A stretch of DNA of 64,000 bases from Kofleriaceae bacterium. Lineage in GTDB: Bacteria > Myxococcota_A > Polyangia > Haliangiales > Haliangiaceae. Location of the stretch: contig JAGPCY010000015.1 of NCBI GenBank assembly GCA_018057825.1, positions 86,200 to 150,199 of the forward strand, in the 5' to 3' direction. Below, piece after piece: positions 1 to 64,000 of the stretch; within the stretch, counting starts at the first letter, position 1; every line of letters begins with the position of its first letter. The notes beneath the pieces were generated by a model that was not told the DNA's origin, searched no databases, and saw nothing but the letters and a program-made list of their open reading frames with translations. The position numbers and the translations under genes are program-made.

Positions 1-291
1 AACGTGACCTACCGCGAGTTCTACGCCGCGGTGACCCGGATCGCCGGGTTGCCGCCGATCACCCGGCGGCTGCCGGGGCCGGCGGTGATCGCCGGGGCCT
101 GGCTGGCCGAGCGCGTCGCCGAGCGGGGTGGCCCTCCGCCGCGCATCACCGTCGCCGCCGCTCGCTACGCCCAGGCCCAGGTCTGGTACGACGTCGGCAA
201 GGCCCGGCGCGAGCTCGGGCTGCCGTGTACGCCGCTCGATACGACGATCGCCCGCGCCGTGCGCTGGTTCCGCGATCACCCCGTGGCCTGA
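1..291 (+). CDS. NAD-dependent epimerase/dehydratase, C-terminal part only
   Basis: The frame is open from the first base, so this is the last 96 residues of a gene that begins outside the window. The tail reads like the end of an extended short-chain dehydrogenase of the dihydroflavonol-reductase/HpnA type. It has a substrate-lid segment (YREFYAAVTRIAGLP), a conserved KARRELG element, and the final helix ending in a WFRDH motif. The Rossmann NAD-binding domain and the catalytic Ser-Tyr-Lys lie upstream and cannot be seen, so the substrate is unknown. The next gene starts 45 bp downstream and carries its own promoter-like box. Confidence 0.7.
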   Translation, partial: NVTYREFYAAVTRIAGLPPITRRLPGPAVIAGAWLAERVAERGGPPPRITVAAARYAQAQVWYDVGKARRELGLPCTPLDTTIARAVRWFRDHPVA

Positions 292-323
292 GGAGACGGG
301 CGGTCGCGCGCCGGCGGCCGCGC

Positions 324-329
324 TACACT
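324..329 (+). promoter_or_regulatory. Putative leaderless -10 box TACACT
   Basis: TACACT ends 7 nt before the ATG at 337, so transcription would begin at or next to the start codon. No clear -35 box is visible. It is one of many such boxes in this window. Confidence 0.45.
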
Positions 330-336
330 GTCGGCG

Positions 337-1131
337 ATGCGCTGGCCGGCCGTCGCCGTGGTCGTGATCGCGCTGGCCGCGCTCGGGCCGGTCGCGCCGG
401 TCACCGCCGCGCCCGAGGACGGACCGACGCCCTGGCTGGGCGTGACCTACAAGCCCAACCCGTGGGGCGCCGTGCTGATCACCGAGGTCCACCCCGGCGG
501 GCCGGCGGCGTCGGCCGGGCTGCGCAGCGGCGATATGCTGCACGCCCTCGACGGCACCCCGATCCTCGATCTCGGCGAGCAGATCCGCGCCGCCGGCCTC
601 GGCGCGCGGATCCGCCTGACGCTCGAGCGCGACGGGCGCGCGGTCGTGCTGCGGGTCCGGCTGGCGGCGCGCCCGAGCCCCGACGAGCTGGTCCACCTGG
701 CGCTCCACGGCCGGGCCCTGCCGCGGCTGCCCGCGGTCGACGGCGTGGGCCAGCCGGTGCGCGCGCTGGCGGTCCGGGGGGCGCCGACCGCGGTGGCGCT
801 CTTCGACGCGCGGTGCGCGCCGTGCGCCGCGCAGGTGAACCGGCTGGCGTCGTCGTTGCCGATAGGCGCGCCCCGGGTCCGCGCGGTCGTCCTGGCCGAC
901 AGCGCCGAGGAGTTCGCCGCCCTGCGGGCCGTGACCCCGATGGCGGCCAGCCTCGCCTGGGTAGCGCGGCCGGTCGCGGCCGGGCTCATCTCCACGCTCG
1001 ACCCCACGGTCGATGGCGCGCTGATCGTGGTCGACGGCGGCGGGGTGATCCGGTTCGCGGCCGCGGTCGGTAGCGACGCCGCGATCGATGGTGCGGCCCA
1101 CGCCGTGGCCAACCTGATCGCGGCGCGGTAG
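337..1131 (+). CDS. Exported PDZ domain protein with thioredoxin-like C-terminal domain
   Basis: The 264-residue product starts with a signal peptide (residues 1 to about 25, Ala-rich end). Residues about 32-110 form a PDZ domain: the WLGV loop is followed by a GGPAASAGLRSGD segment, the usual protein- or peptide-binding groove. Residues about 125-262 look like a thioredoxin-fold domain with a CAPC motif at C160-C163, in the position of a thioredoxin CxxC. The combination suggests a periplasmic protein that holds a target and acts on its thiols, but no partner is visible. It could also be a structural Trx-like domain without redox activity. It is followed 11 bp later by a gamma carbonic anhydrase gene. 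Confidence 0.7.
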   Translation: MRWPAVAVVVIALAALGPVAPVTAAPEDGPTPWLGVTYKPNPWGAVLITEVHPGGPAASAGLRSGDMLHALDGTPILDLGEQIRAAGLGARIRLTLERDGRAVVLRVRLAARPSPDELVHLALHGRALPRLPAVDGVGQPVRALAVRGAPTAVALFDARCAPCAAQVNRLASSLPIGAPRVRAVVLADSAEEFAALRAVTPMAASLAWVARPVAAGLISTLDPTVDGALIVVDGGGVIRFAAAVGSDAAIDGAAHAVANLIAAR

Positions 1132-1142
1132 CGTCGGCGGCG

Positions 1143-1658
1143 ATGAGCCTCCTGGTCCGGTTCCGCGGCGTCGCGCCGCGCTGCGATCCCAGCGCGTACC
1201 TGGCGCCCCACACCTCGATCATCGGCGACGTCGAGATCGGCGCCGACAGCTCGATCTGGTTCGGCACCGTGATCCGCGGCGACGATCTGCCGATCCGGAT
1301 CGGCCGGGCCACGTCGATCCAGGACAACTCGGTCCTCCACGTCACCTCTCACGTCCGCGGCACCACGGTCGGCGATCGCGTCACGGTCGGCCACCGCGTG
1401 ATCCTCCACGCCTGCGACGTCGAGGACGACTGTTTGATCGGCATGGGCGCGATCATCCTCGACCGGGCCCGGATCGGCCGCGGCAGCTTCGTGGGCGCGG
1501 GTGCGCTGGTGACGCCGGGCACCGACATCCCACCCGGCAGCTTCGTCCTCGGCGCTCCCGCCAAGGTCGTGCGCGCCGTCGACGATCGCGAGCGCGCCCA
1601 GATCGCGGCCAGCGCCCGCCACTACGTCGAGCTGGCGCGGGAGTACCGCGGCGCCTGA
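1143..1658 (+). CDS. Gamma carbonic anhydrase family protein (left-handed beta-helix)
   Basis: The 171-residue protein is built of hexapeptide repeats of the left-handed parallel beta-helix, and its length is normal for the family. The signature of the YrdA/CaiE/PaaY-type gamma carbonic anhydrases is present: DNSVLHVT, then VGHRVILHAC, then IGMGAIILD. The likely zinc ligands are H66, H84 and H89. Enzymes of this family are cytoplasmic trimers; some hydrate CO2 and others have lost activity, so catalysis is not certain. A TAGCGT box overlaps the stop codon of the previous gene and lies 8 nt before this ATG, so the gene may be transcribed separately as a leaderless message. Confidence 0.88.
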   Translation: MSLLVRFRGVAPRCDPSAYLAPHTSIIGDVEIGADSSIWFGTVIRGDDLPIRIGRATSIQDNSVLHVTSHVRGTTVGDRVTVGHRVILHACDVEDDCLIGMGAIILDRARIGRGSFVGAGALVTPGTDIPPGSFVLGAPAKVVRAVDDRERAQIAASARHYVELAREYRGA

Positions 1659-1668
1659 CCGCGGGATC

Positions 1669-1698
1669 GTCGGCGCACCCACATTGCATCGCGCCGAC
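1669..1698. terminator. Perfect 8-bp inverted repeat, possible terminator hairpin
   Basis: GTCGGCGC at 1669-1676 pairs with GCGCCGAC at 1691-1698 around a 14-nt loop, just after the carbonic anhydrase gene. There is no T-tract, so an intrinsic terminator is only possible. It overlaps the -35 box of the next promoter. Confidence 0.3.
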
Positions 1699-1712
1699 GC
1701 CCTCGCTAGCGT
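1684..1712 (+). promoter_or_regulatory. Sigma-70-like promoter TTGCAT-N17-TAGCGT, leaderless
   Basis: TTGCAT (1684-1689) is followed after 17 nt by TAGCGT (1707-1712). The GTG start at 1719 is only 6 nt further, so the mRNA would have no 5' leader. It drives the HEAT gene and probably the whole envelope-stress operon. Confidence 0.6.
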
Positions 1713-1718
1713 GGAGAC

Positions 1719-2642
1719 GTGAACAATCGCGGGCCGGCGCCGTCGAAACGCGCGATGTCTCGCCGCCGTCGTGGAGTCGCGGTCGCGCTGGTCGTCGGGC
1801 TCGCGGCGCTGGCCGGGTCGAGCGCGCCGGCGCGCGCCGACAACGTCGACGTCTTGATCAAGGACGTGAAGTCGAGCGGCGAGTACAAGGTCCGGCTGTC
1901 GGCGGTCCTGTCCCTGGCCAAGCTGGGCGACAAGCGCGGCATCGCGCCGCTCATCGGCGCCCTGGCCGATCGCGACAAGACCGTGCGCGGCGCCGCCGCG
2001 GTCGCCCTCGGCAAGCTCCTCACCGCCCAGACCCCGGCGGCGGTGCGGACCCAGGCGGTCGACGCCTTGAAGGTGCTGATCGCGCGCGAAGGCACCGCTT
2101 CCGTCAAGCAGGCGGCGCAGAAGACCCTGACCCAGCTCGAGGCCATCGAGGCCGCGGCCGCCGCGGCGGCGACCTCGACGGTGCCCGGCGGGGTCTACAT
2201 CTCGGTCGATCAGATGGCGTCGAAGGTCGAGCCGGCGGCCGATCTGAAGGCCCTCATGCGCAAGACCGCCACCACCACGCTGACCCGCAAGGCCAAGGAC
2301 TTCCTCCAGGCCTGGCCCGGGGGCAAGGCCCCGACCAAGCGCGACCTCACCGCCAAGCAGGTCACCGGGTTCTACCTGGATGGGACGGTGAACGAGCTGT
2401 CGGTCAAACAAAAGGGCACGGCGGCCACGGTGTCCTGTAAGATCAACATGCTGATCGCCTCCTACCCGGAAAAGAGCATCTTCGGCATGTTGACCGGCAC
2501 CGCCAGCGTCGCTGGCTCTAACGACCCGCGCGATATCGAGCTCGCCAAGCAGGACTGCGTGGCCGCGGTCGTCGAGGATCTGGTCGCGACCAAGGTGGTG
2601 CCGACGATCCGGACCAAGGTCGGCAAAGGAACGAGCCCATGA
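1719..2642 (+). CDS. Exported HEAT-repeat protein
   Basis: The 307-residue product has a basic N-terminus and a hydrophobic signal sequence ending near an APARA site (residues about 18-40), so it should be exported. Residues about 45-145 hold HEAT-like helical pairs of the LSLAKLGDKRGIAPLIGALAD type, a scaffold for protein contacts. The C-terminal half is a separate domain with no family I recognise. The GTG start is supported by the leaderless promoter just upstream. Its stop overlaps the ATG of the next gene by 4 bp, which places it first in an operon with two HAMP proteins, a histidine kinase and a response regulator. A periplasmic sensory or adaptor role is inference. Confidence 0.75.
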   Translation: MNNRGPAPSKRAMSRRRRGVAVALVVGLAALAGSSAPARADNVDVLIKDVKSSGEYKVRLSAVLSLAKLGDKRGIAPLIGALADRDKTVRGAAAVALGKLLTAQTPAAVRTQAVDALKVLIAREGTASVKQAAQKTLTQLEAIEAAAAAAATSTVPGGVYISVDQMASKVEPAADLKALMRKTATTTLTRKAKDFLQAWPGGKAPTKRDLTAKQVTGFYLDGTVNELSVKQKGTAATVSCKINMLIASYPEKSIFGMLTGTASVAGSNDPRDIELAKQDCVAAVVEDLVATKVVPTIRTKVGKGTSP

Positions 2643-3661
2643 GCGGGCCGGGGAACGCGCCCTACAAGCGCAGCTGGAAGAACCTGCTCATCAACAAGCA
2701 GTACCAGCTCCGGTTCACGCTGTTCATGGTCGGCCTGGCGGCGCTCCTCATGGCGCTCCTGGGCTGGTGGGTCATCGGCGTCGCCGGCGAGGCCACCTGG
2801 GTGGCGCAGTCGCTGCGGCGCGGCGAGCCCTGCCCGGCGGCGCCGACCTCGATGTACCTGGTCGACGACGAGGCGGCGACTGGGCCGGCTGCGCCGAGCG
2901 CGCCGACGGCCGCTCCGACGCCGACGCCGACGCCCGACCTGAGCGCGCCGACGCCGACGCCCGACCCGAGCGCGCCGACGCCGACGCCCGACCCGAGTGC
3001 GCCGGCCGCCGACCCGAGCGCGCCGACGCCGGCCGCCGACCCGAGTGCGCCGGCCGCCGACCCGAGTGCGCCGGCCGCCGACCCGAGTGCGCCGGCCGCC
3101 GACCCGACGGGGGAGCCGGGGGACGCGCCGCGGCGCACCGTGGTCGTCCACGAGAGCACGCTGACGATGGAGACCCCGCCGCCGCCGCCGCCGCCCCGCG
3201 CCGATCCCAACTACGCCACCAAGGTCGCGGCCCACCACCAGTGCGAGCTGGCGCGCCAGGCCGCGATCGACGAGCTGGGGCGGGGCAAGACGCGGATCGT
3301 GCTGGTGCTGGTCGCCTCGGGCCTAGTGCTGCTCGTCGGCCTGGCGGTGTTCGGCATCAAGATGACCCACCGGGTCGCCGGCCCGCTCTATAAGGTCACG
3401 CTCTACTTCGCCAAGCTGCGCGACGGCCGCTACGACAAGGTCACGCCGTTGCGGAAGGGCGATCAGCTCGTCGAGTTCTTCGACCACTTCAAGCAGGCCC
3501 ACGCCGGGGTCGTCGACCTCGAGCGCGCCGACGTCGCCGCCGTCAAGGCGGCCCTGGCGGCGGCGGAGGCCGACGGCTCGCTGGCGCGGTCGCCGGAGCT
3601 CGCGGCGGCCGCCGCGGCGCTGCGCGAGGTCCTGGCGCGAAAGGAGCAGTCCCTTGGCTGA
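2639..3661 (+). CDS. Two-TM protein with HAMP domain and Pro/Ala/Thr-rich extracytoplasmic linker
   Basis: The 340-residue protein begins in the cytoplasm (INKQYQLRF), crosses the membrane at residues about 28-48, and has an external segment of roughly 170 residues. It crosses again at about 220-240 and ends with a HAMP domain (HRVAGPLYKVTLYFAKLRDGRYDKV) followed by a coiled coil. The external segment holds tandem nine- and seven-residue repeats of the SAPTPTPDP and SAPAADP type. There is no kinase, cyclase or chemotaxis output domain after HAMP, so a separate partner must carry the signal, most likely the kinase encoded two genes downstream. It starts in an ATGA overlap with the HEAT gene and resembles the next protein. 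Confidence 0.8.
   Translation: MSGPGNAPYKRSWKNLLINKQYQLRFTLFMVGLAALLMALLGWWVIGVAGEATWVAQSLRRGEPCPAAPTSMYLVDDEAATGPAAPSAPTAAPTPTPTPDLSAPTPTPDPSAPTPTPDPSAPAADPSAPTPAADPSAPAADPSAPAADPSAPAADPTGEPGDAPRRTVVVHESTLTMETPPPPPPPRADPNYATKVAAHHQCELARQAAIDELGRGKTRIVLVLVASGLVLLVGLAVFGIKMTHRVAGPLYKVTLYFAKLRDGRYDKVTPLRKGDQLVEFFDHFKQAHAGVVDLERADVAAVKAALAAAEADGSLARSPELAAAAAALREVLARKEQSLG
2941..3105 (+). repeat. In-frame tandem 27-bp and 21-bp coding repeats
   Basis: Seven units encode the Ser-Ala-Pro-rich linker of the HAMP protein. The 27-bp units start at 2941, 2968 and 3016; the 21-bp units start at 2995, 3043, 3064 and 3085. The last 21-bp copies are identical, which suggests recent expansion. Confidence 0.85.
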
Positions 3662-4325
3662 CAAACCCGACGTCCCGCCGGCGGTCGTGGTCCAGGACGG
3701 CAAGGTCCCGGGCGACGTGCCCGGTTCGGCGCCTCCCGCGCCGGCGCCGCGCGGTCGACGCCACCGCAAGCTCGCCAACTACCTCCTCGACAAGCGCCTG
3801 CAGCTCCGCTACGTGCTGGCGGTGACGCTGGTGTCGGCGATGATCGCCGGCGTGCTCGGCTATCTGATCTACCGCCAGGAGCACCAGGCCTCGGGCCAGC
3901 TCTCGGCCGACATGACCGCGCAGTTCGCCGGCGAGGGCGACGCCTTCGCCGAGGATCTCGACACCCGCGATCGATCGCTCGTGTTCGAGATGATCGCGAT
4001 CGGCCTGGGCCTGACCGTGATCCTGTCGGGCTACCTGGTGGTGATGACCCACAAGGTGGCGGGGCCGCTCTACAAGGTCGGTCTCTACTTCGACCAGATG
4101 GCGGCCGGCCGGCTCGGACCGATCACCCCGCTGCGCAAGGGCGACATGCTGCAGGACTTCTACCGCGAGTTCGGCGACGCCCACGCGGCGACCCGGCAGC
4201 GGCTGACCACCGACGTCGAGGTGCTGGCCCGGTTCGTCGACGCCTGGGCAGCCGCGGGCGGCGAGCCGGCGGCGGTCGCGGCGGCCCGCGCCCACGTCGA
4301 CGAGCGCCGTCGTGCGCTGGGGTAG
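3654..4325 (+). CDS. Second two-TM HAMP domain protein, paralogue of the preceding gene
   Basis: The 223-residue protein starts at a TTG inside the end of the previous gene (8-bp overlap). It shows the same design: a cytoplasmic LLDKRLQLRY segment, a membrane helix at about 53-75, a short external part with many acidic residues, a second membrane helix at about 109-130, then a HAMP domain with the same HKVAGPLYKV start and a PLRKGDML motif. It lacks the repetitive linker and any output domain. The pair could form a heteromeric receptor that signals to the soluble kinase encoded next. The function is inferred only from order and architecture. Confidence 0.78.
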   Translation: MADKPDVPPAVVVQDGKVPGDVPGSAPPAPAPRGRRHRKLANYLLDKRLQLRYVLAVTLVSAMIAGVLGYLIYRQEHQASGQLSADMTAQFAGEGDAFAEDLDTRDRSLVFEMIAIGLGLTVILSGYLVVMTHKVAGPLYKVGLYFDQMAAGRLGPITPLRKGDMLQDFYREFGDAHAATRQRLTTDVEVLARFVDAWAAAGGEPAAVAAARAHVDERRRALG

Positions 4326-4341
4326 ACCGGCGCTCGCGTGG

Positions 4342-4347
4342 TAGCGT
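4342..4347 (+). promoter_or_regulatory. Putative leaderless -10 box TAGCGT
   Basis: TAGCGT ends 8 nt before the ATG at 4356 in the 30-bp gap between the second HAMP gene and the kinase gene. It may allow the kinase-regulator-pspA part to be transcribed separately. Confidence 0.4.
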
Positions 4348-4355
4348 CCTCGCCG

Positions 4356-6265
4356 ATGACGTCGCTGGTCGAGCTCGGCGAACGCTACTGGGCCCTCGGG
4401 TTGCCGGCGGCGGCCCGCGGGGCGCTCCGCCGGGCCCACGCCGCCGCCGCGGCCACCGACGCCTCGGCGGTGCGCCGCCTGGCCGAGATCTCGCTCGCGA
4501 TCGGCGACGTCGCCGCCGCGCGCCGCTACGCCGCCGAGGCGGCCAAGCGCGAGCCCGGGCCCGCGGCCCGCGTGCTCCTCGGCAACGCCCAGCTCGCCGC
4601 CAGCGAGCTGGCCGCGGCCCGGATGTCCTTCGCCGCCGCGGTCGACGGTACCCGGGCGACGCCGGCGGTGCGCGCGCGGGCGCGCCTGGGCCTGGCCGCC
4701 GCCGCCGAGGTCGAGCGCGACGGCGCCGGCGCGGCCGCCAACGCCATGGCTGCCCTCGAGGACTTGCTGGGCGCGGTGACCCGCGGCGCGACCCCGCTGG
4801 CCGAGCGCGTCGCCCTGGTCGATCGCGAGTGCGGCCTGTTCGAGGAGGTGGTCGCGCGGGTGGTGGCCTGCGGGCGCACCGCCGACGCGGTGGCGGCCTT
4901 CGCGGCGGCGGCCGCGGCCTGCGGCGACGCCCCGCTCGGGCTGTGGCAAGCCCTCCTGGCCGCGGCCCGGGTCGCCCACGGCGAGCGTGGCCTCGACGCC
5001 GAGATCGACGCCGGCCTCTCCGCCGAGGCCGAGGCCCGGCCGACCTCGCGGGTGGTCGCGGTGCGGACGATCGAGCGGCGCCTGCGTCGCCGCGGGGCCG
5101 ACGCCGCGGCCCGGGCCGAGGCGATCGCCCAGCTCACGGCCCTGGCCGGCACCCTCGAGACCGCGGGCCCCGGCGCCGGCGTCGACGCCGCCACCGAGCA
5201 GGCCCGGGTGTGGTTCCTCCTGGCCACCGCCCTCGAGGACGATCCGGCCAGCCGCCCGCGCGCCGAGGCCGCGTACCGGCGCGGCCTGGCGCTCCGACCG
5301 AGCCACGCCGAGGCCGCCTGTCGCCTGGCCTTGTTGATCCTCGATCGCGGCGACGCCGACGGCGCGCTCACCGAGATCGAGCGAGCCCTGCGGATCGACG
5401 CCAGCGCCGGCCTGGCCTGGCGCAACGCCGCGCGCCTGGTCGACCCGACCAGCCCCGGGCTGGTCGAGGTGGTCGGTCGGCTCCTCGACGCCGCCGCGCC
5501 GGGCGCCGCCGGCATCGTCGGCGCGGTCGCGCCGCGGCTCCTGGCCGCCACCGCCGAGATCGCCCGCGGCGACGTCCTGGCCGGGGTCTACGCCCACGGC
5601 CATCGGGTCAAGAACGTGCTCGGCATCATCGGCTCGCGCACCCGCTCCGCGCGCAAGCTGGCCGACGGCGATCTGGGCGATCGCCTGCGCGAGCTCGAGC
5701 GCGAGGTCACCGCGCTCTACGAGGAGTGGGCCCAGTACCTGCGGTCGATGGAGGCGGCTGGCCCGATCGTCGAGATCATCGCGGTCGCGCCCTTGGTCCA
5801 CGAGGTCGTGGCGGCGGCCCAGGCGCGGACCCAGGCCACGATCGAGATCCGGGTCGAGGCCGCGATCCCCGATCTGCGCGGCGACCGCATGCTTCTGCGC
5901 GAGGCCCTGGTCAACCTGGTCCACAACGCCGCCGACGCCGCCGACAAGACCGGCGGCGACGTCACCGTGACCGTGCGGCCAGTCGCCACCACCACCGCGC
6001 CGGCGGTCGAGATCGTGGTCACCGACACCGGCCCCGGCATCTCCAAGGGCGAGCTGCCGCGCGTCTTCGTGCCGGGCTACACCACCAAGGAGACCGGCTC
6101 GGGGGTCGGGCTGACCATCGCCGAGCGAGTGGTCACCGCGCACCACGGGCGGATCCAGATCGACTCCGAGGAGGGCCGCGGCACCGAGGTGATCGTCGTC
6201 CTGCCGTCGGACCTGGGCGGCTTCCCCGGGCTGGCGCCGCTGGCGCCGCTGGCCGGAGGTCGGGT

Positions 6266-6269
<4 letters not shown>
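4356..6269 (+). CDS. Soluble histidine kinase with N-terminal TPR/helical region
   Basis: The product is 637 residues with no membrane segment. The first 370 or so residues are Ala-rich helical pairs of TPR type. The kinase core follows: an unusual H-box with GHRVKN (H416), N-box LVNLVHNAADAAD (near residue 524), G1 box DTGPGIS (D557) and the GSGVGLTIAERVV G2 box of a HATPase_c domain. The ATG at 4356 is preferred over the in-frame GTG at 4338 because TAGCGT sits 8 nt before it. Its stop overlaps the GTG of an NtrC-type regulator by 4 bp, making a cognate pair. Input probably comes from protein contacts through the TPR part, perhaps with the two HAMP proteins encoded upstream. Confidence 0.88.
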
Positions 6270-7693
<1,424 letters not shown>

Positions 7694-7696
7694 CCG

Positions 7697-8446
7697 ATGG
7701 GTTTCTTCACGCGCGTCAAAGACGGAGTCAAGGCCAAGGCCAACGCCGCCATCGACAAGGCGATCGATCCGGCCAAGGAGATCGAGCTGGCGATCGCCGA
7801 GCTCGAGGACCAGCGCAAGGCCGCGCTGGCCGAGCTGGTCAGCTACAAGGCCACCGCCAAGCAGATGGAGGCCGAGCAGCAGAAGCAAGAGGAGCGGGCG
7901 GCGCTGTGGGAGAAGCGGGCGATGGCCGCGGTCAAGGCCGGCGACGACGACGCCGCGCGGACCGCGCTGCGCGAGAAGAAGACCGCGCAGACCGAGGCGG
8001 CCAAGATCCGGCGCGACCGCGACGAGGCGGCCAGCTACGCGATCCAGCTCAACAAGAGCCGCAAGGAATTCGAGACCAAGCTCCAGATCCTCAAGCTGAA
8101 GAAGGGCACGCTGGCGACCCAGCTCGCGTCGGCGCGCTCGCCGACCGGCGACGCCTTCGGCAACGATGGCTCGGTGTGGGATCGCTTCGCCTCGGCCGAG
8201 CAGCGTATCGACGACGCCGCGATCGCCACCGAGGTCGACGCCGCGATGCGCGGCGAGCAAGAGGCGACCGCCGCCCTCGAGGCCGATATCGCCAAGCTGG
8301 GCGCCGGCGGCGCGACCGCTGGCGGCGACGACGCCCTGGCCGCGATCAAGGCCAAGGTCGCGGCCGAGCGCGAGGCGAGGGCGGCGCGGCTGGGCGCGGC
8401 CGCCGGCAAGGCCCTGCCGTCGGGGCCGCGGGAGCCCGACAAGTGA
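7697..8446 (+). CDS. pspA: PspA/IM30 (ESCRT-III-like) membrane-stress protein
   Basis: The 249-residue protein is almost entirely charged coiled coil. It begins with an amphipathic helix (GFFTRVKDGVKAKANAAIDKAIDPAKEIELAI) and continues with the long hairpin typical of PspA/Vipp1. The family binds damaged inner membrane and polymerises to protect the proton gradient; its length is normal. It is the likely effector of the operon, lying directly behind a sigma-54 activator as in the classical Psp response, although here the activator has a receiver domain and a kinase. The next gene overlaps its stop by 4 bp. Confidence 0.85.
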   Translation: MGFFTRVKDGVKAKANAAIDKAIDPAKEIELAIAELEDQRKAALAELVSYKATAKQMEAEQQKQEERAALWEKRAMAAVKAGDDDAARTALREKKTAQTEAAKIRRDRDEAASYAIQLNKSRKEFETKLQILKLKKGTLATQLASARSPTGDAFGNDGSVWDRFASAEQRIDDAAIATEVDAAMRGEQEATAALEADIAKLGAGGATAGGDDALAAIKAKVAAEREARAARLGAAAGKALPSGPREPDK

Positions 8447-8817
8447 CCGACGCCGACGACGAGCTGATCGTCCGCCTGCGCGACCTGGCCCTGGTCGAGG
8501 TCGGCGCGCTCCTGGCCGGCACCGACGCCGCGGCCGCCGGCCCGCTGCTCGAGGCCCACGGCGGCGAGCTGACCGACGCCCTGGCTGCGGCCCGGGCCCG
8601 GACCGCCGAGCTGTGCAAGACGATCGCGGCCGGCGATCCGCTGGTCGGGCTCGACGCGCCGAGCGGGGTTCGGGCCAAGGACGGCGGCCGCGACGAGGCC
8701 GATCGCGTGGTGCGGCGGCTGGCGGCCCGGGCCGCGGCGGCGCGGCTCCTGGCCCGCCTCGACGACGCGGTGGCCGCCTTGTACCCGCGGCTGGTCGAGC
8801 TCGATCGCGTGCGCTAG
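8443..8817 (+). CDS. Small helical protein of unknown function, last gene of the pspA operon
   Basis: The GTG start overlaps the pspA stop codon by 4 bp, so translation is probably coupled. The 124-residue product is Ala/Leu/Arg-rich and predicted helical throughout, with no signal peptide or membrane segment, and I recognise no family. It could be a partner of PspA. The coding strand is supported by the overlap and by strong codon bias rather than by homology. Confidence 0.6.
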   Translation: MTDADDELIVRLRDLALVEVGALLAGTDAAAAGPLLEAHGGELTDALAAARARTAELCKTIAAGDPLVGLDAPSGVRAKDGGRDEADRVVRRLAARAAAARLLARLDDAVAALYPRLVELDRVR

Positions 8818-8916
8818 CCACGGTCCCCGCGGTCCGCGCTCGCCGGGCCGGACGGCAGCGCGGCCGGTCGGTCGGCGCTGATCGCGCGGCGGCGCCCAAG
8901 GAAGCCACCGAAGCAG

Positions 8917-8946
8917 TTGTCCTACTGCCGCCGCCGTTCCTATAGT
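8917..8946 (+). promoter_or_regulatory. Sigma-70-like promoter TTGTCC-N18-TATAGT, leaderless
   Basis: TTGTCC (8917-8922) and TATAGT (8941-8946) are 18 nt apart, and the sigma factor ATG at 8954 lies 7 nt after the -10 box. No ribosome binding site is present, so a leaderless transcript is expected. Confidence 0.65.
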
Positions 8947-8953
8947 CCGTTCG

Positions 8954-9535
8954 ATGGCCGAGGACGAATCCGAGCTCCTAGCCCGCGCCCGCGGGGGAGA
9001 CCGCTCTGCCTTCGGCGCCCTGGTCCGCATCTACCAACGCCGCGTGTACGCCGCCGCCCTCCACGTCACCGGGAACCACAGCGACGCCGAAGACGTCGCC
9101 CAGGAGACCTTCGTCCGCGCCTACCGCGGCCTGGCCAGCTTCGATGGCCGCGCCGACTTCTTCACCTGGCTGTACCGCATCGCGATCAACACCGCCCTCA
9201 ACCGCCTGCGGTCGGGGCGGCGGGCCGCGGCCCTGGCCGACGCCGGCGCCACCGAGGTCGCGCAGCTCGGCGGCAAGCCCGAAGATCTCGGCGGGCCGCG
9301 CTACGCCCCCGACGAGCAGGCGGCCCTGCACCAGGAGGTCCGCGCGGTCCTGGCCGCGGTCGGCGAGCTGTCGCCGACCTTGCGGATCACGCTCCTCCTG
9401 GCGACCGTCGAGGGCCTGAGCCACAAGCAGATCGCCGCCGTGCTCGACGTGCCCGAGGGCACGGTGGCCTGGCGGGTCAACGAGGCCCGGCGCCTGCTGC
9501 GCGAGCGCCTGGCCGCCGCCGCCGACTCGAACTAG
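8954..9535 (+). CDS. ECF-type RNA polymerase sigma factor
   Basis: The 193-residue protein has sigma region 2 (residues about 10-85) with the DAEDVAQETFVRAYRGL helix that contacts the -10 element. Region 4 (about 130-190) has a helix-turn-helix in GLSHKQIAAVLDVPEGTVAWRV. Regions 1 and 3 are absent, as in ECF factors. The gene has its own promoter. The next gene encodes a single-pass membrane protein that is the natural candidate for its anti-sigma factor, although that protein has no zinc-binding anti-sigma motif. Confidence 0.92.
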   Translation: MAEDESELLARARGGDRSAFGALVRIYQRRVYAAALHVTGNHSDAEDVAQETFVRAYRGLASFDGRADFFTWLYRIAINTALNRLRSGRRAAALADAGATEVAQLGGKPEDLGGPRYAPDEQAALHQEVRAVLAAVGELSPTLRITLLLATVEGLSHKQIAAVLDVPEGTVAWRVNEARRLLRERLAAAADSN

Positions 9536-9609
9536 CGCCGAGATTTTTCGTAGGCACCCCGCCGACACCTGTGATACCGCCGACCTGATCCTTCGCCCCC
9601 GCTCTCGTC

Positions 9610-10968
9610 ATGACCGACGCCCCGCCCCTCACCGACCGCGAGCTCGACGATCGCCTGCGCCAGGCGACCGACGCGCTCCTGGCTCTCGCTTCGCCGACGC
9701 GCCAGGACGGCCTCGCCGCCCGGGTCGAGGCCGAGCTGGCCGGGCTCGACGGACCGCGTGCCCTGGAGACCACGATGACCACCGACACCGACGACGACGC
9801 TCCCGCCTCGACCTCCATCGCCCCGCCGACCGCGAGCGCCGGCGCCGGCCGGACCGAGGACTCCGGGCTGCACGACCTGAAGGCCCTGGCCAAGGACACG
9901 CGCAAGCGCATCTCGCGGCGGATCACCAGCCAGCACGACGTCGACGAGCGCCTGCTGTCGGCCTCGCACAGCGGCCTGCGCGCGGTGGCGCTGCCCGAGC
10001 CGGCGATGGTGGTCGCGTTCCCCGAGGCCCCGACCAGCCTGGCTGAGGTTCGGCCGGCGTCGGCGGCCAGCGTCGCCGCGATCGAGGCGGCCGCGCCGGC
10101 GCCCAAGCCCAAGCGCACCGCGCTGTGGATCGGCGCGGGCGCGATCGGCCTGGCGGCGGCCGCCGCGGCGGTGATCATGGCCGGCGGAGGCGGGGGCGGC
10201 GACAAGCCGGCCGAGCCGCGGCTCGCGGCGGCCGGGCCCGCCGGCTCGGCGACGACGGTGTCGGCGCCCGCGATCGAGCCCGCGCCGCCGCCCGCGGCTG
10301 CGCCCGCGGTGGTCGTCGCGGCCAGCCCACCCGAGCCGGCGAAGCCCGAGGTCGCCGGGGCCCCGGCGGCGATGGCCGGCGGCGCAGCGTCCGACGATCG
10401 GGTCGAGGTCAAGGTCCGCGGCACTGAGCCCAAGCCGGCTGACGTCAAAGCGGGCGACCCCAAGGCCGGCGAAGCCAAGCCGGCGCGCACCGACGACAAG
10501 CCGGGCAAGACCGATCCGAAGGGCGATCCCAAGACCGCCGGCAAGCCCGACCCCAAGACCGAGGGCGATGGCAAGCCGGGCGGCGCGGCCGCCGGCAAGC
10601 CGAGCGGCGAGAAGAGCATCGAGGACCTGCTGAACGATGCCACCGGCACCGGGGGCAAGCCCAAGGACGACCCGGCGACGCCGACCGGCCCGACCAAGTC
10701 CGGCCTCGAGCCCAAGGAGATCAAGGCCGGCATGAGCGCGGTGGCCGGCGCGGCCCAGGGTTGCTACGGCAAGCACGGCGAGGCTGGCCACGTGAAGATC
10801 AAGGCGGTCGTCGCGCCGTCGGGCTCGGTGACGAAGGCCGACGCCACGGGCGAGTTCGCGGGCACCCCGACCGGCGCCTGCGTCGCCGCCGCGGTCAAGG
10901 GCGCGAGCTTCCCGTCGTGGACCGGGGCGCCGATGACCGTGACGTACTCGTTCACACTCCAGGAGTAG
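9610..10968 (+). CDS. Single-TM protein with AgmX/TonB-C-like C-terminal domain, possible anti-sigma partner
   Basis: The 452-residue protein has a cytoplasmic N-terminal part (1 to about 170) and one transmembrane helix at about 175-197. A long Pro/Lys/Gly-rich linker with repeated KPDPK-like segments follows. The last 90 residues resemble the AgmX/TonB-C fold common in myxobacteria (CYGKHGEAGHVKIKAVVAPSG and FPSW). The position 74 bp behind an ECF sigma gene and the membrane topology suggest that it holds or senses for the sigma factor. No HxxxCxxC anti-sigma zinc site is visible, so this is inference. A TonB-like energy-coupling or periplasm-spanning role is an alternative. Confidence 0.65.
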   Translation: MTDAPPLTDRELDDRLRQATDALLALASPTRQDGLAARVEAELAGLDGPRALETTMTTDTDDDAPASTSIAPPTASAGAGRTEDSGLHDLKALAKDTRKRISRRITSQHDVDERLLSASHSGLRAVALPEPAMVVAFPEAPTSLAEVRPASAASVAAIEAAAPAPKPKRTALWIGAGAIGLAAAAAAVIMAGGGGGGDKPAEPRLAAAGPAGSATTVSAPAIEPAPPPAAAPAVVVAASPPEPAKPEVAGAPAAMAGGAASDDRVEVKVRGTEPKPADVKAGDPKAGEAKPARTDDKPGKTDPKGDPKTAGKPDPKTEGDGKPGGAAAGKPSGEKSIEDLLNDATGTGGKPKDDPATPTGPTKSGLEPKEIKAGMSAVAGAAQGCYGKHGEAGHVKIKAVVAPSGSVTKADATGEFAGTPTGACVAAAVKGASFPSWTGAPMTVTYSFTLQE

Positions 10969-10997
10969 TTGCGCGCGGCGGCGGCTGCCCGCATGCT
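10969..10997 (+). promoter_or_regulatory. Sigma-70-like promoter TTGCGC-N17-CATGCT
   Basis: TTGCGC (10969-10974) and CATGCT (10992-10997) are 17 nt apart. The ATG at 11009 lies 11 nt downstream, giving a leader of only a few bases. Confidence 0.45.
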
Positions 10998-11008
10998 CGT
11001 CGGCCGCC

Positions 11009-12076
11009 ATGGCACACGGCACTCGCGGCAACTTCTTCGAGGACTTTCGGGTCGGGCAGCGCTTCGTCCACCCGACCCCGCGCACGCTGCACGGCGGCGA
11101 TCTGGCGCTGTACATCGGCCTGACCGGCGACCGCCGACCGGTGTCGTCGTCGACCGAGTTCGCGCGCAGCCTCGGGTTCGCCCGCGAGGTCGTGCACGAT
11201 CTGCTCGGCTTCCACGTCGTGTTCGGCAAGACCGTCGGGGACATCTCGCACAACGCGGTCGCCAACCTGGGCTACGCCCGGGTCTTGTTCCCGCGCCCGA
11301 TCTACCCGGGCGACACGCTCACCGCGGAGACCGAGGTCATCGGCGTGCGCGAGCTGTCGGACGGCAAGCGCGGCATCGTCTACGTCGCCAGCCGGGGTCA
11401 CAACCAGAAGGGCCAGGAGGTGGTGTCGTTCTACCGCTGGGTGATGGTGGCCAAGCGCGATCCATCGGCGCCGGCGCCGACCCCGGTGGTGCCGAACCTG
11501 CCGCCCGAGGTGCCGGCCGCCGAGCTGCCGGTGCCCGAGGCCCTGAACCTGTCGCGCTTCCGCGATCTGCAGTGGGCCACCGGCGGTCGCCGGCTGTGGG
11601 ACGACTTCACCGTCGGCGAGCGCCTCGAGCACGGCGGCGGCATGACGATCGAGGACGCCGATCACATGCTGGCGACCCGGCTGTACCAGAACAGCGCCCG
11701 GGTCCACTTCGACGGCCACGGCGCCGCCCGCGGCGGCGGCCGGCGGTTGGTCTACGGCGGCCACGTCGTCAGCGTCGCCCACGCCCTGGCGTGGTCGGGG
11801 CTCGAGAACGTCCTGCGGATCGCGGCGTGGAACAGCGGCAGCCACGTCAACCCGACCTACGGCGGCGACACGATCTACGCCTACACCGACGTCCTCGATC
11901 GCGCGGCCTTGCCCGGGCGCACCGATCTCGGCGCGGTCCGCCTCAAGCTGACCGCGGTCAAGAACGTCGATCCGGCGGCCGAGCCGTTCACCGCCGAGGT
12001 CGAGCGCGACGGCAAGCCCGCCCTCGATCCGCGGGTCGTCCTGGTGCTCGACTACTGGGGCCTGGTGCCGCGGTAG
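11009..12076 (+). CDS. mch: Mesaconyl-CoA hydratase / beta-methylmalyl-CoA dehydratase (MaoC double hot-dog)
   Basis: The 355-residue product closely follows the pattern I know for the Mch enzyme of Rhodobacter and Chloroflexus. It has GNFFEDFRVGQ, HATP/HPTPRT-type and FHVVFGKTVGDIS segments. YPGDTL, RWVMVRKRD-like and ATRLYQNSARVHF come later, and the end is YGGHVVSVAHAL with NPTYGGDTIYA. Two MaoC-type hot-dog domains lie at about 10-165 and 195-340. The enzyme interconverts methylmalyl-CoA and mesaconyl-CoA in the ethylmalonyl-CoA pathway and the 3-hydroxypropionate cycle. No other gene of those pathways is in this window. The exact substrate is inferred from similarity. Its 3' end overlaps the convergent next gene by 25 bp. 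Confidence 0.82.
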   Translation: MAHGTRGNFFEDFRVGQRFVHPTPRTLHGGDLALYIGLTGDRRPVSSSTEFARSLGFAREVVHDLLGFHVVFGKTVGDISHNAVANLGYARVLFPRPIYPGDTLTAETEVIGVRELSDGKRGIVYVASRGHNQKGQEVVSFYRWVMVAKRDPSAPAPTPVVPNLPPEVPAAELPVPEALNLSRFRDLQWATGGRRLWDDFTVGERLEHGGGMTIEDADHMLATRLYQNSARVHFDGHGAARGGGRRLVYGGHVVSVAHALAWSGLENVLRIAAWNSGSHVNPTYGGDTIYAYTDVLDRAALPGRTDLGAVRLKLTAVKNVDPAAEPFTAEVERDGKPALDPRVVLVLDYWGLVPR

Positions 12077-12513
12077 CGACGGCGCGCCAGCGTTAGCGCG
12101 AGGGCGGCGGCGGCGGCGGCGATCGCGAGGGCGGCGGCGATCGCCGTGGCCCGGCGCCGGCTGGGCGCGCGCGGCGGCGCGCCGAGGACGGTGACGGTGA
12201 GGTCGGCGTCAGCGCCGACCAGCGCGGTGGCGGCGGCGCTCGCGGCGACGCGCAGGCCGTCGCGATCGGCGTCGGCGCCGACCACCAGGGTCACGGCGAC
12301 CCGCGGCCGCACGGTCGACGGTCGCGGCGCCAGGGGGTCGCGCGCGGGCACGGCGATCGCGATCGCGGCCCGGCGCAGGCCGGGCAGGGCGGCGAGCTGC
12401 GCCCGGAGCCGACCCTCGAGGGCGCGCCCGTCGGCGGCCGCGGCCTCGGCCGGCGTCGGTGGCAAGGCGTCGCCCAGGTCGCAGCCCACCAGCGCGGCCA
12501 GGACCAGGAGCAT
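12052..12513 (-). CDS. Small SctJ/FliF-like lipoprotein with C-terminal membrane helix
   Basis: The 153-residue protein has a lipoprotein signal with the lipobox LVGC (C11). The core (about 33-112) resembles the second ring-building motif of the type III secretion ring protein SctJ and of FliF: a helix EGRLRAQLAALPGLRRA leads into strand IAIAVPARDP, then a second helix and strand LTVTVL. A transmembrane helix (about 122-143) follows, as in SctJ. The first ring-building motif is absent and no other secretion genes lie nearby, so it may be an orphan derived from such a system. It overlaps the convergent mch gene by 25 bp. An upstream in-frame GTG at 12517-12519 is an alternative start. Confidence 0.5.
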   Translation of the reverse strand: MLLVLAALVGCDLGDALPPTPAEAAAADGRALEGRLRAQLAALPGLRRAAIAIAVPARDPLAPRPSTVRPRVAVTLVVGADADRDGLRVAASAAATALVGADADLTVTVLGAPPRAPSRRRATAIAAALAIAAAAAALALTLARRRYRGTRPQ

Positions 12514-12525
12514 GCGCACGACACG

Positions 12526-12651
12526 ATTCGGAGAGATCAAGCGGATGACCGAGCTGCCGCGAATACCCAAACGGCCACGAATGGCCGTTATTTCGCGATT
12601 CGCCGAGCTCCGGCGAGTCGCCGAGATCCCGCGAATCGTCGAGGTCACAGC
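12526..12651. repeat. Degenerate 18-bp tandem repeat, seven units
   Basis: Units start at 12526, 12544, 12562, 12580, 12598, 12616 and 12634, with an approximate consensus ATTCGCCGAGATCCCGCG. The phase is exactly 18 bp across all units while the sequence drifts. It fills the gap between two minus-strand genes and runs 7 bp into the stop end of the upstream gene. On the minus strand it would read as hexapeptides of the IRGxSx type without an obvious start. Confidence 0.75.
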
Positions 12652-13922
12652 GCGCGCTTGCACGCCGAGCACCACCAGACCGCGCGCTTGCCGTGCCACA
12701 GGGTCGCGCCGCGGCACTGCGGGCACAGCGGCGACGGCCGCGGCGCCAGGGCCGGCGCCGGGGCCGGACGTGGAGGGCTCGGCGCCGGGGCCAGGGCCGG
12801 CGCGTAGGCCGGGATGATCGGTGGCGCAGGTGGGGCCGGCGCGGGCGGGGCCGGCGCGGGGAGCGCGTCGCCGCCGAGGGCCGGCAAGATCGGCCGCGGC
12901 CCGGCGGGCGCCGCGGCGAGGCGCGAGGTCGGCGGCGAGGCGGCCGTGGCGGTCGCGGCGGTCGCGGTGCGGAACCAGCGGTGGGCCAGGATCGCGACCA
13001 CCACCAGGCCGAGGCCGGCGCTGGCGAAGACCACGATCCCGGGGCCGAGCTGCGCGCGCCGCGCCGGCACGGTCGCGATCGCGATCACCGTCAGGACCGC
13101 GGCCAACCCGCCGAGGTCGGCGGTCGCGTGGGCCCACCAGCGCGGCGCGGCGCCTCGGCTGGTGCGGGCGAGCAGGCCGATCGCGGCGACCCACAGGCCG
13201 CCGGCGACCGCGGCGATCGATCCGAGGAGCAGGAGCGAGCGCACGCTGGCCCGGCCGTTGCCGTAGGTCTCGCAGACGTCGCTCTCGCAGAACTCGAAGC
13301 CGAGCGCCGAGCGGCTGCGGCTGGCGAACTCCAGCTCCTGATGCCACCAGCTTCGGGTCGCCAGCGTGAGCCACGCCGCCAGGATCAAGAGCGCGATCGC
13401 GGCCGACACGCCGAGGCGTCGCGGCCCGGGCGCCTGCGGGGTCAGGTCGGCCGGCGCGGCGGTGGCGAGGGCGACCAGGCCGGTGCCGAGCAAGGTCAGC
13501 CACAGCCCCAGGCCGAGCTCGGGCGAGCCGTAGATCTCGGGGAGGCGCTCGATCGCCACGGTGCCGGCCGCCGCGGCCGCGGTCACCGCCGCCACCACGC
13601 CGCCGGCCGCCGCGATCCGCCCGCGCGGCGCGATCGCCGCGATCACCGCCAGGGCCGCGGTCGCGACCAGGAGCAAGAGCGTCAGGCGCCCCGACCACGC
13701 GAACAGATCGTCGCGCAGCCCGGGCGCGCCGGTCAGCTCGACCGCGCGGCAGTTGCGGGCGCTGTCGTCGACGCAGTGATCGCCGCCGAGCAAGGTCAGG
13801 TTGGCGCGCGAGCCGGTCTCGTCGTGGCGATCGCGGATCTTCCACCACGGCAAGGCCATGGCCAGCACCAGGACGATCGCGGCGGCCACGCACAAGGCGG
13901 CGCCGGCGGCTCGACGGTTCAT
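12645..13922 (-). CDS. Multi-pass membrane protein with C-terminal zinc ribbon
   Basis: The 425-residue protein has about eight hydrophobic helices in two similar halves. Each half begins with a helix and a loop containing two cysteines (DHCVDDSARNC and FEFCESDVC). After the last helix (about residue 310) comes a Pro/Ala-rich linker of 70 residues. The C-terminus is a treble-clef or zinc-ribbon motif with CPQC and CSAC and a WHGKRAVWWC core. I recognise no family; the fusion of a polytopic membrane part with a cytoplasmic zinc ribbon is unusual. A TACCGT box lies 6 nt before the ATG. The start codon overlaps the upstream region of the divergent mutH-like gene. Confidence 0.65.
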   Translation of the reverse strand: MNRRAAGAALCVAAAIVLVLAMALPWWKIRDRHDETGSRANLTLLGGDHCVDDSARNCRAVELTGAPGLRDDLFAWSGRLTLLLLVATAALAVIAAIAPRGRIAAAGGVVAAVTAAAAAGTVAIERLPEIYGSPELGLGLWLTLLGTGLVALATAAPADLTPQAPGPRRLGVSAAIALLILAAWLTLATRSWWHQELEFASRSRSALGFEFCESDVCETYGNGRASVRSLLLLGSIAAVAGGLWVAAIGLLARTSRGAAPRWWAHATADLGGLAAVLTVIAIATVPARRAQLGPGIVVFASAGLGLVVVAILAHRWFRTATAATATAASPPTSRLAAAPAGPRPILPALGGDALPAPAPPAPAPPAPPIIPAYAPALAPAPSPPRPAPAPALAPRPSPLCPQCRGATLWHGKRAVWWCSACKRAL

Positions 13923-13928
13923 GGCCCC

Positions 13929-13938
13929 ACGGTACCAT
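13929..13938. promoter_or_regulatory. Overlapping divergent leaderless -10 boxes
   Basis: Read on the minus strand, TACCGT (13934-13929) lies 6 nt before the ATG of the membrane protein. Read on the plus strand, TACCAT (13933-13938) lies 9 nt before the GTG at 13948. The two boxes share the TA step, so the promoters should exclude one another. Confidence 0.45.
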
Positions 13939-13947
13939 CCCGACGCC

Positions 13948-14817
13948 GTGAACGCTGCCGCGGTGCTCCTCGCCCTGGTCGCGCCGGCGACCGCGCGTCG
14001 GCTCGGCGCCGGCGCCGAGGCTCGCTACCGCGGCGACCTGGTCAGTCTGCTCAACCGCCTGCGCAAGGACGAGCTCTCCGCGCTGGCGGCGCGGCTGCGG
14101 CTCGCGGCCGACGACGACGTCGGTGGCCTGCGCGCGGCGCTGTGGCGGTGGGGCGCCCTGGCGGAGGCCGGCGGCTCGGCGTGGCTGGGCACGCCGGTGC
14201 AGCCGGTGCCGTCGCGGCTCGGCGCGCGCCTCCTCCACGTCGCGCCGGCCCGCGGCCTGGCGCCGCCCAGCCCGGCCTGGCCGCGCCCCATCCCGCCGCC
14301 GCGGCCGCCGGCCCCGCCCGACGAGGAGCCCGGCGACCTCGATCTGCTCCTGGCGGCCGCCGATCGCGCGCTCGGCGTGCGCCTGCCGGCGCGCGGTCGC
14401 GACAAGGGCGCGTGGGGGCGGGCGGCGGCGGCGCTCCTCGGCGTGATCGAGCGCGGCGCCGACGAGCCCGACTGGCGCGGCGAGGTCGAGCTCAAGACCG
14501 TGCCGGTGGCCCGCGATCGCGACGGTCAGTGGCGCGTGACCGAAGATCCCGCGGTGGCGATGGAGGGGGCGTCGCCCTTGGCCAAGCTCGGCCGGGTGCT
14601 GTGGCTGTGCCGGGCCGGCCAGGGCGACGGCGCGACCCTGATCTCGTGGTACTTGCTCGACTGGGATGCTGACCTCGCTCGCTGGATCCGCCGCGATCTC
14701 CACACCCGCCCCAAGGGGCCGCGGGGCACCGCCGCGCGCGGCTGGTACCTGCACAAGCGGTTCTTCGTCGACGCCGGCCTGTACGCCACCCTCAACGGAC
14801 CGCCGGTGACGCCATGA
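13948..14817 (+). CDS. mutH: MutH/Sau3AI-type endonuclease
   Basis: The 289-residue protein contains the hallmark of the MutH fold: an acidic residue in EPDW followed by GEVELKTVPV, which supplies the ExK of the D-ExK metal site. A preceding helix has KGAWGRAAAALLGV. MutH nicks unmethylated GATC in mismatch repair; Sau3AI-type relatives cut both strands. It has an N-terminal extension of about 100 residues with a helical region and a Pro-rich linker. The GTG at 13948 is chosen over the ATG at 13921 because that ATG overlaps the start codon of the divergent gene. No Dam-like DNA methyltransferase is nearby. It overlaps the following rRNA methyltransferase gene by 4 bp. Confidence 0.78.
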   Translation: MNAAAVLLALVAPATARRLGAGAEARYRGDLVSLLNRLRKDELSALAARLRLAADDDVGGLRAALWRWGALAEAGGSAWLGTPVQPVPSRLGARLLHVAPARGLAPPSPAWPRPIPPPRPPAPPDEEPGDLDLLLAAADRALGVRLPARGRDKGAWGRAAAALLGVIERGADEPDWRGEVELKTVPVARDRDGQWRVTEDPAVAMEGASPLAKLGRVLWLCRAGQGDGATLISWYLLDWDADLARWIRRDLHTRPKGPRGTAARGWYLHKRFFVDAGLYATLNGPPVTP

Positions 14818-15932
14818 ACACCGACGCCTTGCGCCTGGTCGGTTCGGCCCAGACCAACCGCGCGATGGAGGCCGAGCTGATCCGCATCGCCTATCGCGCC
14901 CTCGGCCGGCGGCCGCCGGCGCCGCGCCGCGACGGCACCGGCCAGCTCGCCTATCCGTGGGATGACGGGCTGGCCGCGGCCGCGCTGACCTACCACCGGA
15001 CCTCGACCCGGGTGGTGCGCGATCTGTACGCGTCGTCGGCCCGTCGCCTCGAGCCGCTGTACGACGAGCTGGTGGCCGACGTCGCCGGCGATCGCCGCGG
15101 CTGGGACGCCGGGGTGCGGACGATCTCGGTCGAGGTCCGACGGGTCGCCGAGTTCGCGGCCGGCGAGCGCCAGCTCGTCGGCACGATCAAGAACGCGCTC
15201 GTCGACGGCGCGGTCCGGCGCGGCGTCGCCCTCGAGGTCTCGCCCGAGCGGCCCGACGCCCTGGTGGTCGCGCGCCTGGATGATCGCGGCCAGGTCCAGA
15301 TCGGCCTGGACCTGACCCGCGGCACCCGGACCCGGCGCGGCTGGCGGACCGCGGCCGGCGAGGCGCCCCTGCGCGAGCACCTGGCGGCGGTGCTGGCCAT
15401 CGAGGCTCGCTACGATCCGCGCCAGGACCTGCTGGTCGATCCGATGTGCGGCGCCGGGACGATCGCGATCGAGGCGGCGCTGGCGGCGCGCGGCGCGCCG
15501 GTGATCGGGACCGCCCCGGCGCTGTGGCCCGACACCCGCCCGGTGATCGTCGCGGGCGATCACGACCTCGAGGTCCTGGCCGTGGCCCGGGCCAACGCCG
15601 CCCGCGCAGGAGTCACGCTGATCTGGGAACGTGGGGATTTCGCGCGATTGAGCCGTGACGAGATCTTGGCCGCAGCCGCGGATTTCGGCGAGGTCCCGCC
15701 GCGCGGCCTGGTCCTGTGCAACCCGCCGTGGGGCGAGCGCCTCGAGGTCGCCGACGCCCGCCTGGCCTACGGCGCCCTGGCCGACTGGTGGCGCGGTCTC
15801 GGCGACTTCCGCCTCGGCATCCTGTGCGCGCACCCCGACTTCGAGGCGGCGTTCGGCGCGCGCTGGCGGGTCAAGAAGCCGCTGTCATCGGGCAACCTCC
15901 GCGGCTACCTGTACCTGTACGATCCGCAATAG
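14814..15932 (+). CDS. rlmL: THUMP-domain 23S rRNA guanine-N2 methyltransferase, RlmL-like
   Basis: The 372-residue protein has an N-terminal THUMP-type RNA-binding region (about 20-160) and a UPF0020 methyltransferase domain. SAM motif I is VDPMCGAGTIAIEAA, near residue 206. The catalytic motif is LCNPPWGERL, near residue 302, typical of base-amino methyltransferases. It matches the N-terminal half of E. coli RlmKL, which makes m2G2445 in 23S rRNA; the RlmK half is missing here. The ATGA overlap with the MutH-like gene means the two are co-transcribed, though their functions look unrelated. The exact target base is inferred. Confidence 0.85.
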   Translation: MNTDALRLVGSAQTNRAMEAELIRIAYRALGRRPPAPRRDGTGQLAYPWDDGLAAAALTYHRTSTRVVRDLYASSARRLEPLYDELVADVAGDRRGWDAGVRTISVEVRRVAEFAAGERQLVGTIKNALVDGAVRRGVALEVSPERPDALVVARLDDRGQVQIGLDLTRGTRTRRGWRTAAGEAPLREHLAAVLAIEARYDPRQDLLVDPMCGAGTIAIEAALAARGAPVIGTAPALWPDTRPVIVAGDHDLEVLAVARANAARAGVTLIWERGDFARLSRDEILAAAADFGEVPPRGLVLCNPPWGERLEVADARLAYGALADWWRGLGDFRLGILCAHPDFEAAFGARWRVKKPLSSGNLRGYLYLYDPQ

Positions 15933-15938
15933 GTCGGG

Positions 15939-15967
15939 TTGCCGGACCAGACAGATCGGTCTAGCGT
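15939..15967 (+). promoter_or_regulatory. Sigma-70-like promoter TTGCCG-N17-TAGCGT, leaderless
   Basis: TTGCCG (15939-15944) and TAGCGT (15962-15967) are 17 nt apart and the GTG at 15974 follows after 6 nt. Confidence 0.6.
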
Positions 15968-15973
15968 CAGCGG

Positions 15974-17263
15974 GTGCGCTCGTCGTCCGCTGTCCGTCGC
16001 CCACTCCGCGCCGCCGCGGTCGCCCTCGCGCTCTTCGCCTGCGCCGGGCCCGAGAGCGACGCTCCCGACGCTGCCGATGCGCAGCCCGACGCGACGATCG
16101 TCCGCCCCGTCATCCCGCCCGACGCCGACCCGTGCCGCGAGGGCGACCGGTGGCCGCTGTCGATCGCCTCGACGACCCGGCCGATGCTCGTCCACTACCA
16201 GGTCGAGGCCGACGCCGCGACCGCGGCCGCGGTGGTCGCGCTCCTCGAGCGCGCCGCCGACGTCGCGATCGATCGCCTCGGGCTGCGGCCGCCGCTGCCC
16301 GACGGCGGTCGCTGTGGGCCCGACGCGCGCCTCGACGTCTTCCTGTGGGCCGGGATCGACGAGTGCTACGTCGACGTGATCGACGAGGTCGAGGCCACCG
16401 CCTACGACGATCGCCTGGCCTACCTGGTCCTCGACCCGTGGGGCAGCTTCGGTGGGCCGCTCCTGCCCACGACCGTGGCCCACGAGCTGACCCACGTGCT
16501 GCAGGCCGCCGACGACTGGAGCGATCTGCCGTTCATCTACGAGGCCAGCGCGGTCCTGGTCGAGGACGAGGTCTGGGACGACGACGATCAGTACCTGGCG
16601 CAGGTCGCTGACTTCGCGGCTCACCCCGACTGGTCGATCGATCGCGATGACGGGTACCAGACCTGGTCGATGTACGGCGCGGCTCAGTTCCTGCGCTTCC
16701 TCCGCGATCGCTACCACCGCGGCGACGCGCGCTTCCTCGGCCGGCTGTGGTGGGCCCTGCGCAGCGACGCCGACAACGAGCCCGACGCCCTCGACGGCGT
16801 GGCCGCGATCTTGGCCGGCACCGGGGCCACGGTCGACGATGCGGTGATCGAGTTCGCGCGCTGGCGCTGGTACACCGGGGCCTGGGCCGATGGCGCGCAC
16901 CTCGAGGAGGCCGCGGCGATGCCGCCGCCGGCGCGGGCCGGGGTCGTGGCGGCGCGCGGTGGTCGCCAGACCGTAACGCCGATGGTCCGCGGCACGGTCT
17001 ACCTCGATCTCGCGGTCGGCCCCGACGATCCAGCGGCGGTCACCGTGGCCCTGCGCGACGCCGACCCGGCGGTCACCTGGGTGGTCTTGGCGTTGCCCGG
17101 CGCCGGCAGCGACGGCGATCGCCTGGACCTGGGCGCCGGCCCCGCGGCGATCGACCCGCGCCGGGTCCGGACCCTGGCGATCACCGCGCTGGCGCCGGGC
17201 GCCGACGCCGACGACCGCACCGATCGCCGCTACGCCGCGACGGTGGTCATCGCGCCGCGCTGA
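15974..17263 (+). CDS. Exported zincin-like metallopeptidase lipoprotein
   Basis: The 429-residue product has a signal sequence with a lipobox-like LFACAG (residues about 19-24) and an Asp/Ala/Pro-rich linker. Near residue 172 it carries HELTH in VAHELTHVLQAADD, the HExxH zinc site of zincins, followed about 25 residues later by an acidic segment (YEASAVLVEDEVWDDDD) that could supply the third ligand. The C-terminal part (about 310-429) is a beta-rich domain. Secreted proteins of this layout are common in myxobacteria. The substrate is unknown. The start is supported by the leaderless promoter. Confidence 0.7.
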   Translation: MRSSSAVRRPLRAAAVALALFACAGPESDAPDAADAQPDATIVRPVIPPDADPCREGDRWPLSIASTTRPMLVHYQVEADAATAAAVVALLERAADVAIDRLGLRPPLPDGGRCGPDARLDVFLWAGIDECYVDVIDEVEATAYDDRLAYLVLDPWGSFGGPLLPTTVAHELTHVLQAADDWSDLPFIYEASAVLVEDEVWDDDDQYLAQVADFAAHPDWSIDRDDGYQTWSMYGAAQFLRFLRDRYHRGDARFLGRLWWALRSDADNEPDALDGVAAILAGTGATVDDAVIEFARWRWYTGAWADGAHLEEAAAMPPPARAGVVAARGGRQTVTPMVRGTVYLDLAVGPDDPAAVTVALRDADPAVTWVVLALPGAGSDGDRLDLGAGPAAIDPRRVRTLAITALAPGADADDRTDRRYAATVVIAPR

Positions 17264-17318
17264 GCGGCGGCCGCGGCCGCGGTTTGCGTCGGGCGCCGCG
17301 ATCGCGCATACCCAAGCC

Positions 17319-18467
17319 ATGCGCGCGCTCGTCGTCCTGGCCGCGGTGGTGATGACCTCCGCGCCGGTCGCCGCCGAACCGGCGATCGAGCGGGTGGTCG
17401 TGGTCGGCCGCGCCGGGCCGAGCGCGCCGTGGGCCGACGGCGCCACCGAGGCGCGGCTCGGCGAACCGGCCGAGCTCGCGGTCGTCGTGATCGCGCGCGA
17501 CCGCGGCCGCCGGCAGGTCTTCGGTCCCGACGGCGCGCTGCGCCTCGGCGGCCGCGCGGTGCCCGCGCGCACCCGGGCGCCGTGGGCGGCCCTGGCGGCC
17601 GAGGTCCGCTGGTCGACCGTCGAGCCCCACGGCTTCCGCCCGGGCCCGGCCGCCAACGGCGCGACCTCGGCGTTCTACGCCAACGTGTCGACCGAGCCGC
17701 GCGACTTCGGGCGCTGGCTCGGCTACGACGCCCTCGCGTACTTCGAGACCGAGGTCCGGCCGTGGCAGGGCGGGGACGCGGCGGCGCGCCATCCCGCGAT
17801 CGTGACCTCCGGCGATCCGACGGCCATCGCGCACCCCGGCCTGGGCACCACCCGCTACAAGGTCGAGGTCGCGCTGCCCGACGGCGCCCGCGCCGCCAGC
17901 CCCGGCGCCGAGGCGGTCGACGCCTACGGCATCACCGCGGCGGTCCATCGGGTCACGATCCGCGGCGGCGACGACTTCCTCGGTCACCTCGCGGGCTACT
18001 TGCTCGTGCCCGAGATCTTCGGCTCGGCCGGCGGCGGTCGCAACCACCAGACCGATCGCCTGGTCGGCGCCGACTGCGCCGACGTGATGGTCGGCGCGAT
18101 GCGGCGCGCCGGCCGCCGCCTGGCCTACACCAACGTCGCCGGCCTGCCGCGCTACGCTCGCACGATCGCCGCCGCGACCTCCCTCGACGACCGCGGCCGC
18201 CCGGCGCGCCCGATCGCCGGCGTCGCCCGCGGCGATCTGATCCGCATCGACTACGGCGGCGCGCTGACCGGCCACACTCCGCGCGGCTGGGATCACGTCG
18301 CCGCGCTGTGGGAGGACCGAAGCGATCCGGCCGGGCCCCATGGCGGCGGCCCCGACGGTGAGCTCGACGGCTTCGATCTGGTGATCCACATGGGCCACCC
18401 GCGGCTGGTGATCGAGCCCTTGGCCGAGCAGAGCCCGGCCACCGTCGACGTCCTCCGCTGGCGGTGA
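17319..18467 (+). CDS. Secreted NlpC/P60-like (papain-fold) protein
   Basis: The 382-residue product has a signal peptide (MRALVVLAAVVMTSAPVAA, residues 1-19). The C-terminal third shows features of a papain-like or NlpC/P60 amidase fold: a cysteine in GADCADVMVGAMRRAG, then GDLIRIDYGG, and a histidine in GWDHVAALWED. The order C-H and the hydrophobic strands around them fit a peptidoglycan or peptide hydrolase. The N-terminal 200 residues are beta-rich and unassigned. I cannot name a family with certainty. It ends 13 nt before a CTCGGY repeat array. Confidence 0.55.
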   Translation: MRALVVLAAVVMTSAPVAAEPAIERVVVVGRAGPSAPWADGATEARLGEPAELAVVVIARDRGRRQVFGPDGALRLGGRAVPARTRAPWAALAAEVRWSTVEPHGFRPGPAANGATSAFYANVSTEPRDFGRWLGYDALAYFETEVRPWQGGDAAARHPAIVTSGDPTAIAHPGLGTTRYKVEVALPDGARAASPGAEAVDAYGITAAVHRVTIRGGDDFLGHLAGYLLVPEIFGSAGGGRNHQTDRLVGADCADVMVGAMRRAGRRLAYTNVAGLPRYARTIAAATSLDDRGRPARPIAGVARGDLIRIDYGGALTGHTPRGWDHVAALWEDRSDPAGPHGGGPDGELDGFDLVIHMGHPRLVIEPLAEQSPATVDVLRWR

Positions 18468-18481
18468 TCCGGGGCGCCCGA

Positions 18482-18590
18482 CTCCGTCTCGGTCTCGGTC
18501 TCGGTCTCGGCCTCCGCCTCGGTCTCGGCCTCGGCCTCGGTCTCGGCCTCCGCCTCGGTCTCGGTCTCGGCCTCCGTCTCGGCCTCCGCT
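18482..18590 (+). repeat. CTCGGY hexanucleotide array 1 (about 18 units)
   Basis: A run of CTCGGT and CTCGGC units with some CTCCGY variants begins 15 nt after the stop codon of the NlpC/P60-like gene and ends just before the convergent acetyltransferase gene. It is not part of a credible reading frame. Confidence 0.95.
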
Positions 18591-18608
18591 CCCTCGCTCC
18601 TCCGCCTC

Positions 18609-19124
18609 CTACCGCGCCGGCGCCCGCGCCGCCAGCGCCGCCAGCGCCGGGCCGGTCAGCCGCTGCACCGTCCACTCGTCCTGGGCGACCGCGCCGAGCT
18701 GGCGGTAGAAGCCGATCGCGGGCGCGTTCCAGTCGAGCACCGACCACTCGAAGCGGCCGTAGCCGCGCTCGACCGCGATCCGCGCCAGGGTCGCCATGAG
18801 CGCCAGGCCGAGCCCGCGGCCGCGGGCCTCGGGGTCGACGAACAGATCCTCGAGGTACAGGCCGGGCCGGGCCAGGAACGTCGAGTAGCTGGTGAAGAAC
18901 AGCGCGAAGCCGCGGGCCACGCCGTCGACCTCGGCCAAGAGCACCTCGGCGGCCGGCCGGGGCCCGAACAAGGTCGCGGTCAGGCTGGCGTGGTCGGCGA
19001 CCACCTCGTGGCTCAGGCGTTCGTACTCGGCCAGGGCGCGGATGAAGCCGAGGATCACGTCGACGTCGGCGGCGGTGGCCGCGCGGATCGCGACCGACCC
19101 GCCCGTCGACCCGTCCGCCGTCAC
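18609..19124 (-). CDS. GNAT family N-acetyltransferase (SAT-like)
   Basis: The 171-residue protein is a single GNAT domain. It has acetyl-CoA-binding motif A in LYLEDLFVDPEARGRGLGLALM and motif B in WSVLDWNAPAIGFYRQLGA, which matches the spermidine/diamine or thialysine acetyltransferase group. The substrate is not certain. Its GTG start overlaps the stop of the upstream Ppx/GppA gene by 4 bp, so the two form an operon. Confidence 0.88.
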   Translation of the reverse strand: MTADGSTGGSVAIRAATAADVDVILGFIRALAEYERLSHEVVADHASLTATLFGPRPAAEVLLAEVDGVARGFALFFTSYSTFLARPGLYLEDLFVDPEARGRGLGLALMATLARIAVERGYGRFEWSVLDWNAPAIGFYRQLGAVAQDEWTVQRLTGPALAALAARAPAR

Positions 19125-20728
19125 GCCAGCCGCCGCCCGCGCACCGGCGCGGTCGAGCCACCGTCGCGCGGCGCCTCGAGCTCGGGCAGGACCGGCCGCC
19201 CCGTGGTCACGACCAGGGCGCAGCCGAACTCCTCCTCGAACAGGTCGCGCTTGCGCAAGAGCTCGGCGGTGTCGATCGGCCCGGTCGAGCCGGCCGCCGT
19301 CACCAGGTCGAGGGCGACCGTGGCGCCGGCCCGCGACGCCACCACGCCCTCGAAGCGCTGGCGGTGGCCGGAGTCGAGCCCGTCGGCCAGGCGCAGGAGC
19401 GCCAGCAGACGCCGGGCCGCGGCGCGCTGATCCTTGGGCAGGGCCGACTCGGCGATCACCCGCTTGGCCTCGCTGGCGCTCTTGCGGTGACCGCGGGCCA
19501 AGGTCGCGACCCACTCGCGGTCGGCGTCGTCGAGGCCCGGGATGCGCCCCCACCGGATCATGTACTCGCTGTGCTTGTGGTGGCCGCGGGTGTGGACCAC
19601 CTCGCCGACGTCGTGCAAGAGCGCGGCGACCTCGAGCAGGACCCCGAGCTTGGGCGGGAGCTGGTGCAGATCGCGGAGCTGCGTGAACAGCGCGCGGGCG
19701 AGCCGCCGGACCTGCTCGCCGTGGGTGGTGTCGTGATCGACCCGGCTGGCGAAGGCGCGGGCGGCGGTGACGATCGCCTTGTCGCGGTTGCGCTCGTCAT
19801 CGGGGCGATCGGCCTCGGTCTCGGCCAGCTCGAGGAGGATGGCGTCGCGGATGCCGACCCCCGGCACCACCAGGCGCGGCACGCCGAGCTGGCGGGCGAC
19901 GGTGGCCAGCACCAGCGCGGCGACCCCGAGGACCTCGGCGCGATCGCGGCGCACCCCGTAGCGCTCCATGCGGGTCTCGACCGACTGCGCGAGGAGCTCG
20001 GGCAGCAGGCGCTCGAGGGCGGCCAGCTCGAAGCCGGGCATGACCCCGACCTCGGCCGGGCCGCCGAGCAGGCGGGCCAGGGCCTCGGCGTTGCCGCCAC
20101 AGGCCGCGGCCACGCCCAGGTCGAGGCCGCGCGGCACCACGGTGGCCAAGACGGTGGCGACGTAGCGCCGGACCATCCCGGCTTCACCGTCGCCGATCGC
20201 GCCCTCGAGGCCCATGGTCTCGAGCAGGCGGACCGTACCGATCGGCGCCGAGTAGCCACGCCAGCGGTTGCGCGCTGGATCGAGGAGGCTGACCTCGAGG
20301 CTGCCGCCGCCGAGATCGATCACCGCGCGCGGCAACGGTCGGCCACCGAAGGCGTGGACCACCGCCTTGCGGACCAGCCGGGCCTCCTCGTCGCCGTCGA
20401 TGATGTCGAGCTCGATCCCGGCCTCATGGGCCAGGCGGTGCAGGAGCACGTCGCGGTTGTCGGCCGAGCGCACCGCCGAGGTCGCCACCGCGCGGTAGCG
20501 GGTGACCTGGTGGCGATCGAAGCTGGCGCGGAAGCGCTGGAACGCGACCACCGCGGCGTCGATGGTCTCGGGCGCGAGCAGGCCGCGGGTGAAGGCGCCG
20601 TGGCCGAGGCGCACCGCGACCCGCTCGGCCTCGATGCGATCGAGCCCGTCGTCGGTCAGCTCGGCCACGACCACCCGGATCGCATTCGAGCCGGCGTCGA
20701 TCGCTGCCAGGCGAGGCCCCGTGGTCAC
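19121..20728 (-). CDS. ppx: Ppx/GppA exopolyphosphatase family protein with C-terminal HD domain
   Basis: The 535-residue protein has the actin-like ATPase fold of the family: AAIDAGSNAIRVVVAEL at the start, the phosphate loop IDLGGGSLEVSLLD near 145, and PIGTVRLLE. The C-terminal region (about 320-500) is the HD-type helical domain with LLHDVGEVVHTRGHHKHSEYMI. Such proteins hydrolyse polyphosphate from the end or convert pppGpp to ppGpp; the sequence alone does not decide between them. A TACCAA box lies 6 nt before the GTG start. The GNAT gene follows in overlap. Confidence 0.9.
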   Translation of the reverse strand: MTTGPRLAAIDAGSNAIRVVVAELTDDGLDRIEAERVAVRLGHGAFTRGLLAPETIDAAVVAFQRFRASFDRHQVTRYRAVATSAVRSADNRDVLLHRLAHEAGIELDIIDGDEEARLVRKAVVHAFGGRPLPRAVIDLGGGSLEVSLLDPARNRWRGYSAPIGTVRLLETMGLEGAIGDGEAGMVRRYVATVLATVVPRGLDLGVAAACGGNAEALARLLGGPAEVGVMPGFELAALERLLPELLAQSVETRMERYGVRRDRAEVLGVAALVLATVARQLGVPRLVVPGVGIRDAILLELAETEADRPDDERNRDKAIVTAARAFASRVDHDTTHGEQVRRLARALFTQLRDLHQLPPKLGVLLEVAALLHDVGEVVHTRGHHKHSEYMIRWGRIPGLDDADREWVATLARGHRKSASEAKRVIAESALPKDQRAAARRLLALLRLADGLDSGHRQRFEGVVASRAGATVALDLVTAAGSTGPIDTAELLRKRDLFEEEFGCALVVTTGRPVLPELEAPRDGGSTAPVRGRRLA

Positions 20729-20734
20729 GCCCCG

Positions 20735-20740
20735 TTGGTA
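20735..20740 (-). promoter_or_regulatory. Putative leaderless -10 box TACCAA
   Basis: On the minus strand TACCAA follows a TGT and lies 6 nt before the GTG start of the Ppx/GppA gene. No -35 box is clear. Confidence 0.35.
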
Positions 20741-20808
20741 ACACGCCGCGGCCGGGCCTCGGCGGTGATCCGATCCCGTCCGGCGCTCGCGGCGATCGCC
20801 CAGGCGCT

Positions 20809-21435
20809 CTACACGATGCCGTCGAGGGGGCCCTGGCCGGCGCGGATGACGACGACCTCGTCGCCGTCGACCTCGAGCACGGTCGACGGCGTCTCCTCGG
20901 TGGCCTCGGCGTCGACCACGACGTCGAGGTGGTTGCCGAAGGCGTCGAGGATCTCCTCGGCGTCGCGGCACGCGGCCTCGGCCCCGGGCGCGATGGCCGA
21001 GGTCGTGAGGAGCGGCCGCCCCAGGCCGGCGACGATCGCGGCGGCGATCGGGTGGCTGGTGATGCGGATGCCGACGGTGCGGCGCTTGGCGTCGGTCAGG
21101 GTCCGCGGCACCTCGCGGGTGGCCGGCACGACCAGCGTGTAGGGCCCGGGGAAGATCCGCTGGGCCAGGCGGAACGCGGTCTGGTTCAGGTGGGCGTACT
21201 GCGAGGCGCTCGACAGGTCCGGGCAGATGAGGGCCAGGCGCTGGCTCTTCTTCATCTGCTTCATGCGCGCGATCCGCTCGATCGCGTCGCGGGCCTCGAT
21301 CGCGCAGCCGAGCGCGTAGACCGAGTCGGTGGGGTAGGCGGCGACCCCACCGCCGTGGAGGATCTCGACCGCCTTGGCGATCTTGCGCGCCGGCGGTTCG
21401 CCCCACGGCTCGAAGATCAAGCGGAGCGCGCTCAC
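20809..21435 (-). CDS. yciO: YciO/YrdC/Sua5 family protein
   Basis: The 208-residue protein is a single YrdC domain. The opening [28 protein letters not shown], the [15 protein letters not shown] segment and [22 protein letters not shown] follow E. coli YciO more closely than TsaC. The family binds double-stranded RNA and ATP, and TsaC/Sua5 members make threonylcarbamoyl-AMP for tRNA t6A. YciO proteins have weak or no such activity. The GTG start overlaps the rlmE stop codon by 4 bp. Confidence 0.88.
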
Positions 21436-22049
21436 GACCCGCGCCCCTTGAACCCGGCCGCGGTCACGTACTGCTCGATCGAGATCTGGCGACTCGACGC
21501 GGGTTTCATCACCTTCACGGTGGCGAAGCGGCTCCGGCACAGGGCGATGAGCTTCTGGAAGTCCGGGCCCTGGAACAGCTTGCCGACGAAGCGCCCGCCC
21601 GGCGCCAGGGTCAGGGTGGCCAGCTCGAGGGCGCGCTCGAACAGGGCCTCGCTGCGCGCCTGATCGAGGTGGCGGATGCCCGTCGTGTCGGGCGCCATGT
21701 CGGACAGGACGACGTCGAAGGCCGGCAGGTCACCGAGGAGATCGGCCGGCACCACGGTGAAGACGTCGCCGACCAAGAGCCGCGCGCCCGGCACGCCGGG
21801 GATCGCGACCCGGTCGATGCCAACCATCGCGCCGCCGTCGCCGATCCGAGTCCGGGCGTACTGCAGCCACGACCCCGGCGCGCAGCCCAGGTCGCACACG
21901 CGATCGCCGGGGCGAAAGACCGCGATCGCGCGGTCGATCTCCTCGAGCTTGTAGACCGCGCGCGCGCGGAAGCCGGCGTCCTTGGCCCGATCGTGGAAGT
22001 GATCGTGGCGGACGCGGCGGTCGCCGAGCTTGGATCTGCCCTTGGCCAT
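21432..22049 (-). CDS. rlmE: 23S rRNA (uridine-2'-O)-methyltransferase RlmE/FtsJ
   Basis: The 205-residue protein carries the SAM site [11 protein letters not shown] and the K-D-K-E catalytic tetrad of RlmE: K34, D117 in LSDMAPD, K157 in VGKLFQG and E192 in ISIEQYV. RlmE 2'-O-methylates U2552 in the A loop of 23S rRNA. The start is placed at the MAKGRSK methionine, which matches the family N-terminus; seven more in-frame residues exist upstream. It is 103 bp downstream of rplC on the same strand and overlaps yciO. Confidence 0.93.
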
Positions 22050-22152
22050 GGCGGGACGACAAAACGACAACGCCGGCCGACAGCGAAGCTGACGACCGGC
22101 GCGACAGACAGGCGAGACGGACGAGGGAGGCTCGGTGACGAGCCCCCAGAAC

Positions 22153-22890
22153 CTAGCCGCGGCCGGCGGCGGCCTTCTTCGAGGCCTTGAGGGGGTTCTT
22201 CGAGCGAACCTCCTCCTTGCCCATGCCCTTGCGCTTGTAGGCGGTGCGGGTGGCGGCCTTGCTGACCACCACGTAGCCGTTGGTGCTGCCCGGGATCGAG
22301 CCGCGGACCATGATGCAGTTGTCCTCCGCGAGGATGCGGAAGAGCTGGAGGTTCTGCACCGTCACGACCTCGTTGCCCATCTGCCCGGCCATGCGCTTGC
22401 CCTTGTGGACGCGCTGCGGGGTCAGGCGGCAGCCGATCGAGCCGCCGTGGCGGAAGAACTCGTGGGTACCGTGGGTGGCGCGCATGCCCTTCATGTGGTG
22501 GCGCTTGATCACACCCTGGTAGCCCTTGCCCTTGCTCTGGCCCTCGACGTCGACGGCGGCGCCGTCGCCGAACACGTCGGACGGGCCGATGACCTGGCCG
22601 ACCGTGAAGGCCTCGAGCTCGGCGGCGGGGGCGCGGAACTCGCGCAGGACCCGGACCGGCTTGGTGTTGGCGGCCTTGGCCAGGCCGAGCTCGGCCTTGT
22701 TGGCGAGGCGCAGCGGCTTCTCGTCGAAGCCGAGGACCAGCGCGCTGTAGCCGTCCTTGTCGACGGTGCGCTTGCCGACCACCACACACGGGCCAGTCTG
22801 GATCACGGTCACCGGGACGCGCTCACCGTCGTCGGCGAACACTTGCGTCATCCCGATCTTCTTGCCGAGTAGGCCCAATCGCATTGCCAT
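22153..22890 (-). CDS. rplC: 50S ribosomal protein L3, solitary gene
   Basis: The 245-residue product is a full L3: [13 protein letters not shown] at the N-terminus and the signature [45 protein letters not shown] in the middle. It has a Lys-rich tail slightly longer than usual. L3 starts large-subunit assembly and touches the peptidyltransferase centre. In most bacteria rplC lies in the S10 operon between rpsJ and rplD; here its neighbours are tatD and rlmE, with no other ribosomal gene. It has its own near-consensus promoter and an AGGAG site 9 nt before ATG. A second copy elsewhere cannot be excluded. Confidence 0.97.
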
Positions 22891-22899
22891 GGTCGTGGT

Positions 22900-22904
22900 C
22901 TCCT
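22900..22904 (-). promoter_or_regulatory. Shine-Dalgarno AGGAG of rplC
   Basis: AGGAG lies 9 nt before the ATG of rplC on the minus strand. It is one of few clear ribosome binding sites in the window. Confidence 0.8.
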
Positions 22905-22915
22905 GAGAGCGCGCG

Positions 22916-22944
22916 TATATACCGGCGGGGTATTCCGGTGTCAA
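22916..22944 (-). promoter_or_regulatory. Near-consensus sigma-70 promoter of rplC
   Basis: On the minus strand TTGACA (22944-22939) is followed after exactly 17 nt by TATATA (22921-22916). The -35 box overlaps the stop codon of tatD. The predicted leader is about 18 nt and includes the AGGAG site. It is the strongest promoter seen in the window. Confidence 0.85.
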
Positions 22945-23731
22945 GCCATCGGCGCCGGCGGCAAGCGGAAGATCCGCGCGGTGTTGGCGACCGTGGCGGC
23001 AGCGAGGGTCGGCAGCTCGACCCCGGCGGCCTGGGCGACCGCCGCTGCGGTGTGGGTGACGAAGGCCGGCTCGTTGCGCTTGCCGCGCTGGGGCACCGGC
23101 GCCAGGTACGGGCAGTCGGTCTCGACCAGGATCCGGTCGAGGGGGACCACCGCCACGGCGTCGCGGATCGGCTGGGCGTTCTTGTAGGTGACGATGCCGG
23201 AGAACGACACGTAGCAGCCGAGGGCGACGTAGGCCGCGGCGTCGGCCGGCGTGCCGGTGAAGCAGTGGATGACGACCCCGAGCGCGGCGGCGTCGGTCTC
23301 GGTCAGGATCGCCAGGGCCTCGGGGTGGGCGTCGCGGACGTGGCACATGACCGGCTTGCCGACCTCGCGGGCCAGGCCGACGAAGCGGCGGAAGGCGTCG
23401 GCCTGGGCGGCCCGGTCGGAGTGGTCGTAGTAGAAGTCGAGACCGGTCTCGCCGACCGCGACCACCCGAGGGTGGCGGGCCAGCCGGGCGTGGACCTCCC
23501 ACCACGCCGGCGTCATCCGCCCGGCGTCGTGAGGGTGGGTGGCGACGGTGGCGAAGACGTCGGGGTCGCGCTCGGCCAGGGCCACCGCGCGCTCGGCGCT
23601 CGACGGATCGCCGACGGCGCCGACCACGATCATCCGGCGGACCCCGGCGGCGCGGGCCCGGGCCAGGACGGCGTCGCGGTCGCCGTCGAACTCGGGCCCG
23701 TCGACGTGGGCGTGGCTGTCGCATAGCTCGA

Positions 23732-23735
<4 letters not shown>
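22941..23735 (-). CDS. tatD: TatD family metal-dependent DNase
   Basis: The 264-residue TIM-barrel protein has the TatD metal site: H8 and H10 in CDSHAHVD, a glutamate in AVGETGLDFYY, histidines in MCHVRDAH and IHCFTGT, and the aspartate in LVETDCPYL. The family removes nucleotides 3' to 5' from DNA and takes part in DNA turnover and repair; the length is typical. The GTG start overlaps the stop of the upstream HEAT gene by 4 bp. Confidence 0.93.
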
Positions 23736-24742
<1,007 letters not shown>

Positions 24743-24797
24743 CGGCCGTCCAGTAGCACATCCGCGGCGGCGACGCGCCGCGGTCAGGGCTCGGGCC

Positions 24798-25253
24798 TCA
24801 GGCCTCGGGGTCCAGGCGCGCGACCTCGGTCACCCGGTCGGCGGGCACCGCGGCGACGATCGCGGCGACCAGGGCGGCCTTGTCGTCGACGTCGTAGCTG
24901 GCCGGCGCGCCGTCGCCCGGCACCAGCAGGCTGCGCTCGGGAGCGCCGCCGTCGACGAAGCAGGTGCTGGTGGTCGGCGACACCACGACCCGCACCACCT
25001 CGCCCCAGGCCAGGCGGAACCGCCGCCGGCCCGGACTGCCGACCTCGAGGCCGTCGTCGTCGACGGTGACCGCCAGCCGCCAGGCCGGCGAGGCCAGGTA
25101 GGCCGCGCCCAGGAGCCCGACCACCGCCGCCAGGATCACGAGCCCCCACACCCCGCTGGCGGCCCCGACCGCGCCGACCAGCGCGGCCAGCGCCAGCGCG
25201 GTCACCACCAGGGCCCGCAGCCGCGGGCGGAACCGGAACGAGCGCGGGGCCAC
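24798..25253 (-). CDS. Two-TM protein with PH-like domain
   Basis: The 151-residue protein has a basic N-terminus, a hydrophobic hairpin of two helices (about 14-60) and a C-terminal beta domain with WRLAVTVDDDGLEV and WGEVVRVVVSPTTS. This pattern is typical of bacterial PH-like domain membrane proteins. The function is unknown. The GTG start has CACAAT 6 nt upstream, divergent from the PilZ promoter. Confidence 0.6.
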   Translation of the reverse strand: MAPRSFRFRPRLRALVVTALALAALVGAVGAASGVWGLVILAAVVGLLGAAYLASPAWRLAVTVDDDGLEVGSPGRRRFRLAWGEVVRVVVSPTTSTCFVDGGAPERSLLVPGDGAPASYDVDDKAALVAAIVAAVPADRVTEVARLDPEA

Positions 25254-25259
25254 GGCGCG

Positions 25260-25304
25260 ATTGTGCACCGACCGTCGGCGACGGCAAGGCGCCTCGGGTA
25301 CACT
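25260..25304. promoter_or_regulatory. Divergent leaderless -10 boxes between PH-like and PilZ genes
   Basis: CACAAT on the minus strand (25265-25260) lies 6 nt before the GTG at 25253. TACACT on the plus strand (25299-25304) lies 8 nt before the ATG at 25313. Confidence 0.45.
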
Positions 25305-25312
25305 GGGTCGCG

Positions 25313-25729
25313 ATGCCGCGCGAACAACGCCGTGCCCGCCGGGTCGCGGTCTCTCTGCCCGCCGTGGTCGAGTCGATCGGCCAGCCCGAGGTCGCGCTGC
25401 ACCCGACGGTGCAGGCGGTGTATCAGCGGGTCGAGCCCGACCGGGCGTCGCTCGGCCGCACCGGGCCGGGCATCGTCCGCGACCTGTCGACCAACGGCGC
25501 CTTCGTCGCCTGCGCGCCGCTGCCGCTCCTCGCCCGGGTCCGCGTGACCTTCGAGCTGCCGAACTTCGGCTCGGTCGAGGGGATCGGCTGGGTCTTGTGG
25601 ATCCGGGTGCGCGACTGCGAGATCGTCGACGCCCTCGGCGAGGTGGTGGCGCTACCGGCCGGCATCGGCGTGCTGTTCGAGGCCCTGTCGATCGAGGCCC
25701 GGGTCCACATCGCCAAGCTCGCGCGCTAG
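25313..25729 (+). CDS. PilZ domain protein, predicted c-di-GMP receptor
   Basis: The 138-residue protein is a stand-alone PilZ domain. The two c-di-GMP binding motifs are present: the arginine-rich RRARR at residues 6-10 and D57-L-S-T-N-G62 (DxSxxG). The rest matches the PilZ barrel, including ARVRVTFELPN and GIGVLFEALS. Such proteins translate c-di-GMP levels into motility, polysaccharide or protein-interaction outputs. The insertion between the two motifs is a little longer than usual. The CTCGGY array begins 15 nt after its stop. Confidence 0.88.
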   Translation: MPREQRRARRVAVSLPAVVESIGQPEVALHPTVQAVYQRVEPDRASLGRTGPGIVRDLSTNGAFVACAPLPLLARVRVTFELPNFGSVEGIGWVLWIRVRDCEIVDALGEVVALPAGIGVLFEALSIEARVHIAKLAR

Positions 25730-25744
25730 CGCCCTCCACGGGGC

Positions 25745-25957
25745 CTCGGTCTCGGCCTCGGTCTCGGTCTCGGTCTCGGCTTCCGTCTCGGCCTCGGTCT
25801 CGGCCTCGGTCTCGGCCTCGGTCTCGGCCTCGGTCTCGGCCTCGGCCTCGGTCTCGGTCTCGGCCTCGGTCTCGGTCTCCGTCTCGGTCTCGGCCTCGGT
25901 CTCGGCCTCGGTCTCGGCCTCGGTCTCGGCCTCGGCCTCCGTCTCGTCTCCGTCTCG
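25745..25957 (+). repeat. CTCGGY hexanucleotide array 2 (about 35 units)
   Basis: The longest of the three arrays fills the gap between the convergent PilZ and lipoprotein genes. Units are CTCGGT and CTCGGC with a few CTCCGT variants. Confidence 0.97.
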
Positions 25958-25959
25958 AC

Positions 25960-26490
25960 CTACTCGATGCGGACGTTCAACGTATACGCGCCCGCCGCCT
26001 CCGGACCGTAGCTGTCGACGACGACGTAGACCGCGGTCGCGGTCGACGCGACGAAGGTCGCGACCTCGGGGTTGGTGCGGTCGCTGCCGGCCAGACACAC
26101 CGGGGTGAAGGTGCAGGGCTGGATCAGCGCCAGCGCGCCGTCCCAGCCCTGGGGCGTCAGGGTCGCGGTCACGCGCTGCCCGGCGCCGAGCGTGACCTGA
26201 TAGATCGCGTCGGGGCCGTCGTTCACGAAGCCGGTGCAGCCCATCGGCGGCTGGATGTCGTTGCCCAGGCCGGTCGTCGAGCCGGTGACGGTGGCGCCGT
26301 CGACGCCGGCCGCCATCGTCGTCAGATCGAGCGCGCCGGCGCAGGTGTCGAGGGTCGCGCCGCCGTCGCCGGTCGGCGCGTCGATCGCCGGCGCGTCGAT
26401 CGCGATCGCGTCGATCGGCTGGGCGTCGGGCTCGGCCGCGCCCTTGGCGCATGCGCCCAACGCGAGGACCGCCAGCACACGGGGCGACAT
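25960..26490 (-). CDS. Putative lipoprotein with beta-sandwich (PPC-like) domain
   Basis: The 176-residue product has a short lipoprotein signal (LAVLALGACAKG, probable lipid Cys at 14) and an Asp/Ala/Ile linker with repeated IDAPAID units. A C-terminal beta-rich domain (about 50-176) has two Cys pairs and ends in AGAYTLNVRIE, as in bacterial pre-peptidase C-terminal domains. It is probably surface or periplasmic and no function can be given. TACGAT lies 7 nt before the ATG. Its stop lies only 2 bp from the CTCGGY array. Confidence 0.6.
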   Translation of the reverse strand: MSPRVLAVLALGACAKGAAEPDAQPIDAIAIDAPAIDAPTGDGGATLDTCAGALDLTTMAAGVDGATVTGSTTGLGNDIQPPMGCTGFVNDGPDAIYQVTLGAGQRVTATLTPQGWDGALALIQPCTFTPVCLAGSDRTNPEVATFVASTATAVYVVVDSYGPEAAGAYTLNVRIE

Positions 26491-26497
26491 CGCGGCG

Positions 26498-26503
26498 ATC
26501 GTA
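26498..26503 (-). promoter_or_regulatory. Putative leaderless -10 box TACGAT
   Basis: On the minus strand TACGAT lies 7 nt before the ATG of the lipoprotein gene at 26490. Confidence 0.4.
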
Positions 26504-26571
26504 ACGCAGCCGGGCCGGGCGCGCGACCTCGCGGCGCGCCCGATGTGGCGTCGGTCGCGTTACGCTGGGGC

Positions 26572-27261
26572 GTGCTCGCCACCAGCGCCAAGCCGCCGCA
26601 GCAGCTCCTCGACGAGGTCCACACCGCGGCCGGGCTGGCGCGGTTCTCGATCGACGCCTTCGCGCGGGCGGTGGCCGACGCCCGGGCCGACGATCCGCGC
26701 GACCTCGAGGGCCTGTCCGCCACCGACGCTGCGCTGCGCGGTCACCTGCCGGCGATCGACGCCTTCACCGCCCGGGTCATGAAGATCGCCCTCGACGTCG
26801 CCCTGGCCGACGACACCGCGCTGGCGCCGGCCTTCCGCACCAACCTCGCGGCGACGATCCTGCGCTACCACGACGATCGCGACCTCCTGCGCGAGCGGGT
26901 GGCGGCCGCGGCGGGGCGCGCCGGGCCGACGGTCGCCGCGGCGGTGGCCGACCACGCCGTCGAGGCGGCCGCGGGCGCCTTCGCGCTGCGAGCGGCGCTC
27001 TACGACGCGGTCGTGGCGGTGGCCCGGGTGTGGGCGGCGGCGGCCCTGCCGGTGGCGATCGCCGGGGCCCGCGATCGCCGCGGCGACGACTCGTCGCGGG
27101 CCCGGTGGTCGGTAGTCGAGCAAGAGCTGACCGCCGTGGCCACCGAGCCGGCGCGGCTGGTGGCGGCGCCGTGGGCCAGCCGCCTCGCCAGCTTCACGCC
27201 GGTCGATCACCAGGTGATCGAGCCGGAGCCGAGCTTCGGCTCGCTGATCGAGCTCGACTGA
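26572..27261 (+). CDS. Helical protein of unknown function
   Basis: The 229-residue protein is Ala/Arg/Asp-rich and helical, without signal peptide or membrane segment. I recognise no domain. The GTG start is chosen because it begins the continuous coding signal and a TACGCT box lies 5 nt before it. It is a single gene, convergent with the phosphoesterase gene downstream. Confidence 0.55.
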   Translation: MLATSAKPPQQLLDEVHTAAGLARFSIDAFARAVADARADDPRDLEGLSATDAALRGHLPAIDAFTARVMKIALDVALADDTALAPAFRTNLAATILRYHDDRDLLRERVAAAAGRAGPTVAAAVADHAVEAAAGAFALRAALYDAVVAVARVWAAAALPVAIAGARDRRGDDSSRARWSVVEQELTAVATEPARLVAAPWASRLASFTPVDHQVIEPEPSFGSLIELD

Positions 27262-27271
27262 CCGCCGGCGC

Positions 27272-28462
27272 TCACAGCTCGATCACCTCGATCGAGCCCG
27301 GCGACGCGTAGCGGAACGGGACGATCGAGTAGCCGATGCCGGCGGTGACGATCACCGTGGTCGTGCCCAGGCGGTAGCGGCCGTCGACGTACGGGGTCTC
27401 GACCCGGGCCAGCGAGACGTGACGCCACCCGAGCACCGGGTTGACCTGGCCGCCGTGGGTGTGGCCGGCGAGGATCAGATCGACGCGATCGCGCAGCCGG
27501 GCCGCGAGCGCCGCGTCGAGCTGGTGGGTGACCACGATCGAGCGGTCGGCGCCGGCCAGCTCGGCGACCAGGGCGTCGACGGTCGCTGGCGGGACCCGGC
27601 GCAGGTAGTTGTGCGACAGGAACGCGACGCCGATCCGCCGGCCGCCCTCGGTGAACCAGCGCACCTGATCGGTGACCGAGGTGACGCCGCGGGCGGTCAG
27701 CGCCGCCTCGACCTCACGCACGCTGCGGCTCTGATCGACGTAGGCGAAGTGCTCGTGGTCGCCGCGCACGGTGAACGTGCCGAGCCGGCTGGGCAGGGCG
27801 CCGGCGACCTCGGCGGCGGCCGCGATGTGGTCGGGGCCGGTGTTGATCCAGTCGCCGCCGCTCAGGATCAGATCGGCGTCGGCGTCGGCGACCGCGCGGA
27901 TCACCCGGGCGACCCGGGCGTCGCCGGTGTGGCGATCGAGCTGCAGGTCGGCGAGGAAGACCACCCGCAGGCGCGGACCGTCGGCGGCGGCCAGGGCGTG
28001 ATGGCGGACCCGCAGCGCGTCCCGCTCGACGACGATCTTGATCGGCGTGTAGATCGCGAAGGCGGCGAGCACCGCGATGGCGGCGAGCGCGCGGGTCCGG
28101 GCCGCCGGCGCCGGGCCGCGCCACCGCCGGACGCCCAGGTGGACCACCTCGAGGACGACGAGCCACGGCAGCGCCTGGGCCAAGACCAGGGCGGCGCCGA
28201 AGAACGGATACACCAGGAGCCAGGTCGCGATCGGCCCGTCGTAGCGCGGCATGGTCTCGGCGCCGACCGCGAGGGTGACCGCGACCGTGACGAACATGAT
28301 CGCCGGGAACCCGAGGAGGAGCCACAACACGCCCCGGCCGAGCCAGCGCTGGGACCGCGGCCCGGCGCCGAGGACGCGGGCGGCATCGGTCAGGCGCCGG
28401 CGCAGGTAGAGGGCGCCGACGGTCAGGAGGACCAGCGCCACGCCGAGCATGACGAACCACAT
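27272..28462 (-). CDS. Membrane-anchored metallophosphoesterase (YkuE/YaeI-like)
   Basis: The 396-residue protein has four or five N-terminal transmembrane helices (to about residue 145) followed by a calcineurin-like phosphoesterase domain. The metal-site motifs are ADLQLDRH, SGGDWINTG, VRGDHEHF, VTHQ and AGHTHGGQ. The second motif has Trp in place of the usual Leu/Ile-Val, and the third reads GDHE where most members have GNHD. The family hydrolyses phospho-mono- or diesters such as lipid phosphates; the substrate is unknown. TACGCC lies 6 nt before the ATG. Confidence 0.88.
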   Translation of the reverse strand: MWFVMLGVALVLLTVGALYLRRRLTDAARVLGAGPRSQRWLGRGVLWLLLGFPAIMFVTVAVTLAVGAETMPRYDGPIATWLLVYPFFGAALVLAQALPWLVVLEVVHLGVRRWRGPAPAARTRALAAIAVLAAFAIYTPIKIVVERDALRVRHHALAAADGPRLRVVFLADLQLDRHTGDARVARVIRAVADADADLILSGGDWINTGPDHIAAAAEVAGALPSRLGTFTVRGDHEHFAYVDQSRSVREVEAALTARGVTSVTDQVRWFTEGGRRIGVAFLSHNYLRRVPPATVDALVAELAGADRSIVVTHQLDAALAARLRDRVDLILAGHTHGGQVNPVLGWRHVSLARVETPYVDGRYRLGTTTVIVTAGIGYSIVPFRYASPGSIEVIEL

Positions 28463-28494
28463 CGGGGTGGCGTAGCACGCGGACTGGTGGTCGC

Positions 28495-28645
28495 CGAGGC
28501 AGAGACCGAGGCCGAGGCCGAGACCGAGACCGAGACCGAGGCCGAGACGGAGACCGAGACCGAGACCGAGGCCGAGACCGAGGCCGAGGCGGAGACCGAG
28601 ACCGAGACGGAGACCGAGGCCGAGGCCGAGGCAGAGACCGAGGCC
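28495..28645 (-). repeat. CTCGGY hexanucleotide array 3 (about 25 units)
   Basis: On the plus strand it reads GAGRCC; on the minus strand it is CTCGGY. It begins within 5 nt of the stop codon of the minus-strand lipoprotein gene at 28649. Its orientation relative to the preceding gene is therefore the same as in arrays 1 and 2. Confidence 0.95.
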
Positions 28646-28648
28646 GCG

Positions 28649-29404
28649 TCAGCGCGGGCAGGCGGCGTCGATGGCCACGGCCTCCGAGGCGGCGCCGTTA
28701 TCGCCCTCGATGGCCCAGCTCACCGAGGCGGTGAGGACGAGCTGCCCGCCGGCCACCAGGGCGTGGATCTCGGGCTCGCCCACCGGGTGGCCGAAGGCGT
28801 CGCCGGCGACCGCCAGCGGCGACCACCGCGCGCCGCAGCCGAGCTCGAGGCGATCGTCGTAGGTGTCCCAGGTGCCGGTCTGGGGATCGCCGTCGGTGCC
28901 GGTCGCGGTGCGGGTGCGGCGCAGGGTCCAGCCGGCGATCGTCGCGGTCGCGCCCGGCGCCACCGCCACCGGCGCGAAGTCCCAGACCTGGTAGCCGCCG
29001 CTGGTCAGCTCGGCCGCGACCGCGTCGACCGCGGCGCGATCGACCCCGGCCGGATCGATCGCGAAGAACTGCTGATCCTCGGGGTGGCGGTAGAGCACGT
29101 ACTCGCCGGGGGCGCCGCCGAGGAGCCGCACCGCGACGGTCGCGCCGCCCTGGATGCTCGACGACTCGATCGCGCAGGCCGCGGTCGCCTTGGCCGGCGA
29201 CCACGCGAAGCAGATCGCGTCGAGGGAGCCGGCGCGGCCGAGGACCTCGAGGAGCGGCTCGAGGGCACCGCCGGTCGGCTGGCCGGTGACGATCGGCGGC
29301 GCCGGCGCCGGGCGCGGTGCCGTCGGGCCACCACAGCCGGCGAGGCTCGCAAGCGCGGCGGCGAGGCCACCGACCCCAGCGGAGAGACGACGAGCGCGAG
29401 GCAT
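28649..29404 (-). CDS. Putative lipoprotein of unknown function
   Basis: The 251-residue product has an N-terminal signal with lipobox SLAGCG (Cys at about 24) and a Pro-rich linker. A globular part has several cysteines and no motif I recognise. It is probably an envelope protein. CATAGT lies 5 nt before the ATG. The gene is the last ordinary high-GC gene before the tRNA-Thr island. Confidence 0.6.
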   Translation of the reverse strand: MPRARRLSAGVGGLAAALASLAGCGGPTAPRPAPAPPIVTGQPTGGALEPLLEVLGRAGSLDAICFAWSPAKATAACAIESSSIQGGATVAVRLLGGAPGEYVLYRHPEDQQFFAIDPAGVDRAAVDAVAAELTSGGYQVWDFAPVAVAPGATATIAGWTLRRTRTATGTDGDPQTGTWDTYDDRLELGCGARWSPLAVAGDAFGHPVGEPEIHALVAGGQLVLTASVSWAIEGDNGAASEAVAIDAACPR

Positions 29405-29445
29405 GGCCGACTATGGCGCGTCGGACGGCCTACCGGAAGCGCTCT

Positions 29446-29513
29446 TGGAGCCGATGCGCGGGTATGAGCCGCGGTGCTACGGCTTACGAAACCGTTGCTC
29501 TACGCCCTCGCAG
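29446..29513 (-). pseudogene. tRNA-Thr(CGU) remnant: 3' half with T arm and CCA, degraded 5' side
   Basis: On the minus strand the anticodon loop TTCGTAA, a 5-bp anticodon stem, the variable region, a T arm (CGCGG/CCGCG), the acceptor 3' strand CATCGGC and TCCA are intact. The D arm is damaged and the 5' acceptor strand that should pair with CATCGGC is missing. The matching strand GCCGATG is present 3.8 kb away at 33301-33307. Confidence 0.7.
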
Positions 29514-29614
29514 AGGCCGATGATGTCCCAGTCGCTCGGTTGTGTGAGCGGATCAGCAAGTCGAGCGCCTGGCCGGGGTCGATGCCGACGAGCGGGTGGG
29601 GCGCCGGCGCGCCC

Positions 29615-29660
29615 GGCATCACGATCTGATTGCCGGCGGCATCACGATCGGATTGCCGGC
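29615..29660. repeat. Two-copy 23-bp tandem repeat
   Basis: GGCATCACGATC followed by TGATTGCCGGC (29615-29637) is repeated at 29638-29660 with one difference. It lies next to the tRNA remnant. Confidence 0.9.
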
Positions 29661-29795
29661 CTCGCCTTCGAGCACGGCGAAGATCGTCCGGCACGCTGCA
29701 GCGCCGTGGGCCTTCTGGGCGGATGGAGTCCCAATTGGACTTCATGGATGATGCTCCTGTTGCGGCGAGGAGGGAGGAATGGCAGGATTATCAAG

Positions 29796-30815
29796 ATGAG
29801 CAGCGACGATGAGAGAGCTTCCAGTACACTTGCCGTGTCCGTTACCCACAAGGGCGCGTCGCTGTCCGTGTCCGAGAGGATTCTGTCTCGCTTGTTTCCA
29901 GGGTATTGGGCAAAAGGGCGAATCAAAGCTGCGATGGGAGAGCGGATTGCGCAACAGCTCGAGAAAGGGCAGGCCCTCGACGCGGTAGAGGCCGAGTTTT
30001 TTGAGCTGTATTTTGCGAAGGAACTCAAAAAGAGCAAGAATCTCTTGGATGTTTGCTCGCGTGCGGAGGAGGTGATGCTCTCAAGGGGTGTGTCGGGGCC
30101 GCCGCGGCTTTCAGCCGGAAGTTCAGGTGGGGCCCCTGACGGCAATGTGCAGTTCGATGAACGGTGGGGCGCACGATTCGTTCGCGACGCTGAGGATGCT
30201 GCGGATGACACGATGAGGGACCTTCTTGCTCGGATTTTGGCCGGCGAACTGGACGCTCCGGGATCATTCTCTCTCAGGACTCTCAGTGTTGTTCGTGACT
30301 TGGACCAGCGAACTGCGCGCGCTTTTCAGGCTATTGCGCCTATGGTTGTGGATTGCGGTTTTCTCCCGCCTCATCGCGAGGAATCTGGGTGCAATTTTGC
30401 TCAGTACTATGAGGCTCGAGGGATTCAATACTCGGACATTATTGCGCTCACCGAGGTCGGGCTTTTGTCTCCGGCGCACGGGATCGTGATGGTGCGCGAG
30501 AATGAATGTGACAGCGCCTTTGAGTGGAAGTTGGAGCTCGCTGCCCGTCATGTTCTGCGATGTTATTCACCGGAATCCGGCGTTAAGGCTGTCCGTGTTC
30601 CTGGAATCAATGTCTCTGTTGCTGGGGCGGAGCTGTTGGCGGTGCTGGCGCCCGGTCTTGATCCTGAGTATCCAGGCTGTGTTGCAAAGTGGATTTCTCA
30701 CTCATTTCTTGAGGCAGTCGAACAGGTCTACTCTCTGCTGGATCCTGTGCTGGGTACTGAGGTCGTTGTTCATGCGGTGCCCGGTCGGACGCCGTGCGCA
30801 AGTGAAAAGGGCTAG
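29796..30815 (+). CDS. DUF2806 domain protein in low-GC island
   Basis: The 339-residue protein carries the DUF2806 pattern: a tryptophan in DERWGARFVRDAEDAADDTMRDLLARILAGELDAPGSFSLRTL, followed by VVRDLDQRTARAFQAIA. The family is found mostly in accessory regions and its function is unknown; a role in defence is only a guess. The N-terminal 100 residues are charged and helical. The base composition is clearly lower in G+C than every neighbouring gene, with many AT-ending codons, which indicates recent transfer. The start is the ATG at 29796, overlapped by the stop codon of a 6-codon frame with a strong Shine-Dalgarno sequence. Confidence 0.78.
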   Translation: MSSDDERASSTLAVSVTHKGASLSVSERILSRLFPGYWAKGRIKAAMGERIAQQLEKGQALDAVEAEFFELYFAKELKKSKNLLDVCSRAEEVMLSRGVSGPPRLSAGSSGGAPDGNVQFDERWGARFVRDAEDAADDTMRDLLARILAGELDAPGSFSLRTLSVVRDLDQRTARAFQAIAPMVVDCGFLPPHREESGCNFAQYYEARGIQYSDIIALTEVGLLSPAHGIVMVRENECDSAFEWKLELAARHVLRCYSPESGVKAVRVPGINVSVAGAELLAVLAPGLDPEYPGCVAKWISHSFLEAVEQVYSLLDPVLGTEVVVHAVPGRTPCASEKG

Positions 30816-31164
30816 GACGGTACATTCTTCAACTGGCCGATCAGGTTCCCGCGAAGGTTGAGGCGACGCACTAACCGGCTGACCGGAAGCGAGATGGCTT
30901 GCGGCCAGGCTTCGACGGGAGGCGGTTTCAATCGCTTGACGAGTGTGAAGTGGGAGCGACGCGGGGACACCACGGCACTTGACTTCCTGTAGAACCTCCC
31001 TGTTTGCCAAGCGCGAGCGGCGGAATGCAAGGTTTCCGCGGGGGCGCCACGCCGTCTGCGTGGCCCGGCGCCAGGCGGGGTTCACGCAGCGGTTTCAGTG
31101 GAAGCCGTTCATCGAGTGATCGAAGGACGGTGGGTTGGCGTTGTCGACTCGACTCGACTCGCCT
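30816..31164. other. Intergenic stretch in the island, nothing recognised
   Basis: The 349 bp between the convergent island genes contain no credible gene. A short stretch near 31022-31030 repeats purine-rich composition, but I see no clear terminator or att site. Confidence 0.4.
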
Positions 31165-32325
31165 CTATGCGCCAAGGCTAAGGAGGTGGAGCAGTTTTCC
31201 GATCAGCTCGACGCCCTGGCCAGCAGCGCCAACCGTGCCAAGCGCCGTGGCGATCGTTGTCACCATGGGGAGGAGGAGCTTCGGATTGGGACTGCCCTTG
31301 GCAAGCTGCTTGCCGACCGCCTCGATCTGTGCGTCGACGATCTCGCGGGTGTCGTCGTCGAGTTGAGTGACAGAGAGAGCGCGCTTGGCTTCGACGAACG
31401 TGTCGCGAACAGAACCCATGTCAATCGTGGTCCTGGCCTGCTGCGTTGCCCCCGGGCTCCCGGCCTGGACGGGGCTCCCGATCACGGGGCCGTGAAAGGT
31501 GACGGACGTGTGGGTTTGGGCATGCGGCGTCGCCTTGGACAGTGCGGTCTCCAACTCGGTCGCGAACGCTATGACGTTGGCCTTGAACGCCTCGGTGTCG
31601 CCCCCGTGGTCCGATACGGTGAGCACCAACTCGCCGTTGCCGGTGGGATGGCCTTGCGCCATGAGTTCGTGCTTCATGGCCAGGCCCTTGACGACGTCTT
31701 GGTAGTCCGCACGCAAGGGCTCGGCGTGCGTCACGGTTGCCTTCACAGATAGGGTCATCTTCTCCTCCAACTCGTCGATGCGCGCCGAAAGCTCCACGTC
31801 GTCGAGGATACGGAACGCTACTTCGCTGCAGTGGGGTGGATCAAACTCGTACTCGGCGATGCCCTCGTCAACCATCTGGCCAACGCCAACTTCAACGGTC
31901 GCGAGATCGAGGCGTCCGTATCGCGCGACGTCGCTAGCAGCTGTGCAGTGGTTGAGGGTTTGCGGCTCCTCGCGGTCGGCACGAGCGACGGCGCGCAAGA
32001 ACTTCAGGTAGTCGCGTGTCTTAAGCTGTGCGGGCCGAAATTCATAGTCACCGTCGGTGAGTGACATGATGACGTTGGCGAGGCTGCGAAGTTGGCCGGC
32101 AACTTGGTGGCGCGGTGCGCCCCGCGCCTGCCGCAACGCAATCACCAGCGGCGCGATCGAGCCGCGATGCACTCCATCGAGCGCCTGATCTGCCAGGAGT
32201 GCATCCAAGCGCACAAGGGCCGGCGCGACCGCGGACCAGAAGGCGTTGTCGCCGTCCGCTCCCTCCGTTGCCCGCCACAGCGCCCAAAATGTCTCCATGG
32301 CTTCATGTCGAGAGATTGAGAGCAT
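31165..32325 (-). CDS. Island protein with C-terminal GSPGATQ motif, function unknown
   Basis: The 386-residue protein has a helical N-terminal part and a middle region with charged helices (LSARIDELEEKM). Near residue 300 is a Gly-rich turn, FHGPVIGSPVQAGSPGATQQ. It ends with a hydrophobic helical tail (about 350-386) that could insert in a membrane. I have seen the GSPGA-Q type of turn in uncharacterised, often abortive-infection-like accessory proteins, but cannot name a family. The ATG at 32298 is an alternative start. It is convergent with the DUF2806 gene and lies within the tRNA-bounded segment. Confidence 0.6.
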   Translation of the reverse strand: MLSISRHEAMETFWALWRATEGADGDNAFWSAVAPALVRLDALLADQALDGVHRGSIAPLVIALRQARGAPRHQVAGQLRSLANVIMSLTDGDYEFRPAQLKTRDYLKFLRAVARADREEPQTLNHCTAASDVARYGRLDLATVEVGVGQMVDEGIAEYEFDPPHCSEVAFRILDDVELSARIDELEEKMTLSVKATVTHAEPLRADYQDVVKGLAMKHELMAQGHPTGNGELVLTVSDHGGDTEAFKANVIAFATELETALSKATPHAQTHTSVTFHGPVIGSPVQAGSPGATQQARTTIDMGSVRDTFVEAKRALSVTQLDDDTREIVDAQIEAVGKQLAKGSPNPKLLLPMVTTIATALGTVGAAGQGVELIGKLLHLLSLGA

Positions 32326-32479
32326 GGGTCCCCAGGCGGTGAGGTTAGCGCATCTCGGTCGCCTTGCTGCGGTGTTCAGGCGTCGCGTGGTCCCAGCGCG
32401 TTCCAAGCTCGCTGGACGGCATCTTCCACTCGGGCGATGGGGCCAGGATGCGATCGCGCTCCAAGGCCGTCGCGGATCG

Positions 32480-32722
32480 CTATGTCTCCGGGGCGATCGG
32501 CGTGTCTTCGTGATCGCCGTCGTCCGACTCCACGATCGCGGCCTCAAGCACGCGGTGAAGGACAGGATAGGCGGCGCGCACGATCTCGGCCTGGGCGTCT
32601 ATCTCCAGCGTCGAGCGGTGGCGCAGCGCGAGCGGGCCAGCGGCAGGATCCGCCGCGGGCTCGAACGTGGGCCAAGGATCGCCATCGAACGGGGTGACCT
32701 CGCACCCGCTGGGGGCGTCCAC
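32480..32722 (-). CDS. Possible small acidic protein
   Basis: An 80-residue frame begins with GTG and encodes an acidic protein with the segment STLEIDAQAEIVRAAYPVLHRVLEAAIVE, which could be two helices. It lies upstream of the GSPGATQ gene on the same strand, separated by 154 bp. There is no homology I can cite, so it may be spurious. Confidence 0.35.
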   Translation of the reverse strand: MDAPSGCEVTPFDGDPWPTFEPAADPAAGPLALRHRSTLEIDAQAEIVRAAYPVLHRVLEAAIVESDDGDHEDTPIAPET

Positions 32723-32892
32723 CTAGTCAATCTGCTCGGCGGCATGCTCCAGCTAGTTGGCGCTCAACAGCATCGCGGCGCCATGGGGCCACCCCGCGGC
32801 CTAGAGGCGGCTCCAGCTGTCCCGCACGCTCAGGCGCCGGCCCTGGCGTCGCGAGCGGGGGGCGCCATGGCGCGCGTTCGCGGGTGGAAAGT

Positions 32893-32967
32893 TGGAGCCG
32901 ACGGCCGGGTATGATCCGGCGACCTGCGGTTTACGAAACCGCTGCTCTACCACTGAGCTACGTCGGC
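32893..32967 (-). tRNA. tRNA-Thr(CGU) with encoded CCA and an unusual T loop
   Basis: The 75-nt minus-strand sequence folds into a full cloverleaf. The acceptor is GCCGACG/CGTCGGC, the D stem GCTC/GAGC, the anticodon stem GCGGT/ACCGC with loop TTCGTAA (anticodon CGT), and the T stem GCCGG/CCGGC, followed by T and encoded CCA. The T loop reads ATCATAC, whereas TTCRANY is almost universal: T54 and A58 are replaced by A54 and T58. The gene may be functional or an early pseudogene. Confidence 0.85.
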
Positions 32968-33436
32968 AAGGAGTCGGAGAGGTTCTAGACGAACGCCGCC
33001 GCGATGGCAAGCGGGCGACGTGGTGCGAGCGTTCAGCTGAGGGCGGCAAGCAGACCGATGAGCCGGCGCCGCAACGTCGCCGCGTCGCGGGTCGTATTCC
33101 ATGCGGTTTAGGCCATCAGCAGCTCGCACAAAATCGGGTCCGGGGAATCGCCGCCGAGCTGGCGTCGGTCGTGCGGAGGGTTCGCTTCGGTTCGCGTCGA
33201 TCCACTCGCCGCGTCCGCTGCTTCGGTGGATTCGCATCGATCCGCTTGCGTGCTAAGTGCTTGGCGCGCCTTACGAAACCATTGCTCTACCACTGAGCTA
33301 CATCGGCGAGGGAACGGGGTGGTTCTAGACGAACCGCGGGGCGATGGCAAGCCGCCAGGTGCGCCTCCCGCCAGGCCGCCCGTGCCGCCGCCGGCGCGCT
33401 GGCCGGGCTCGGTCGCGGCGGCGCCGGCCCGGGCGA
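32968..33436. other. Right edge of island, tRNA fragment and no gene
   Basis: This 469-bp stretch contains the 37-nt 5' half of a tRNA-Thr at 33271-33307 and otherwise no feature I can support. Confidence 0.5.
33271..33307 (-). pseudogene. tRNA-Thr(CGU) 5' half
   Basis: On the minus strand GCCGATG, the D arm (GCTC/GAGC), the anticodon 5' strand and the complete loop TTCGTAA are present. Identity to tRNA then stops abruptly. Its acceptor strand is complementary to the orphan CATCGGC of the left remnant, so the two halves look like one gene split by insertion. Confidence 0.7.
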
Positions 33437-34177
33437 TCACGTCCACAGGTAGAGCGGCAGGGCGCCCAGGGCGGCGGTGGCCACCGCTGCCAGGGCGACC
33501 CGGGCCAGGCGCGCGCGGGCTCGGCGCCGAGGTCGGAGGACCACCGGCCCCGACGGCGCGCCGATCACCACGCCATCGCGATCGCGGGCCAGGGCGAAGG
33601 GATCGAGGCGCGCGGCGGTGGCGGCGTCGCCGACCGCCAGGGCGGTGGCGTAGGCGATCAGATCGCCGTGGATCAAGGTCAGGGCGCGGTGCACCGCCGC
33701 GGCGTCGCCGATCGGCAGGAGCCGGATCGCGCCCGGTCCGAGGACGCACCGAAGGACGTAGCCGCGCCGGCGCCGGCGCACCTCGGGGCGGACCCGGGCG
33801 ATCGCCACCAGCTCGAGGAGCGGCCCGCGGGCGTCGAGGAGAAACGCGCCGACGACGTAGAGCCCGGGCGAAAACGGCAGGGCCGCGACCTCGCGCCAGC
33901 GCCAGGCCGCGCGGGCGAGGGCGAAGGCGGCCAGCCCGGACAGGACGATCGCCAGGGCGGCGATGGCCGGCTGGGGCGGCGCGACCAGGGTGCGGCGGAG
34001 CGCGATCGCGGCGGCGGCGGCGGCGGCGATGGCGGCGACGGTCGGCGCCACCGGCCAGGCTGGGGTGGCCAGGGTCGGCGGCAGGCCGTCGCGTCGGGTG
34101 AGCGCGGCGATCAGCCGGGCTCGGACCCGGGGCGGGACATGATCGATGTGGATGACGGTCGCCTGGGGTACCCGCAC
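33437..34177 (-). CDS. Membrane protein of unknown function
   Basis: The 246-residue protein has two hydrophobic helices near residues 42-60 and 70-90, a beta-rich middle part containing FSPGLYVVGAFLLD, and a C-terminal helix (about 225-244). Its GTG start has an AAGGAG site upstream. I recognise no family. Confidence 0.55.
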   Translation of the reverse strand: MRVPQATVIHIDHVPPRVRARLIAALTRRDGLPPTLATPAWPVAPTVAAIAAAAAAAIALRRTLVAPPQPAIAALAIVLSGLAAFALARAAWRWREVAALPFSPGLYVVGAFLLDARGPLLELVAIARVRPEVRRRRRGYVLRCVLGPGAIRLLPIGDAAAVHRALTLIHGDLIAYATALAVGDAATAARLDPFALARDRDGVVIGAPSGPVVLRPRRRARARLARVALAAVATAALGALPLYLWT

Positions 34178-34267
34178 GCCTTCGCTCCTTCACCGCCAGG
34201 TATCGATCGCCACCCGCCGCGGTTGCGTGGCGGCGTGAGATCTCCGCCGCGCCGCCCCTCGACCGCG

Positions 34268-35293
34268 CTAGACCGCGCGCAGGGCCGGGCGCGCGTCGAG
34301 GGTCTCGATCGCGCCCCAGTCCGGGGCCCGCAGGTAGCGCAGGAGGCCGGCGGCGAAGCCGGCGCCGTGCGAGGCGTGGAGCACCGGGAAGATCGCCCAC
34401 GCGGTGGCGATCGCGGCCGGGCCTTGGGGCGCGGCGACCCGGACCGCCTCGGCGCCGGTGGCCAGGGCGTAGGCGGCGAAGGCGATCGGCGCGACCGGCC
34501 ACAAGGGTGGGGTCAGGACCAGGGCGGCGGCGCCCATCACCATCGAGAACGGGATGAGCGGTCGCAGGGTCGGGAAGCGGCCGAGCTTGAGCAGCGTGCG
34601 CGCCCGGCCCTGACCGTACTTCCAGTACTGCTTGGCCAGGGTGCGAAACGAGTCGCGCGGGAAGTAGTGGACCTCGATCGCCGGCGACAGGTAGATGCGC
34701 CCGCCGCTGGCCAGGAGGCGCTGGTTCAGCTCGGCGTCCTCGTTGGTCACGGCCTTGGGATCGTAGAGGCCGATCTTCTCGAAGATCGCGCGGCGGAACG
34801 CGCCCAGGAACACGGTGTCGACGAAGCCCTCGGCGGTGGCGTCGCGGTAGCGGGCGCCGCCGACCCCGAGCGGCGAGGTCAGGGCGGCGCACAGCGCGCG
34901 CTGGAACGCGGTCTTGGCCTTGGCCCGCTGGGCGCCGCCCACGTTGTCGGCCCCGGTCGCGGCCAGGGTCTCGACGCAGGTGCGGACGTAGGCCGGCGTG
35001 TACTCGCAGTGGACGTCCATCCGCACGACGATCTCGCCGCGCGCGGCGCGGATGAGCTGGTTCAGGCCGGCAGCCTGCAACCGATCGGGGTTGTCGATGA
35101 CCCGGATGCGCGGATCGTCCGTGGCCAGGGCGGCCAGGATCTCGCGGGTGCGGTCGGTCGAGCGGCCGTCGGCGACCAGGATCTCGATGCGGTCGCGCGG
35201 GTAGTCCTGGGCCTGCACCGAGCGGATACAGGCCTCGATGTAGTGCTCCTCGTTGAACGCCGGCATCGCGATCGTCACCATCGGGGCGCGCAT
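34268..35293 (-). CDS. ExoA-like family 2 glycosyltransferase
   Basis: The 341-residue protein is a GT-A glycosyltransferase. The nucleotide-binding start is TIAMPAFNEEHYIEACIRSV, then VADGRSTDRTREIL, the metal-binding VRMDVHCEY, and NEDAELNQRL as the catalytic region. QYWKYGQGRART and C-terminal hydrophobic helices follow. This order matches ExoA, which adds a glucose to the lipid-linked succinoglycan precursor. It is therefore likely to work at the inner membrane in exopolysaccharide or glycolipid synthesis, but no other polysaccharide genes are adjacent. TACCAT lies 6 nt before the ATG at 35293. Confidence 0.85.
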   Translation of the reverse strand: MRAPMVTIAMPAFNEEHYIEACIRSVQAQDYPRDRIEILVADGRSTDRTREILAALATDDPRIRVIDNPDRLQAAGLNQLIRAARGEIVVRMDVHCEYTPAYVRTCVETLAATGADNVGGAQRAKAKTAFQRALCAALTSPLGVGGARYRDATAEGFVDTVFLGAFRRAIFEKIGLYDPKAVTNEDAELNQRLLASGGRIYLSPAIEVHYFPRDSFRTLAKQYWKYGQGRARTLLKLGRFPTLRPLIPFSMVMGAAALVLTPPLWPVAPIAFAAYALATGAEAVRVAAPQGPAAIATAWAIFPVLHASHGAGFAAGLLRYLRAPDWGAIETLDARPALRAV

Positions 35294-35299
35294 GGCCCG

Positions 35300-35305
35300 A
35301 TGGTA
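35300..35305 (-). promoter_or_regulatory. Putative leaderless -10 box TACCAT
   Basis: On the minus strand TACCAT lies 6 nt before the start codon of the glycosyltransferase gene and follows GTG. Confidence 0.4.
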
Positions 35306-35314
35306 CACGACCGG

Positions 35315-35764
35315 TCAGCGGCGCGGCGGCGGCCGGCGGCCGGTCGCGCGGTAGGCCGCGTAGTCGGCCAGGATCGTCGCGTGGTCGAAGACCAGCGGGG
35401 GCAGGGCGTCGAGGGCGAAGACCCCGGCGCGGGCGGCGTCGTCGCTGCCGGTCGGGGCGCCGGCGGCGCGGCCGAGGAACACCGTCGACATCGTGTGCTG
35501 GCGCGGGTCGCGGGCCGGATCGCTGTAGACGTGGAACAGCTCGCCCAGCTCGACGTCGAGGCCGGTCTCTTCCTTGGCCTCGCGGATAGCGGCGTCGGCC
35601 ACCCACTCGCCGCGGTCGACGAAGCCGCCGGGCAGGGCCCAGCCCAGCGGCGGGTTGGCGCGCTCGATCAGGACCACCGTGCCGGGCCGGTCGGCCAGCT
35701 CGATGATCACGTCGACGGTCGGGGTCGGGTTCTGGTAGCGGGGCGGGCTCGGCTGGGTGGTCAT
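35315..35764 (-). CDS. Nudix hydrolase
   Basis: The 149-residue protein has a complete Nudix box, [28 protein letters not shown], at residues about 46-73, and a preceding GWALPGG strand. The arrangement is like ADP-ribose pyrophosphatases, but the exact nucleotide substrate cannot be read from the sequence. Its start lies 8 bp from the end of the sulfatase-fold gene on the same strand, so they are probably co-transcribed. Confidence 0.9.
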
Positions 35765-35771
35765 GGTCCGC

Positions 35772-38012
35772 TCACTGCGCCAGGGTGACCTCGACCCACT
35801 CGAGGAGCAGCGCCTCCATCCGGGCCTTGGCCTCGGCGGCGGCCGGATCGCGGTAGCGATCGCGCTGCTCCTTGGGGTCGGTGGCGAGCTCGTACAGCTC
35901 GGTCCGGCGCTGCGACACGATGTTGATGATCTTCCACGCGCCGTCAGCGGCCACCGCCATCTTCATGTCGTGCTCCCAGCCCGGGTAGGCCAGGAGCTCG
36001 GCGAAGGCCGGCTGGGGCGCCAGGGGCTCACCGCGGATCGCCGGGGCCAGGCTGCGGCCCTGCCACGACGGATCGGGCGCGACCCCGGCCAGGGCGGCCA
36101 CGGTGGGCGCCAGATCGAGGAGCTGCACGATGGCGTCGTCCTGGCGGCCGGGCTGCCCCGGGACCCGGAACGCGAACGGCACCCGGAGCTGCTCGTCGTA
36201 GAGGTTGGTACCGTGGAAGAAGCTCTGACCGGCGAAATTGTGATCGCCGAAAGATTCGCCGTGATCGCTCATCAGGACGACCACGGTGTTGTCGTCGAGG
36301 CCGGTCTTCTCGAGAGCGTCGAGGAGCTCGCCGATCCAGCGGTCGACGAAGGCGATCTCGTAGTCGTAGCGCTGGCCGTGGGCGTTCGAGCCCTTCTCGG
36401 TGATGGGCGGCATGCCCTCGTGCTCGACCCAGCTCGAGTGCGGCTCGAACAGGTGGACGAACATCGCGAAGGGCTGTTCGGGCTTGGCGGCCAGGGCCTC
36501 GAGGCGGGCGATCGCCCGCGGCACGATGCGCGGCGCGGCGACGTCCTTGTTCGACGGGCCGACGTCGAGGGCGCCGTCGTTGTTGAACTCGGCGATGCCC
36601 TGGCCGAAGTTGCGCTCGGGTCGGAAGTAGAAGTGGGAGGTCTCGGCCAGGGTCAGGTAGCCGGCGGCGGCGAGCTGCTCCATCAAGAGGACGTTGGCGT
36701 CGTCGACCCGCGGGTACTTGGCGTTCAGCTTGTCGACCTTGACCAGCGACGGATAGCGCGAGGCCATGAAGCTCGGCATCGAGCGCGGGGTGTTGTTGGC
36801 CTGGGCGTAGGCGCGCTTGAACCAGGTGGCCTGGCCGAGGAAGGCGTCCATCCGCGGCGACACCGACGTGCCGTCGCGCCGGTAGCCCGCGATGCCCAGG
36901 CGATCGACGCGGAGGGTGTCGACCATGATGATGAGGACGTTGGGCCGCGGCCCGGTCGGGGTCGGCGGCGCGGCGGCCACCCCGGCGTCGGGCGCCGGCG
37001 CGGTCGGGTCCGGCCCGGTCGCGGTCGCGTCGGGGGTCGCCGCGGCGCGGTCGCCGCCCTGGCAGTTGTCGTCCTTGCCGTTGCCCGCGATCTCCTTGGC
37101 CGACGGGTTGACCGCGGCGTCGCGGTCGTCGCAGTCGGGGCCGCGGAAGAACGCCGAGAAGCCATCGCCGTCGCGATCCGACAGGCTCTGCAGCACCGTG
37201 ACGAAGGTCCGCGACGCCAGGCCGTGCTCGGTCACCGCCCGCGCCACGCCCGCCGACGGCTGGCCGCGCAGGGTCACCAGGCCCAGGCCCAGGGCCACCG
37301 CCAGGCCGCCGGCGACCAGCCCGGCGCGGGCCGGGATGCGCTGGCGGAGCCCGGTGAGCGGGCCGTAGGCCAGGGCGGCGAGGAGGAGCGTGAGGAGCGG
37401 CAGGAGGGCGACCTGGGCGATCGCGCCCATCGGCAGCGCGTCGTTGTCGAAACCGGCGCTGTAGAGCTTGGCCCGGGCGAAGCCCAGGCTGACCACCGCG
37501 GCCAGGCCGACGGCGATCGGGAACCACGCGATCGGCAGGCGCGGCAGCCGCGCGATCACCGCGGCCGCGACGCGGCTGATCGGCACGATCATCACCCCGG
37601 CGCCGACCGCCAGGAGCATCACCAGCGGGCCCATGACCCGGGCGCCGGCCTCGGGGCGATGGGCCTTGGCGACGATCAGCGTGGTCGCGATCGGCACCGC
37701 GATCGCCAGCGCCAGGCCGACCACCAGGGCGCCGAGCACGACCCCGGTCCACGCGGCGTCGCGAGCGCGATCGGCGCGCAGGGCGCCGACCGCGCCGGGC
37801 CCGAAGGCGGCACGAAACCCGACGGCGACCGCGCCGGCGTAGAGCGCGAAGGCCAGGGCCGGGACCGCCCACAGGCCGACGACGGTGACGATCGCGCCGC
37901 CGCCGGCCGCCAGGCCATCGACGAGCGCGAGGATCAAGCTGGCGACCAGGGCGGCGCCAGCCCCGGACCAGAAGGCGGGCAGGAGCGCGCGATCGCGGGT
38001 GTCGGACGACAT
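35772..38012 (-). CDS. Membrane sulfatase-fold protein with MopE-type metal-binding insert
   Basis: The 746-residue protein has about six N-terminal transmembrane helices (to about 245). A Ca-binding MopE-like motif with [18 protein letters not shown] and an [20 protein letters not shown] tail follows (about 280-325), then an alkaline-phosphatase-superfamily sulfatase domain. That domain has [17 protein letters not shown] for the first metal site and [12 protein letters not shown] for the second. Where true sulfatases have CxPxR and LTA synthases have TLPS, this protein reads RSMPS, so a Ser probably replaces the nucleophile. This favours a phosphotransferase or phosphodiesterase over a formylglycine sulfatase. 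It lies upstream of the Nudix gene. Confidence 0.83.
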
Positions 38013-38087
38013 GCGCGAAGCGTTAGCACGTCCGATCGCGGCGACGGGGATCGCCCCGCGCCGACCCGCGCGCGTTCGCGCGGTCGC

Positions 38088-38999
38088 TCAGCCGTGGCGG
38101 CTCTGGGCCAGGGTCAGGGCGGCGTCGCGATCGGGGACCCCGTCCCACGCCCCGAGGGCCTGACACGACAGCGCAGCCGCCGCCGAGGCCAGCTCGATGC
38201 ACCGGGCGAAGGGCAGCTCGCCCAGGAGGCCGGCCACGAAGGCGCCGTGGAACACCGACCCGGCGCCGGTGGCGTCGACGGTCTCGACCGGGTAGCCCGG
38301 GACCTCGACCAGCTCGCCGCCGTGGCGACCGACCGCGCCGGCTGCGCCCAGGGTGACCACGACCGCGCGCGGCCCCCGGCGGACCAGCTCGGCCAGGGCA
38401 CCGTATAGATCGCGGCGCGGCGCCAGCTCGGCCAACATCCGCTCGGAGGTGAGGAGCACGTCGGCGAAGGACACCAGCTCCCCCGAGCCCTCCCGCGGCG
38501 CGGTCAGGTCGATGATGACCGGGATGCCCCGGGCGCGGGCCCGGCGAGCTAGGGCGCACTGCGCCGCCGGGAGCGAGTCGTCGAGCAGCACCGCGCCGGC
38601 GCCGGCCAGCGCGGCGTCGACGTCGATCGGCTGGGTGTCGGGGTCGGGCTCGTCCCCGGTGGCGCGCTGGACCAGGCGCCCGCCGTGGGGATCGACGGTG
38701 ACGATCTCCGCCGCGCTGTCGCCGGGGACCGCGCGGACCAGGGCGACGTCGACGCCGGCCTGGGTCAACGTGGCGCGGACCAGGGCGCCCAGCCCATCGG
38801 TCCCGATCCACCCGGCCAGGCGGCCCTGGCAGCCGAAGGCGGCGGCGGTGGCGACCGCGACCGCGACGCCCGGGCCCGGGGACACCGCGAGGCCGGCCAG
38901 CTCGGCGGCGTCGCCGGAGGTCGCGTCCGGGACGCGGTGGGCGAGGGCGGCGATCGAGACGCCCAGGCGCCCGACCCCGACCACGATCGGGCGGGTCAC
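38088..38999 (-). CDS. PfkB-family protein with Ser in place of the catalytic Asp
   Basis: The 303-residue protein follows the ribokinase/PfkB fold: an N-terminal glycine pair in VGVGRLGVS, GWIGTDGLG, and LLTSERMLAEL. The C-terminal signature reads VDATGAGSVFHGAF. In active members this motif is DTxGAGDxF, where the last Asp is the base that activates the sugar hydroxyl; here residue 248 is Ser (codon TCG on the minus strand). The anion-hole glycines are retained. It may be a pseudokinase or binding protein, or use another base. It is a single gene divergent from the ECF sigma gene. Confidence 0.78.
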   Translation of the reverse strand: MTRPIVVGVGRLGVSIAALAHRVPDATSGDAAELAGLAVSPGPGVAVAVATAAAFGCQGRLAGWIGTDGLGALVRATLTQAGVDVALVRAVPGDSAAEIVTVDPHGGRLVQRATGDEPDPDTQPIDVDAALAGAGAVLLDDSLPAAQCALARRARARGIPVIIDLTAPREGSGELVSFADVLLTSERMLAELAPRRDLYGALAELVRRGPRAVVVTLGAAGAVGRHGGELVEVPGYPVETVDATGAGSVFHGAFVAGLLGELPFARCIELASAAAALSCQALGAWDGVPDRDAALTLAQSRHG

Positions 39000-39063
39000 G
39001 GGCCGGCTCCGGTGCGCGAGATCACACCTAACGGTACCAGGACCCGCGGTGGGGCGGTGTGGC

Positions 39064-39092
39064 TCGACCGGTCGATCCCCGCGTTGTAGCTT
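39064..39092 (+). promoter_or_regulatory. Promoter TCGACC-N17-TAGCTT, leaderless
   Basis: TCGACC (39064-39069) and TAGCTT (39087-39092) are 17 nt apart; the GTG at 39099 follows after 6 nt. Confidence 0.5.
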
Positions 39093-39098
39093 GGCGCG

Positions 39099-39788
39099 GT
39101 GGGCGACACCCCCAGGCAACCCCCCGCGGCCGCCGCCGGTCCAACCGACGATCCGCGCCGCGAGGACCCTGTGGCCCAGTCCGCCGTCACCGACATCCCC
39201 CGTCCCCGCGACGCCACCGTCGGCGCCGCCACCGACGACGCCGCGTTGATCGCGGCCTGCCGCCGGGGCGAGGCCCGGGCGATGGAGACGCTCTACCACC
39301 AGCACAAGCGCCGGGTCTTCGGGCTGTGCCATCGCATCGTCGGCGCCGCCGACGCCGAGGAGGTGGCCCAGGAGGTCTTCGTCCGGGTCTTCCGCGGCCT
39401 GGCCGGCTTCCGCGGCGACGCCCAGCTCAGCACCTGGGTCTACCGCCTGGCGGTCAACTGCGCGCTGACCCACGCCGCCAAGCACAAGCGCCGCAGCGAG
39501 GTCAGCGACGACGCCCTCGAGGCCGTGCCGGGCCCGACCCCGGTCTTGCGCGATCCGCGGCTGTCGCGGCGGGTCGAGGCGGCGATGGCCGAGCTGCCGG
39601 CCGGCTACCGCGCGATCCTCGTCCTCCACGACATCGAGGGCCTGTCCCACGAGGAGTGCGCGGCGATCCTCGACTGTCGGGTTGGCACGTCGAAGTCGCA
39701 GCTCCACAAGGCGCGCGCCAAGATGCGCGACCTGCTCGGCCCGGCCCTGGCGGCCGAGCGCCACGGCCGCGATCCGGAGGTGGCGTGA
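39099..39788 (+). CDS. ECF sigma factor (RpoE-like)
   Basis: The 229-residue protein has a Pro/Ala-rich N-terminal extension of about 45 residues, sigma region 2 (AMETLYHQHKRRVFGLCHRIVGAADAEEVAQEVFVRVFRG), and region 4 with ELPAGYRAILVLHDIEGLSHEECAAILDCRVGTSKSQLHKAR. It is followed in 4-bp overlap by a zinc-binding anti-sigma gene and then by a DUF4097 gene, a common three-gene envelope-response module. The GTG start is supported by the promoter. Confidence 0.93.
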   Translation: MGDTPRQPPAAAAGPTDDPRREDPVAQSAVTDIPRPRDATVGAATDDAALIAACRRGEARAMETLYHQHKRRVFGLCHRIVGAADAEEVAQEVFVRVFRGLAGFRGDAQLSTWVYRLAVNCALTHAAKHKRRSEVSDDALEAVPGPTPVLRDPRLSRRVEAAMAELPAGYRAILVLHDIEGLSHEECAAILDCRVGTSKSQLHKARAKMRDLLGPALAAERHGRDPEVA

Positions 39789-40510
39789 CCTGCCGCGAGC
39801 TGACCGAGCTGGTGGTGGCGTACCTCGACGGCGAGCTGCCGCCCGAGCGCGCCACCGAGTGCCGCGGTCACCTGCGGGTGTGCGCGGCGTGTCGGTCGCT
39901 GGCCGATCAGCACGCGCGCCTGCGCGACGCCCTGGTCGAGCTGCCCGCGGTCGAGCCGCCGCCGGCCCTGTGGGCCCAGATCAACGCTCGGCTGGGCGCC
40001 GAGGAGATCGCCGCCAGCGAGCGCCCGGCCTGGCGCCGCGCGCTGGCGCGCTGGGCCAGCGGGCTCCGTCCGATCGCGACCCCGGCCGCCCTGGCGCTGT
40101 CGGCGGGGGCGGTCGCCCTGGGGGTCGTCCACCTGCGGGGCTCGTCGGGGACGGGCACCGCGGCCCTGACCGACGTCGCGGCGCGCGCGACCCCGGCGCC
40201 GACCCCGGTCCCGGTCGAGCCGCCGCCGGTCGTGGTGGCGGTCGGGCGCGACGCCCTCGACGAGGCCGCCGATCGCGACGGCGCCGCCGACGCGCGGTTC
40301 CGCGCGGTCACCGCCGACCTCCTGGCCCTGGCGCGCGCCGAGGCGGCGGCCTGGCCGGCCAGCCGGGCCAAGCGCTTCGCCCGCGACGTCGAGCGGCGCG
40401 AGCAGGCGGTCCTCGCCGCGGCCCCCGGCCGCGACCGCGAGCGGGCGTGGCACGAGTTGACCAGCTTCCTCGAGCGCGCCGCCCTGGGCGAGCAGGTGGC
40501 GTCGCGATGA
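39785..40510 (+). CDS. Zinc-binding anti-sigma factor
   Basis: The 241-residue protein begins with a zf-HC2 anti-sigma domain: C3, then H and two cysteines in ECRGHLRVCAACRSL (HxxxCxxC). A membrane helix (about 98-118) follows, then a periplasmic part with a Pro/Val linker and a charged helical domain. It should bind the ECF sigma factor at the inner membrane and release it on an envelope signal. GTG overlaps the sigma stop by 4 bp. Confidence 0.9.
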   Translation: MTCRELTELVVAYLDGELPPERATECRGHLRVCAACRSLADQHARLRDALVELPAVEPPPALWAQINARLGAEEIAASERPAWRRALARWASGLRPIATPAALALSAGAVALGVVHLRGSSGTGTAALTDVAARATPAPTPVPVEPPPVVVAVGRDALDEAADRDGAADARFRAVTADLLALARAEAAAWPASRAKRFARDVERREQAVLAAAPGRDRERAWHELTSFLERAALGEQVASR

Positions 40511-41481
40511 CCGCGGCGGGCGCGATGACGGCGGCGCGCTGGCTGACCGTGGTGGGCCTCGCGCTCGGCGCGCTGGGTGGGCCCGCCCGAGCCGACGACG
40601 GCACCGACGACGACGGCGACGGAGCGGTGGTCGAGCACGCCCAGCTCGTGATCGCGCCGGGGGCTCGGCCGATCGGGGCGGTGTCGGTCGACAACCCGCT
40701 CGGCGACGTCACGATCGTCGGCTACGACGGCGACTCGGTCTCGGTCGAGACGGTCAAGCACGCGCCCGACGCCCGCACGCTCGAGCGGCTGCGGGTCACG
40801 GTCGTGCCGGCCCCCGACGGCGCGGTCCGGTTGTCGACCGCGGTCCTGGCCCGCGGCGATCGGCCGCCGGTGGCCCTGGCGAGCGTGCGCATCGACGTCA
40901 CGGTCCGGGTCCCGCACGCGGTCGCGGTCAGCGGCCGCGTCGTGGCCGGCCGGCTCGCGGTCTCGAACCTCGACGCCGGCGCCGAGCTCGACGCCAGCGC
41001 CGGCCCGATCTCGGTGCGCAACGTCGCCGGCGCGGTGAGCGCGCGCTCGCTGGCCGGCAGCCAGCGGTTCGAGGAGGTCTTCGGCTCCCTCGACAGCCAC
41101 GCGATCGACGGCGATCTGGCCTTCGACACGGTGCGCGGGGCCCGCCTGCGCGCCCAGGCCTACGCCGGCCGGGTCGACGGTCGGCGGGTCGCGAGCCGCG
41201 AGGTGGTGATCACGACCGTCGACGGCGACGTCGCCCTCGAGGCGACCACCCAGGCCGGCGGCCGCCTGTCCGTGGCCAGCGTGCGCGGCGACGTCGCCGT
41301 GACGCTCGCGGGCGAGCCCCAGGCGCGGGTCCGGGTCCGGGCCGGAGGCACGCTGCGCGCGCCCGGCGCGAGCCCAGGCGAGGACGGCTGGTCGGAGCTC
41401 GGGTTCGGCGCCCAGCGCCAGGCCGCGGCGGTCCGGGTGTCGTCGCGGTTCGGCGACGTGTCTTTCGGCTTGCTGCAGTAG
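40507..41481 (+). CDS. Exported DUF4097-type beta-helix protein
   Basis: The 324-residue product has a signal peptide (to about residue 31). The rest is a repetitive beta-strand domain of the DUF4097 type, with IGAVSVDNPLGDVTIVGYDGD near the start and later turns such as GPISVRNVAGAVSARSL, VVITTVDGDVALE and LSVASVRGDVAVTL. Such proteins are often encoded with sigma/anti-sigma pairs and may be sensors or targets of the response. The ATG overlaps the anti-sigma stop by 4 bp. Confidence 0.85.
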   Translation: MTAAGAMTAARWLTVVGLALGALGGPARADDGTDDDGDGAVVEHAQLVIAPGARPIGAVSVDNPLGDVTIVGYDGDSVSVETVKHAPDARTLERLRVTVVPAPDGAVRLSTAVLARGDRPPVALASVRIDVTVRVPHAVAVSGRVVAGRLAVSNLDAGAELDASAGPISVRNVAGAVSARSLAGSQRFEEVFGSLDSHAIDGDLAFDTVRGARLRAQAYAGRVDGRRVASREVVITTVDGDVALEATTQAGGRLSVASVRGDVAVTLAGEPQARVRVRAGGTLRAPGASPGEDGWSELGFGAQRQAAAVRVSSRFGDVSFGLLQ

Positions 41482-41525
41482 CGCGCTCGATCCTCGACGG
41501 GGCGGTCCACGCCTCGGTCCGCCGC

Positions 41526-41554
41526 TTGACCGCTCGCGAGGTCGCCGCCATGCT
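41526..41554 (+). promoter_or_regulatory. Promoter TTGACC-N17-CATGCT, leaderless
   Basis: TTGACC (41526-41531) and CATGCT (41549-41554) are 17 nt apart and the GTG at 41561 follows after 6 nt. Confidence 0.6.
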
Positions 41555-41560
41555 GCCGCG

Positions 41561-42172
41561 GTGACCGAGCCCGCCAGCACCATCCGCGAGTTCGCCGACC
41601 AGGCGGTGGCCTACGTCGAGCGCGCCCTCGGGGTCGCGCCGGCCTACGACAGCGACACCCTGCCGCTCGTCGACCACTACCTGCGCTCGGTGCCGCTCGA
41701 GCAGGCGGCCACCGTCGAGCTGGTGATCACCACCGCGGCGGCGTACTTCGGCGAGGTGGTGCGCCACCACCTGGGCGGGCGCTGGGAGGATCTCGATCAG
41801 GCGCCGGCGGCGTGGCGGTTCGTGCTCCCGACCGGGCTCCGCTTCGCCCCGGCGGGCTACGTCGCGGCGGCGATCGCCCAGCGCGAGCCCGGCGAGTTCG
41901 AGGCCGGCCTCGAGGCGCCCAACCGCTTGCGCGGCTACGTCGAGGCGGCGCTGGCGCGCATGAGCCCGGTCAGCGAGGACGAGTACTACTCGCTGTGCGG
42001 ACGGCTCGACACCCTCGAGCACGTCCACGAGGTGCTGCTCACGGTCGCGGCCCAGCTCGCCGGCGAGCAGGTGCCGGCGGCCGACGACGGCGAGGGCGAC
42101 GGCGAGGGCGACGGCGACGGCGACCCCGAGCCCGACCCGCCGGTCTCCGCCGAGCCGCCGCTGGTCAACTGA
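41561..42172 (+). CDS. Conserved-looking protein of unknown function with acidic tail
   Basis: The 203-residue protein has a globular part (1 to about 165) containing VELVITTAAAYFGEVVRHHLGGRW and ends in a Gly/Asp/Glu-rich tail with GEGDGEGDGDGD. There is no signal peptide. The segment around YFGEVVRHHLGGRW recalls DUF3806-like domains, but the match is not strong enough to name. The GTG start is supported by the promoter. Confidence 0.6.
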   Translation: MTEPASTIREFADQAVAYVERALGVAPAYDSDTLPLVDHYLRSVPLEQAATVELVITTAAAYFGEVVRHHLGGRWEDLDQAPAAWRFVLPTGLRFAPAGYVAAAIAQREPGEFEAGLEAPNRLRGYVEAALARMSPVSEDEYYSLCGRLDTLEHVHEVLLTVAAQLAGEQVPAADDGEGDGEGDGDGDPEPDPPVSAEPPLVN

Positions 42173-42256
42173 TCCGGGTCGCGCGGCGGCAGCCCGCGCG
42201 GGCGATCGCGCCGAGCCGCGATCGAACCCGCCGTGGCTTCGTGTTATCTGGTCGCC

Positions 42257-44935
42257 ATGTCGTCTCGAGGGCGCGACCTCGTCTCTCCATCCGCGACCTA
42301 CCGCGGCGCCGCCGGGCAGACCCGGACCCGCGCGATCCACGTGACCCTGCCCGGTGGCGAGCTTGCGAGCGCCACCGTGTACGAGGCGGTCGATGCCCGC
42401 GCCAACCCCGAGCTGGCGGAGCGCCTGCGCCGCGGCGAGCTCAACCGCGTCCACACCGCCGACGGCGAGGTCGCGATCGCGACCCCGGTGGTCTTCCACG
42501 ATCCCGAGGCCGGGATCTACGCGGTGGTCGCGGCGGAAGGTGACCGCCACCGCGAGCTCGAGCTGCGGGCCGCGGCCTTCGCCGAGCTGGCGCGGGATCC
42601 GGCGGTCGCGGTGCCGCGCTACGTCCGCGATCTGGCGGTGGTGTTCGGCCCGGCCGAGCTGGCCGCGCTCCTCGACGAGCGGATCGCCGGCCCGGCCCGC
42701 CGGCGCGAGGCCGCGGCCCAGCTCGAGCGCGACGCCGCGGCGCTGACCGAGCGTCGCGCGGCCCTGGCCGAGCGCGAGGCCAGCCTCGATCGACGCGCCC
42801 GCGAGCTCGAGGCCCGCCAGGCCGATCTCGAGGCCGCTGGCGCCGAGGCCGCGCGGCGCCTCGTCGAGGCCGATCGCGACGCCACCCGGCTCCGCGCCGA
42901 GGCCGAGCGCGACGCCGCCCGGATCCGGCTCGACGCCGAGCGCGAGGCCGCCCGGATCCGCGACGAGCGACGCGCGCCGGCGCCGACCCCGGCGCCCGAG
43001 CCGGTGACCACCCCGGTCGCGGCGCTGGCCGAGCCGCGCCCCGAGGAGGCGACCAGCCCTTTCGAGCTGCTGTCCGAGGCCGACGCGCCGGCCCTGCCGA
43101 CCAGCGCCGATCCGGTCACCACCGTCACCGCCGACGCGCCGCGCCCGGGCGCCGACGGCTGGCTGGCCGGCTTCGTCCGCGGCTCGGCCCCGGCCGCCTT
43201 CACCCTCGACGGCGACCGCGCCCGGGTCGCGCTGCGCGCGAGCGGCGCGAGCGGCGCCGCCCTGGCGACCAGCCCGCTCGACGTGCGCCTCCTGGTCCAT
43301 CGGCTGCCCGAGTACGGCGTCCTCGTCTTGCTCCTCGGCACCCCGGCCGCCCTGCGCGGCGTCGGGCCGGCCCATCGGGCGATGGTGCCCCTCGACGTCG
43401 CCGCCGACCTCGACCGCCGGTTCCTGGCCCAGCTCGAGCGCGAGTTCGTGCTCGAGGTCGACGTCGTGGTCGACGGACGTCCGGCGCGCCGAGCCCGGCT
43501 CAAGGCGCCGCTGTCCGAGAACGTCGGCTACGCGGTGCGGGCGGCCTCGGACCACGTCCGGCCGCTCGGCGCCAGCGCCAGCTTCGCGCGCGGCCTGGTC
43601 GCGCTGGGCAGCGCCGGCACCGATCTGCTCGGCGGCAGCCATCCCGAGCACGCCGAGTTCCGCGTCGACAAGCTCGAGCCGCTGGCCACCGCCAACCAGG
43701 TCCGCCGCGCCCTGGCGATCGCCCGCCGGTTCTCGAAGCCGGCCCGCGAGGACTACCTGGTGTGCGTGCGCGGCTTCCCGTTGCCGCGCTGGCGCGAGCT
43801 GCGCCACGCGGTCCTGGCCCGGGCGGTCGAGCTCGGGCTGTGGATGGGCCCCGAGCTGGCCCAGGCCGCGGTGTCCGAGGGCCTGGCGCGATCGCGCAAG
43901 GACCTGGTCGTCAAGCTCGAGGCCGGCTTCGCCGCGCTCCTGGGCCGCGCCGACGCCAACGACCTCGACACCGACGCGATCGATGACAACCGCCAGGCCC
44001 TCGCGGTCGAGGCCTCGGCTCTGGGCATCGCCCCGCAGTCGGCCGAGGCCGAGCCGCAGGTGTCCGGCATGATCAGCGCCAAGCCGCCGTCGGCCGCGTC
44101 GCTGCGCCAGCTCGGGGTCGCCGAGCTGCTGCGCCTCCTCGACGATCGCGAGCGTCGGCTGGCCGCGGCCCTCGAGCTGTGCGAGCGCGGCGAGGGCGCG
44201 GCGGTGCGCGCGATCATGAACGCGGTCCGGCGCATGAGCCGCGGCGACGCGGTCCGGGTGCTGGGCGCGATGGTCCGGCTCGGCCCGGCGGCCGCGCCGA
44301 CCTTGACCGCCGGCCTGGCCAGCTCGAAGGCGTTCCTCCGCCACGGCTGCGCCCTGGCGCTGGCGCTCCTGCGCACCGAGGCCGGCACCGAGGCCGTGGT
44401 CGACGCGCTCCTCGGCGAGCCGACCGAGATCTGGCGCGAGATCGCCCGCGCGGTCGGCCACGTCGGCCCGCCGGCGCTCATGCCGCTCGCGGCGCGCCTG
44501 GGTCGGCTGGGCGATCGCGCCACCGCCAGCGATCGCGAGCGCATCGCCTGGGCCATGGCCCACGTCGGCGTGCGCGGCGGCAAGGCCGCGGTCGCGACCC
44601 TGGCGGCCGGGCAGAGCGCGGTTGCGCCGGTGGCGCGCATGGCCCTCGAGCGGATCGAGCCGGCGGCGTCCGACGACATCTCGGCCCGGGCCCCGGCCCG
44701 CGAGGTCACGGTCAACCGCGCCTTCTCGCGCCGGTTCTTCGAGGCCCTCGAGCGCGGCCTGCCCGAGCTCGGCAAGGGCGAGCTGGCCGCCCTCGACATC
44801 TCCCAGCCGATGGAGCTGCTCGACGACGACGATCTCCTGGTCGATCCCGAGGACGAGCGGGCGGCCGAGCCCGAGAGCGAGGCCGGGTCCGACCTCGACG
44901 CCGAACTCGACGAGAGCGATCTGGTCGACGACTGA
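42257..44935 (+). CDS. Large coiled-coil and HEAT-repeat protein of unknown function
   Basis: The 892-residue protein has an N-terminal domain (1 to about 145). A long Ala/Glu/Arg coiled coil follows (about 145-245), with repeated ERDAARIRLDAEREAARIR heptads, then a Pro-rich linker. A middle globular region (300 to about 600) includes FSKPAREDYLVCVRGFPLPRW. HEAT-like helical repeats lie at about 640-790 and an acidic tail of about 40 residues ends the protein. It has no signal or membrane segment. The ATG at 42257 is preferred over 42233 because TTATCT lies 7 nt before it. I do not recognise a family. Confidence 0.7.
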   Translation: MSSRGRDLVSPSATYRGAAGQTRTRAIHVTLPGGELASATVYEAVDARANPELAERLRRGELNRVHTADGEVAIATPVVFHDPEAGIYAVVAAEGDRHRELELRAAAFAELARDPAVAVPRYVRDLAVVFGPAELAALLDERIAGPARRREAAAQLERDAAALTERRAALAEREASLDRRARELEARQADLEAAGAEAARRLVEADRDATRLRAEAERDAARIRLDAEREAARIRDERRAPAPTPAPEPVTTPVAALAEPRPEEATSPFELLSEADAPALPTSADPVTTVTADAPRPGADGWLAGFVRGSAPAAFTLDGDRARVALRASGASGAALATSPLDVRLLVHRLPEYGVLVLLLGTPAALRGVGPAHRAMVPLDVAADLDRRFLAQLEREFVLEVDVVVDGRPARRARLKAPLSENVGYAVRAASDHVRPLGASASFARGLVALGSAGTDLLGGSHPEHAEFRVDKLEPLATANQVRRALAIARRFSKPAREDYLVCVRGFPLPRWRELRHAVLARAVELGLWMGPELAQAAVSEGLARSRKDLVVKLEAGFAALLGRADANDLDTDAIDDNRQALAVEASALGIAPQSAEAEPQVSGMISAKPPSAASLRQLGVAELLRLLDDRERRLAAALELCERGEGAAVRAIMNAVRRMSRGDAVRVLGAMVRLGPAAAPTLTAGLASSKAFLRHGCALALALLRTEAGTEAVVDALLGEPTEIWREIARAVGHVGPPALMPLAARLGRLGDRATASDRERIAWAMAHVGVRGGKAAVATLAAGQSAVAPVARMALERIEPAASDDISARAPAREVTVNRAFSRRFFEALERGLPELGKGELAALDISQPMELLDDDDLLVDPEDERAAEPESEAGSDLDAELDESDLVDD

Positions 44936-44979
44936 ACTCCACCTCGGCCAAAACCGAGTATGCTCAAGCCCTCGCCCGC

Positions 44980-45711
44980 ATGCGGATCGGCATCTTCAGC
45001 GACGTGCACGCCAACATCGAGGCCCTGACCGCGGTCCTCGAGGCGTTTCGTGCCGAGCGCATCGACCAGTACGTGTGCATCGGTGACACCGTCGGCTACG
45101 GCGCCTCGCCCAACGAGTGCTGCGACGCGATCCGCAACCTGGCCAAGTTCACGATCCTCGGCAACCACGACGCCGCGGTGGCCGGGCGGATGGACTACTC
45201 GTACTACTACGACGCCGCCCGCCAGGCCCTCGACGCCCACGCTCGGGTGCTGACCGCCGACAACATGGCGTGGTTGAAGAGCCTGCCCTACGAGGTCCGC
45301 GAGGGCGAGGTCACCTTCTGCCATGGCTCGCCGGTCAACCTCGAGGAGTTCGAGTACATCTTCTCGACCGAGCAGGCGGCCCGCTGCCTCGAGATCTGGG
45401 ACGACCTGGCGACCGTGACCTTCATCGGCCACTCGCACCTGTGCAAGTCGTTCGCGCTGTCGAAGGACGACGTGTTCGAGGTCGTGGCGCAGAAGTTCAC
45501 GATCCGCCCGGACCATCGCTACATCATCAGCGTCGGTTCGGTCGGTCAGCCGCGCGACTACGACAACCGCGCCAGCTACACGATCTACGACACCGACGAG
45601 AAGATCTTCGAGTTCAAGCGGGTGGCCTACGACATCGAGGCCGCAGCGCAGAAGATCTTCGCCAGCGACCTCGAGCGGAACTTCGGCAACCGGCTGTTCC
45701 TCGGCGTGTGA
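44980..45711 (+). CDS. YfcE/MJ0936-type metallophosphoesterase
   Basis: The 243-residue protein is a single calcineurin-like phosphoesterase domain with the motifs IFSDVHANIEAL, CIGDTVGYG, ILGNHDAAV, CHGSP and FIGHSHLCK, all metal ligands in place. It resembles cytoplasmic phosphodiesterases of the YfcE group. The 44-bp gap after the previous gene contains TATGCT, which would give a short leader. The substrate is unknown. Confidence 0.9.
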   Translation: MRIGIFSDVHANIEALTAVLEAFRAERIDQYVCIGDTVGYGASPNECCDAIRNLAKFTILGNHDAAVAGRMDYSYYYDAARQALDAHARVLTADNMAWLKSLPYEVREGEVTFCHGSPVNLEEFEYIFSTEQAARCLEIWDDLATVTFIGHSHLCKSFALSKDDVFEVVAQKFTIRPDHRYIISVGSVGQPRDYDNRASYTIYDTDEKIFEFKRVAYDIEAAAQKIFASDLERNFGNRLFLGV

Positions 45712-45778
45712 GCGCCGGGTCCAGGCGCCGGGTTCAGGCGGACGGGAGCGAACGCGGCGGGCGAGCGAACGCGGGCGA

Positions 45779-47839
45779 TCAGCGGCCGAGCGCGGCCGGG
45801 CGCAGCCCGAGGTCGGCGTGCTCGGCGGCGCGGGCGGCCTCCGGCGAGATCACGCCGGCGCGACGCATCGCCCGCACGACGACGTCGACCCGGCGCGCGG
45901 TGTCGGGATCGAGGCGGTGACCGGCCACCAGGCGGGCGGCCAAGGTCCGCGGCGCCGGGGTGAGCGCGGCCAGGAACGCGGCCTGGCGGATCGTCAGCTC
46001 ACCCGGGCTGCGCCCGAACCAGTGGCGCGCCGCCGCCGCGACGCCGTGGATGCCCGGCCCGAGCTCGACGACGTTCAGGTACCGAGCCAGGATGACCTCC
46101 TTGGCCAGCACCGCCTCGAGCCGCCAGGTCAAGACCGCCTCCGCCAGCTTGCGCGCGACCGTGCGGTCGTGGCCGAGGAAGGCGTTCTTCACGAGCTGCT
46201 GCGAGATCGTCGAGCCGCCGCGGGCGAACCGCTCCTCGCGCAGATCGATCTCGAGGCTGCGGCCGATCTGCGTCAGATCGAACCCGGCGTGATCCCAGAA
46301 CCGCGCGTCCTCGGCGGCGACGAAGGCCCCGCTGACGTGGCGGGGCAGCGCCGCCAGGTCGACCCAGTCGCCGACCCCAGGACCGACGGGCGCCGCGGTG
46401 CCGTCGGGGAAGCGGTGCTCGGCGACCGCGGCCAGGGCGTGGACGTCGGCGGCCGGCGGATCGGCGACCACCTCACAGCGGTTGTCGAGGTCGACCGCGA
46501 GGTGGACGCCGTCGCCGGGGGCGGCGTCGAGATCGATCGTGGCGCGGGCGGTCCCGGCGAAGCTGCCGCGGATCGCCAGGGCGCCGAGCGGGCCGACCAG
46601 CGGCGCGGGCAGGGCGTCGAGGACGCGGCGGCAGTCGGCCGGGGCCAGCGCGACCGTCAGCTCGCCCGATCGGATCGCGCCGGCCTCGGTGCGCAACCAG
46701 CCCTGGCCCGACAGCTCGACGCCGGCGCGGGTCAGGGTCGCGCGCTCGACCTCGATGCGCCCCGGCTCGAGCCGCGCCGTCAACCCCACCGCGCCGTCGA
46801 GCGGGACGTCGCCGCTCGCGATCGCCGGGTGGTCGAGGGTGGCGCCGGTGACCGCCAGCTCGGCGTCGATCAGCGCGGCCCGACCGCGGGTCACGGTGAC
46901 CTGACCGCTGGCCCGGGCGTCAGCCAGCCCGAGCGCCCCGAGCCGACCGTCGAGGACGGCCAGGGGGATGCGATCGCCGGCCGCGATCACCGCCGTCGCC
47001 CGCGGGGCGATCGCCACCGCCAGCGGCCGCGGCACGCCAGCGTCGTCGACGGCGCCGGTGATCCGCCACGCCCGGTCGCGCCCGTCGCGCACCGCGCTCA
47101 CGTCGGTCAGCTGGGCGGGCGCGCCGCCGGCCGAGACCGTCAGCGCCCCCCCGATCAGCGCGGCGCGCTCGATCGCCAGCGCCGGCAGGCGAAGATCGGC
47201 GCCGATCCGCGCGACCTCGCCGCGCACCGCCACCGGCCCGGCGCTGGCGGCGAAGCTAGCGGCCCCGGTCACGACCCGGACGCCGCCGCGCACCGGATGC
47301 AGCTCGACATCGCCGGCCCGGATCTGCAGCCCGGGGACGTCGATCACCAGGTCGCCGCCCGAGACCACGATCCGGCGCAGGCGGCGCCCAGGGCGAGCCG
47401 GTCCACCGCCACCGCGCCGTCGGCTCAGGCGATCGAGGACGCCGCGCCAGGCCGCGTCGCCATCGGCGCCGGCGACCGCGCGCAGGCGCGGGCGCGTCAC
47501 TCGGATCTCGTCGGGCGACAGCTCGCCGGCGGCCAGCGAGTCGAGGGCGACCGCGGCCTCGACCCGCTCGGCGGTGAACAGCTCGCCGACCGCGAGGTCG
47601 GTCACGGTGACGTCGCCCAGGAGGCCGGCCGAGATGCCGCCGACCCGGGTCGGGACCCCGGTCGCGCGCGACAGCGCGGGCTCGAGTTCGTGGTGGACGC
47701 GATGCTCGAGGTACCGCGCCGCCGCCACCGGCACGCCGACCGCGGCGGCCGCGGTCACCACCGCGAGCCACTCGGCGCGCAGCCGGCGCCACAGCGCGAT
47801 CGCGCCGGCGCTCTCGGCGGGGGCGACCTCGGCCCGCAT
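45779..47839 (-). CDS. Monofunctional GT51 peptidoglycan transglycosylase with AsmA-like region
   Basis: The 686-residue protein has a transmembrane helix near 20-40, then about 430 residues of repetitive beta-structure similar to AsmA/DUF748-type domains. A GT51 domain follows, with the catalytic EDARFWDHAGFD, GGSTISQQLVKN, RKLAEAVLTWRLE and KEVILARYLNVVELG motifs. There is no penicillin-binding transpeptidase domain. It should polymerise glycan strands from lipid II in the periplasm. The start overlaps the ddl stop codon by one base (TGATG), so the two cell-wall genes are co-transcribed. Confidence 0.87.
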   Translation of the reverse strand: MRAEVAPAESAGAIALWRRLRAEWLAVVTAAAAVGVPVAAARYLEHRVHHELEPALSRATGVPTRVGGISAGLLGDVTVTDLAVGELFTAERVEAAVALDSLAAGELSPDEIRVTRPRLRAVAGADGDAAWRGVLDRLSRRRGGGGPARPGRRLRRIVVSGGDLVIDVPGLQIRAGDVELHPVRGGVRVVTGAASFAASAGPVAVRGEVARIGADLRLPALAIERAALIGGALTVSAGGAPAQLTDVSAVRDGRDRAWRITGAVDDAGVPRPLAVAIAPRATAVIAAGDRIPLAVLDGRLGALGLADARASGQVTVTRGRAALIDAELAVTGATLDHPAIASGDVPLDGAVGLTARLEPGRIEVERATLTRAGVELSGQGWLRTEAGAIRSGELTVALAPADCRRVLDALPAPLVGPLGALAIRGSFAGTARATIDLDAAPGDGVHLAVDLDNRCEVVADPPAADVHALAAVAEHRFPDGTAAPVGPGVGDWVDLAALPRHVSGAFVAAEDARFWDHAGFDLTQIGRSLEIDLREERFARGGSTISQQLVKNAFLGHDRTVARKLAEAVLTWRLEAVLAKEVILARYLNVVELGPGIHGVAAAARHWFGRSPGELTIRQAAFLAALTPAPRTLAARLVAGHRLDPDTARRVDVVVRAMRRAGVISPEAARAAEHADLGLRPAALGR

Positions 47840-48834
47840 CAGTGGGGAACGGCGGTGGCGGCGCGCCGCTCGTCGCCGTCGAAGCCGCGCTGGGCGATCC
47901 GGCGTTCGCCGCGCGGGCGGTGCGAGGGCAGGGCGGCGGCGTAGAGCTGGGCCTCGCACAGCTCGCCGAACTCGATGCCGGCGGCGGCCGCGATCTTGGG
48001 CAAGAGCGAGGTCGGGGTCATGCCGGGGACGGTGTTGACCTCGAGCAGGTACTCGTTGCCGGTCGCGCTGACGATCAGGTCGACCCGGGTCGCGCCGCGG
48101 CAGCCCAGGGCCGCGGCCGCGCGCGCCGCCTGGGTCAAGACCCCGCGGTAGCGCTCGGGCGACAGCCGCGGCGGCATGAAGTAGTTGGTGGCGCCGCGCG
48201 TGTACTTGGCGCCGAAGTCGTAGAACTCGCCCTTGGGCGCGATCTCCACGGCGCCGAGCGGCCGGTCGCCGAGGACCGCCACCGACACCTCCTGACCGGC
48301 GATGAAGCGCTCGACCAGGACCTCGCCGTCGAAGCATCCGGCGGCCTCGATCGCCGCCGGCAGCGCGCGCTCTCCGTCGACGATCGTGACGCCGACCGAG
48401 CTGCCCTCGCGGACCGGCTTGACCACGCACGGATAGCCGAAGTCGCCGTGGTCGGCCAGCGCTCGCTCGGGGTCGCCGCTCGACACGTAGTACGGCGGGG
48501 TCGGCAGGTTGTGGAGCCGGAATAGCTCCTTGGCCTTGACCTTGTGCATCGCCAGCGCCGAGGCCAGGACGTCCGAGCCGGTGTACGGGATGCCCATGAC
48601 CTCGAGCAGGCCCTGGACACAGCCGTCCTCGCCGTAGCGGCCGTGCAGGGCGATGAAGGCGACGTCGATGCGCCGCTGCCGCAGGACCAGATCGAGATCG
48701 CGGTCGACGTAGATCGGCTCGACCTTCCAGCCCCGGGCCGCCAGGGCCGCGACCACCGCCTCGCCGCTGCGCAGGGACACCTCGCGCTCGCTCGACATGC
48801 CACCCAACAGGACGCCGATCGTACGTTGCTTCAT
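47839..48834 (-). CDS. ddl: D-alanine--D-alanine ligase
   Basis: The 331-residue ATP-grasp enzyme begins with the Ddl motif VLLGGMSSEREVSLRSG and continues with LHGRYGEDGCVQGLLEVMGIPYTGS and CVVKPVREGSSVGV. The magnesium-binding end is RVDLIVSATGNEYLLEVNTVPGMT. It joins two D-alanines for the peptidoglycan stem peptide. A GAGGAG site lies 8 nt before the ATG. The GT51 gene follows in overlap. Confidence 0.95.
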   Translation of the reverse strand: MKQRTIGVLLGGMSSEREVSLRSGEAVVAALAARGWKVEPIYVDRDLDLVLRQRRIDVAFIALHGRYGEDGCVQGLLEVMGIPYTGSDVLASALAMHKVKAKELFRLHNLPTPPYYVSSGDPERALADHGDFGYPCVVKPVREGSSVGVTIVDGERALPAAIEAAGCFDGEVLVERFIAGQEVSVAVLGDRPLGAVEIAPKGEFYDFGAKYTRGATNYFMPPRLSPERYRGVLTQAARAAAALGCRGATRVDLIVSATGNEYLLEVNTVPGMTPTSLLPKIAAAAGIEFGELCEAQLYAAALPSHRPRGERRIAQRGFDGDERRAATAVPH

Positions 48835-48842
48835 GGTCGGGA

Positions 48843-48848
48843 CTCCTC
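48843..48848 (-). promoter_or_regulatory. Shine-Dalgarno GAGGAG of ddl
   Basis: GAGGAG on the minus strand ends 8 nt before the ATG at 48834, one of the few strong ribosome binding sites seen. Confidence 0.75.
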
Positions 48849-49027
48849 GCGGACGCTGCGGGCACGCAGGTGAGCAAACGGGAGAGCAAGTCAGGTGCCA
48901 CCGCGCGGAGGCCGCGTCGACGCCAGGTTGGCCGATGGGCGCGGGCGGAACGACACGGGGCGCGGACGCACGGCCACGCTACGGGCGCGATCCGGGCCGG
49001 GCAAGTTTTTGTCGTCGAGCCGGTGGC

Positions 49028-49057
49028 TTGACGTCGTCGGGGGAAGGGGGGTATCCA
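49028..49057 (+). promoter_or_regulatory. Sigma-70-like promoter TTGACG-N18-TATCCA
   Basis: TTGACG (49028-49033) and TATCCA (49052-49057) are 18 nt apart. The ATG at 49073 lies 15 nt downstream, giving a leader of roughly 9 nt. Confidence 0.5.
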
Positions 49058-49072
49058 GTCGCCCGGGAATCC

Positions 49073-50641
49073 ATGGCGAACAAGTCGGATCGAAGCGCGG
49101 ACAAGTCGGAGCGGACCAAGGCCGAGAAGAGCAAGGCGACGGCCAAGAAGCCGGCCAAGCCGGCCAAGGTCGAGGCCAAGCCCGACGCAAAGGGCAAGGC
49201 CAAGAAGCCGGCCAAGGTCGAGGCCAAGCCCGAGGCCAAGCCCCGGGCCAAGAAGCCGACCAGCAAGCCCAAGGCGGCCGCGACCGCGACCACGACCGAG
49301 GTCGTCGAGCCGACCGCGCCGCAGCCGGTCGCCGTCGAGGATGCCTCGGCCGCCCCGGACAGCGAGCTGAGCGATCAGCTCCTCGAGGACGCCGCCGAGG
49401 ACGGCACCGCCCCCGAGCCGCCCCTGACTCCCGAGGAGCAGGAGCTGGCCGCGCTCTACGGCGACGACCTGGCGCCCGCGGCCCCTGCGGCGGCCCACGC
49501 CGAGTTCGCCGACGCCCGCACCGCCGACGAGGATCGGCCGATGCTGCCCGAGATCAACGGCCGCCAGGAGCGCCAGAAGCGGTGGGAGGAGCGGCGCGAG
49601 CAGCGCCGGGCTCGCCGCGACTTCGAGCGCAGCCGGCGCCAGGAGCGCCAGGGCGGCCGCGACGGCGGTCGGCCAGCGGGCGATCGGCCCCGCGAGGAGC
49701 GCCCGGCCGGCGATCGGCCCCGCGAGGAGCGGCCCCGCGAGGACCGTCCGCGCGAGGACCGTCCGCGTGACGATCGCCCGCGCGACGATCGGCCGCGCGA
49801 GGACCGTCCGCAGCTCGCGGCACCGGCGCTGCTCGCCGCCCCGGTGGCCGTGCCGTCCGACGCCACGGGCGTGATCCGGGTCGGCAACGCCCTCGGCGAC
49901 GGCGCCTGGCAGGTCTTCAGCTCGATCCGCGGCGCCCAGCCCATGCCGGTCAGGCAGCTCGCCGGCATGATGCGCAAGCGCGGCCTGTTCGAGCACGATC
50001 CGGAGCAGGGCTGGCCGCAGCTCAAGGCCGCGCTCCTCGGCGACGAGCGCAGCTACCGCGCCCTCGGTCTGCGCCCGCGCATCGTCTACCGCGGCCGCGA
50101 TCTGTTCGCGCCCGGCCCGGTGGCCCAGAGCGCCACCGCCGAGGCCGAGGCCGACCTGGCCCGAGCCCTGTCGGCGATGGCGGTCGCGACCCACGCGACC
50201 TTGAAGGTCCGCATCGGCCAGGCCAGCCAGGCCGGGTTCGAGCGGCTGGTCCACGCCTACCTGATCGCCGTCGGCTATCAGGAGGTCGAGTGGATCAAGC
50301 GCACCGAGTCCATCAGCTACGCCACCGCGATCGCGCCCGGCTCGCAGAGCCCGATCCTGGTGAGCGCGCGGTCCGGTGACGCGCCGGTCGATCGCCGCGG
50401 CGTCGGCGAGCTGCGGGTCGGCGTCGAGGCCAAGGGCCTCCTGGCCGGCCACCTGTTCGCGGCCCGCGAGATGTCGCCTGAGGCCGAGCGCGAGCTCGAG
50501 CGTCCGGGCCGGTCGATCGCGGTCTACGCCGGCGACGGCTTCGTGTCGGCGCTCCTGTCGGCCGGGGTCGGCGTGGTGACCGCCGCGGCGCCGCTGCGCT
50601 ACGTCGACGATCAGCTCTTCGGCGAACTCCTGGCCGGCTGA
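49073..50641 (+). CDS. Protein with histone-H1-like tail, HARE-HTH-like and Mrr-like domains
   Basis: The 522-residue protein has a Lys/Ala/Pro-rich N-terminal tail (1 to about 75) of the KPAKVEAK type, as in histone-H1-like proteins, and an acidic linker. A strongly basic, repetitive region with REDRPRDDRP units (about 165-250) follows. Residues about 265-345 look like a HARE-HTH winged helix (WQVFSSIRGAQPMPVRQLAGMMRKRGLF). The last 165 residues follow the outline of an Mrr-like restriction-endonuclease fold (FERLVHAYLIAVGYQEVEW), but the DxxQ/K metal residues are not obvious. It probably binds DNA; nuclease activity is doubtful. Confidence 0.62.
   Translation: MANKSDRSADKSERTKAEKSKATAKKPAKPAKVEAKPDAKGKAKKPAKVEAKPEAKPRAKKPTSKPKAAATATTTEVVEPTAPQPVAVEDASAAPDSELSDQLLEDAAEDGTAPEPPLTPEEQELAALYGDDLAPAAPAAAHAEFADARTADEDRPMLPEINGRQERQKRWEERREQRRARRDFERSRRQERQGGRDGGRPAGDRPREERPAGDRPREERPREDRPREDRPRDDRPRDDRPREDRPQLAAPALLAAPVAVPSDATGVIRVGNALGDGAWQVFSSIRGAQPMPVRQLAGMMRKRGLFEHDPEQGWPQLKAALLGDERSYRALGLRPRIVYRGRDLFAPGPVAQSATAEAEADLARALSAMAVATHATLKVRIGQASQAGFERLVHAYLIAVGYQEVEWIKRTESISYATAIAPGSQSPILVSARSGDAPVDRRGVGELRVGVEAKGLLAGHLFAAREMSPEAERELERPGRSIAVYAGDGFVSALLSAGVGVVTAAAPLRYVDDQLFGELLAG
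49686..49810 (+). repeat. In-frame 15-bp-type coding repeats (RPRED/RPRDD)
   Basis: Tandem units of 15 bp or a multiple of it encode Arg-Pro-Arg-Glu/Asp-Asp repeats in the HARE-HTH/Mrr-like protein. Confidence 0.8.
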
Positions 50642-50657
50642 TCCCCGGACGCTGGCT

Positions 50658-51302
50658 GTGATCCCCTGGCGCTGGTTGGGCGAGGTCGAGCATGGCGCAG
50701 CGGTCGCGGCGCAGGAGGCGGTGCGGGCCGCGATCCTGGCCGGTGACCGCGACGCCCAGGTCGTCTTCCTGGCCAGCCATCCGCCGACGATCACCCTCGG
50801 ACATCGCGCCGATCGCGCGAACGTCCTCGTCGATCCGGCCGCCGCCGCCGCCGCCGGCGTCGCGATCGTCGCGACCTCGAGGGGCGGCGACGTCACCTAC
50901 CACGGGCCCGGCCAGCTCATGATCTACCCGGTGGTCCGGGTGCGGTCGGTGGTCGGGTACCTGGCCGCGGTCGCCGAGGAGATCGTCGCTGCCGCCGCGG
51001 CCTGCGGCGTGCCCGGCGCGCGCTTCGAGCGCGACCCCGCCGGAGTTTGGCTCGGCGACGCCAAGCTGGCCGCGTGTGGGCTGCACCTGGCGCGCGGCGT
51101 CGCGATCCACGGCTGGGCCTGGAACGTCGCGACGCCACCGTCGGCCTGGGACATGATCGTGCCGTGTGGCCTGCGGACGCCGGTCGTGTCGTTGGCCGAG
51201 GCGGCCGCAGCCCTCGGCGCCCTCCCGCCGCCGCCCGTCGCCGAGCTGGCCGAGCGTCTGGGCCCGGCGGTGGCAGCCCGCCTGAGCGCCGCGGTCGTGT
51301 AG
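50658..51302 (+). CDS. lipB: Octanoyl-[acyl carrier protein]:protein N-octanoyltransferase LipB
   Basis: The 214-residue protein carries the LipB signature RGGDVTYHGPGQLMIYPV (residues 75-92), lysine K136 in the DAKLAACGLHLARGVAIHGWAWNV segment, and catalytic cysteine C170 in IVPCGL. It moves octanoate from ACP to lipoyl domains, the first step of lipoate synthesis. lipA is not in the window. It lies 16 bp behind the HARE-HTH/Mrr-like gene with a GTG start. Confidence 0.94.
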   Translation: MIPWRWLGEVEHGAAVAAQEAVRAAILAGDRDAQVVFLASHPPTITLGHRADRANVLVDPAAAAAAGVAIVATSRGGDVTYHGPGQLMIYPVVRVRSVVGYLAAVAEEIVAAAAACGVPGARFERDPAGVWLGDAKLAACGLHLARGVAIHGWAWNVATPPSAWDMIVPCGLRTPVVSLAEAAAALGALPPPPVAELAERLGPAVAARLSAAVV

Positions 51303-51305
51303 GAT
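51300..51305 (+). promoter_or_regulatory. Putative leaderless -10 box TAGGAT
   Basis: TAGGAT overlaps the lipB stop codon and lies 7 nt before the ATG at 51313, which supports that ATG over the one at 51304. Confidence 0.4.
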
Positions 51306-51312
51306 GACGGCG

Positions 51313-52341
51313 ATGGAGCTGGGGATCGCCGTCCTCTACAACACTGACTTCGAGCACGCCGCGGGCGCCGCCTCGCCCGACGCGGTCGCGGTGCGCGCCT
51401 CCGCCGAGGCCATCCGCGACGCCTTGCGAGCCGCCGGTCACCGCGCCGAGCTGGTCGGCATGTGGGGCGGCGACGTCGGCGAGGTCATCGCCGGGCTGAC
51501 CAAGGATCGCCCCGATCTGGTGTTCAACCTGTGCGAGTCCCTCGGCGGTGTGGCGCGCAACGAGGTCGCGGTGCCCGCGCTCCTCGATCTCCTCGGCCTG
51601 CCGTACACCGGCGGCGACGCGATGGCGCTCGGGCTGGCGCTGCACAAGCCGCGGACCAAGGACGTGCTCACCGGGCGCGGGGTCGCGACCCCGCCGTACC
51701 GGGTCGCGGCCAGCGCCGCCGATCTCGAGCGCATCGCCGCCGAGCCCCTCGACTACCCGTGGTTCATGAAGCTGGCCAACGAGGACGCCTCGGTCGGCAT
51801 CACCGAGGCCAACGTGGTCCGCGATCCTGCCGGGTTGGTGGCCCGCGGCCGCGAGCTCTTGGCCGAGTTCGGCGAGCCGCTCCTCCTCGAGCGCTACGTC
51901 GACGGCCGCGAGGTCAACGTCACGCTCATCGGCTGGGGCGACGCGGTCGAGGTCCTGCCGCTCCACGAGATCGACTTCGCGGCGATGCCGGCCGGGCGGC
52001 CGCACATCGTCAGCTACGCCGCCAAGTGGGACGAGCGCCACGTCGACTACGCCGGCACCAAGCCGGTGCCGCTGCGGGGCGGCGACGCTGCGCTGGCCGA
52101 TCGGGTGATCGCGACCGCGCGCGCGGCCTGGGACGCGATCGGCCTGCGCGACTACGGCCGGGTCGACCTGCGGGTCGACGCCGCCGGGACCCCGTGGGTG
52201 ATCGACGTCAACCCCAACTGCGACATCTCGCCGGACGCCGGCGTGCATCGCGCCGCCACCGTCCACGGCTGGACCTATCCGCAGCTCATCAGCCGGATCG
52301 CCGAGCTGGCCTACGCCCGCGCCCGACGGCCGCGGTCGTGA
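51313..52341 (+). CDS. Ddl-like ATP-grasp ligase
   Basis: The 342-residue protein is an ATP-grasp enzyme related to D-Ala-D-Ala ligase. It has LVFNLCESLGGVARNE, LGLPYTGGDAMALGLALHK, YPWFMKLANEDASVGI, LLLERYVDGREVNVTL and the Mg-site RVDLRVDAAGTPWVIDVNPNCD. It lacks the LLGGxSxERE start of true Ddl and the length fits the Ddl-like group that joins other amino acids or dipeptides. A bona fide ddl lies 2.5 kb away. The substrate is unknown. A longer start at 51304 is possible. Confidence 0.82.
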   Translation: MELGIAVLYNTDFEHAAGAASPDAVAVRASAEAIRDALRAAGHRAELVGMWGGDVGEVIAGLTKDRPDLVFNLCESLGGVARNEVAVPALLDLLGLPYTGGDAMALGLALHKPRTKDVLTGRGVATPPYRVAASAADLERIAAEPLDYPWFMKLANEDASVGITEANVVRDPAGLVARGRELLAEFGEPLLLERYVDGREVNVTLIGWGDAVEVLPLHEIDFAAMPAGRPHIVSYAAKWDERHVDYAGTKPVPLRGGDAALADRVIATARAAWDAIGLRDYGRVDLRVDAAGTPWVIDVNPNCDISPDAGVHRAATVHGWTYPQLISRIAELAYARARRPRS

Positions 52342-53212
52342 GGCTCGCGGCGCTGGCCGCCGCGCTCGCGCTGGTCGCCGCGACCGGTTGCCGACGCCGG
52401 TCGTCGCCAGCCCGGCGGGCCGACGCGGCCACCGACGCCGCGGCGGCGTGGCGACCACCGACCGTGGTGCTCGATCGGGTCGCGGTGGTGCCGAGCGGGG
52501 ACGCGGTCGGCGCGGTGGTCGAGCGCGAGTACGGCCGACGGCTGGCCCGCTGCCTCATCGAGGCCGGCGTCGAGGTGGTGGCCCTGCCGTCGCAGGCCGG
52601 CCCCGACCGCCGGCTCCTGTCCGGCGCGTTGACCCTCGAGCTCGACGGCGTCCGCGCCGGCGACGAGCTGACCGTGACCGCGACCGCGACCCTGGCGTGG
52701 TCCGAGGCCACCGAGCTGCCGCTGCCGCGAGTCGTGGTCGCCGGGGCCGCCGCCCTCGACGGCGATCCGGTCGCGACCGCGGCCTACGCGATCGCCGCGC
52801 CGCTCCTCGAGCCGGTGTGTCGCGGCCTGGCGGCCCAGCTCGCGCTCCTGTCCGGCGACCTCGGCCCGGGCCTGGCCAGCGACGACCCCACGCTCGTGAG
52901 CTGGGCCCTGACCCTGGCCCCGAGTGTCCGGAATCCGGACGTCCCGGCCCAGGTGGTGGCGCTCATCGATCGGCCGTCGCCGATCGGCGACACCGCGCTG
53001 GCGACCCTGGTCGCGCTGGGCGATCGCGCGGTGGTGCCGGCGCTGATCGCCCGCATCGAGCTGGCCGAGCGGGCGGCGCTGCCGGTCCGGATCGACGCGG
53101 TCGCCAGCCTGGGCGGCCCCGACGCCGAGGACTTCCTGCGCGTGCTCGCCGATCACGTCGATCCGGTGGTCGCGGCGCGGGCCCGGGCCGGCCTGGCGCG
53201 GCTCGGCGCGCG

Positions 53213-53231
<19 letters not shown>
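52338..53231 (+). CDS. Putative lipoprotein with C-terminal HEAT-like repeats
   Basis: The 297-residue product has a lipoprotein signal with ATGC (Cys at about 18). A beta-rich middle part (about 35-150) follows, then HEAT-like helices such as LATLVALGDRAVVPALIARIELAERA. GTG overlaps the ATP-grasp stop codon by 4 bp. Its end overlaps the convergent YcbK-like gene by 19 bp. The function is unknown. Confidence 0.65.
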
Positions 53232-54702
<1,471 letters not shown>

Positions 54703-54708
54703 CTGATC

Positions 54709-54737
54709 GGTGTAACACGGGCCCGCCGACCCGCCAA
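54709..54737 (-). promoter_or_regulatory. Promoter TTGGCG-N17-TACACC of larE, leaderless
   Basis: On the minus strand TTGGCG (54737-54732) and TACACC (54714-54709) are 17 nt apart, and the GTG at 54702 follows after 6 nt. Confidence 0.55.
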
Positions 54738-54748
54738 AACCTCGGCGC

Positions 54749-55027
54749 TCACGCCGTCCGCTTGACCACGGTCAGGCGCCAGCCATCGCCGTCGACCTCG
54801 ACCGCGCCGACCTCCTGGCCCCAGGCGGTCAGGCTGCGCGGCAGGTTGACCGCGGCCGGCGGGTGATCGAAGCGCAGCGTGAGCGCCGCGCCGAGCGGCA
54901 GCTCCTCGAGGGCCAGGCGGGCGGCGACGAAGGTGTAGGGGCAGACCTCGCCGCGCAGGTCGAGGTCGTCACCAGACCCGGACCGGGGCGGCGGCGACGG
55001 CGTCGAGGAGGGCGTCGTAGTCGACAT
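54749..55027 (-). CDS. tusA: TusA-like sulfur carrier protein
   Basis: The 92-residue protein has the TusA/SirA fold signature LDLRGEVCPYTFV, with the sulfur-carrying cysteine C29 before Pro30, and LPLGAALTLRFDHPPA. TusA passes persulfide sulfur to DsrE-type proteins and to tRNA or cofactor synthesis. The only in-frame ATG gives a 59-bp overlap with the upstream DsrE-like gene, longer than the 4-bp overlaps elsewhere in the operon. It is the last of eight tightly packed genes. Confidence 0.85.
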   Translation of the reverse strand: MSTTTPSSTPSPPPRSGSGDDLDLRGEVCPYTFVAARLALEELPLGAALTLRFDHPPAAVNLPRSLTAWGQEVGAVEVDGDGWRLTVVKRTA

Positions 55028-55391
55028 CGGCGGGCGCGGGGAGCTGTAGCACCCCGGGCGCCCCGACCCAAGCCGGCCGGCCGCGCCCCGGGCGCACCAG
55101 GTGCAGGACCGCCGGATCGGGTGGGCCGGCGCCGCGATCGACGCCGTCGGTCCAGGCCTCGATGACATCGCCGACCAGGCGATCGGGGTCGGCGTCGACG
55201 ACGTGGCCGAACAGCGCCAGGGTGGCCTTGGCCCGGTCCGCCGCCGCCCCGCCATCGGCGCTGCCGGGGCGGACCGCGACGGTGACCGCGGCGCCGCGCA
55301 GGGTCAGCCCGACCGCGGCCCGCCAGGCCTCGGCGACCGCGGCCGGGTCGCCGTGGTCGATCGCGATCGCGAGCGCGCGCCGCGCGGTCAC
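54969..55391 (-). CDS. DsrE-like small protein 2 (weakly conserved)
   Basis: The 140-residue protein begins RRALAIAIDHGDPAAVAEAWRAAVGLTLRGAAVTVAV, a beta-alpha-beta start like DsrE/TusD folds. It has no conserved cysteine, so it is unlikely to carry sulfur itself. GTG overlaps the stop of the upstream DsrE gene by 4 bp. A structural subunit of a hetero-oligomer is an inference. Confidence 0.6.
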   Translation of the reverse strand: MTARRALAIAIDHGDPAAVAEAWRAAVGLTLRGAAVTVAVRPGSADGGAAADRAKATLALFGHVVDADPDRLVGDVIEAWTDGVDRGAGPPDPAVLHLVRPGRGRPAWVGAPGVLQLPAPADVDYDALLDAVAAAPVRVW

Positions 55392-55684
55392 GCGAAGGCC
55401 ACCACGCGATCGGCCCACGCGCACAGCGCGGCGTGATCGTCCTGGCTGCCGCGCACCACCGCGGCCGGGACCTCGAGCCCTCGCCGGAGTAGCGTCGTCG
55501 CGCACGCCACGACCTCGCAGCCGAGGTCGACGAGGGTCGCCACCGCCGGCGCGGTCAGCGCCGCCGCGCCGTCGTGCATCGCGAACAGCCGGACCTCGAC
55601 GCCGCGATCGGCGGCGGCGCGCGCCAGGCCGAGCACGTAGCCGAGATCGTCGGCGGTCGCCAGCACCAGCCCCAGGCGCGTCAT
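55388..55684 (-). CDS. DsrE/DsrF-like sulfur-relay protein
   Basis: The 98-residue protein has the DsrE-type Rossmann-like fold: LGLVLATADDLGYVLGLARAAADRGVEVRLFAMHDGA, then a cysteine in DLGCEVVACATTLLRRGL in the place of the active Cys of the family. Such proteins accept sulfur from TusA. The ATG overlaps the JAMM gene by 4 bp. Confidence 0.72.
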   Translation of the reverse strand: MTRLGLVLATADDLGYVLGLARAAADRGVEVRLFAMHDGAAALTAPAVATLVDLGCEVVACATTLLRRGLEVPAAVVRGSQDDHAALCAWADRVVAFA

Positions 55685-56091
55685 CGGCGCGCCCGCCACG
55701 CGCCGTCGTCGTCGCGCGCGAGGTGGGCGACCGCGTGAGGCGCGCGCGCCGCGGCCGGCCAGGCGTAGAGCGCAGCCGCCACCGCCCGGCCGCCCCGGGT
55801 CGCGATCACGAGCTGCGGCCACGGCCACAGCGGCACGCCGGTCGGCGCCCAGGCCGCGCGATCGCGCGCCGACAGCGCCGCGCGACCGTCGGGGTGGCTG
55901 TGAAACAACGCCGCCGGCGCCGCCCCGGGCGCGGCCAGGGCCACGAGCGCGTCGTCGGTCCACGCGCCGTCGTCGGTCACGGTGGCCAGGCGCACGATCG
56001 GCGGCGACGTCGCGATCCACCCGGCGCACTCGCCGGCGACCGCCTCGACCGCGGTCACCACCGCCGGCCAGGCCAGCGCCACGGCGATCAT
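55681..56091 (-). CDS. JAB1/MPN (JAMM) metallopeptidase
   Basis: The 136-residue protein has a JAMM site HSHPDGRAALSARD, giving H64, H66, S74 and D77, with E16 or E21 as the likely fourth residue. Bacterial JAMM proteins trim ubiquitin-like sulfur carriers or cut cysteine adducts, and often accompany E1-like enzymes. Here the E1-like gene lies just upstream, but no ThiS/MoaD-type carrier is visible in the operon. ATG overlaps the preceding gene by 4 bp. Confidence 0.82.
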   Translation of the reverse strand: MIAVALAWPAVVTAVEAVAGECAGWIATSPPIVRLATVTDDGAWTDDALVALAAPGAAPAALFHSHPDGRAALSARDRAAWAPTGVPLWPWPQLVIATRGGRAVAAALYAWPAAARAPHAVAHLARDDDGAWRARR

Positions 56092-56507
56092 CGCGCCTCC
56101 GCGGTCGCGGTCGCCCACGCCCAGTGGGCCGCCGCCGCGCCGGCCAGGGCCAGGGCCGCGGCGGCGTCGAGGTCGGGCCGATCGCCGGGCAGGGCCACCT
56201 CCGGCGCAGCCCGGTCGTCGACGGCGACCACGACCTCGGGGTTACGCGCGGCGATGGCCGCCGCGACCGCGCTCGCCACCGTCGGGGCCGGAGCCAGCCA
56301 GCCGTCGCCGAGGCACGGCGCGAGGCCGCCGCGCAAGACCACCGTGCCGACGCCGGCCGCCGCCAGGTACAGCGCCGCGAGCTGGCCGGCTCGACCGTCG
56401 ACGGCGACCGCGACCGCCGCCGCGGTCAGCCGATCTTGCCCGCGGCCGCCGACGTCGGGCAGGAGCACGTGATGGGCGTAGCGGCGCTGGCGCTCGCGGG
56501 TCCACAT
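56088..56507 (-). CDS. Degenerate E1/ThiF-like protein lacking the nucleotide loop
   Basis: The 139-residue protein begins MWTRERQRRYAHHVLLPDVGGRGQDRL, the opening of MoeB/ThiF proteins, and continues with LYLAAAGVGTV. In place of the GxGGxG loop it reads VDGRAGQ, and the catalytic domain is absent. It therefore resembles an N-terminal E1 fragment that has lost ATP binding, perhaps a pseudoenzyme subunit like the inactive half of eukaryotic E1 dimers. ATG overlaps the E1 stop codon by one base; a GTG at 56510 is an alternative. Confidence 0.68.
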   Translation of the reverse strand: MWTRERQRRYAHHVLLPDVGGRGQDRLTAAAVAVAVDGRAGQLAALYLAAAGVGTVVLRGGLAPCLGDGWLAPAPTVASAVAAAIAARNPEVVVAVDDRAAPEVALPGDRPDLDAAAALALAGAAAAHWAWATATAEAR

Positions 56508-57130
56508 CACCGGGCCTCGCACGCGGCGCAGTCGGCGCGTCGCGCCAGGGCCACGGTGCGCGCCGCCCCGCGCCGCAGATCGTCCTGTACCCAGATCGAC
56601 GCGCCGCGCGCGCCGCCGAGGAGCGCGAGGGTCGCCTGGGCCGCGACCCCGCCGACCCAGCCCACCACCGGCCCGAGCACGCCGGCCTCGCCGCAGGTCG
56701 CGGCGTCGGTCGGCGGATCCTCGAACAAGCAGGCGTAGCAGGCGTCGTCGGGCCCGGCGGCGAACACGTTGCCGCCGTAGCGCAGGGCCGCCGCGATCAC
56801 GTAGGGCCGGCGCCGGGCGCGGGCCCAGGCGGCGACCGCGAACTTGGTCGGCGGATCGTCGCTGCCATCGACGATCGCATCGCACGGCAGGTCGACCTCG
56901 GACGTGAAGCGGGCGGTGATCGCGCGGCCGCGGGCCCGGGTCGCCACGACCTCGGCCTTGGGCCGCCCCAGGTCGGCGAGCGTGAAGTGGACCTGGCGGT
57001 GCAGGTTCGACAGCTCGACGCGATCGTCGTCGAAGACCACCACCCGGCAGCCGGCCTCGGCCAGGGCCAAGGCGATCGGGCCCCCCAGGCCGCCCGCGCC
57101 GACCACCGCCACCGTGGCGCCCGCCGTCAA
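56507..57130 (-). CDS. E1-like (MoeB/ThiF family) adenylyltransferase
   Basis: The 207-residue protein has the nucleotide loop VVGAGGLGG (9-17), RVELSNLHRQ with R45, K58, and D88 in DAIVDGSDD. Zinc cysteines are C131/C134 and C201/C204, and C146 in TCGEAGVLG lies at the catalytic Cys position. It should adenylate the C-terminus of a ubiquitin-like sulfur carrier. The RERYxRHxxLP opening is missing here and is found in the next gene, so the two may be halves of one E1. The start is a TTG that overlaps the zinc-ribbon stop by 4 bp. Confidence 0.86.
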   Translation of the reverse strand: MTAGATVAVVGAGGLGGPIALALAEAGCRVVVFDDDRVELSNLHRQVHFTLADLGRPKAEVVATRARGRAITARFTSEVDLPCDAIVDGSDDPPTKFAVAAWARARRRPYVIAAALRYGGNVFAAGPDDACYACLFEDPPTDAATCGEAGVLGPVVGWVGGVAAQATLALLGGARGASIWVQDDLRRGAARTVALARRADCAACEAR

Positions 57131-57582
57131 TTGCCGACGTCCGCGCGACCGCACACCTTGCACACCCCGCGCGCGTCGAGCAGCCCGACGCAGCTCCCAT
57201 CGGGGCACAGCCGGCGGTCGTCCTCCCCGTCCTCGTCCTCAGTGGCCGCCAGGGTCGGCGGCGTCACCACGACCGCCGCGGCCCGACCCGCCGGCCGCCG
57301 GCCGCAGGTCCGGCACGCGCCATCGTCGCCGAGGACGCCGGTGCACGCGCCGTCGTCGCACAGCTCGCGCTCGGCGAAGGTGCCGTCGGTCTCGTCGTTG
57401 GGCTCGTCCGCCGGGTTGCCGGCGTGATCGCGCTCGACCTCCTGGCCGCGTCGCCGCTCATCGCCCCAGAAGGCCGCGGCCCGTCCGCACGCTCGGCAGG
57501 TGCCATCGGCGCCGATCACCCCGGTGCACGCGCCGTCGTCGCACAGGGTCCGGGTTTGCCACTCGTCATCGCGCATCGTCAC
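57127..57582 (-). CDS. Protein with three tandem zinc ribbons
   Basis: The 151-residue protein contains three near-identical motifs LCDDGACTGVIGADGTCRACG joined by acidic linkers. Each has the C-x4-C ... C-x2-C pattern: cysteines 14/19/29/32, 75/80/90/93 and 126/131/141/144. This arrangement should bind three zinc ions. I do not know the family. It lies between an FHA gene and the E1-like gene with a 23-bp gap and a 4-bp overlap, so it is part of the operon. A role as adaptor or substrate of the E1/JAMM pair is inference. Confidence 0.8.
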   Translation of the reverse strand: MTMRDDEWQTRTLCDDGACTGVIGADGTCRACGRAAAFWGDERRRGQEVERDHAGNPADEPNDETDGTFAERELCDDGACTGVLGDDGACRTCGRRPAGRAAAVVVTPPTLAATEDEDGEDDRRLCPDGSCVGLLDARGVCKVCGRADVGN

Positions 57583-57605
57583 AGCTCGTCAGGTCCCGCC
57601 GAGCG

Positions 57606-58127
57606 TCACGACCGCCGCGAGCCGGCCTCGGCCAGCACGTCGAACAGGTGATCGGCGGCGTAGAAGGTGAACTCGAGATCGCCCAGGCGGAGCGCCGCGC
57701 CGGTGTCGATCGCCCGCTCGCGACGCGCCTCGAGGGGAGCGCCGCTGAGCGCGCTGCCGTTGCGCGAGCCGGCGTCGGCCACCAGCCATTTGTCGCCGCG
57801 CTGGCGGAAGTAGGCGTGGAAGCGCGACACCGTGACGTCGCGCAGCTCGACGTCGTTGTTGGGGGTGCGGCCGATCGTGATCATGTCGGCGAACGACGCC
57901 CCGGGCTTCTTGATGAGCGGGTAGACCTCGAGAGCCCGGGGGCCGCGGCGCTGGCCGAGCACCGGCGCGACCAGGGTCTCGACGTCGTCGTCGCCACCCC
58001 GGCCGCTGTCGGTATCGCCGTCCGCCACCTCGCCTCGGCGCCGGACCAGGGCCGCCGGCGCCGCCGCCGCCACGAAGGCGCGCTTGCCCAACAGCGCGAG
58101 CTGGAGGTAGCGCTCCGACTGATCCAC
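57606..58127 (-). CDS. FHA domain protein
   Basis: The 173-residue protein has a basic/helical N-terminal part and an FHA domain (about 75-165): ITIGRTPNNDVELRDVTVSRFHAYF, then WLVADAGSRNGSAL. The phosphothreonine-binding Arg, Ser-Arg-His and Asn are present. It may bring a Ser/Thr kinase signal to the operon it heads. The GTG at 58127 is the likely start because TACCTC lies 7 nt before it. A TTG at 58133 is an alternative. Confidence 0.87.
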   Translation of the reverse strand: MDQSERYLQLALLGKRAFVAAAAPAALVRRRGEVADGDTDSGRGGDDDVETLVAPVLGQRRGPRALEVYPLIKKPGASFADMITIGRTPNNDVELRDVTVSRFHAYFRQRGDKWLVADAGSRNGSALSGAPLEARRERAIDTGAALRLGDLEFTFYAADHLFDVLAEAGSRRS

Positions 58128-58185
58128 GTCCAAAGAGGTAGCACGACCGCGGCCGGTGCGGCGTCGCTCGCGTCGCCCGATCGGG

Positions 58186-58191
58186 CACAAT
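58186..58191 (+). promoter_or_regulatory. Putative leaderless -10 box CACAAT
   Basis: CACAAT lies 6 nt before the ATG at 58198. It is divergent from the FHA gene, whose own box TACCTC is at 58140-58135 on the minus strand. Confidence 0.35.
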
Positions 58192-58197
58192 CGAACC

Positions 58198-59415
58198 ATG
58201 CCTCGCTTGTCCGCCGCGGCCGTCCCCGCCGCCGCCATGCTCGCCGCCTGTGGGGCCGCGCCCTCGCTGCGCCCGGCCACCCTCGATCCCAAGACCGCGG
58301 CCTCGATCCAGGTCGGCGTGGTTGGCGGGGTCGCCCGATTCTGTCCGGGCGGCGCCGCGGTCCAGCTCGACGTGGCGGTCGCGACCACCGACGGTCGGGT
58401 CCTCGATAGCTGGTCGTCCGGCGAAGGCCGGGCCGGGCGCCTGCCGTTTTCGACCTTCGAGTGGACGACCAGCTGGGGCGCCGTCGACGGCGATGGCTTC
58501 GTCCGGCTTCCGGACGACCCGCTGGCGGCGATCGGCCGGACCGTCGCGATCGAGGTCCGGGTCGCCGAGCGGCCCGATCTGCGGGGCCAGGTGACGCTCA
58601 CCCCCGACTTCGGCTGCGGCGGCTCGGTCGGCGGCTCCGGGATCGCCGGCACCTCGGGCTTCGGCGGGTCGAGCGGCGCGCCGGGGGCCGGCGGGCGAGC
58701 CGACGACGGCAGCCACGGCGCCGAGACCGGGCAACGAGGCGGCCCTGGCGACCACGGCAGCCACGGCGGCGACGGGGGCCCGGGACCGGCGGTGGTCGCG
58801 TGGCTGGGCTACGTCGAGACCGGCGGCGAGCGCCTGGCGATCCTGCGCGCCCGGGTCCACGGCCAGGTCCAGACCGCGGTCTTCGATCCGGCCGGCGAGC
58901 CGTGGGCGGTGGTGGCCTTCGGCGGGCAGGGCGGCAGCGGCGGGCGCGGCGGCGACGGTGGGCCGGGCGGGACCGGCGGCGCCGGGCGCGCTCCGACCTC
59001 GGGCAGCTCGGGCTCGGGCAGCGGCTCGTCGGAGGGCGATCCTGGCTCCGACGGCGGCGATGGCGGCGATGGCGGCCAGGGCGGCGACGGCGGCGACGGC
59101 GGCGACGGCGGACCGGGCGGCGGCCTCGAGCTGACCTACGACGCCGCGTTCCCCGAGCTCGCCACGCTGGTGGTGACCGACACCCGGGGCGGCGCGGCCG
59201 GCGACGGCGGCTACCCCGGCGGTGGTGGGCAGGGCGGCAGCGGCGGCACCGGCGCTCGCCGCGGTCGCGACGGCCAGCCCGGCGCCGCGGGGCGCAGCGG
59301 CTCCGACGGCCGCGAGGGCGCGCCCGGCACCGCGCCGGTGGTCCGGGCCGGCGACATCCGCGCCGCCTTCAGCGACCTGGGCGAGCGCGGACTGGTGCTG
59401 GCCGCGCCGCGCTGA
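58198..59415 (+). CDS. Gly-rich lipoprotein with collagen-like or PGRS-like repeats
   Basis: The 405-residue product has a lipoprotein signal ending in MLAACG. A beta-rich domain (about 25-140) follows, then two long tracts of Gly-Gly-Asp/Gly-Gly-Ser repeats (about 140-195 and 245-315, plus 340-380), separated by a domain with VVAWLGYVETGGERLAILRARVHG. The repeats resemble those of secreted Gly-rich surface proteins. It is probably exposed on the cell surface; the function is unknown. Confidence 0.72.
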   Translation: MPRLSAAAVPAAAMLAACGAAPSLRPATLDPKTAASIQVGVVGGVARFCPGGAAVQLDVAVATTDGRVLDSWSSGEGRAGRLPFSTFEWTTSWGAVDGDGFVRLPDDPLAAIGRTVAIEVRVAERPDLRGQVTLTPDFGCGGSVGGSGIAGTSGFGGSSGAPGAGGRADDGSHGAETGQRGGPGDHGSHGGDGGPGPAVVAWLGYVETGGERLAILRARVHGQVQTAVFDPAGEPWAVVAFGGQGGSGGRGGDGGPGGTGGAGRAPTSGSSGSGSGSSEGDPGSDGGDGGDGGQGGDGGDGGDGGPGGGLELTYDAAFPELATLVVTDTRGGAAGDGGYPGGGGQGGSGGTGARRGRDGQPGAAGRSGSDGREGAPGTAPVVRAGDIRAAFSDLGERGLVLAAPR

Positions 59416-59440
59416 GCTCTCTCGAGCTCGAGACGCGTGG

Positions 59441-60418
59441 TCACTCGGCCGGGGTTGAGGCCGCCGCGCGCTCGCGCCGCTTGGTCGCGATGATCGAGGC
59501 GACCACGCCGGTGATGATGCAGCCGGCGATGATCGCCAGGGAGACCGCGTTCGGGACGTGGAAGTGCTCGTGGGCGATCATCTTGGCGCCGATGAACACC
59601 AGGAGCGCCGCCAGGGCGTACTTCAGGTAGTCGAACTGCGCCATCGCGCCGGCCAGCATGAAGTACAGCGACCGCAGGCCGAGGATCGCCATGATGTTCG
59701 ACGTGATGATCACGAAGGACTCCTGGCTGACCGCCAGCACCGCGGGGATCGAGTCGAGGGCGAAGACGACGTCGGTCAGCTCGACCACGACCAGCGCGAC
59801 CGCGAGGATCGTGAGCGCCTTGCGACCGTTCTGATCCTTCACCACGAAGTGGCCGCCGTGGTCACCGTCGACGACGCGGACGAACTTGCGCAGGGTGCGG
59901 ACCACGAAGCTGCGCTCGGCGCCGCCCTCGTCCTCCTCCTCGTGGCGCAGGAGCCCGAGCCCCGAGTAGATGAGGTAGGCGCCGAAGACGTAGAAGATCC
60001 AGGTGAACTTCTTGGTCAGCCAGACGCCGCCGCCGAGCATGGCGACGCGGAACACGACCGCGCCGATGATCCCCCAGAACAGCACCCGGTGCTGGTACTT
60101 GTCCGGGATCTTGAACGACCGGAACACCAGGGAGATGACGAAGATGTTGTCGACCGACAGCGCCTCCTCGAGGAGGTAGGCCGACAGGTACGTGACCGCG
60201 GCGTCGGCCCCCGACATCGACGGGTTGGCACCCAGCCAGTGGTTCTCGTAGATCAGGTAGACCACGCCGGAGAACGACAGGCCGAGGCCGACCCAGATCA
60301 GGGTCTTCTTGAACGCCCGCTTGAAGGTCAGGGCGGTCGGGTTGCGCGACCCGACGCCGAGGTCGATCGCCAAGGCGATCGCGACGAAGGTGAAAAAGCC
60401 GATCCAGAACCAGTACAT
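59441..60418 (-). CDS. TerC/Alx family membrane protein
   Basis: The 325-residue protein has about nine transmembrane helices and the two acidic TerC motifs: EEALSVDNIFVI and VVELTDVVFALDSIPAVLA. The family is linked to metal (manganese, tellurite) handling and calcium or Mn export. No yybP-ykoY riboswitch is visible in the 68 bp upstream. It lies downstream of cutA on the same strand. Confidence 0.93.
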   Translation of the reverse strand: MYWFWIGFFTFVAIALAIDLGVGSRNPTALTFKRAFKKTLIWVGLGLSFSGVVYLIYENHWLGANPSMSGADAAVTYLSAYLLEEALSVDNIFVISLVFRSFKIPDKYQHRVLFWGIIGAVVFRVAMLGGGVWLTKKFTWIFYVFGAYLIYSGLGLLRHEEEDEGGAERSFVVRTLRKFVRVVDGDHGGHFVVKDQNGRKALTILAVALVVVELTDVVFALDSIPAVLAVSQESFVIITSNIMAILGLRSLYFMLAGAMAQFDYLKYALAALLVFIGAKMIAHEHFHVPNAVSLAIIAGCIITGVVASIIATKRRERAAASTPAE

Positions 60419-60486
60419 GAGCGGGGCCGCGCGAGCGGACCGAGAGGATGCCCGTCGCGCTGGGCCAGCGCAAGGCGGCGCAGCGA

Positions 60487-60822
60487 CTAACCGGTCGCGC
60501 CGACCGCGCCGGCGACCCACGCCAGGTAGGGCGCGTGGCCGCCCGCGGTCGCGATCAGGATGCCCTCGGGCACCTGGTACGGATGGAGCTCACAGAGCCG
60601 CGCCACCAGCGCCGGCGCCGTCGCCGCGGTGGTCTTCACGATCGCCAGCGCCTCGGGCTCGTCGCACAGCGCGCCGTCCCAGCGGTAGATCGAGCGCACC
60701 CCGGGCATCAAGTTCACGCACGCGGCCAGCCGCTCCTCGACCAGCGCCCGCGCGATCGCCGGGCCGCGCTCGTCGGGCGGCACAGTGGTGAGCAGCACGA
60801 TCACAGAATCCGATTCGGCCAT
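60487..60822 (-). CDS. cutA: CutA1 divalent-cation tolerance protein
   Basis: The 111-residue protein has the CutA trimer signature: [29 protein letters not shown], then SIYRWDG and [12 protein letters not shown]. The family is linked to copper tolerance, although its molecular role is unsettled. TACCGT lies 6 nt before the ATG, divergent from lysC. Confidence 0.94.
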
Positions 60823-60828
60823 TCGCCG

Positions 60829-60883
60829 ACGGTACACGAACCGCGCGGCCGCGCTTCCGCGCCGGCGGCGCCGCGGGTATGGT
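60829..60883. promoter_or_regulatory. Divergent leaderless boxes between cutA and lysC
   Basis: TACCGT on the minus strand (60834-60829) is 6 nt before the cutA ATG. TATGGT on the plus strand (60878-60883) is 9 nt before the lysC ATG. Confidence 0.45.
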
Positions 60884-60892
60884 CCGCCGGCA

Positions 60893-62137
60893 ATGCTGGT
60901 GGTCCAGAAGTTCGGCGGCACCTCGGTCGGCACGATCGAGCGCATCAACGCGGTGGCCCGGCGCTGCCTCGACACCCAGCGCGCCGGCCATCAGGTCGCG
61001 GTCGTGGTGTCGGCGATGTCGGGCGAGACCAACCGCCTGCTCAAGCTGGCCGGCCAGATCCACGACGACCCCAACGATCGCGAGGTCGACGTGATCGTGT
61101 CGACCGGCGAGCAGATCTCGGTCGGCCTGGTCGCCCTGGCGATCCGCAAGCTGGGCGGCAAGGCCCGGTCGTTCCTCGGCCACCAGGTCAAGATCCAGAC
61201 CGACAGCGCGTTCTCGCGGGCCCGGATCGTGTCGATCGACGCCGAGCCGCTGCGCGCCGCCTTCGCCGCCGGCGAGATCGCCGTGATCGCCGGCTTCCAG
61301 GGCGTCGACGAGGACGGCAGCATCACCACCTTGGGCCGCGGCGGCTCCGACACCACCGGGGTCGCGATCGCGGCGGCGCTGGCGGCCGACGCCTGCGAGA
61401 TCTACACCGACGTCGACGGCGTCTACACCACCGATCCCAACGTGGTGCCGTCGGCGCGCAAGATCGAGCGCATCAGCTACGAAGAGATGCTCGAGCTGGC
61501 GTCCTTGGGCGCCAAGGTCCTGCAGATCCGCTCGGTCGAGCTGGGCATGAAGTACGGCGTGCGGATCCACGTCCGGTCGAGCTTTTCCGATGTCGAGGGC
61601 ACCTGGGTCGTGCCCGAGGAGCGCGAGATGGAACACGTCGCGGTTTCCGGCGTCACGATCGCCCGAGACGAGGCCAAGATCACCGTCGAGGATCTCCCGG
61701 ATCAGGCCGGGGTCGCGGCCCGGCTGTTCGCGCCGCTGGCCGACGCCGGCGTGGTCGTCGACATGATCATCCAGAACGCGAGCTGGGACGGCACGACCGA
61801 TCTCACCTTCACCGTGCCGGCCGGCGATCGCCGCCGCGCCGTCGAGATCCTGGCCCGCGAGGTCGGCGATCTGGTCGGCCCAGGTGGCGAGCGCATCACC
61901 ACCGACGACGAGATCTGCAAGGTCTCGGTGGTCGGCGTCGGCATGCGCAGCCACGCCGGGGTCGCCAAGCGCATGTTCCAGCTCCTGGCTGCCGAGGGCA
62001 TCAACATCGCGCTGATCTCGACCAGCGAGATCAAGATCTCGGTCGTGGTCGCCAAGAAGTACGCCGAGCTGGCGCTGCGGACGCTGCACGACGGCTTCGG
62101 GCTCGACCGGCCCCTGTCCGAGCGCGCCGCGCTGTAA
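60893..62137 (+). CDS. lysC: Aspartate kinase
   Basis: The 414-residue protein has the amino-acid-kinase domain ([13 protein letters not shown] at residues 5-17; [39 protein letters not shown]) and two C-terminal ACT domains (from about 265; [17 protein letters not shown]). It phosphorylates aspartate in the pathway to lysine, threonine, methionine and diaminopimelate, and the ACT pair gives feedback control. Its last 15 coding bases before the stop are repeated four more times downstream. Confidence 0.95.
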
Positions 62138-62231
62138 CTCTGAGCGCGCCGCGCTGGAACCCCTCCGAGCGCGCCGCGCTGTAATCCCTCCGAGCGCGCC
62201 GCGCTGTAGTCCCTCCGAGCGCGCCGCGCTG
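62120..62231 (+). repeat. Five copies of GAGCGCGCCGCGCTG at the 3' end of lysC
   Basis: Copies begin at 62120, 62142, 62167, 62192 and 62217, with spacings of 22, 25, 25 and 25 bp. The first is coding (Glu-Arg-Ala-Ala-Leu, followed by the stop). Each copy is a near-perfect inverted repeat (AGCGCG-C-CGCGCT) and most are followed by a stop codon and CCCTCC. Confidence 0.9.
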
Positions 62232-62247
62232 TGACTCTGCAACTCCG

Positions 62248-62904
62248 TCACGGCCGTGGCGCGGTCGCCGCCGGCCGGTCGGGCTCGGGATCGAGATCCG
62301 GCAACAGCTCGATCAGCTCGCGGGCCACCATGCGACAGCGGTGGCGCACGAAGTCGACCGGGTAGGTGTCCGCGAAGAACACCGCGATCGCCGCCTGGTA
62401 CCAGAAGCCGAGGACGAACACGTCGGGGTCGGCCAGCTCGCGGGCGGGGCGCGGCGCCGCCTCGACGCGGCGGGCCAAGAGCGGCAGTCGCAGCTCGGTC
62501 TCGACGGTCAGGGTGGGGGCCGCGACCTGGACCTGGCCGCGCACGAGCACCACCGCGGCCCGGGCGCCGTGCATCTCGACCAGCGCCGCCAAAAAAGCCC
62601 GGATGCGATCGCGGATCCGCACCGGCCCGGCCGAGGTCACCGACAGCGCCGGCAGCGGTCCGTGGGTCCGCGCCCAGGCCCGCAGGTCGCGGACCGCCAG
62701 CTCGAGCTCGCGATCGACCTCGTCGCTGGCCACGCCGATCGCGCCCAGCTCGACCTCGAGGCGCGCGCCGCCGCCGAGCGGCAGCGTGCGGAGGCCGCCG
62801 ACGCCGAGCGGTGGATCCTCGCCCCCGGCCGGGACCACCGAGACCCGCCGGGCCGCGAGCTGGCTAAGCAGAATCTCGAGCCGGTCGCGGGGAGCGTCGA
62901 TCAC
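62248..62904 (-). CDS. Protein of unknown function
   Basis: The 218-residue protein has no signal peptide. A strand-rich first part (LGGGARLEVELGAIGV) and a middle helix (RDRIRAFLAALVEMHGARAAVVLVRG) are followed by a C-terminal helical part with ADTYPVDFVRHRCRMVARELIELLPDLDPEPD. I recognise no family. GTG overlaps the previous gene's stop by 4 bp, so the two unknown proteins probably act together. Confidence 0.6.
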   Translation of the reverse strand: MIDAPRDRLEILLSQLAARRVSVVPAGGEDPPLGVGGLRTLPLGGGARLEVELGAIGVASDEVDRELELAVRDLRAWARTHGPLPALSVTSAGPVRIRDRIRAFLAALVEMHGARAAVVLVRGQVQVAAPTLTVETELRLPLLARRVEAAPRPARELADPDVFVLGFWYQAAIAVFFADTYPVDFVRHRCRMVARELIELLPDLDPEPDRPAATAPRP

Positions 62905-63602
62905 GCCGCCTCGCGCGGGATCCAGGTGGTCGCGGTGAGGGTCGCCGGCTCGGGGAAGAACAGGAAGTTCACGACGCCGGGCGCGCCGGCGAACCGGGCC
63001 GGCCAGTCGCCGGCGGTGAACCCCGGCGGGGTCGCGACGAGCTCGCCGAGATCCAGGTGGGTGCGGCCGTAGCCGGGCAGGGTGGCCACGATCTTCTGGA
63101 ACCGGGCCAAGAGCGGCGCCGAGTAGACCCCCGGACGCGTCGCCTCGCGGACCAGCGCGCCGTCGGGATCGACCTCGACGTCGACCGCGATCTCCTGGAC
63201 CACCGCGAAGGGCGCGCGCGGCGCCAGCGCCACCCGCAGGTAGCGCTCGGTGAGGCGCCCCGGGGCCTGCCACCACTCGGCCGGCGGCGTCGTCACGCCG
63301 TCGCGGACCGGGACGGCGCACGGCGGACGTCCGGCGCACAGCACGTAGATGAAGGCGCACGGCGTGTCGGCGTCGGGGGGACGGACGAAGGTCGCAGCCG
63401 ACAGGACGTCGGCCAGCTCGTCGGCCAGCCCGGCGGCGTCCGCCAGGAGGGTGTCCGGGGCGTCGGCCGCGGCCGGGGGCTCCCATCGCCGGGACGGGTA
63501 CAGCTCGGCCAGCGCGGCGTCGACCGCGAGCGCCTGGTCGCCCTTGCGATGATTGCAGCCGGATTTGCCGCGGCAGTTGGTGCAGCCCACGCCCCCAACC
63601 AT
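62901..63602 (-). CDS. Protein of unknown function with N-terminal Cys cluster
   Basis: The 233-residue protein begins MVGGVGCTNCRGKSGCNHRKG, with three cysteines and a histidine that could form a metal site. A strand-rich domain follows, with FIYVLCAGRPPCAVPV and WWQAPGRLTERYLRVAL. I recognise no family. The ATG is preferred; a GTG at 63590 is possible. It is the first gene of a two-gene operon and divergent from the J-like gene. Confidence 0.6.
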   Translation of the reverse strand: MVGGVGCTNCRGKSGCNHRKGDQALAVDAALAELYPSRRWEPPAAADAPDTLLADAAGLADELADVLSAATFVRPPDADTPCAFIYVLCAGRPPCAVPVRDGVTTPPAEWWQAPGRLTERYLRVALAPRAPFAVVQEIAVDVEVDPDGALVREATRPGVYSAPLLARFQKIVATLPGYGRTHLDLGELVATPPGFTAGDWPARFAGAPGVVNFLFFPEPATLTATTWIPREAA

Positions 63603-63635
63603 ACCCCACAAGCTCCCGAGGACTCGCGCTGCGCG

Positions 63636-63665
63636 TTGCCTCACCCGTCTCGGGTGCGTTATCGT
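63636..63665 (+). promoter_or_regulatory. Promoter TTGCCT-N18-TATCGT, leaderless
   Basis: TTGCCT (63636-63641) and TATCGT (63660-63665) are 18 nt apart and the GTG at 63673 follows after 7 nt. Confidence 0.5.
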
Positions 63666-63672
63666 CTCTCCA

Positions 63673-64000
63673 GTGGCGTTCGATGAGAGCTCGATCGTCC
63701 GCGATCTCGAGCTGACGTTAGACCGGTTTCGCGGCGACCCGCGGGCGGCCTTGCGGCTCGCGCCGGGCGCCGACGCCGCCGCCGCGCGCGCGGCCTTCGT
63801 GGAGCTGGCCAAGCGCTACCACCCGGCCAAGTACGCCCGCCTGAGCGCCCCGGTCGTCCGACTGGCCAACGAGACCTTCCTGGCGATCCGTCGGGCCTAC
63901 GACGCGGTGGCGACGAGCACCAGCGCCACGGTCCGCAGCACCCTGCCGGTCCGCGGTGACGCCACCCCGATCCCGCGCTCGACCACCGCGGCGCGGCCAG
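63673..64000 (+). CDS. DnaJ-like domain protein, 5' part only
   Basis: The frame is open from the GTG at 63673 to the window end (109 codons). Residues about 20-80 look like a J domain: FVELAKRYHPAKYARLS, then ANETFLAIRRAYDAV. The Hsp70-activating HPD is HPA here, so it may not stimulate an Hsp70. The remaining residues are Thr/Ser/Pro-rich. The rest of the gene is outside the window. Confidence 0.65.
   Translation, partial: MAFDESSIVRDLELTLDRFRGDPRAALRLAPGADAAAARAAFVELAKRYHPAKYARLSAPVVRLANETFLAIRRAYDAVATSTSATVRSTLPVRGDATPIPRSTTAARP

Follow-up and report, generated by a model that had tools for sequence, protein, structure and literature searches.

Displacement of the gene for ribosomal protein L3 from the S10 cluster in a Kofleriaceae genome and its relatives

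Background

The gene order rpsJ-rplC-rplD is widely conserved across bacteria. The closest described counterpart of the gene analysed here is rplC of the Escherichia coli S10 operon: both belong to the same family (TIGR03625), and the gene is present as a single copy in its genome. However, it is not found between rpsJ and rplD, but stands alone between tatD and rlmE with a promoter-like site of its own. It lies in a stretch of 64 kb of a draft Kofleriaceae genome, which we call the window.

The two adjacent genes rplC and rlmE encode L3, a protein of early 50S assembly, and RlmE, the A-loop methylase of late 50S assembly. Two further systems are relevant for relatives of the window's genome. 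The infC gene has an AUU start codon, and termination-reinitiation is known in overlapping genes. The rlmE genes of one family outside the window's class (f38) resemble both in that they would have a non-AUG start a few nucleotides after a stop codon; they differ from both in that the codon standing at the start is in most cases GTC or GTT and that the pair is rplC-rlmE. We know of no natural use of GTC or GTT as start codons.

Single-gene operons for ribosomal proteins, namely rpsT, rplY and rpmE, are described for E. coli (PMC10931766). The rplC gene of the window would be similar to such monocistronic units, as it has its own predicted promoter and a probable terminator. The autoregulated units that this source treats use structured leaders or operators (PMC10931766), whereas the predicted leader in the window has only about 19 nt. 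A lineage-specific change in the order of ribosomal protein genes is described for the Aquificae, in which the ribosomal protein operons are rearranged (PMC3879981). There, whole operons are reordered, whereas here a single gene has been removed and its former neighbours are still in order.

Results

Identity and surroundings of the gene

The reading frame of rplC runs on the minus strand from an ATG at 22890 to a TAG at 22153 (Table 1). Its product matches the TIGR03625 (L3_bact) profile with an E-value of 1.4e-73 and 247 bits, well over the curated cut-off of 142.9, and covers profile positions 1-201 of 202; it is thus a full-length bacterial L3. Read 5' to 3' on the minus strand, the order of genes is the HEAT-repeat gene, tatD, rplC, rlmE and the gene for L-threonylcarbamoyladenylate synthase, with 50 nt between tatD and rplC and 103 nt between rplC and rlmE, which starts with ATG. 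Since rlmE reaches 163 bits on TIGR00438 against a curated cut-off of 300, its name is used in the sense of family similarity only. The position between tatD and rlmE that the initial annotation gave for rplC agrees with these profile matches and with the gene order.

Table 1. Positions in the window of rplC, its neighbours and its putative signals
Feature	Position	Strand	Basis and remarks
HEAT-repeat protein gene, upstream of tatD	23732..24742	-	weak repeat-type matches only
tatD-family nuclease gene	22941..23735	-	TIGR00010, E 1.4e-77; GTG start assumed at 23735
-35 element TTGACA (candidate)	22939..22944	-	sequence; overlaps the tatD stop codon TGA (22943-22941)
-10 element TATATA (candidate)	22916..22921	-	sequence; followed by the G+C-rich discriminator CGCGCGC
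Shine-Dalgarno site AGGAG	22900..22904	-	sequence; 9 nt before ATG
rplC, 50S ribosomal protein L3 (uL3), 245 aa	22153..22890	-	TIGR03625 profile match
Terminator-like hairpin, then TTGTCGTTTT	22070..22102	-	fold of 22155-22049; directly before rlmE
rlmE/rrmJ, FtsJ-type 23S rRNA 2'-O-methyltransferase gene	21432..22049	-	TIGR00438, E 5.4e-48, under the curated cut-off
L-threonylcarbamoyladenylate synthase gene, downstream of rlmE	20809..21438	-	TIGR00057, E 1.8e-52, above the cut-off

The S10 cluster of the same genome

The window's genome is a draft of 8.89 Mb in 84 contigs and is 99.7% complete. Profile searches with PF00297 and TIGR03625 both return one L3 gene, which is the copy in the window (C64:108463-109074). 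The gene rpsJ (C51:69671-69955) is found on a different contig, inside which it directly precedes rplD (from C51:70072), with 65 nt between the coding regions. Judged by position and by blast among loci, the S10 cluster there holds rpsL, rpsG, fusA, rpsJ, rplD, rplW, rplB, rpsS, rplV and rpsC, and by eye we could see more ribosomal protein frames and secY; rplC was not found in it. Because the single L3 gene is missing from the S10 cluster, the gene has been displaced and not duplicated.

The initial annotation had placed this L3 gene outside the S10 operon and had pointed to the S10 operon of the same genome, where either a gap or a second rplC might be seen. The claim holds, as the S10 cluster stands on another contig without rplC, and what we see there is the gap.

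Spread through the class and the phylum

We asked how common this arrangement is among related genomes. The numbers given here for L3-L4 linkage are overlaps among the matches listed for both genes. In the window's class, L3 lies within 5 kb of L4 in none of 120 such genomes; seven of them have both genes on one contig, at distances from 175 kb to 8.1 Mb. In the other classes of the phylum the two are linked in one of 112 genomes (31 genomes of the window's class in the same sample are excluded from this count), and the linked one is G193. Seen from the L4 side, rpsJ directly precedes rplD without L3 in all 30 loci of the window's class. The other classes (L160-L180, L202, L212) show this state in 22 of 23 loci, the exception being L202 of G193 with the canonical order rpsJ-rplC-rplD.

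In the collection of named organisms, L3 adjoins S10 and/or L4 in 64 of 64 loci of other phyla, among them Desulfuromonadales, Binataceae, Bacteroidota and others. Another 16 named loci (L079-L092, L094, L097) have L3 without S10 or L4 on the available stretch, which is short in some cases. Kofleriaceae, along with other Myxococcota MAGs, come closest among the named relatives. Thus, the displacement is no oddity of this genome but is class-wide and, in our sample, nearly phylum-wide.

Among 151 genomes of the phylum we were not able to find any match over the cut-off to TIGR02268, which we take to be a Myxococcus-type family (one weak match occurs in G048); therefore, the Myxococcus group seems to be absent from the sample. 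For Myxococcus xanthus we only have locus tags from three papers: MXAN_3298 is EF-Tu (PMC12004946, PMC9601211) and MXAN_3303 is rpsS (PMC10313047), so that four tags remain in between, one fewer than the five genes of the canonical order, rpsJ, rplC, rplD, rplW and rplB. This numbering by itself hints that M. xanthus shares the displacement. Literature searches in open-licence papers gave no report of an rplC gene away from the S10 operon for this group. The relocation is real, old and lineage-wide.

Conserved neighbours

The surroundings of the displaced gene are conserved as well. On the same strand, rlmE follows rplC in 32 of 35 loci of the window's class, from 16 families, and the three loci without an adjoining rlmE all belong to family f14. 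Upstream, tatD lies within 300 nt of rplC in 21 of 34 assessable loci, and beyond it a gene for a HEAT-repeat protein as well as metG and holB are seen repeatedly. Note that L212 (G210), with L3 13 kb from L4, was left out of the neighbourhood count.

Outside the class the gene contexts were read by eye. In a first sample of 18 loci, mostly one per family and two of them unassessable, rlmE follows rplC in four of 16 (f34, f38, f40 and f42). A second sample of 20 loci (f34, f38, f46, f48 and f49) gave 16; its families were chosen for their nearness to f34 and f38, so this sample is not random. Since the neighbours differ, both in f14 and in most of the first sample, there must have been either several moves of the gene or several independent displacements. 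The simplest account is one ancestral move ahead of rlmE, followed by later moves. In the f14 loci L184 and L188 we noticed, by eye, a frame similar to RluA-type pseudouridine synthases in the place of rlmE.

Promoter and terminator

The -35 and -10 elements in front of rplC are separated by 17 nt. The initial annotation considered this to be the best promoter of the window, and the site is indeed the only one with a 10/12 promoter-like match in the 64 kb, a candidate by sequence; four others reach 9 (spacers of 16-18 nt). A separate promoter scan of the window listed none before rplC, because it accepted only -10 elements that end in T.

From a set of 100 L3 loci, 14 duplicates, 10 loci that failed the rule for finding the start and one whose upstream stretch was too short were removed before scoring for such elements. 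Of the remaining 75 genes, which include the linked one of G193, 52 have a promoter-like element of at least 9/12 within 150 nt upstream, compared with 5.1% of 1500 dinucleotide shuffles. The window's own family (f1), with TTGAC-N17/18-TATA or TACA in all ten genomes scored, shows the element most clearly, together with f2, f3, f12 and f23. In f14 it is weak, with scores of 6-7 in four genomes, and among the displaced genomes of other classes no more than seven of 16 attain 9. With 10/12 hexamer positions at a spacing of 16-18 nt, kept in relatives, the site in the window is a predicted RpoD (sigma70) promoter. The discriminators of the 52 promoter-like sites have a raw mean G+C content of 0.80; a G+C-rich stretch after the -10 element would fit stringent control.

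Since a terminator-like hairpin with a T-rich tail stands before rlmE, rplC looks monocistronic in the window. The core of the hairpin was also returned by a terminator scan, in which one hit was found and 0.6 were expected by chance.

Control of expression

The initial annotation had stated that leaving the S10 operon would remove normal autogenous control. To our knowledge, control by L4 through the S10 leader is limited to gammaproteobacteria. For E. coli, this control via a structured S10 leader is described in PMC10931766. In the window the predicted leader of rplC has about 19 nt, and the predicted leaders of relatives range from 19 to 107 nt. We were not able to find an excess of structure in 49 relatives' leaders when compared with shuffles (mean folding z of 0.05, one leader below -2), nor, in a search of L064 and L001, any Rfam match at gathering score by rplC or in the S10 cluster; two matches far under the gathering scores were taken as chance. 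On the basis of the folding and the Rfam search we rejected a regulatory RNA leader before rplC, and the gene does not have the structured, conserved 5' leader of an autogenously controlled unit, although it may be controlled by another route. The claimed loss is unsupported, since it presupposes in this lineage the L4 leader mechanism, for which we found no evidence at either locus.

Descent of L3

In an L3 tree of 91 rows the families and genera within the window's class are followed, including the kin of the window gene, which suits vertical descent. The deep branches are weak and the displaced L3 proteins do not form one supported clade. In this tree a long branch places the L3 of G193 with Desulfuromonadales, whereas its S10, L4, L23, L2 and S19 stand beside those of G192 (FastTree, support 0.94). 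This conflict could come from re-insertion by transfer, from contamination of the bin or from tree error. The bin that holds L202 (G193:C28) has a contamination of 6%.

Start codons of rlmE in relatives

The comparison covered 30 rlmE loci of the class that contains G200 and f38 and is not the window's own. In 13 loci of f38 (L249-L257, L263, L271, L274 and L278) the stop codon of rplC lies 4-8 nt before the position homologous to the rlmE start, and the codon at this position is GTC in nine, GTT in two, ATT in one and GCG in one; in L268 (f62) the start would overlap the stop codon of rplC and the codon is GCC. Hence, at these 14 junctions with the rplC stop at most 8 nt away, ATG, GTG or TTG is never found at the start position or at the next codon. 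On the other hand, a standard start is present in 14 of 15 loci of the same class that lack rplC or have its stop at least 11 nt away, the exception being L272 (GTT, stop 35 nt away). One locus, L259, has an ATG at an unclear distance and was set aside; a Fisher test with L259 in the second group gives 2e-7, a value that overstates the difference, as it treats related genomes as independent.

Homologues of these rlmE genes have ATG (MARYDRKD...) where those of f38 are without a standard start. In the window's class, a similar rule finds a standard start in 30 of 32 rlmE genes, and one of the two exceptions, L187, has an in-frame Met inside the match. We also saw CTG at close rplC-rlmE junctions in L211, L213, L240 and L242.

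The distances of 4, 6, 7 and 8 nt in f38 represent all three frame relations between rplC and rlmE. A fixed frameshift that would yield an L3-RlmE fusion is therefore not favoured, and termination-reinitiation at a non-AUG codon is the better explanation. Of nine f38 loci with rlmE, four do have a standard codon in frame further upstream, at 56-191 nt and within rplC, and in the other five we found none. The data suggest that, in f38, ribosomes go on to make RlmE directly after completing L3. Because of the upstream codons in some loci and the relatedness of the genomes, we regard this coupling as a strong lead and not as proof. The arrangement expected for termination-reinitiation is seen in the 13 f38 loci; the coupling does not extend to the window, where a gap of 103 nt and a hairpin separate the two genes and rlmE has an ATG.

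Discussion

We consider it very probable that the window holds the sole uL3 gene of its genome, moved ahead of rlmE in the ancestor of the class or earlier, inherited vertically and served here by its own RpoD-type promoter. In the ancestor of the class, or earlier in the phylum, rplC would have left the str-S10 cluster for a site ahead of rlmE, often in the order tatD-rplC-rlmE, and would have been passed on vertically since. In the window, it would be transcribed from the predicted promoter in the gap after tatD and translated from the strong Shine-Dalgarno site in its short leader, and its transcript probably ends at the hairpin before rlmE. The single copy in the assembly, the absence from the S10 cluster, the lineage-wide displacement, the conserved neighbours and the conserved promoter-like element are computed results. 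The predicted promoter is presumably the active one, and it may be shared growth-rate or stringent control, instead of an RNA leader, that keeps the output of L3 in step with the other ribosomal proteins.

A draft of 84 contigs could in principle mislead, with the window gene being a paralogue of an rplC that the S10 cluster keeps or has lost through misassembly. Within the limits of the draft assembly we rejected this explanation and regard it as extremely improbable: there is one L3 match, rpsJ and rplD are contiguous within a contig, and relatives have the same state, including the single-contig genomes G130, G155, G197, G259 and G307. It is also very improbable, if less so, that a gene transferred from another phylum came to lie beside rlmE and took over from the resident L3. 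The weak deep branches of the L3 tree leave room for a very old transfer; within the class, however, the tree tracks taxonomy and no outside group nests there with support, so that a foreign origin is not supported by it.

The class-wide pattern probably stems from a single relocation. For the phylum as a whole, the various neighbourhoods, the lack of one supported clade of displaced L3 and the canonical rpsJ-rplC-rplD of G193 could instead be explained by several independent displacements from the S10 cluster. This seems rather unlikely to us, since G193 alone is linked among the 232 genomes compared (those listed for both genes) and independent loss would need many events; furthermore, the affinity of its L3 to Desulfuromonadales and of its S10-cluster proteins to G192 suits re-insertion or tree error. 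A different question is whether rplC and rlmE stay paired for a functional reason, being expressed together as a unit of 50S biogenesis, with the synthesis of RlmE tied to that of L3 by termination-reinitiation in some families. The pairing over 16 families, the contrast in start codons between close and distant junctions and the three frame relations, which go against a fixed frameshift, make this conceivable. On the other hand, the window has a gap, an ATG and a terminator-like hairpin between the genes, the pair is missing in most sampled families outside the class, and descent alone can preserve gene order. We therefore consider functional pairing possible, at somewhat less than even chances. 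More tentatively still, and with considerable doubt, the supply of L3 in the phylum may have lost its tie to the S10 cluster and, in part of the phylum, gained a new one to rlmE, with reinitiation in f38 4-8 nt further on at a non-AUG codon (mostly GUC), which would keep RlmE proportional to L3.

Returning to the displacement by relocation and vertical descent, a lineage that has been without rpsJ-rplC-rplD for a long time tests the need to make L3 together with L4 and L23, and bears on what substitutes for co-transcription. The f38 junctions are stranger than the relocation itself: with apparent GTC or GTT starts after a stop codon, they would make the choice of the start codon in reinitiation testable.

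Some minor observations concern the assembly and the rest of the window. In many drafts, a contig begins some 500 bases ahead of rplD and thus immediately in front of rpsJ; a repeat, for instance a second tuf, may be what interrupts the assembly at this point. In the window's genome, fusA is directly followed by rpsJ with no tuf between them, and the sole EF-Tu match over the cut-off lies about 25 kb upstream of rpsJ (L221, G000:C51:43567-44757; L064:9400-9653). Repeats of 6 bases (CTCGGT/CTCGGC and variants) form arrays in the window at 18482-18586, 25745-25957 and 28494-28646, and at L064:5787-5943. Across the genome, a 22-base array pattern was matched 4917 times in forward and 5466 times in reverse orientation, compared with 2 and 0 for the reversed control. 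Finally, the window contains a tRNA-Thr (cgt) gene at 32893-32967 on the minus strand.
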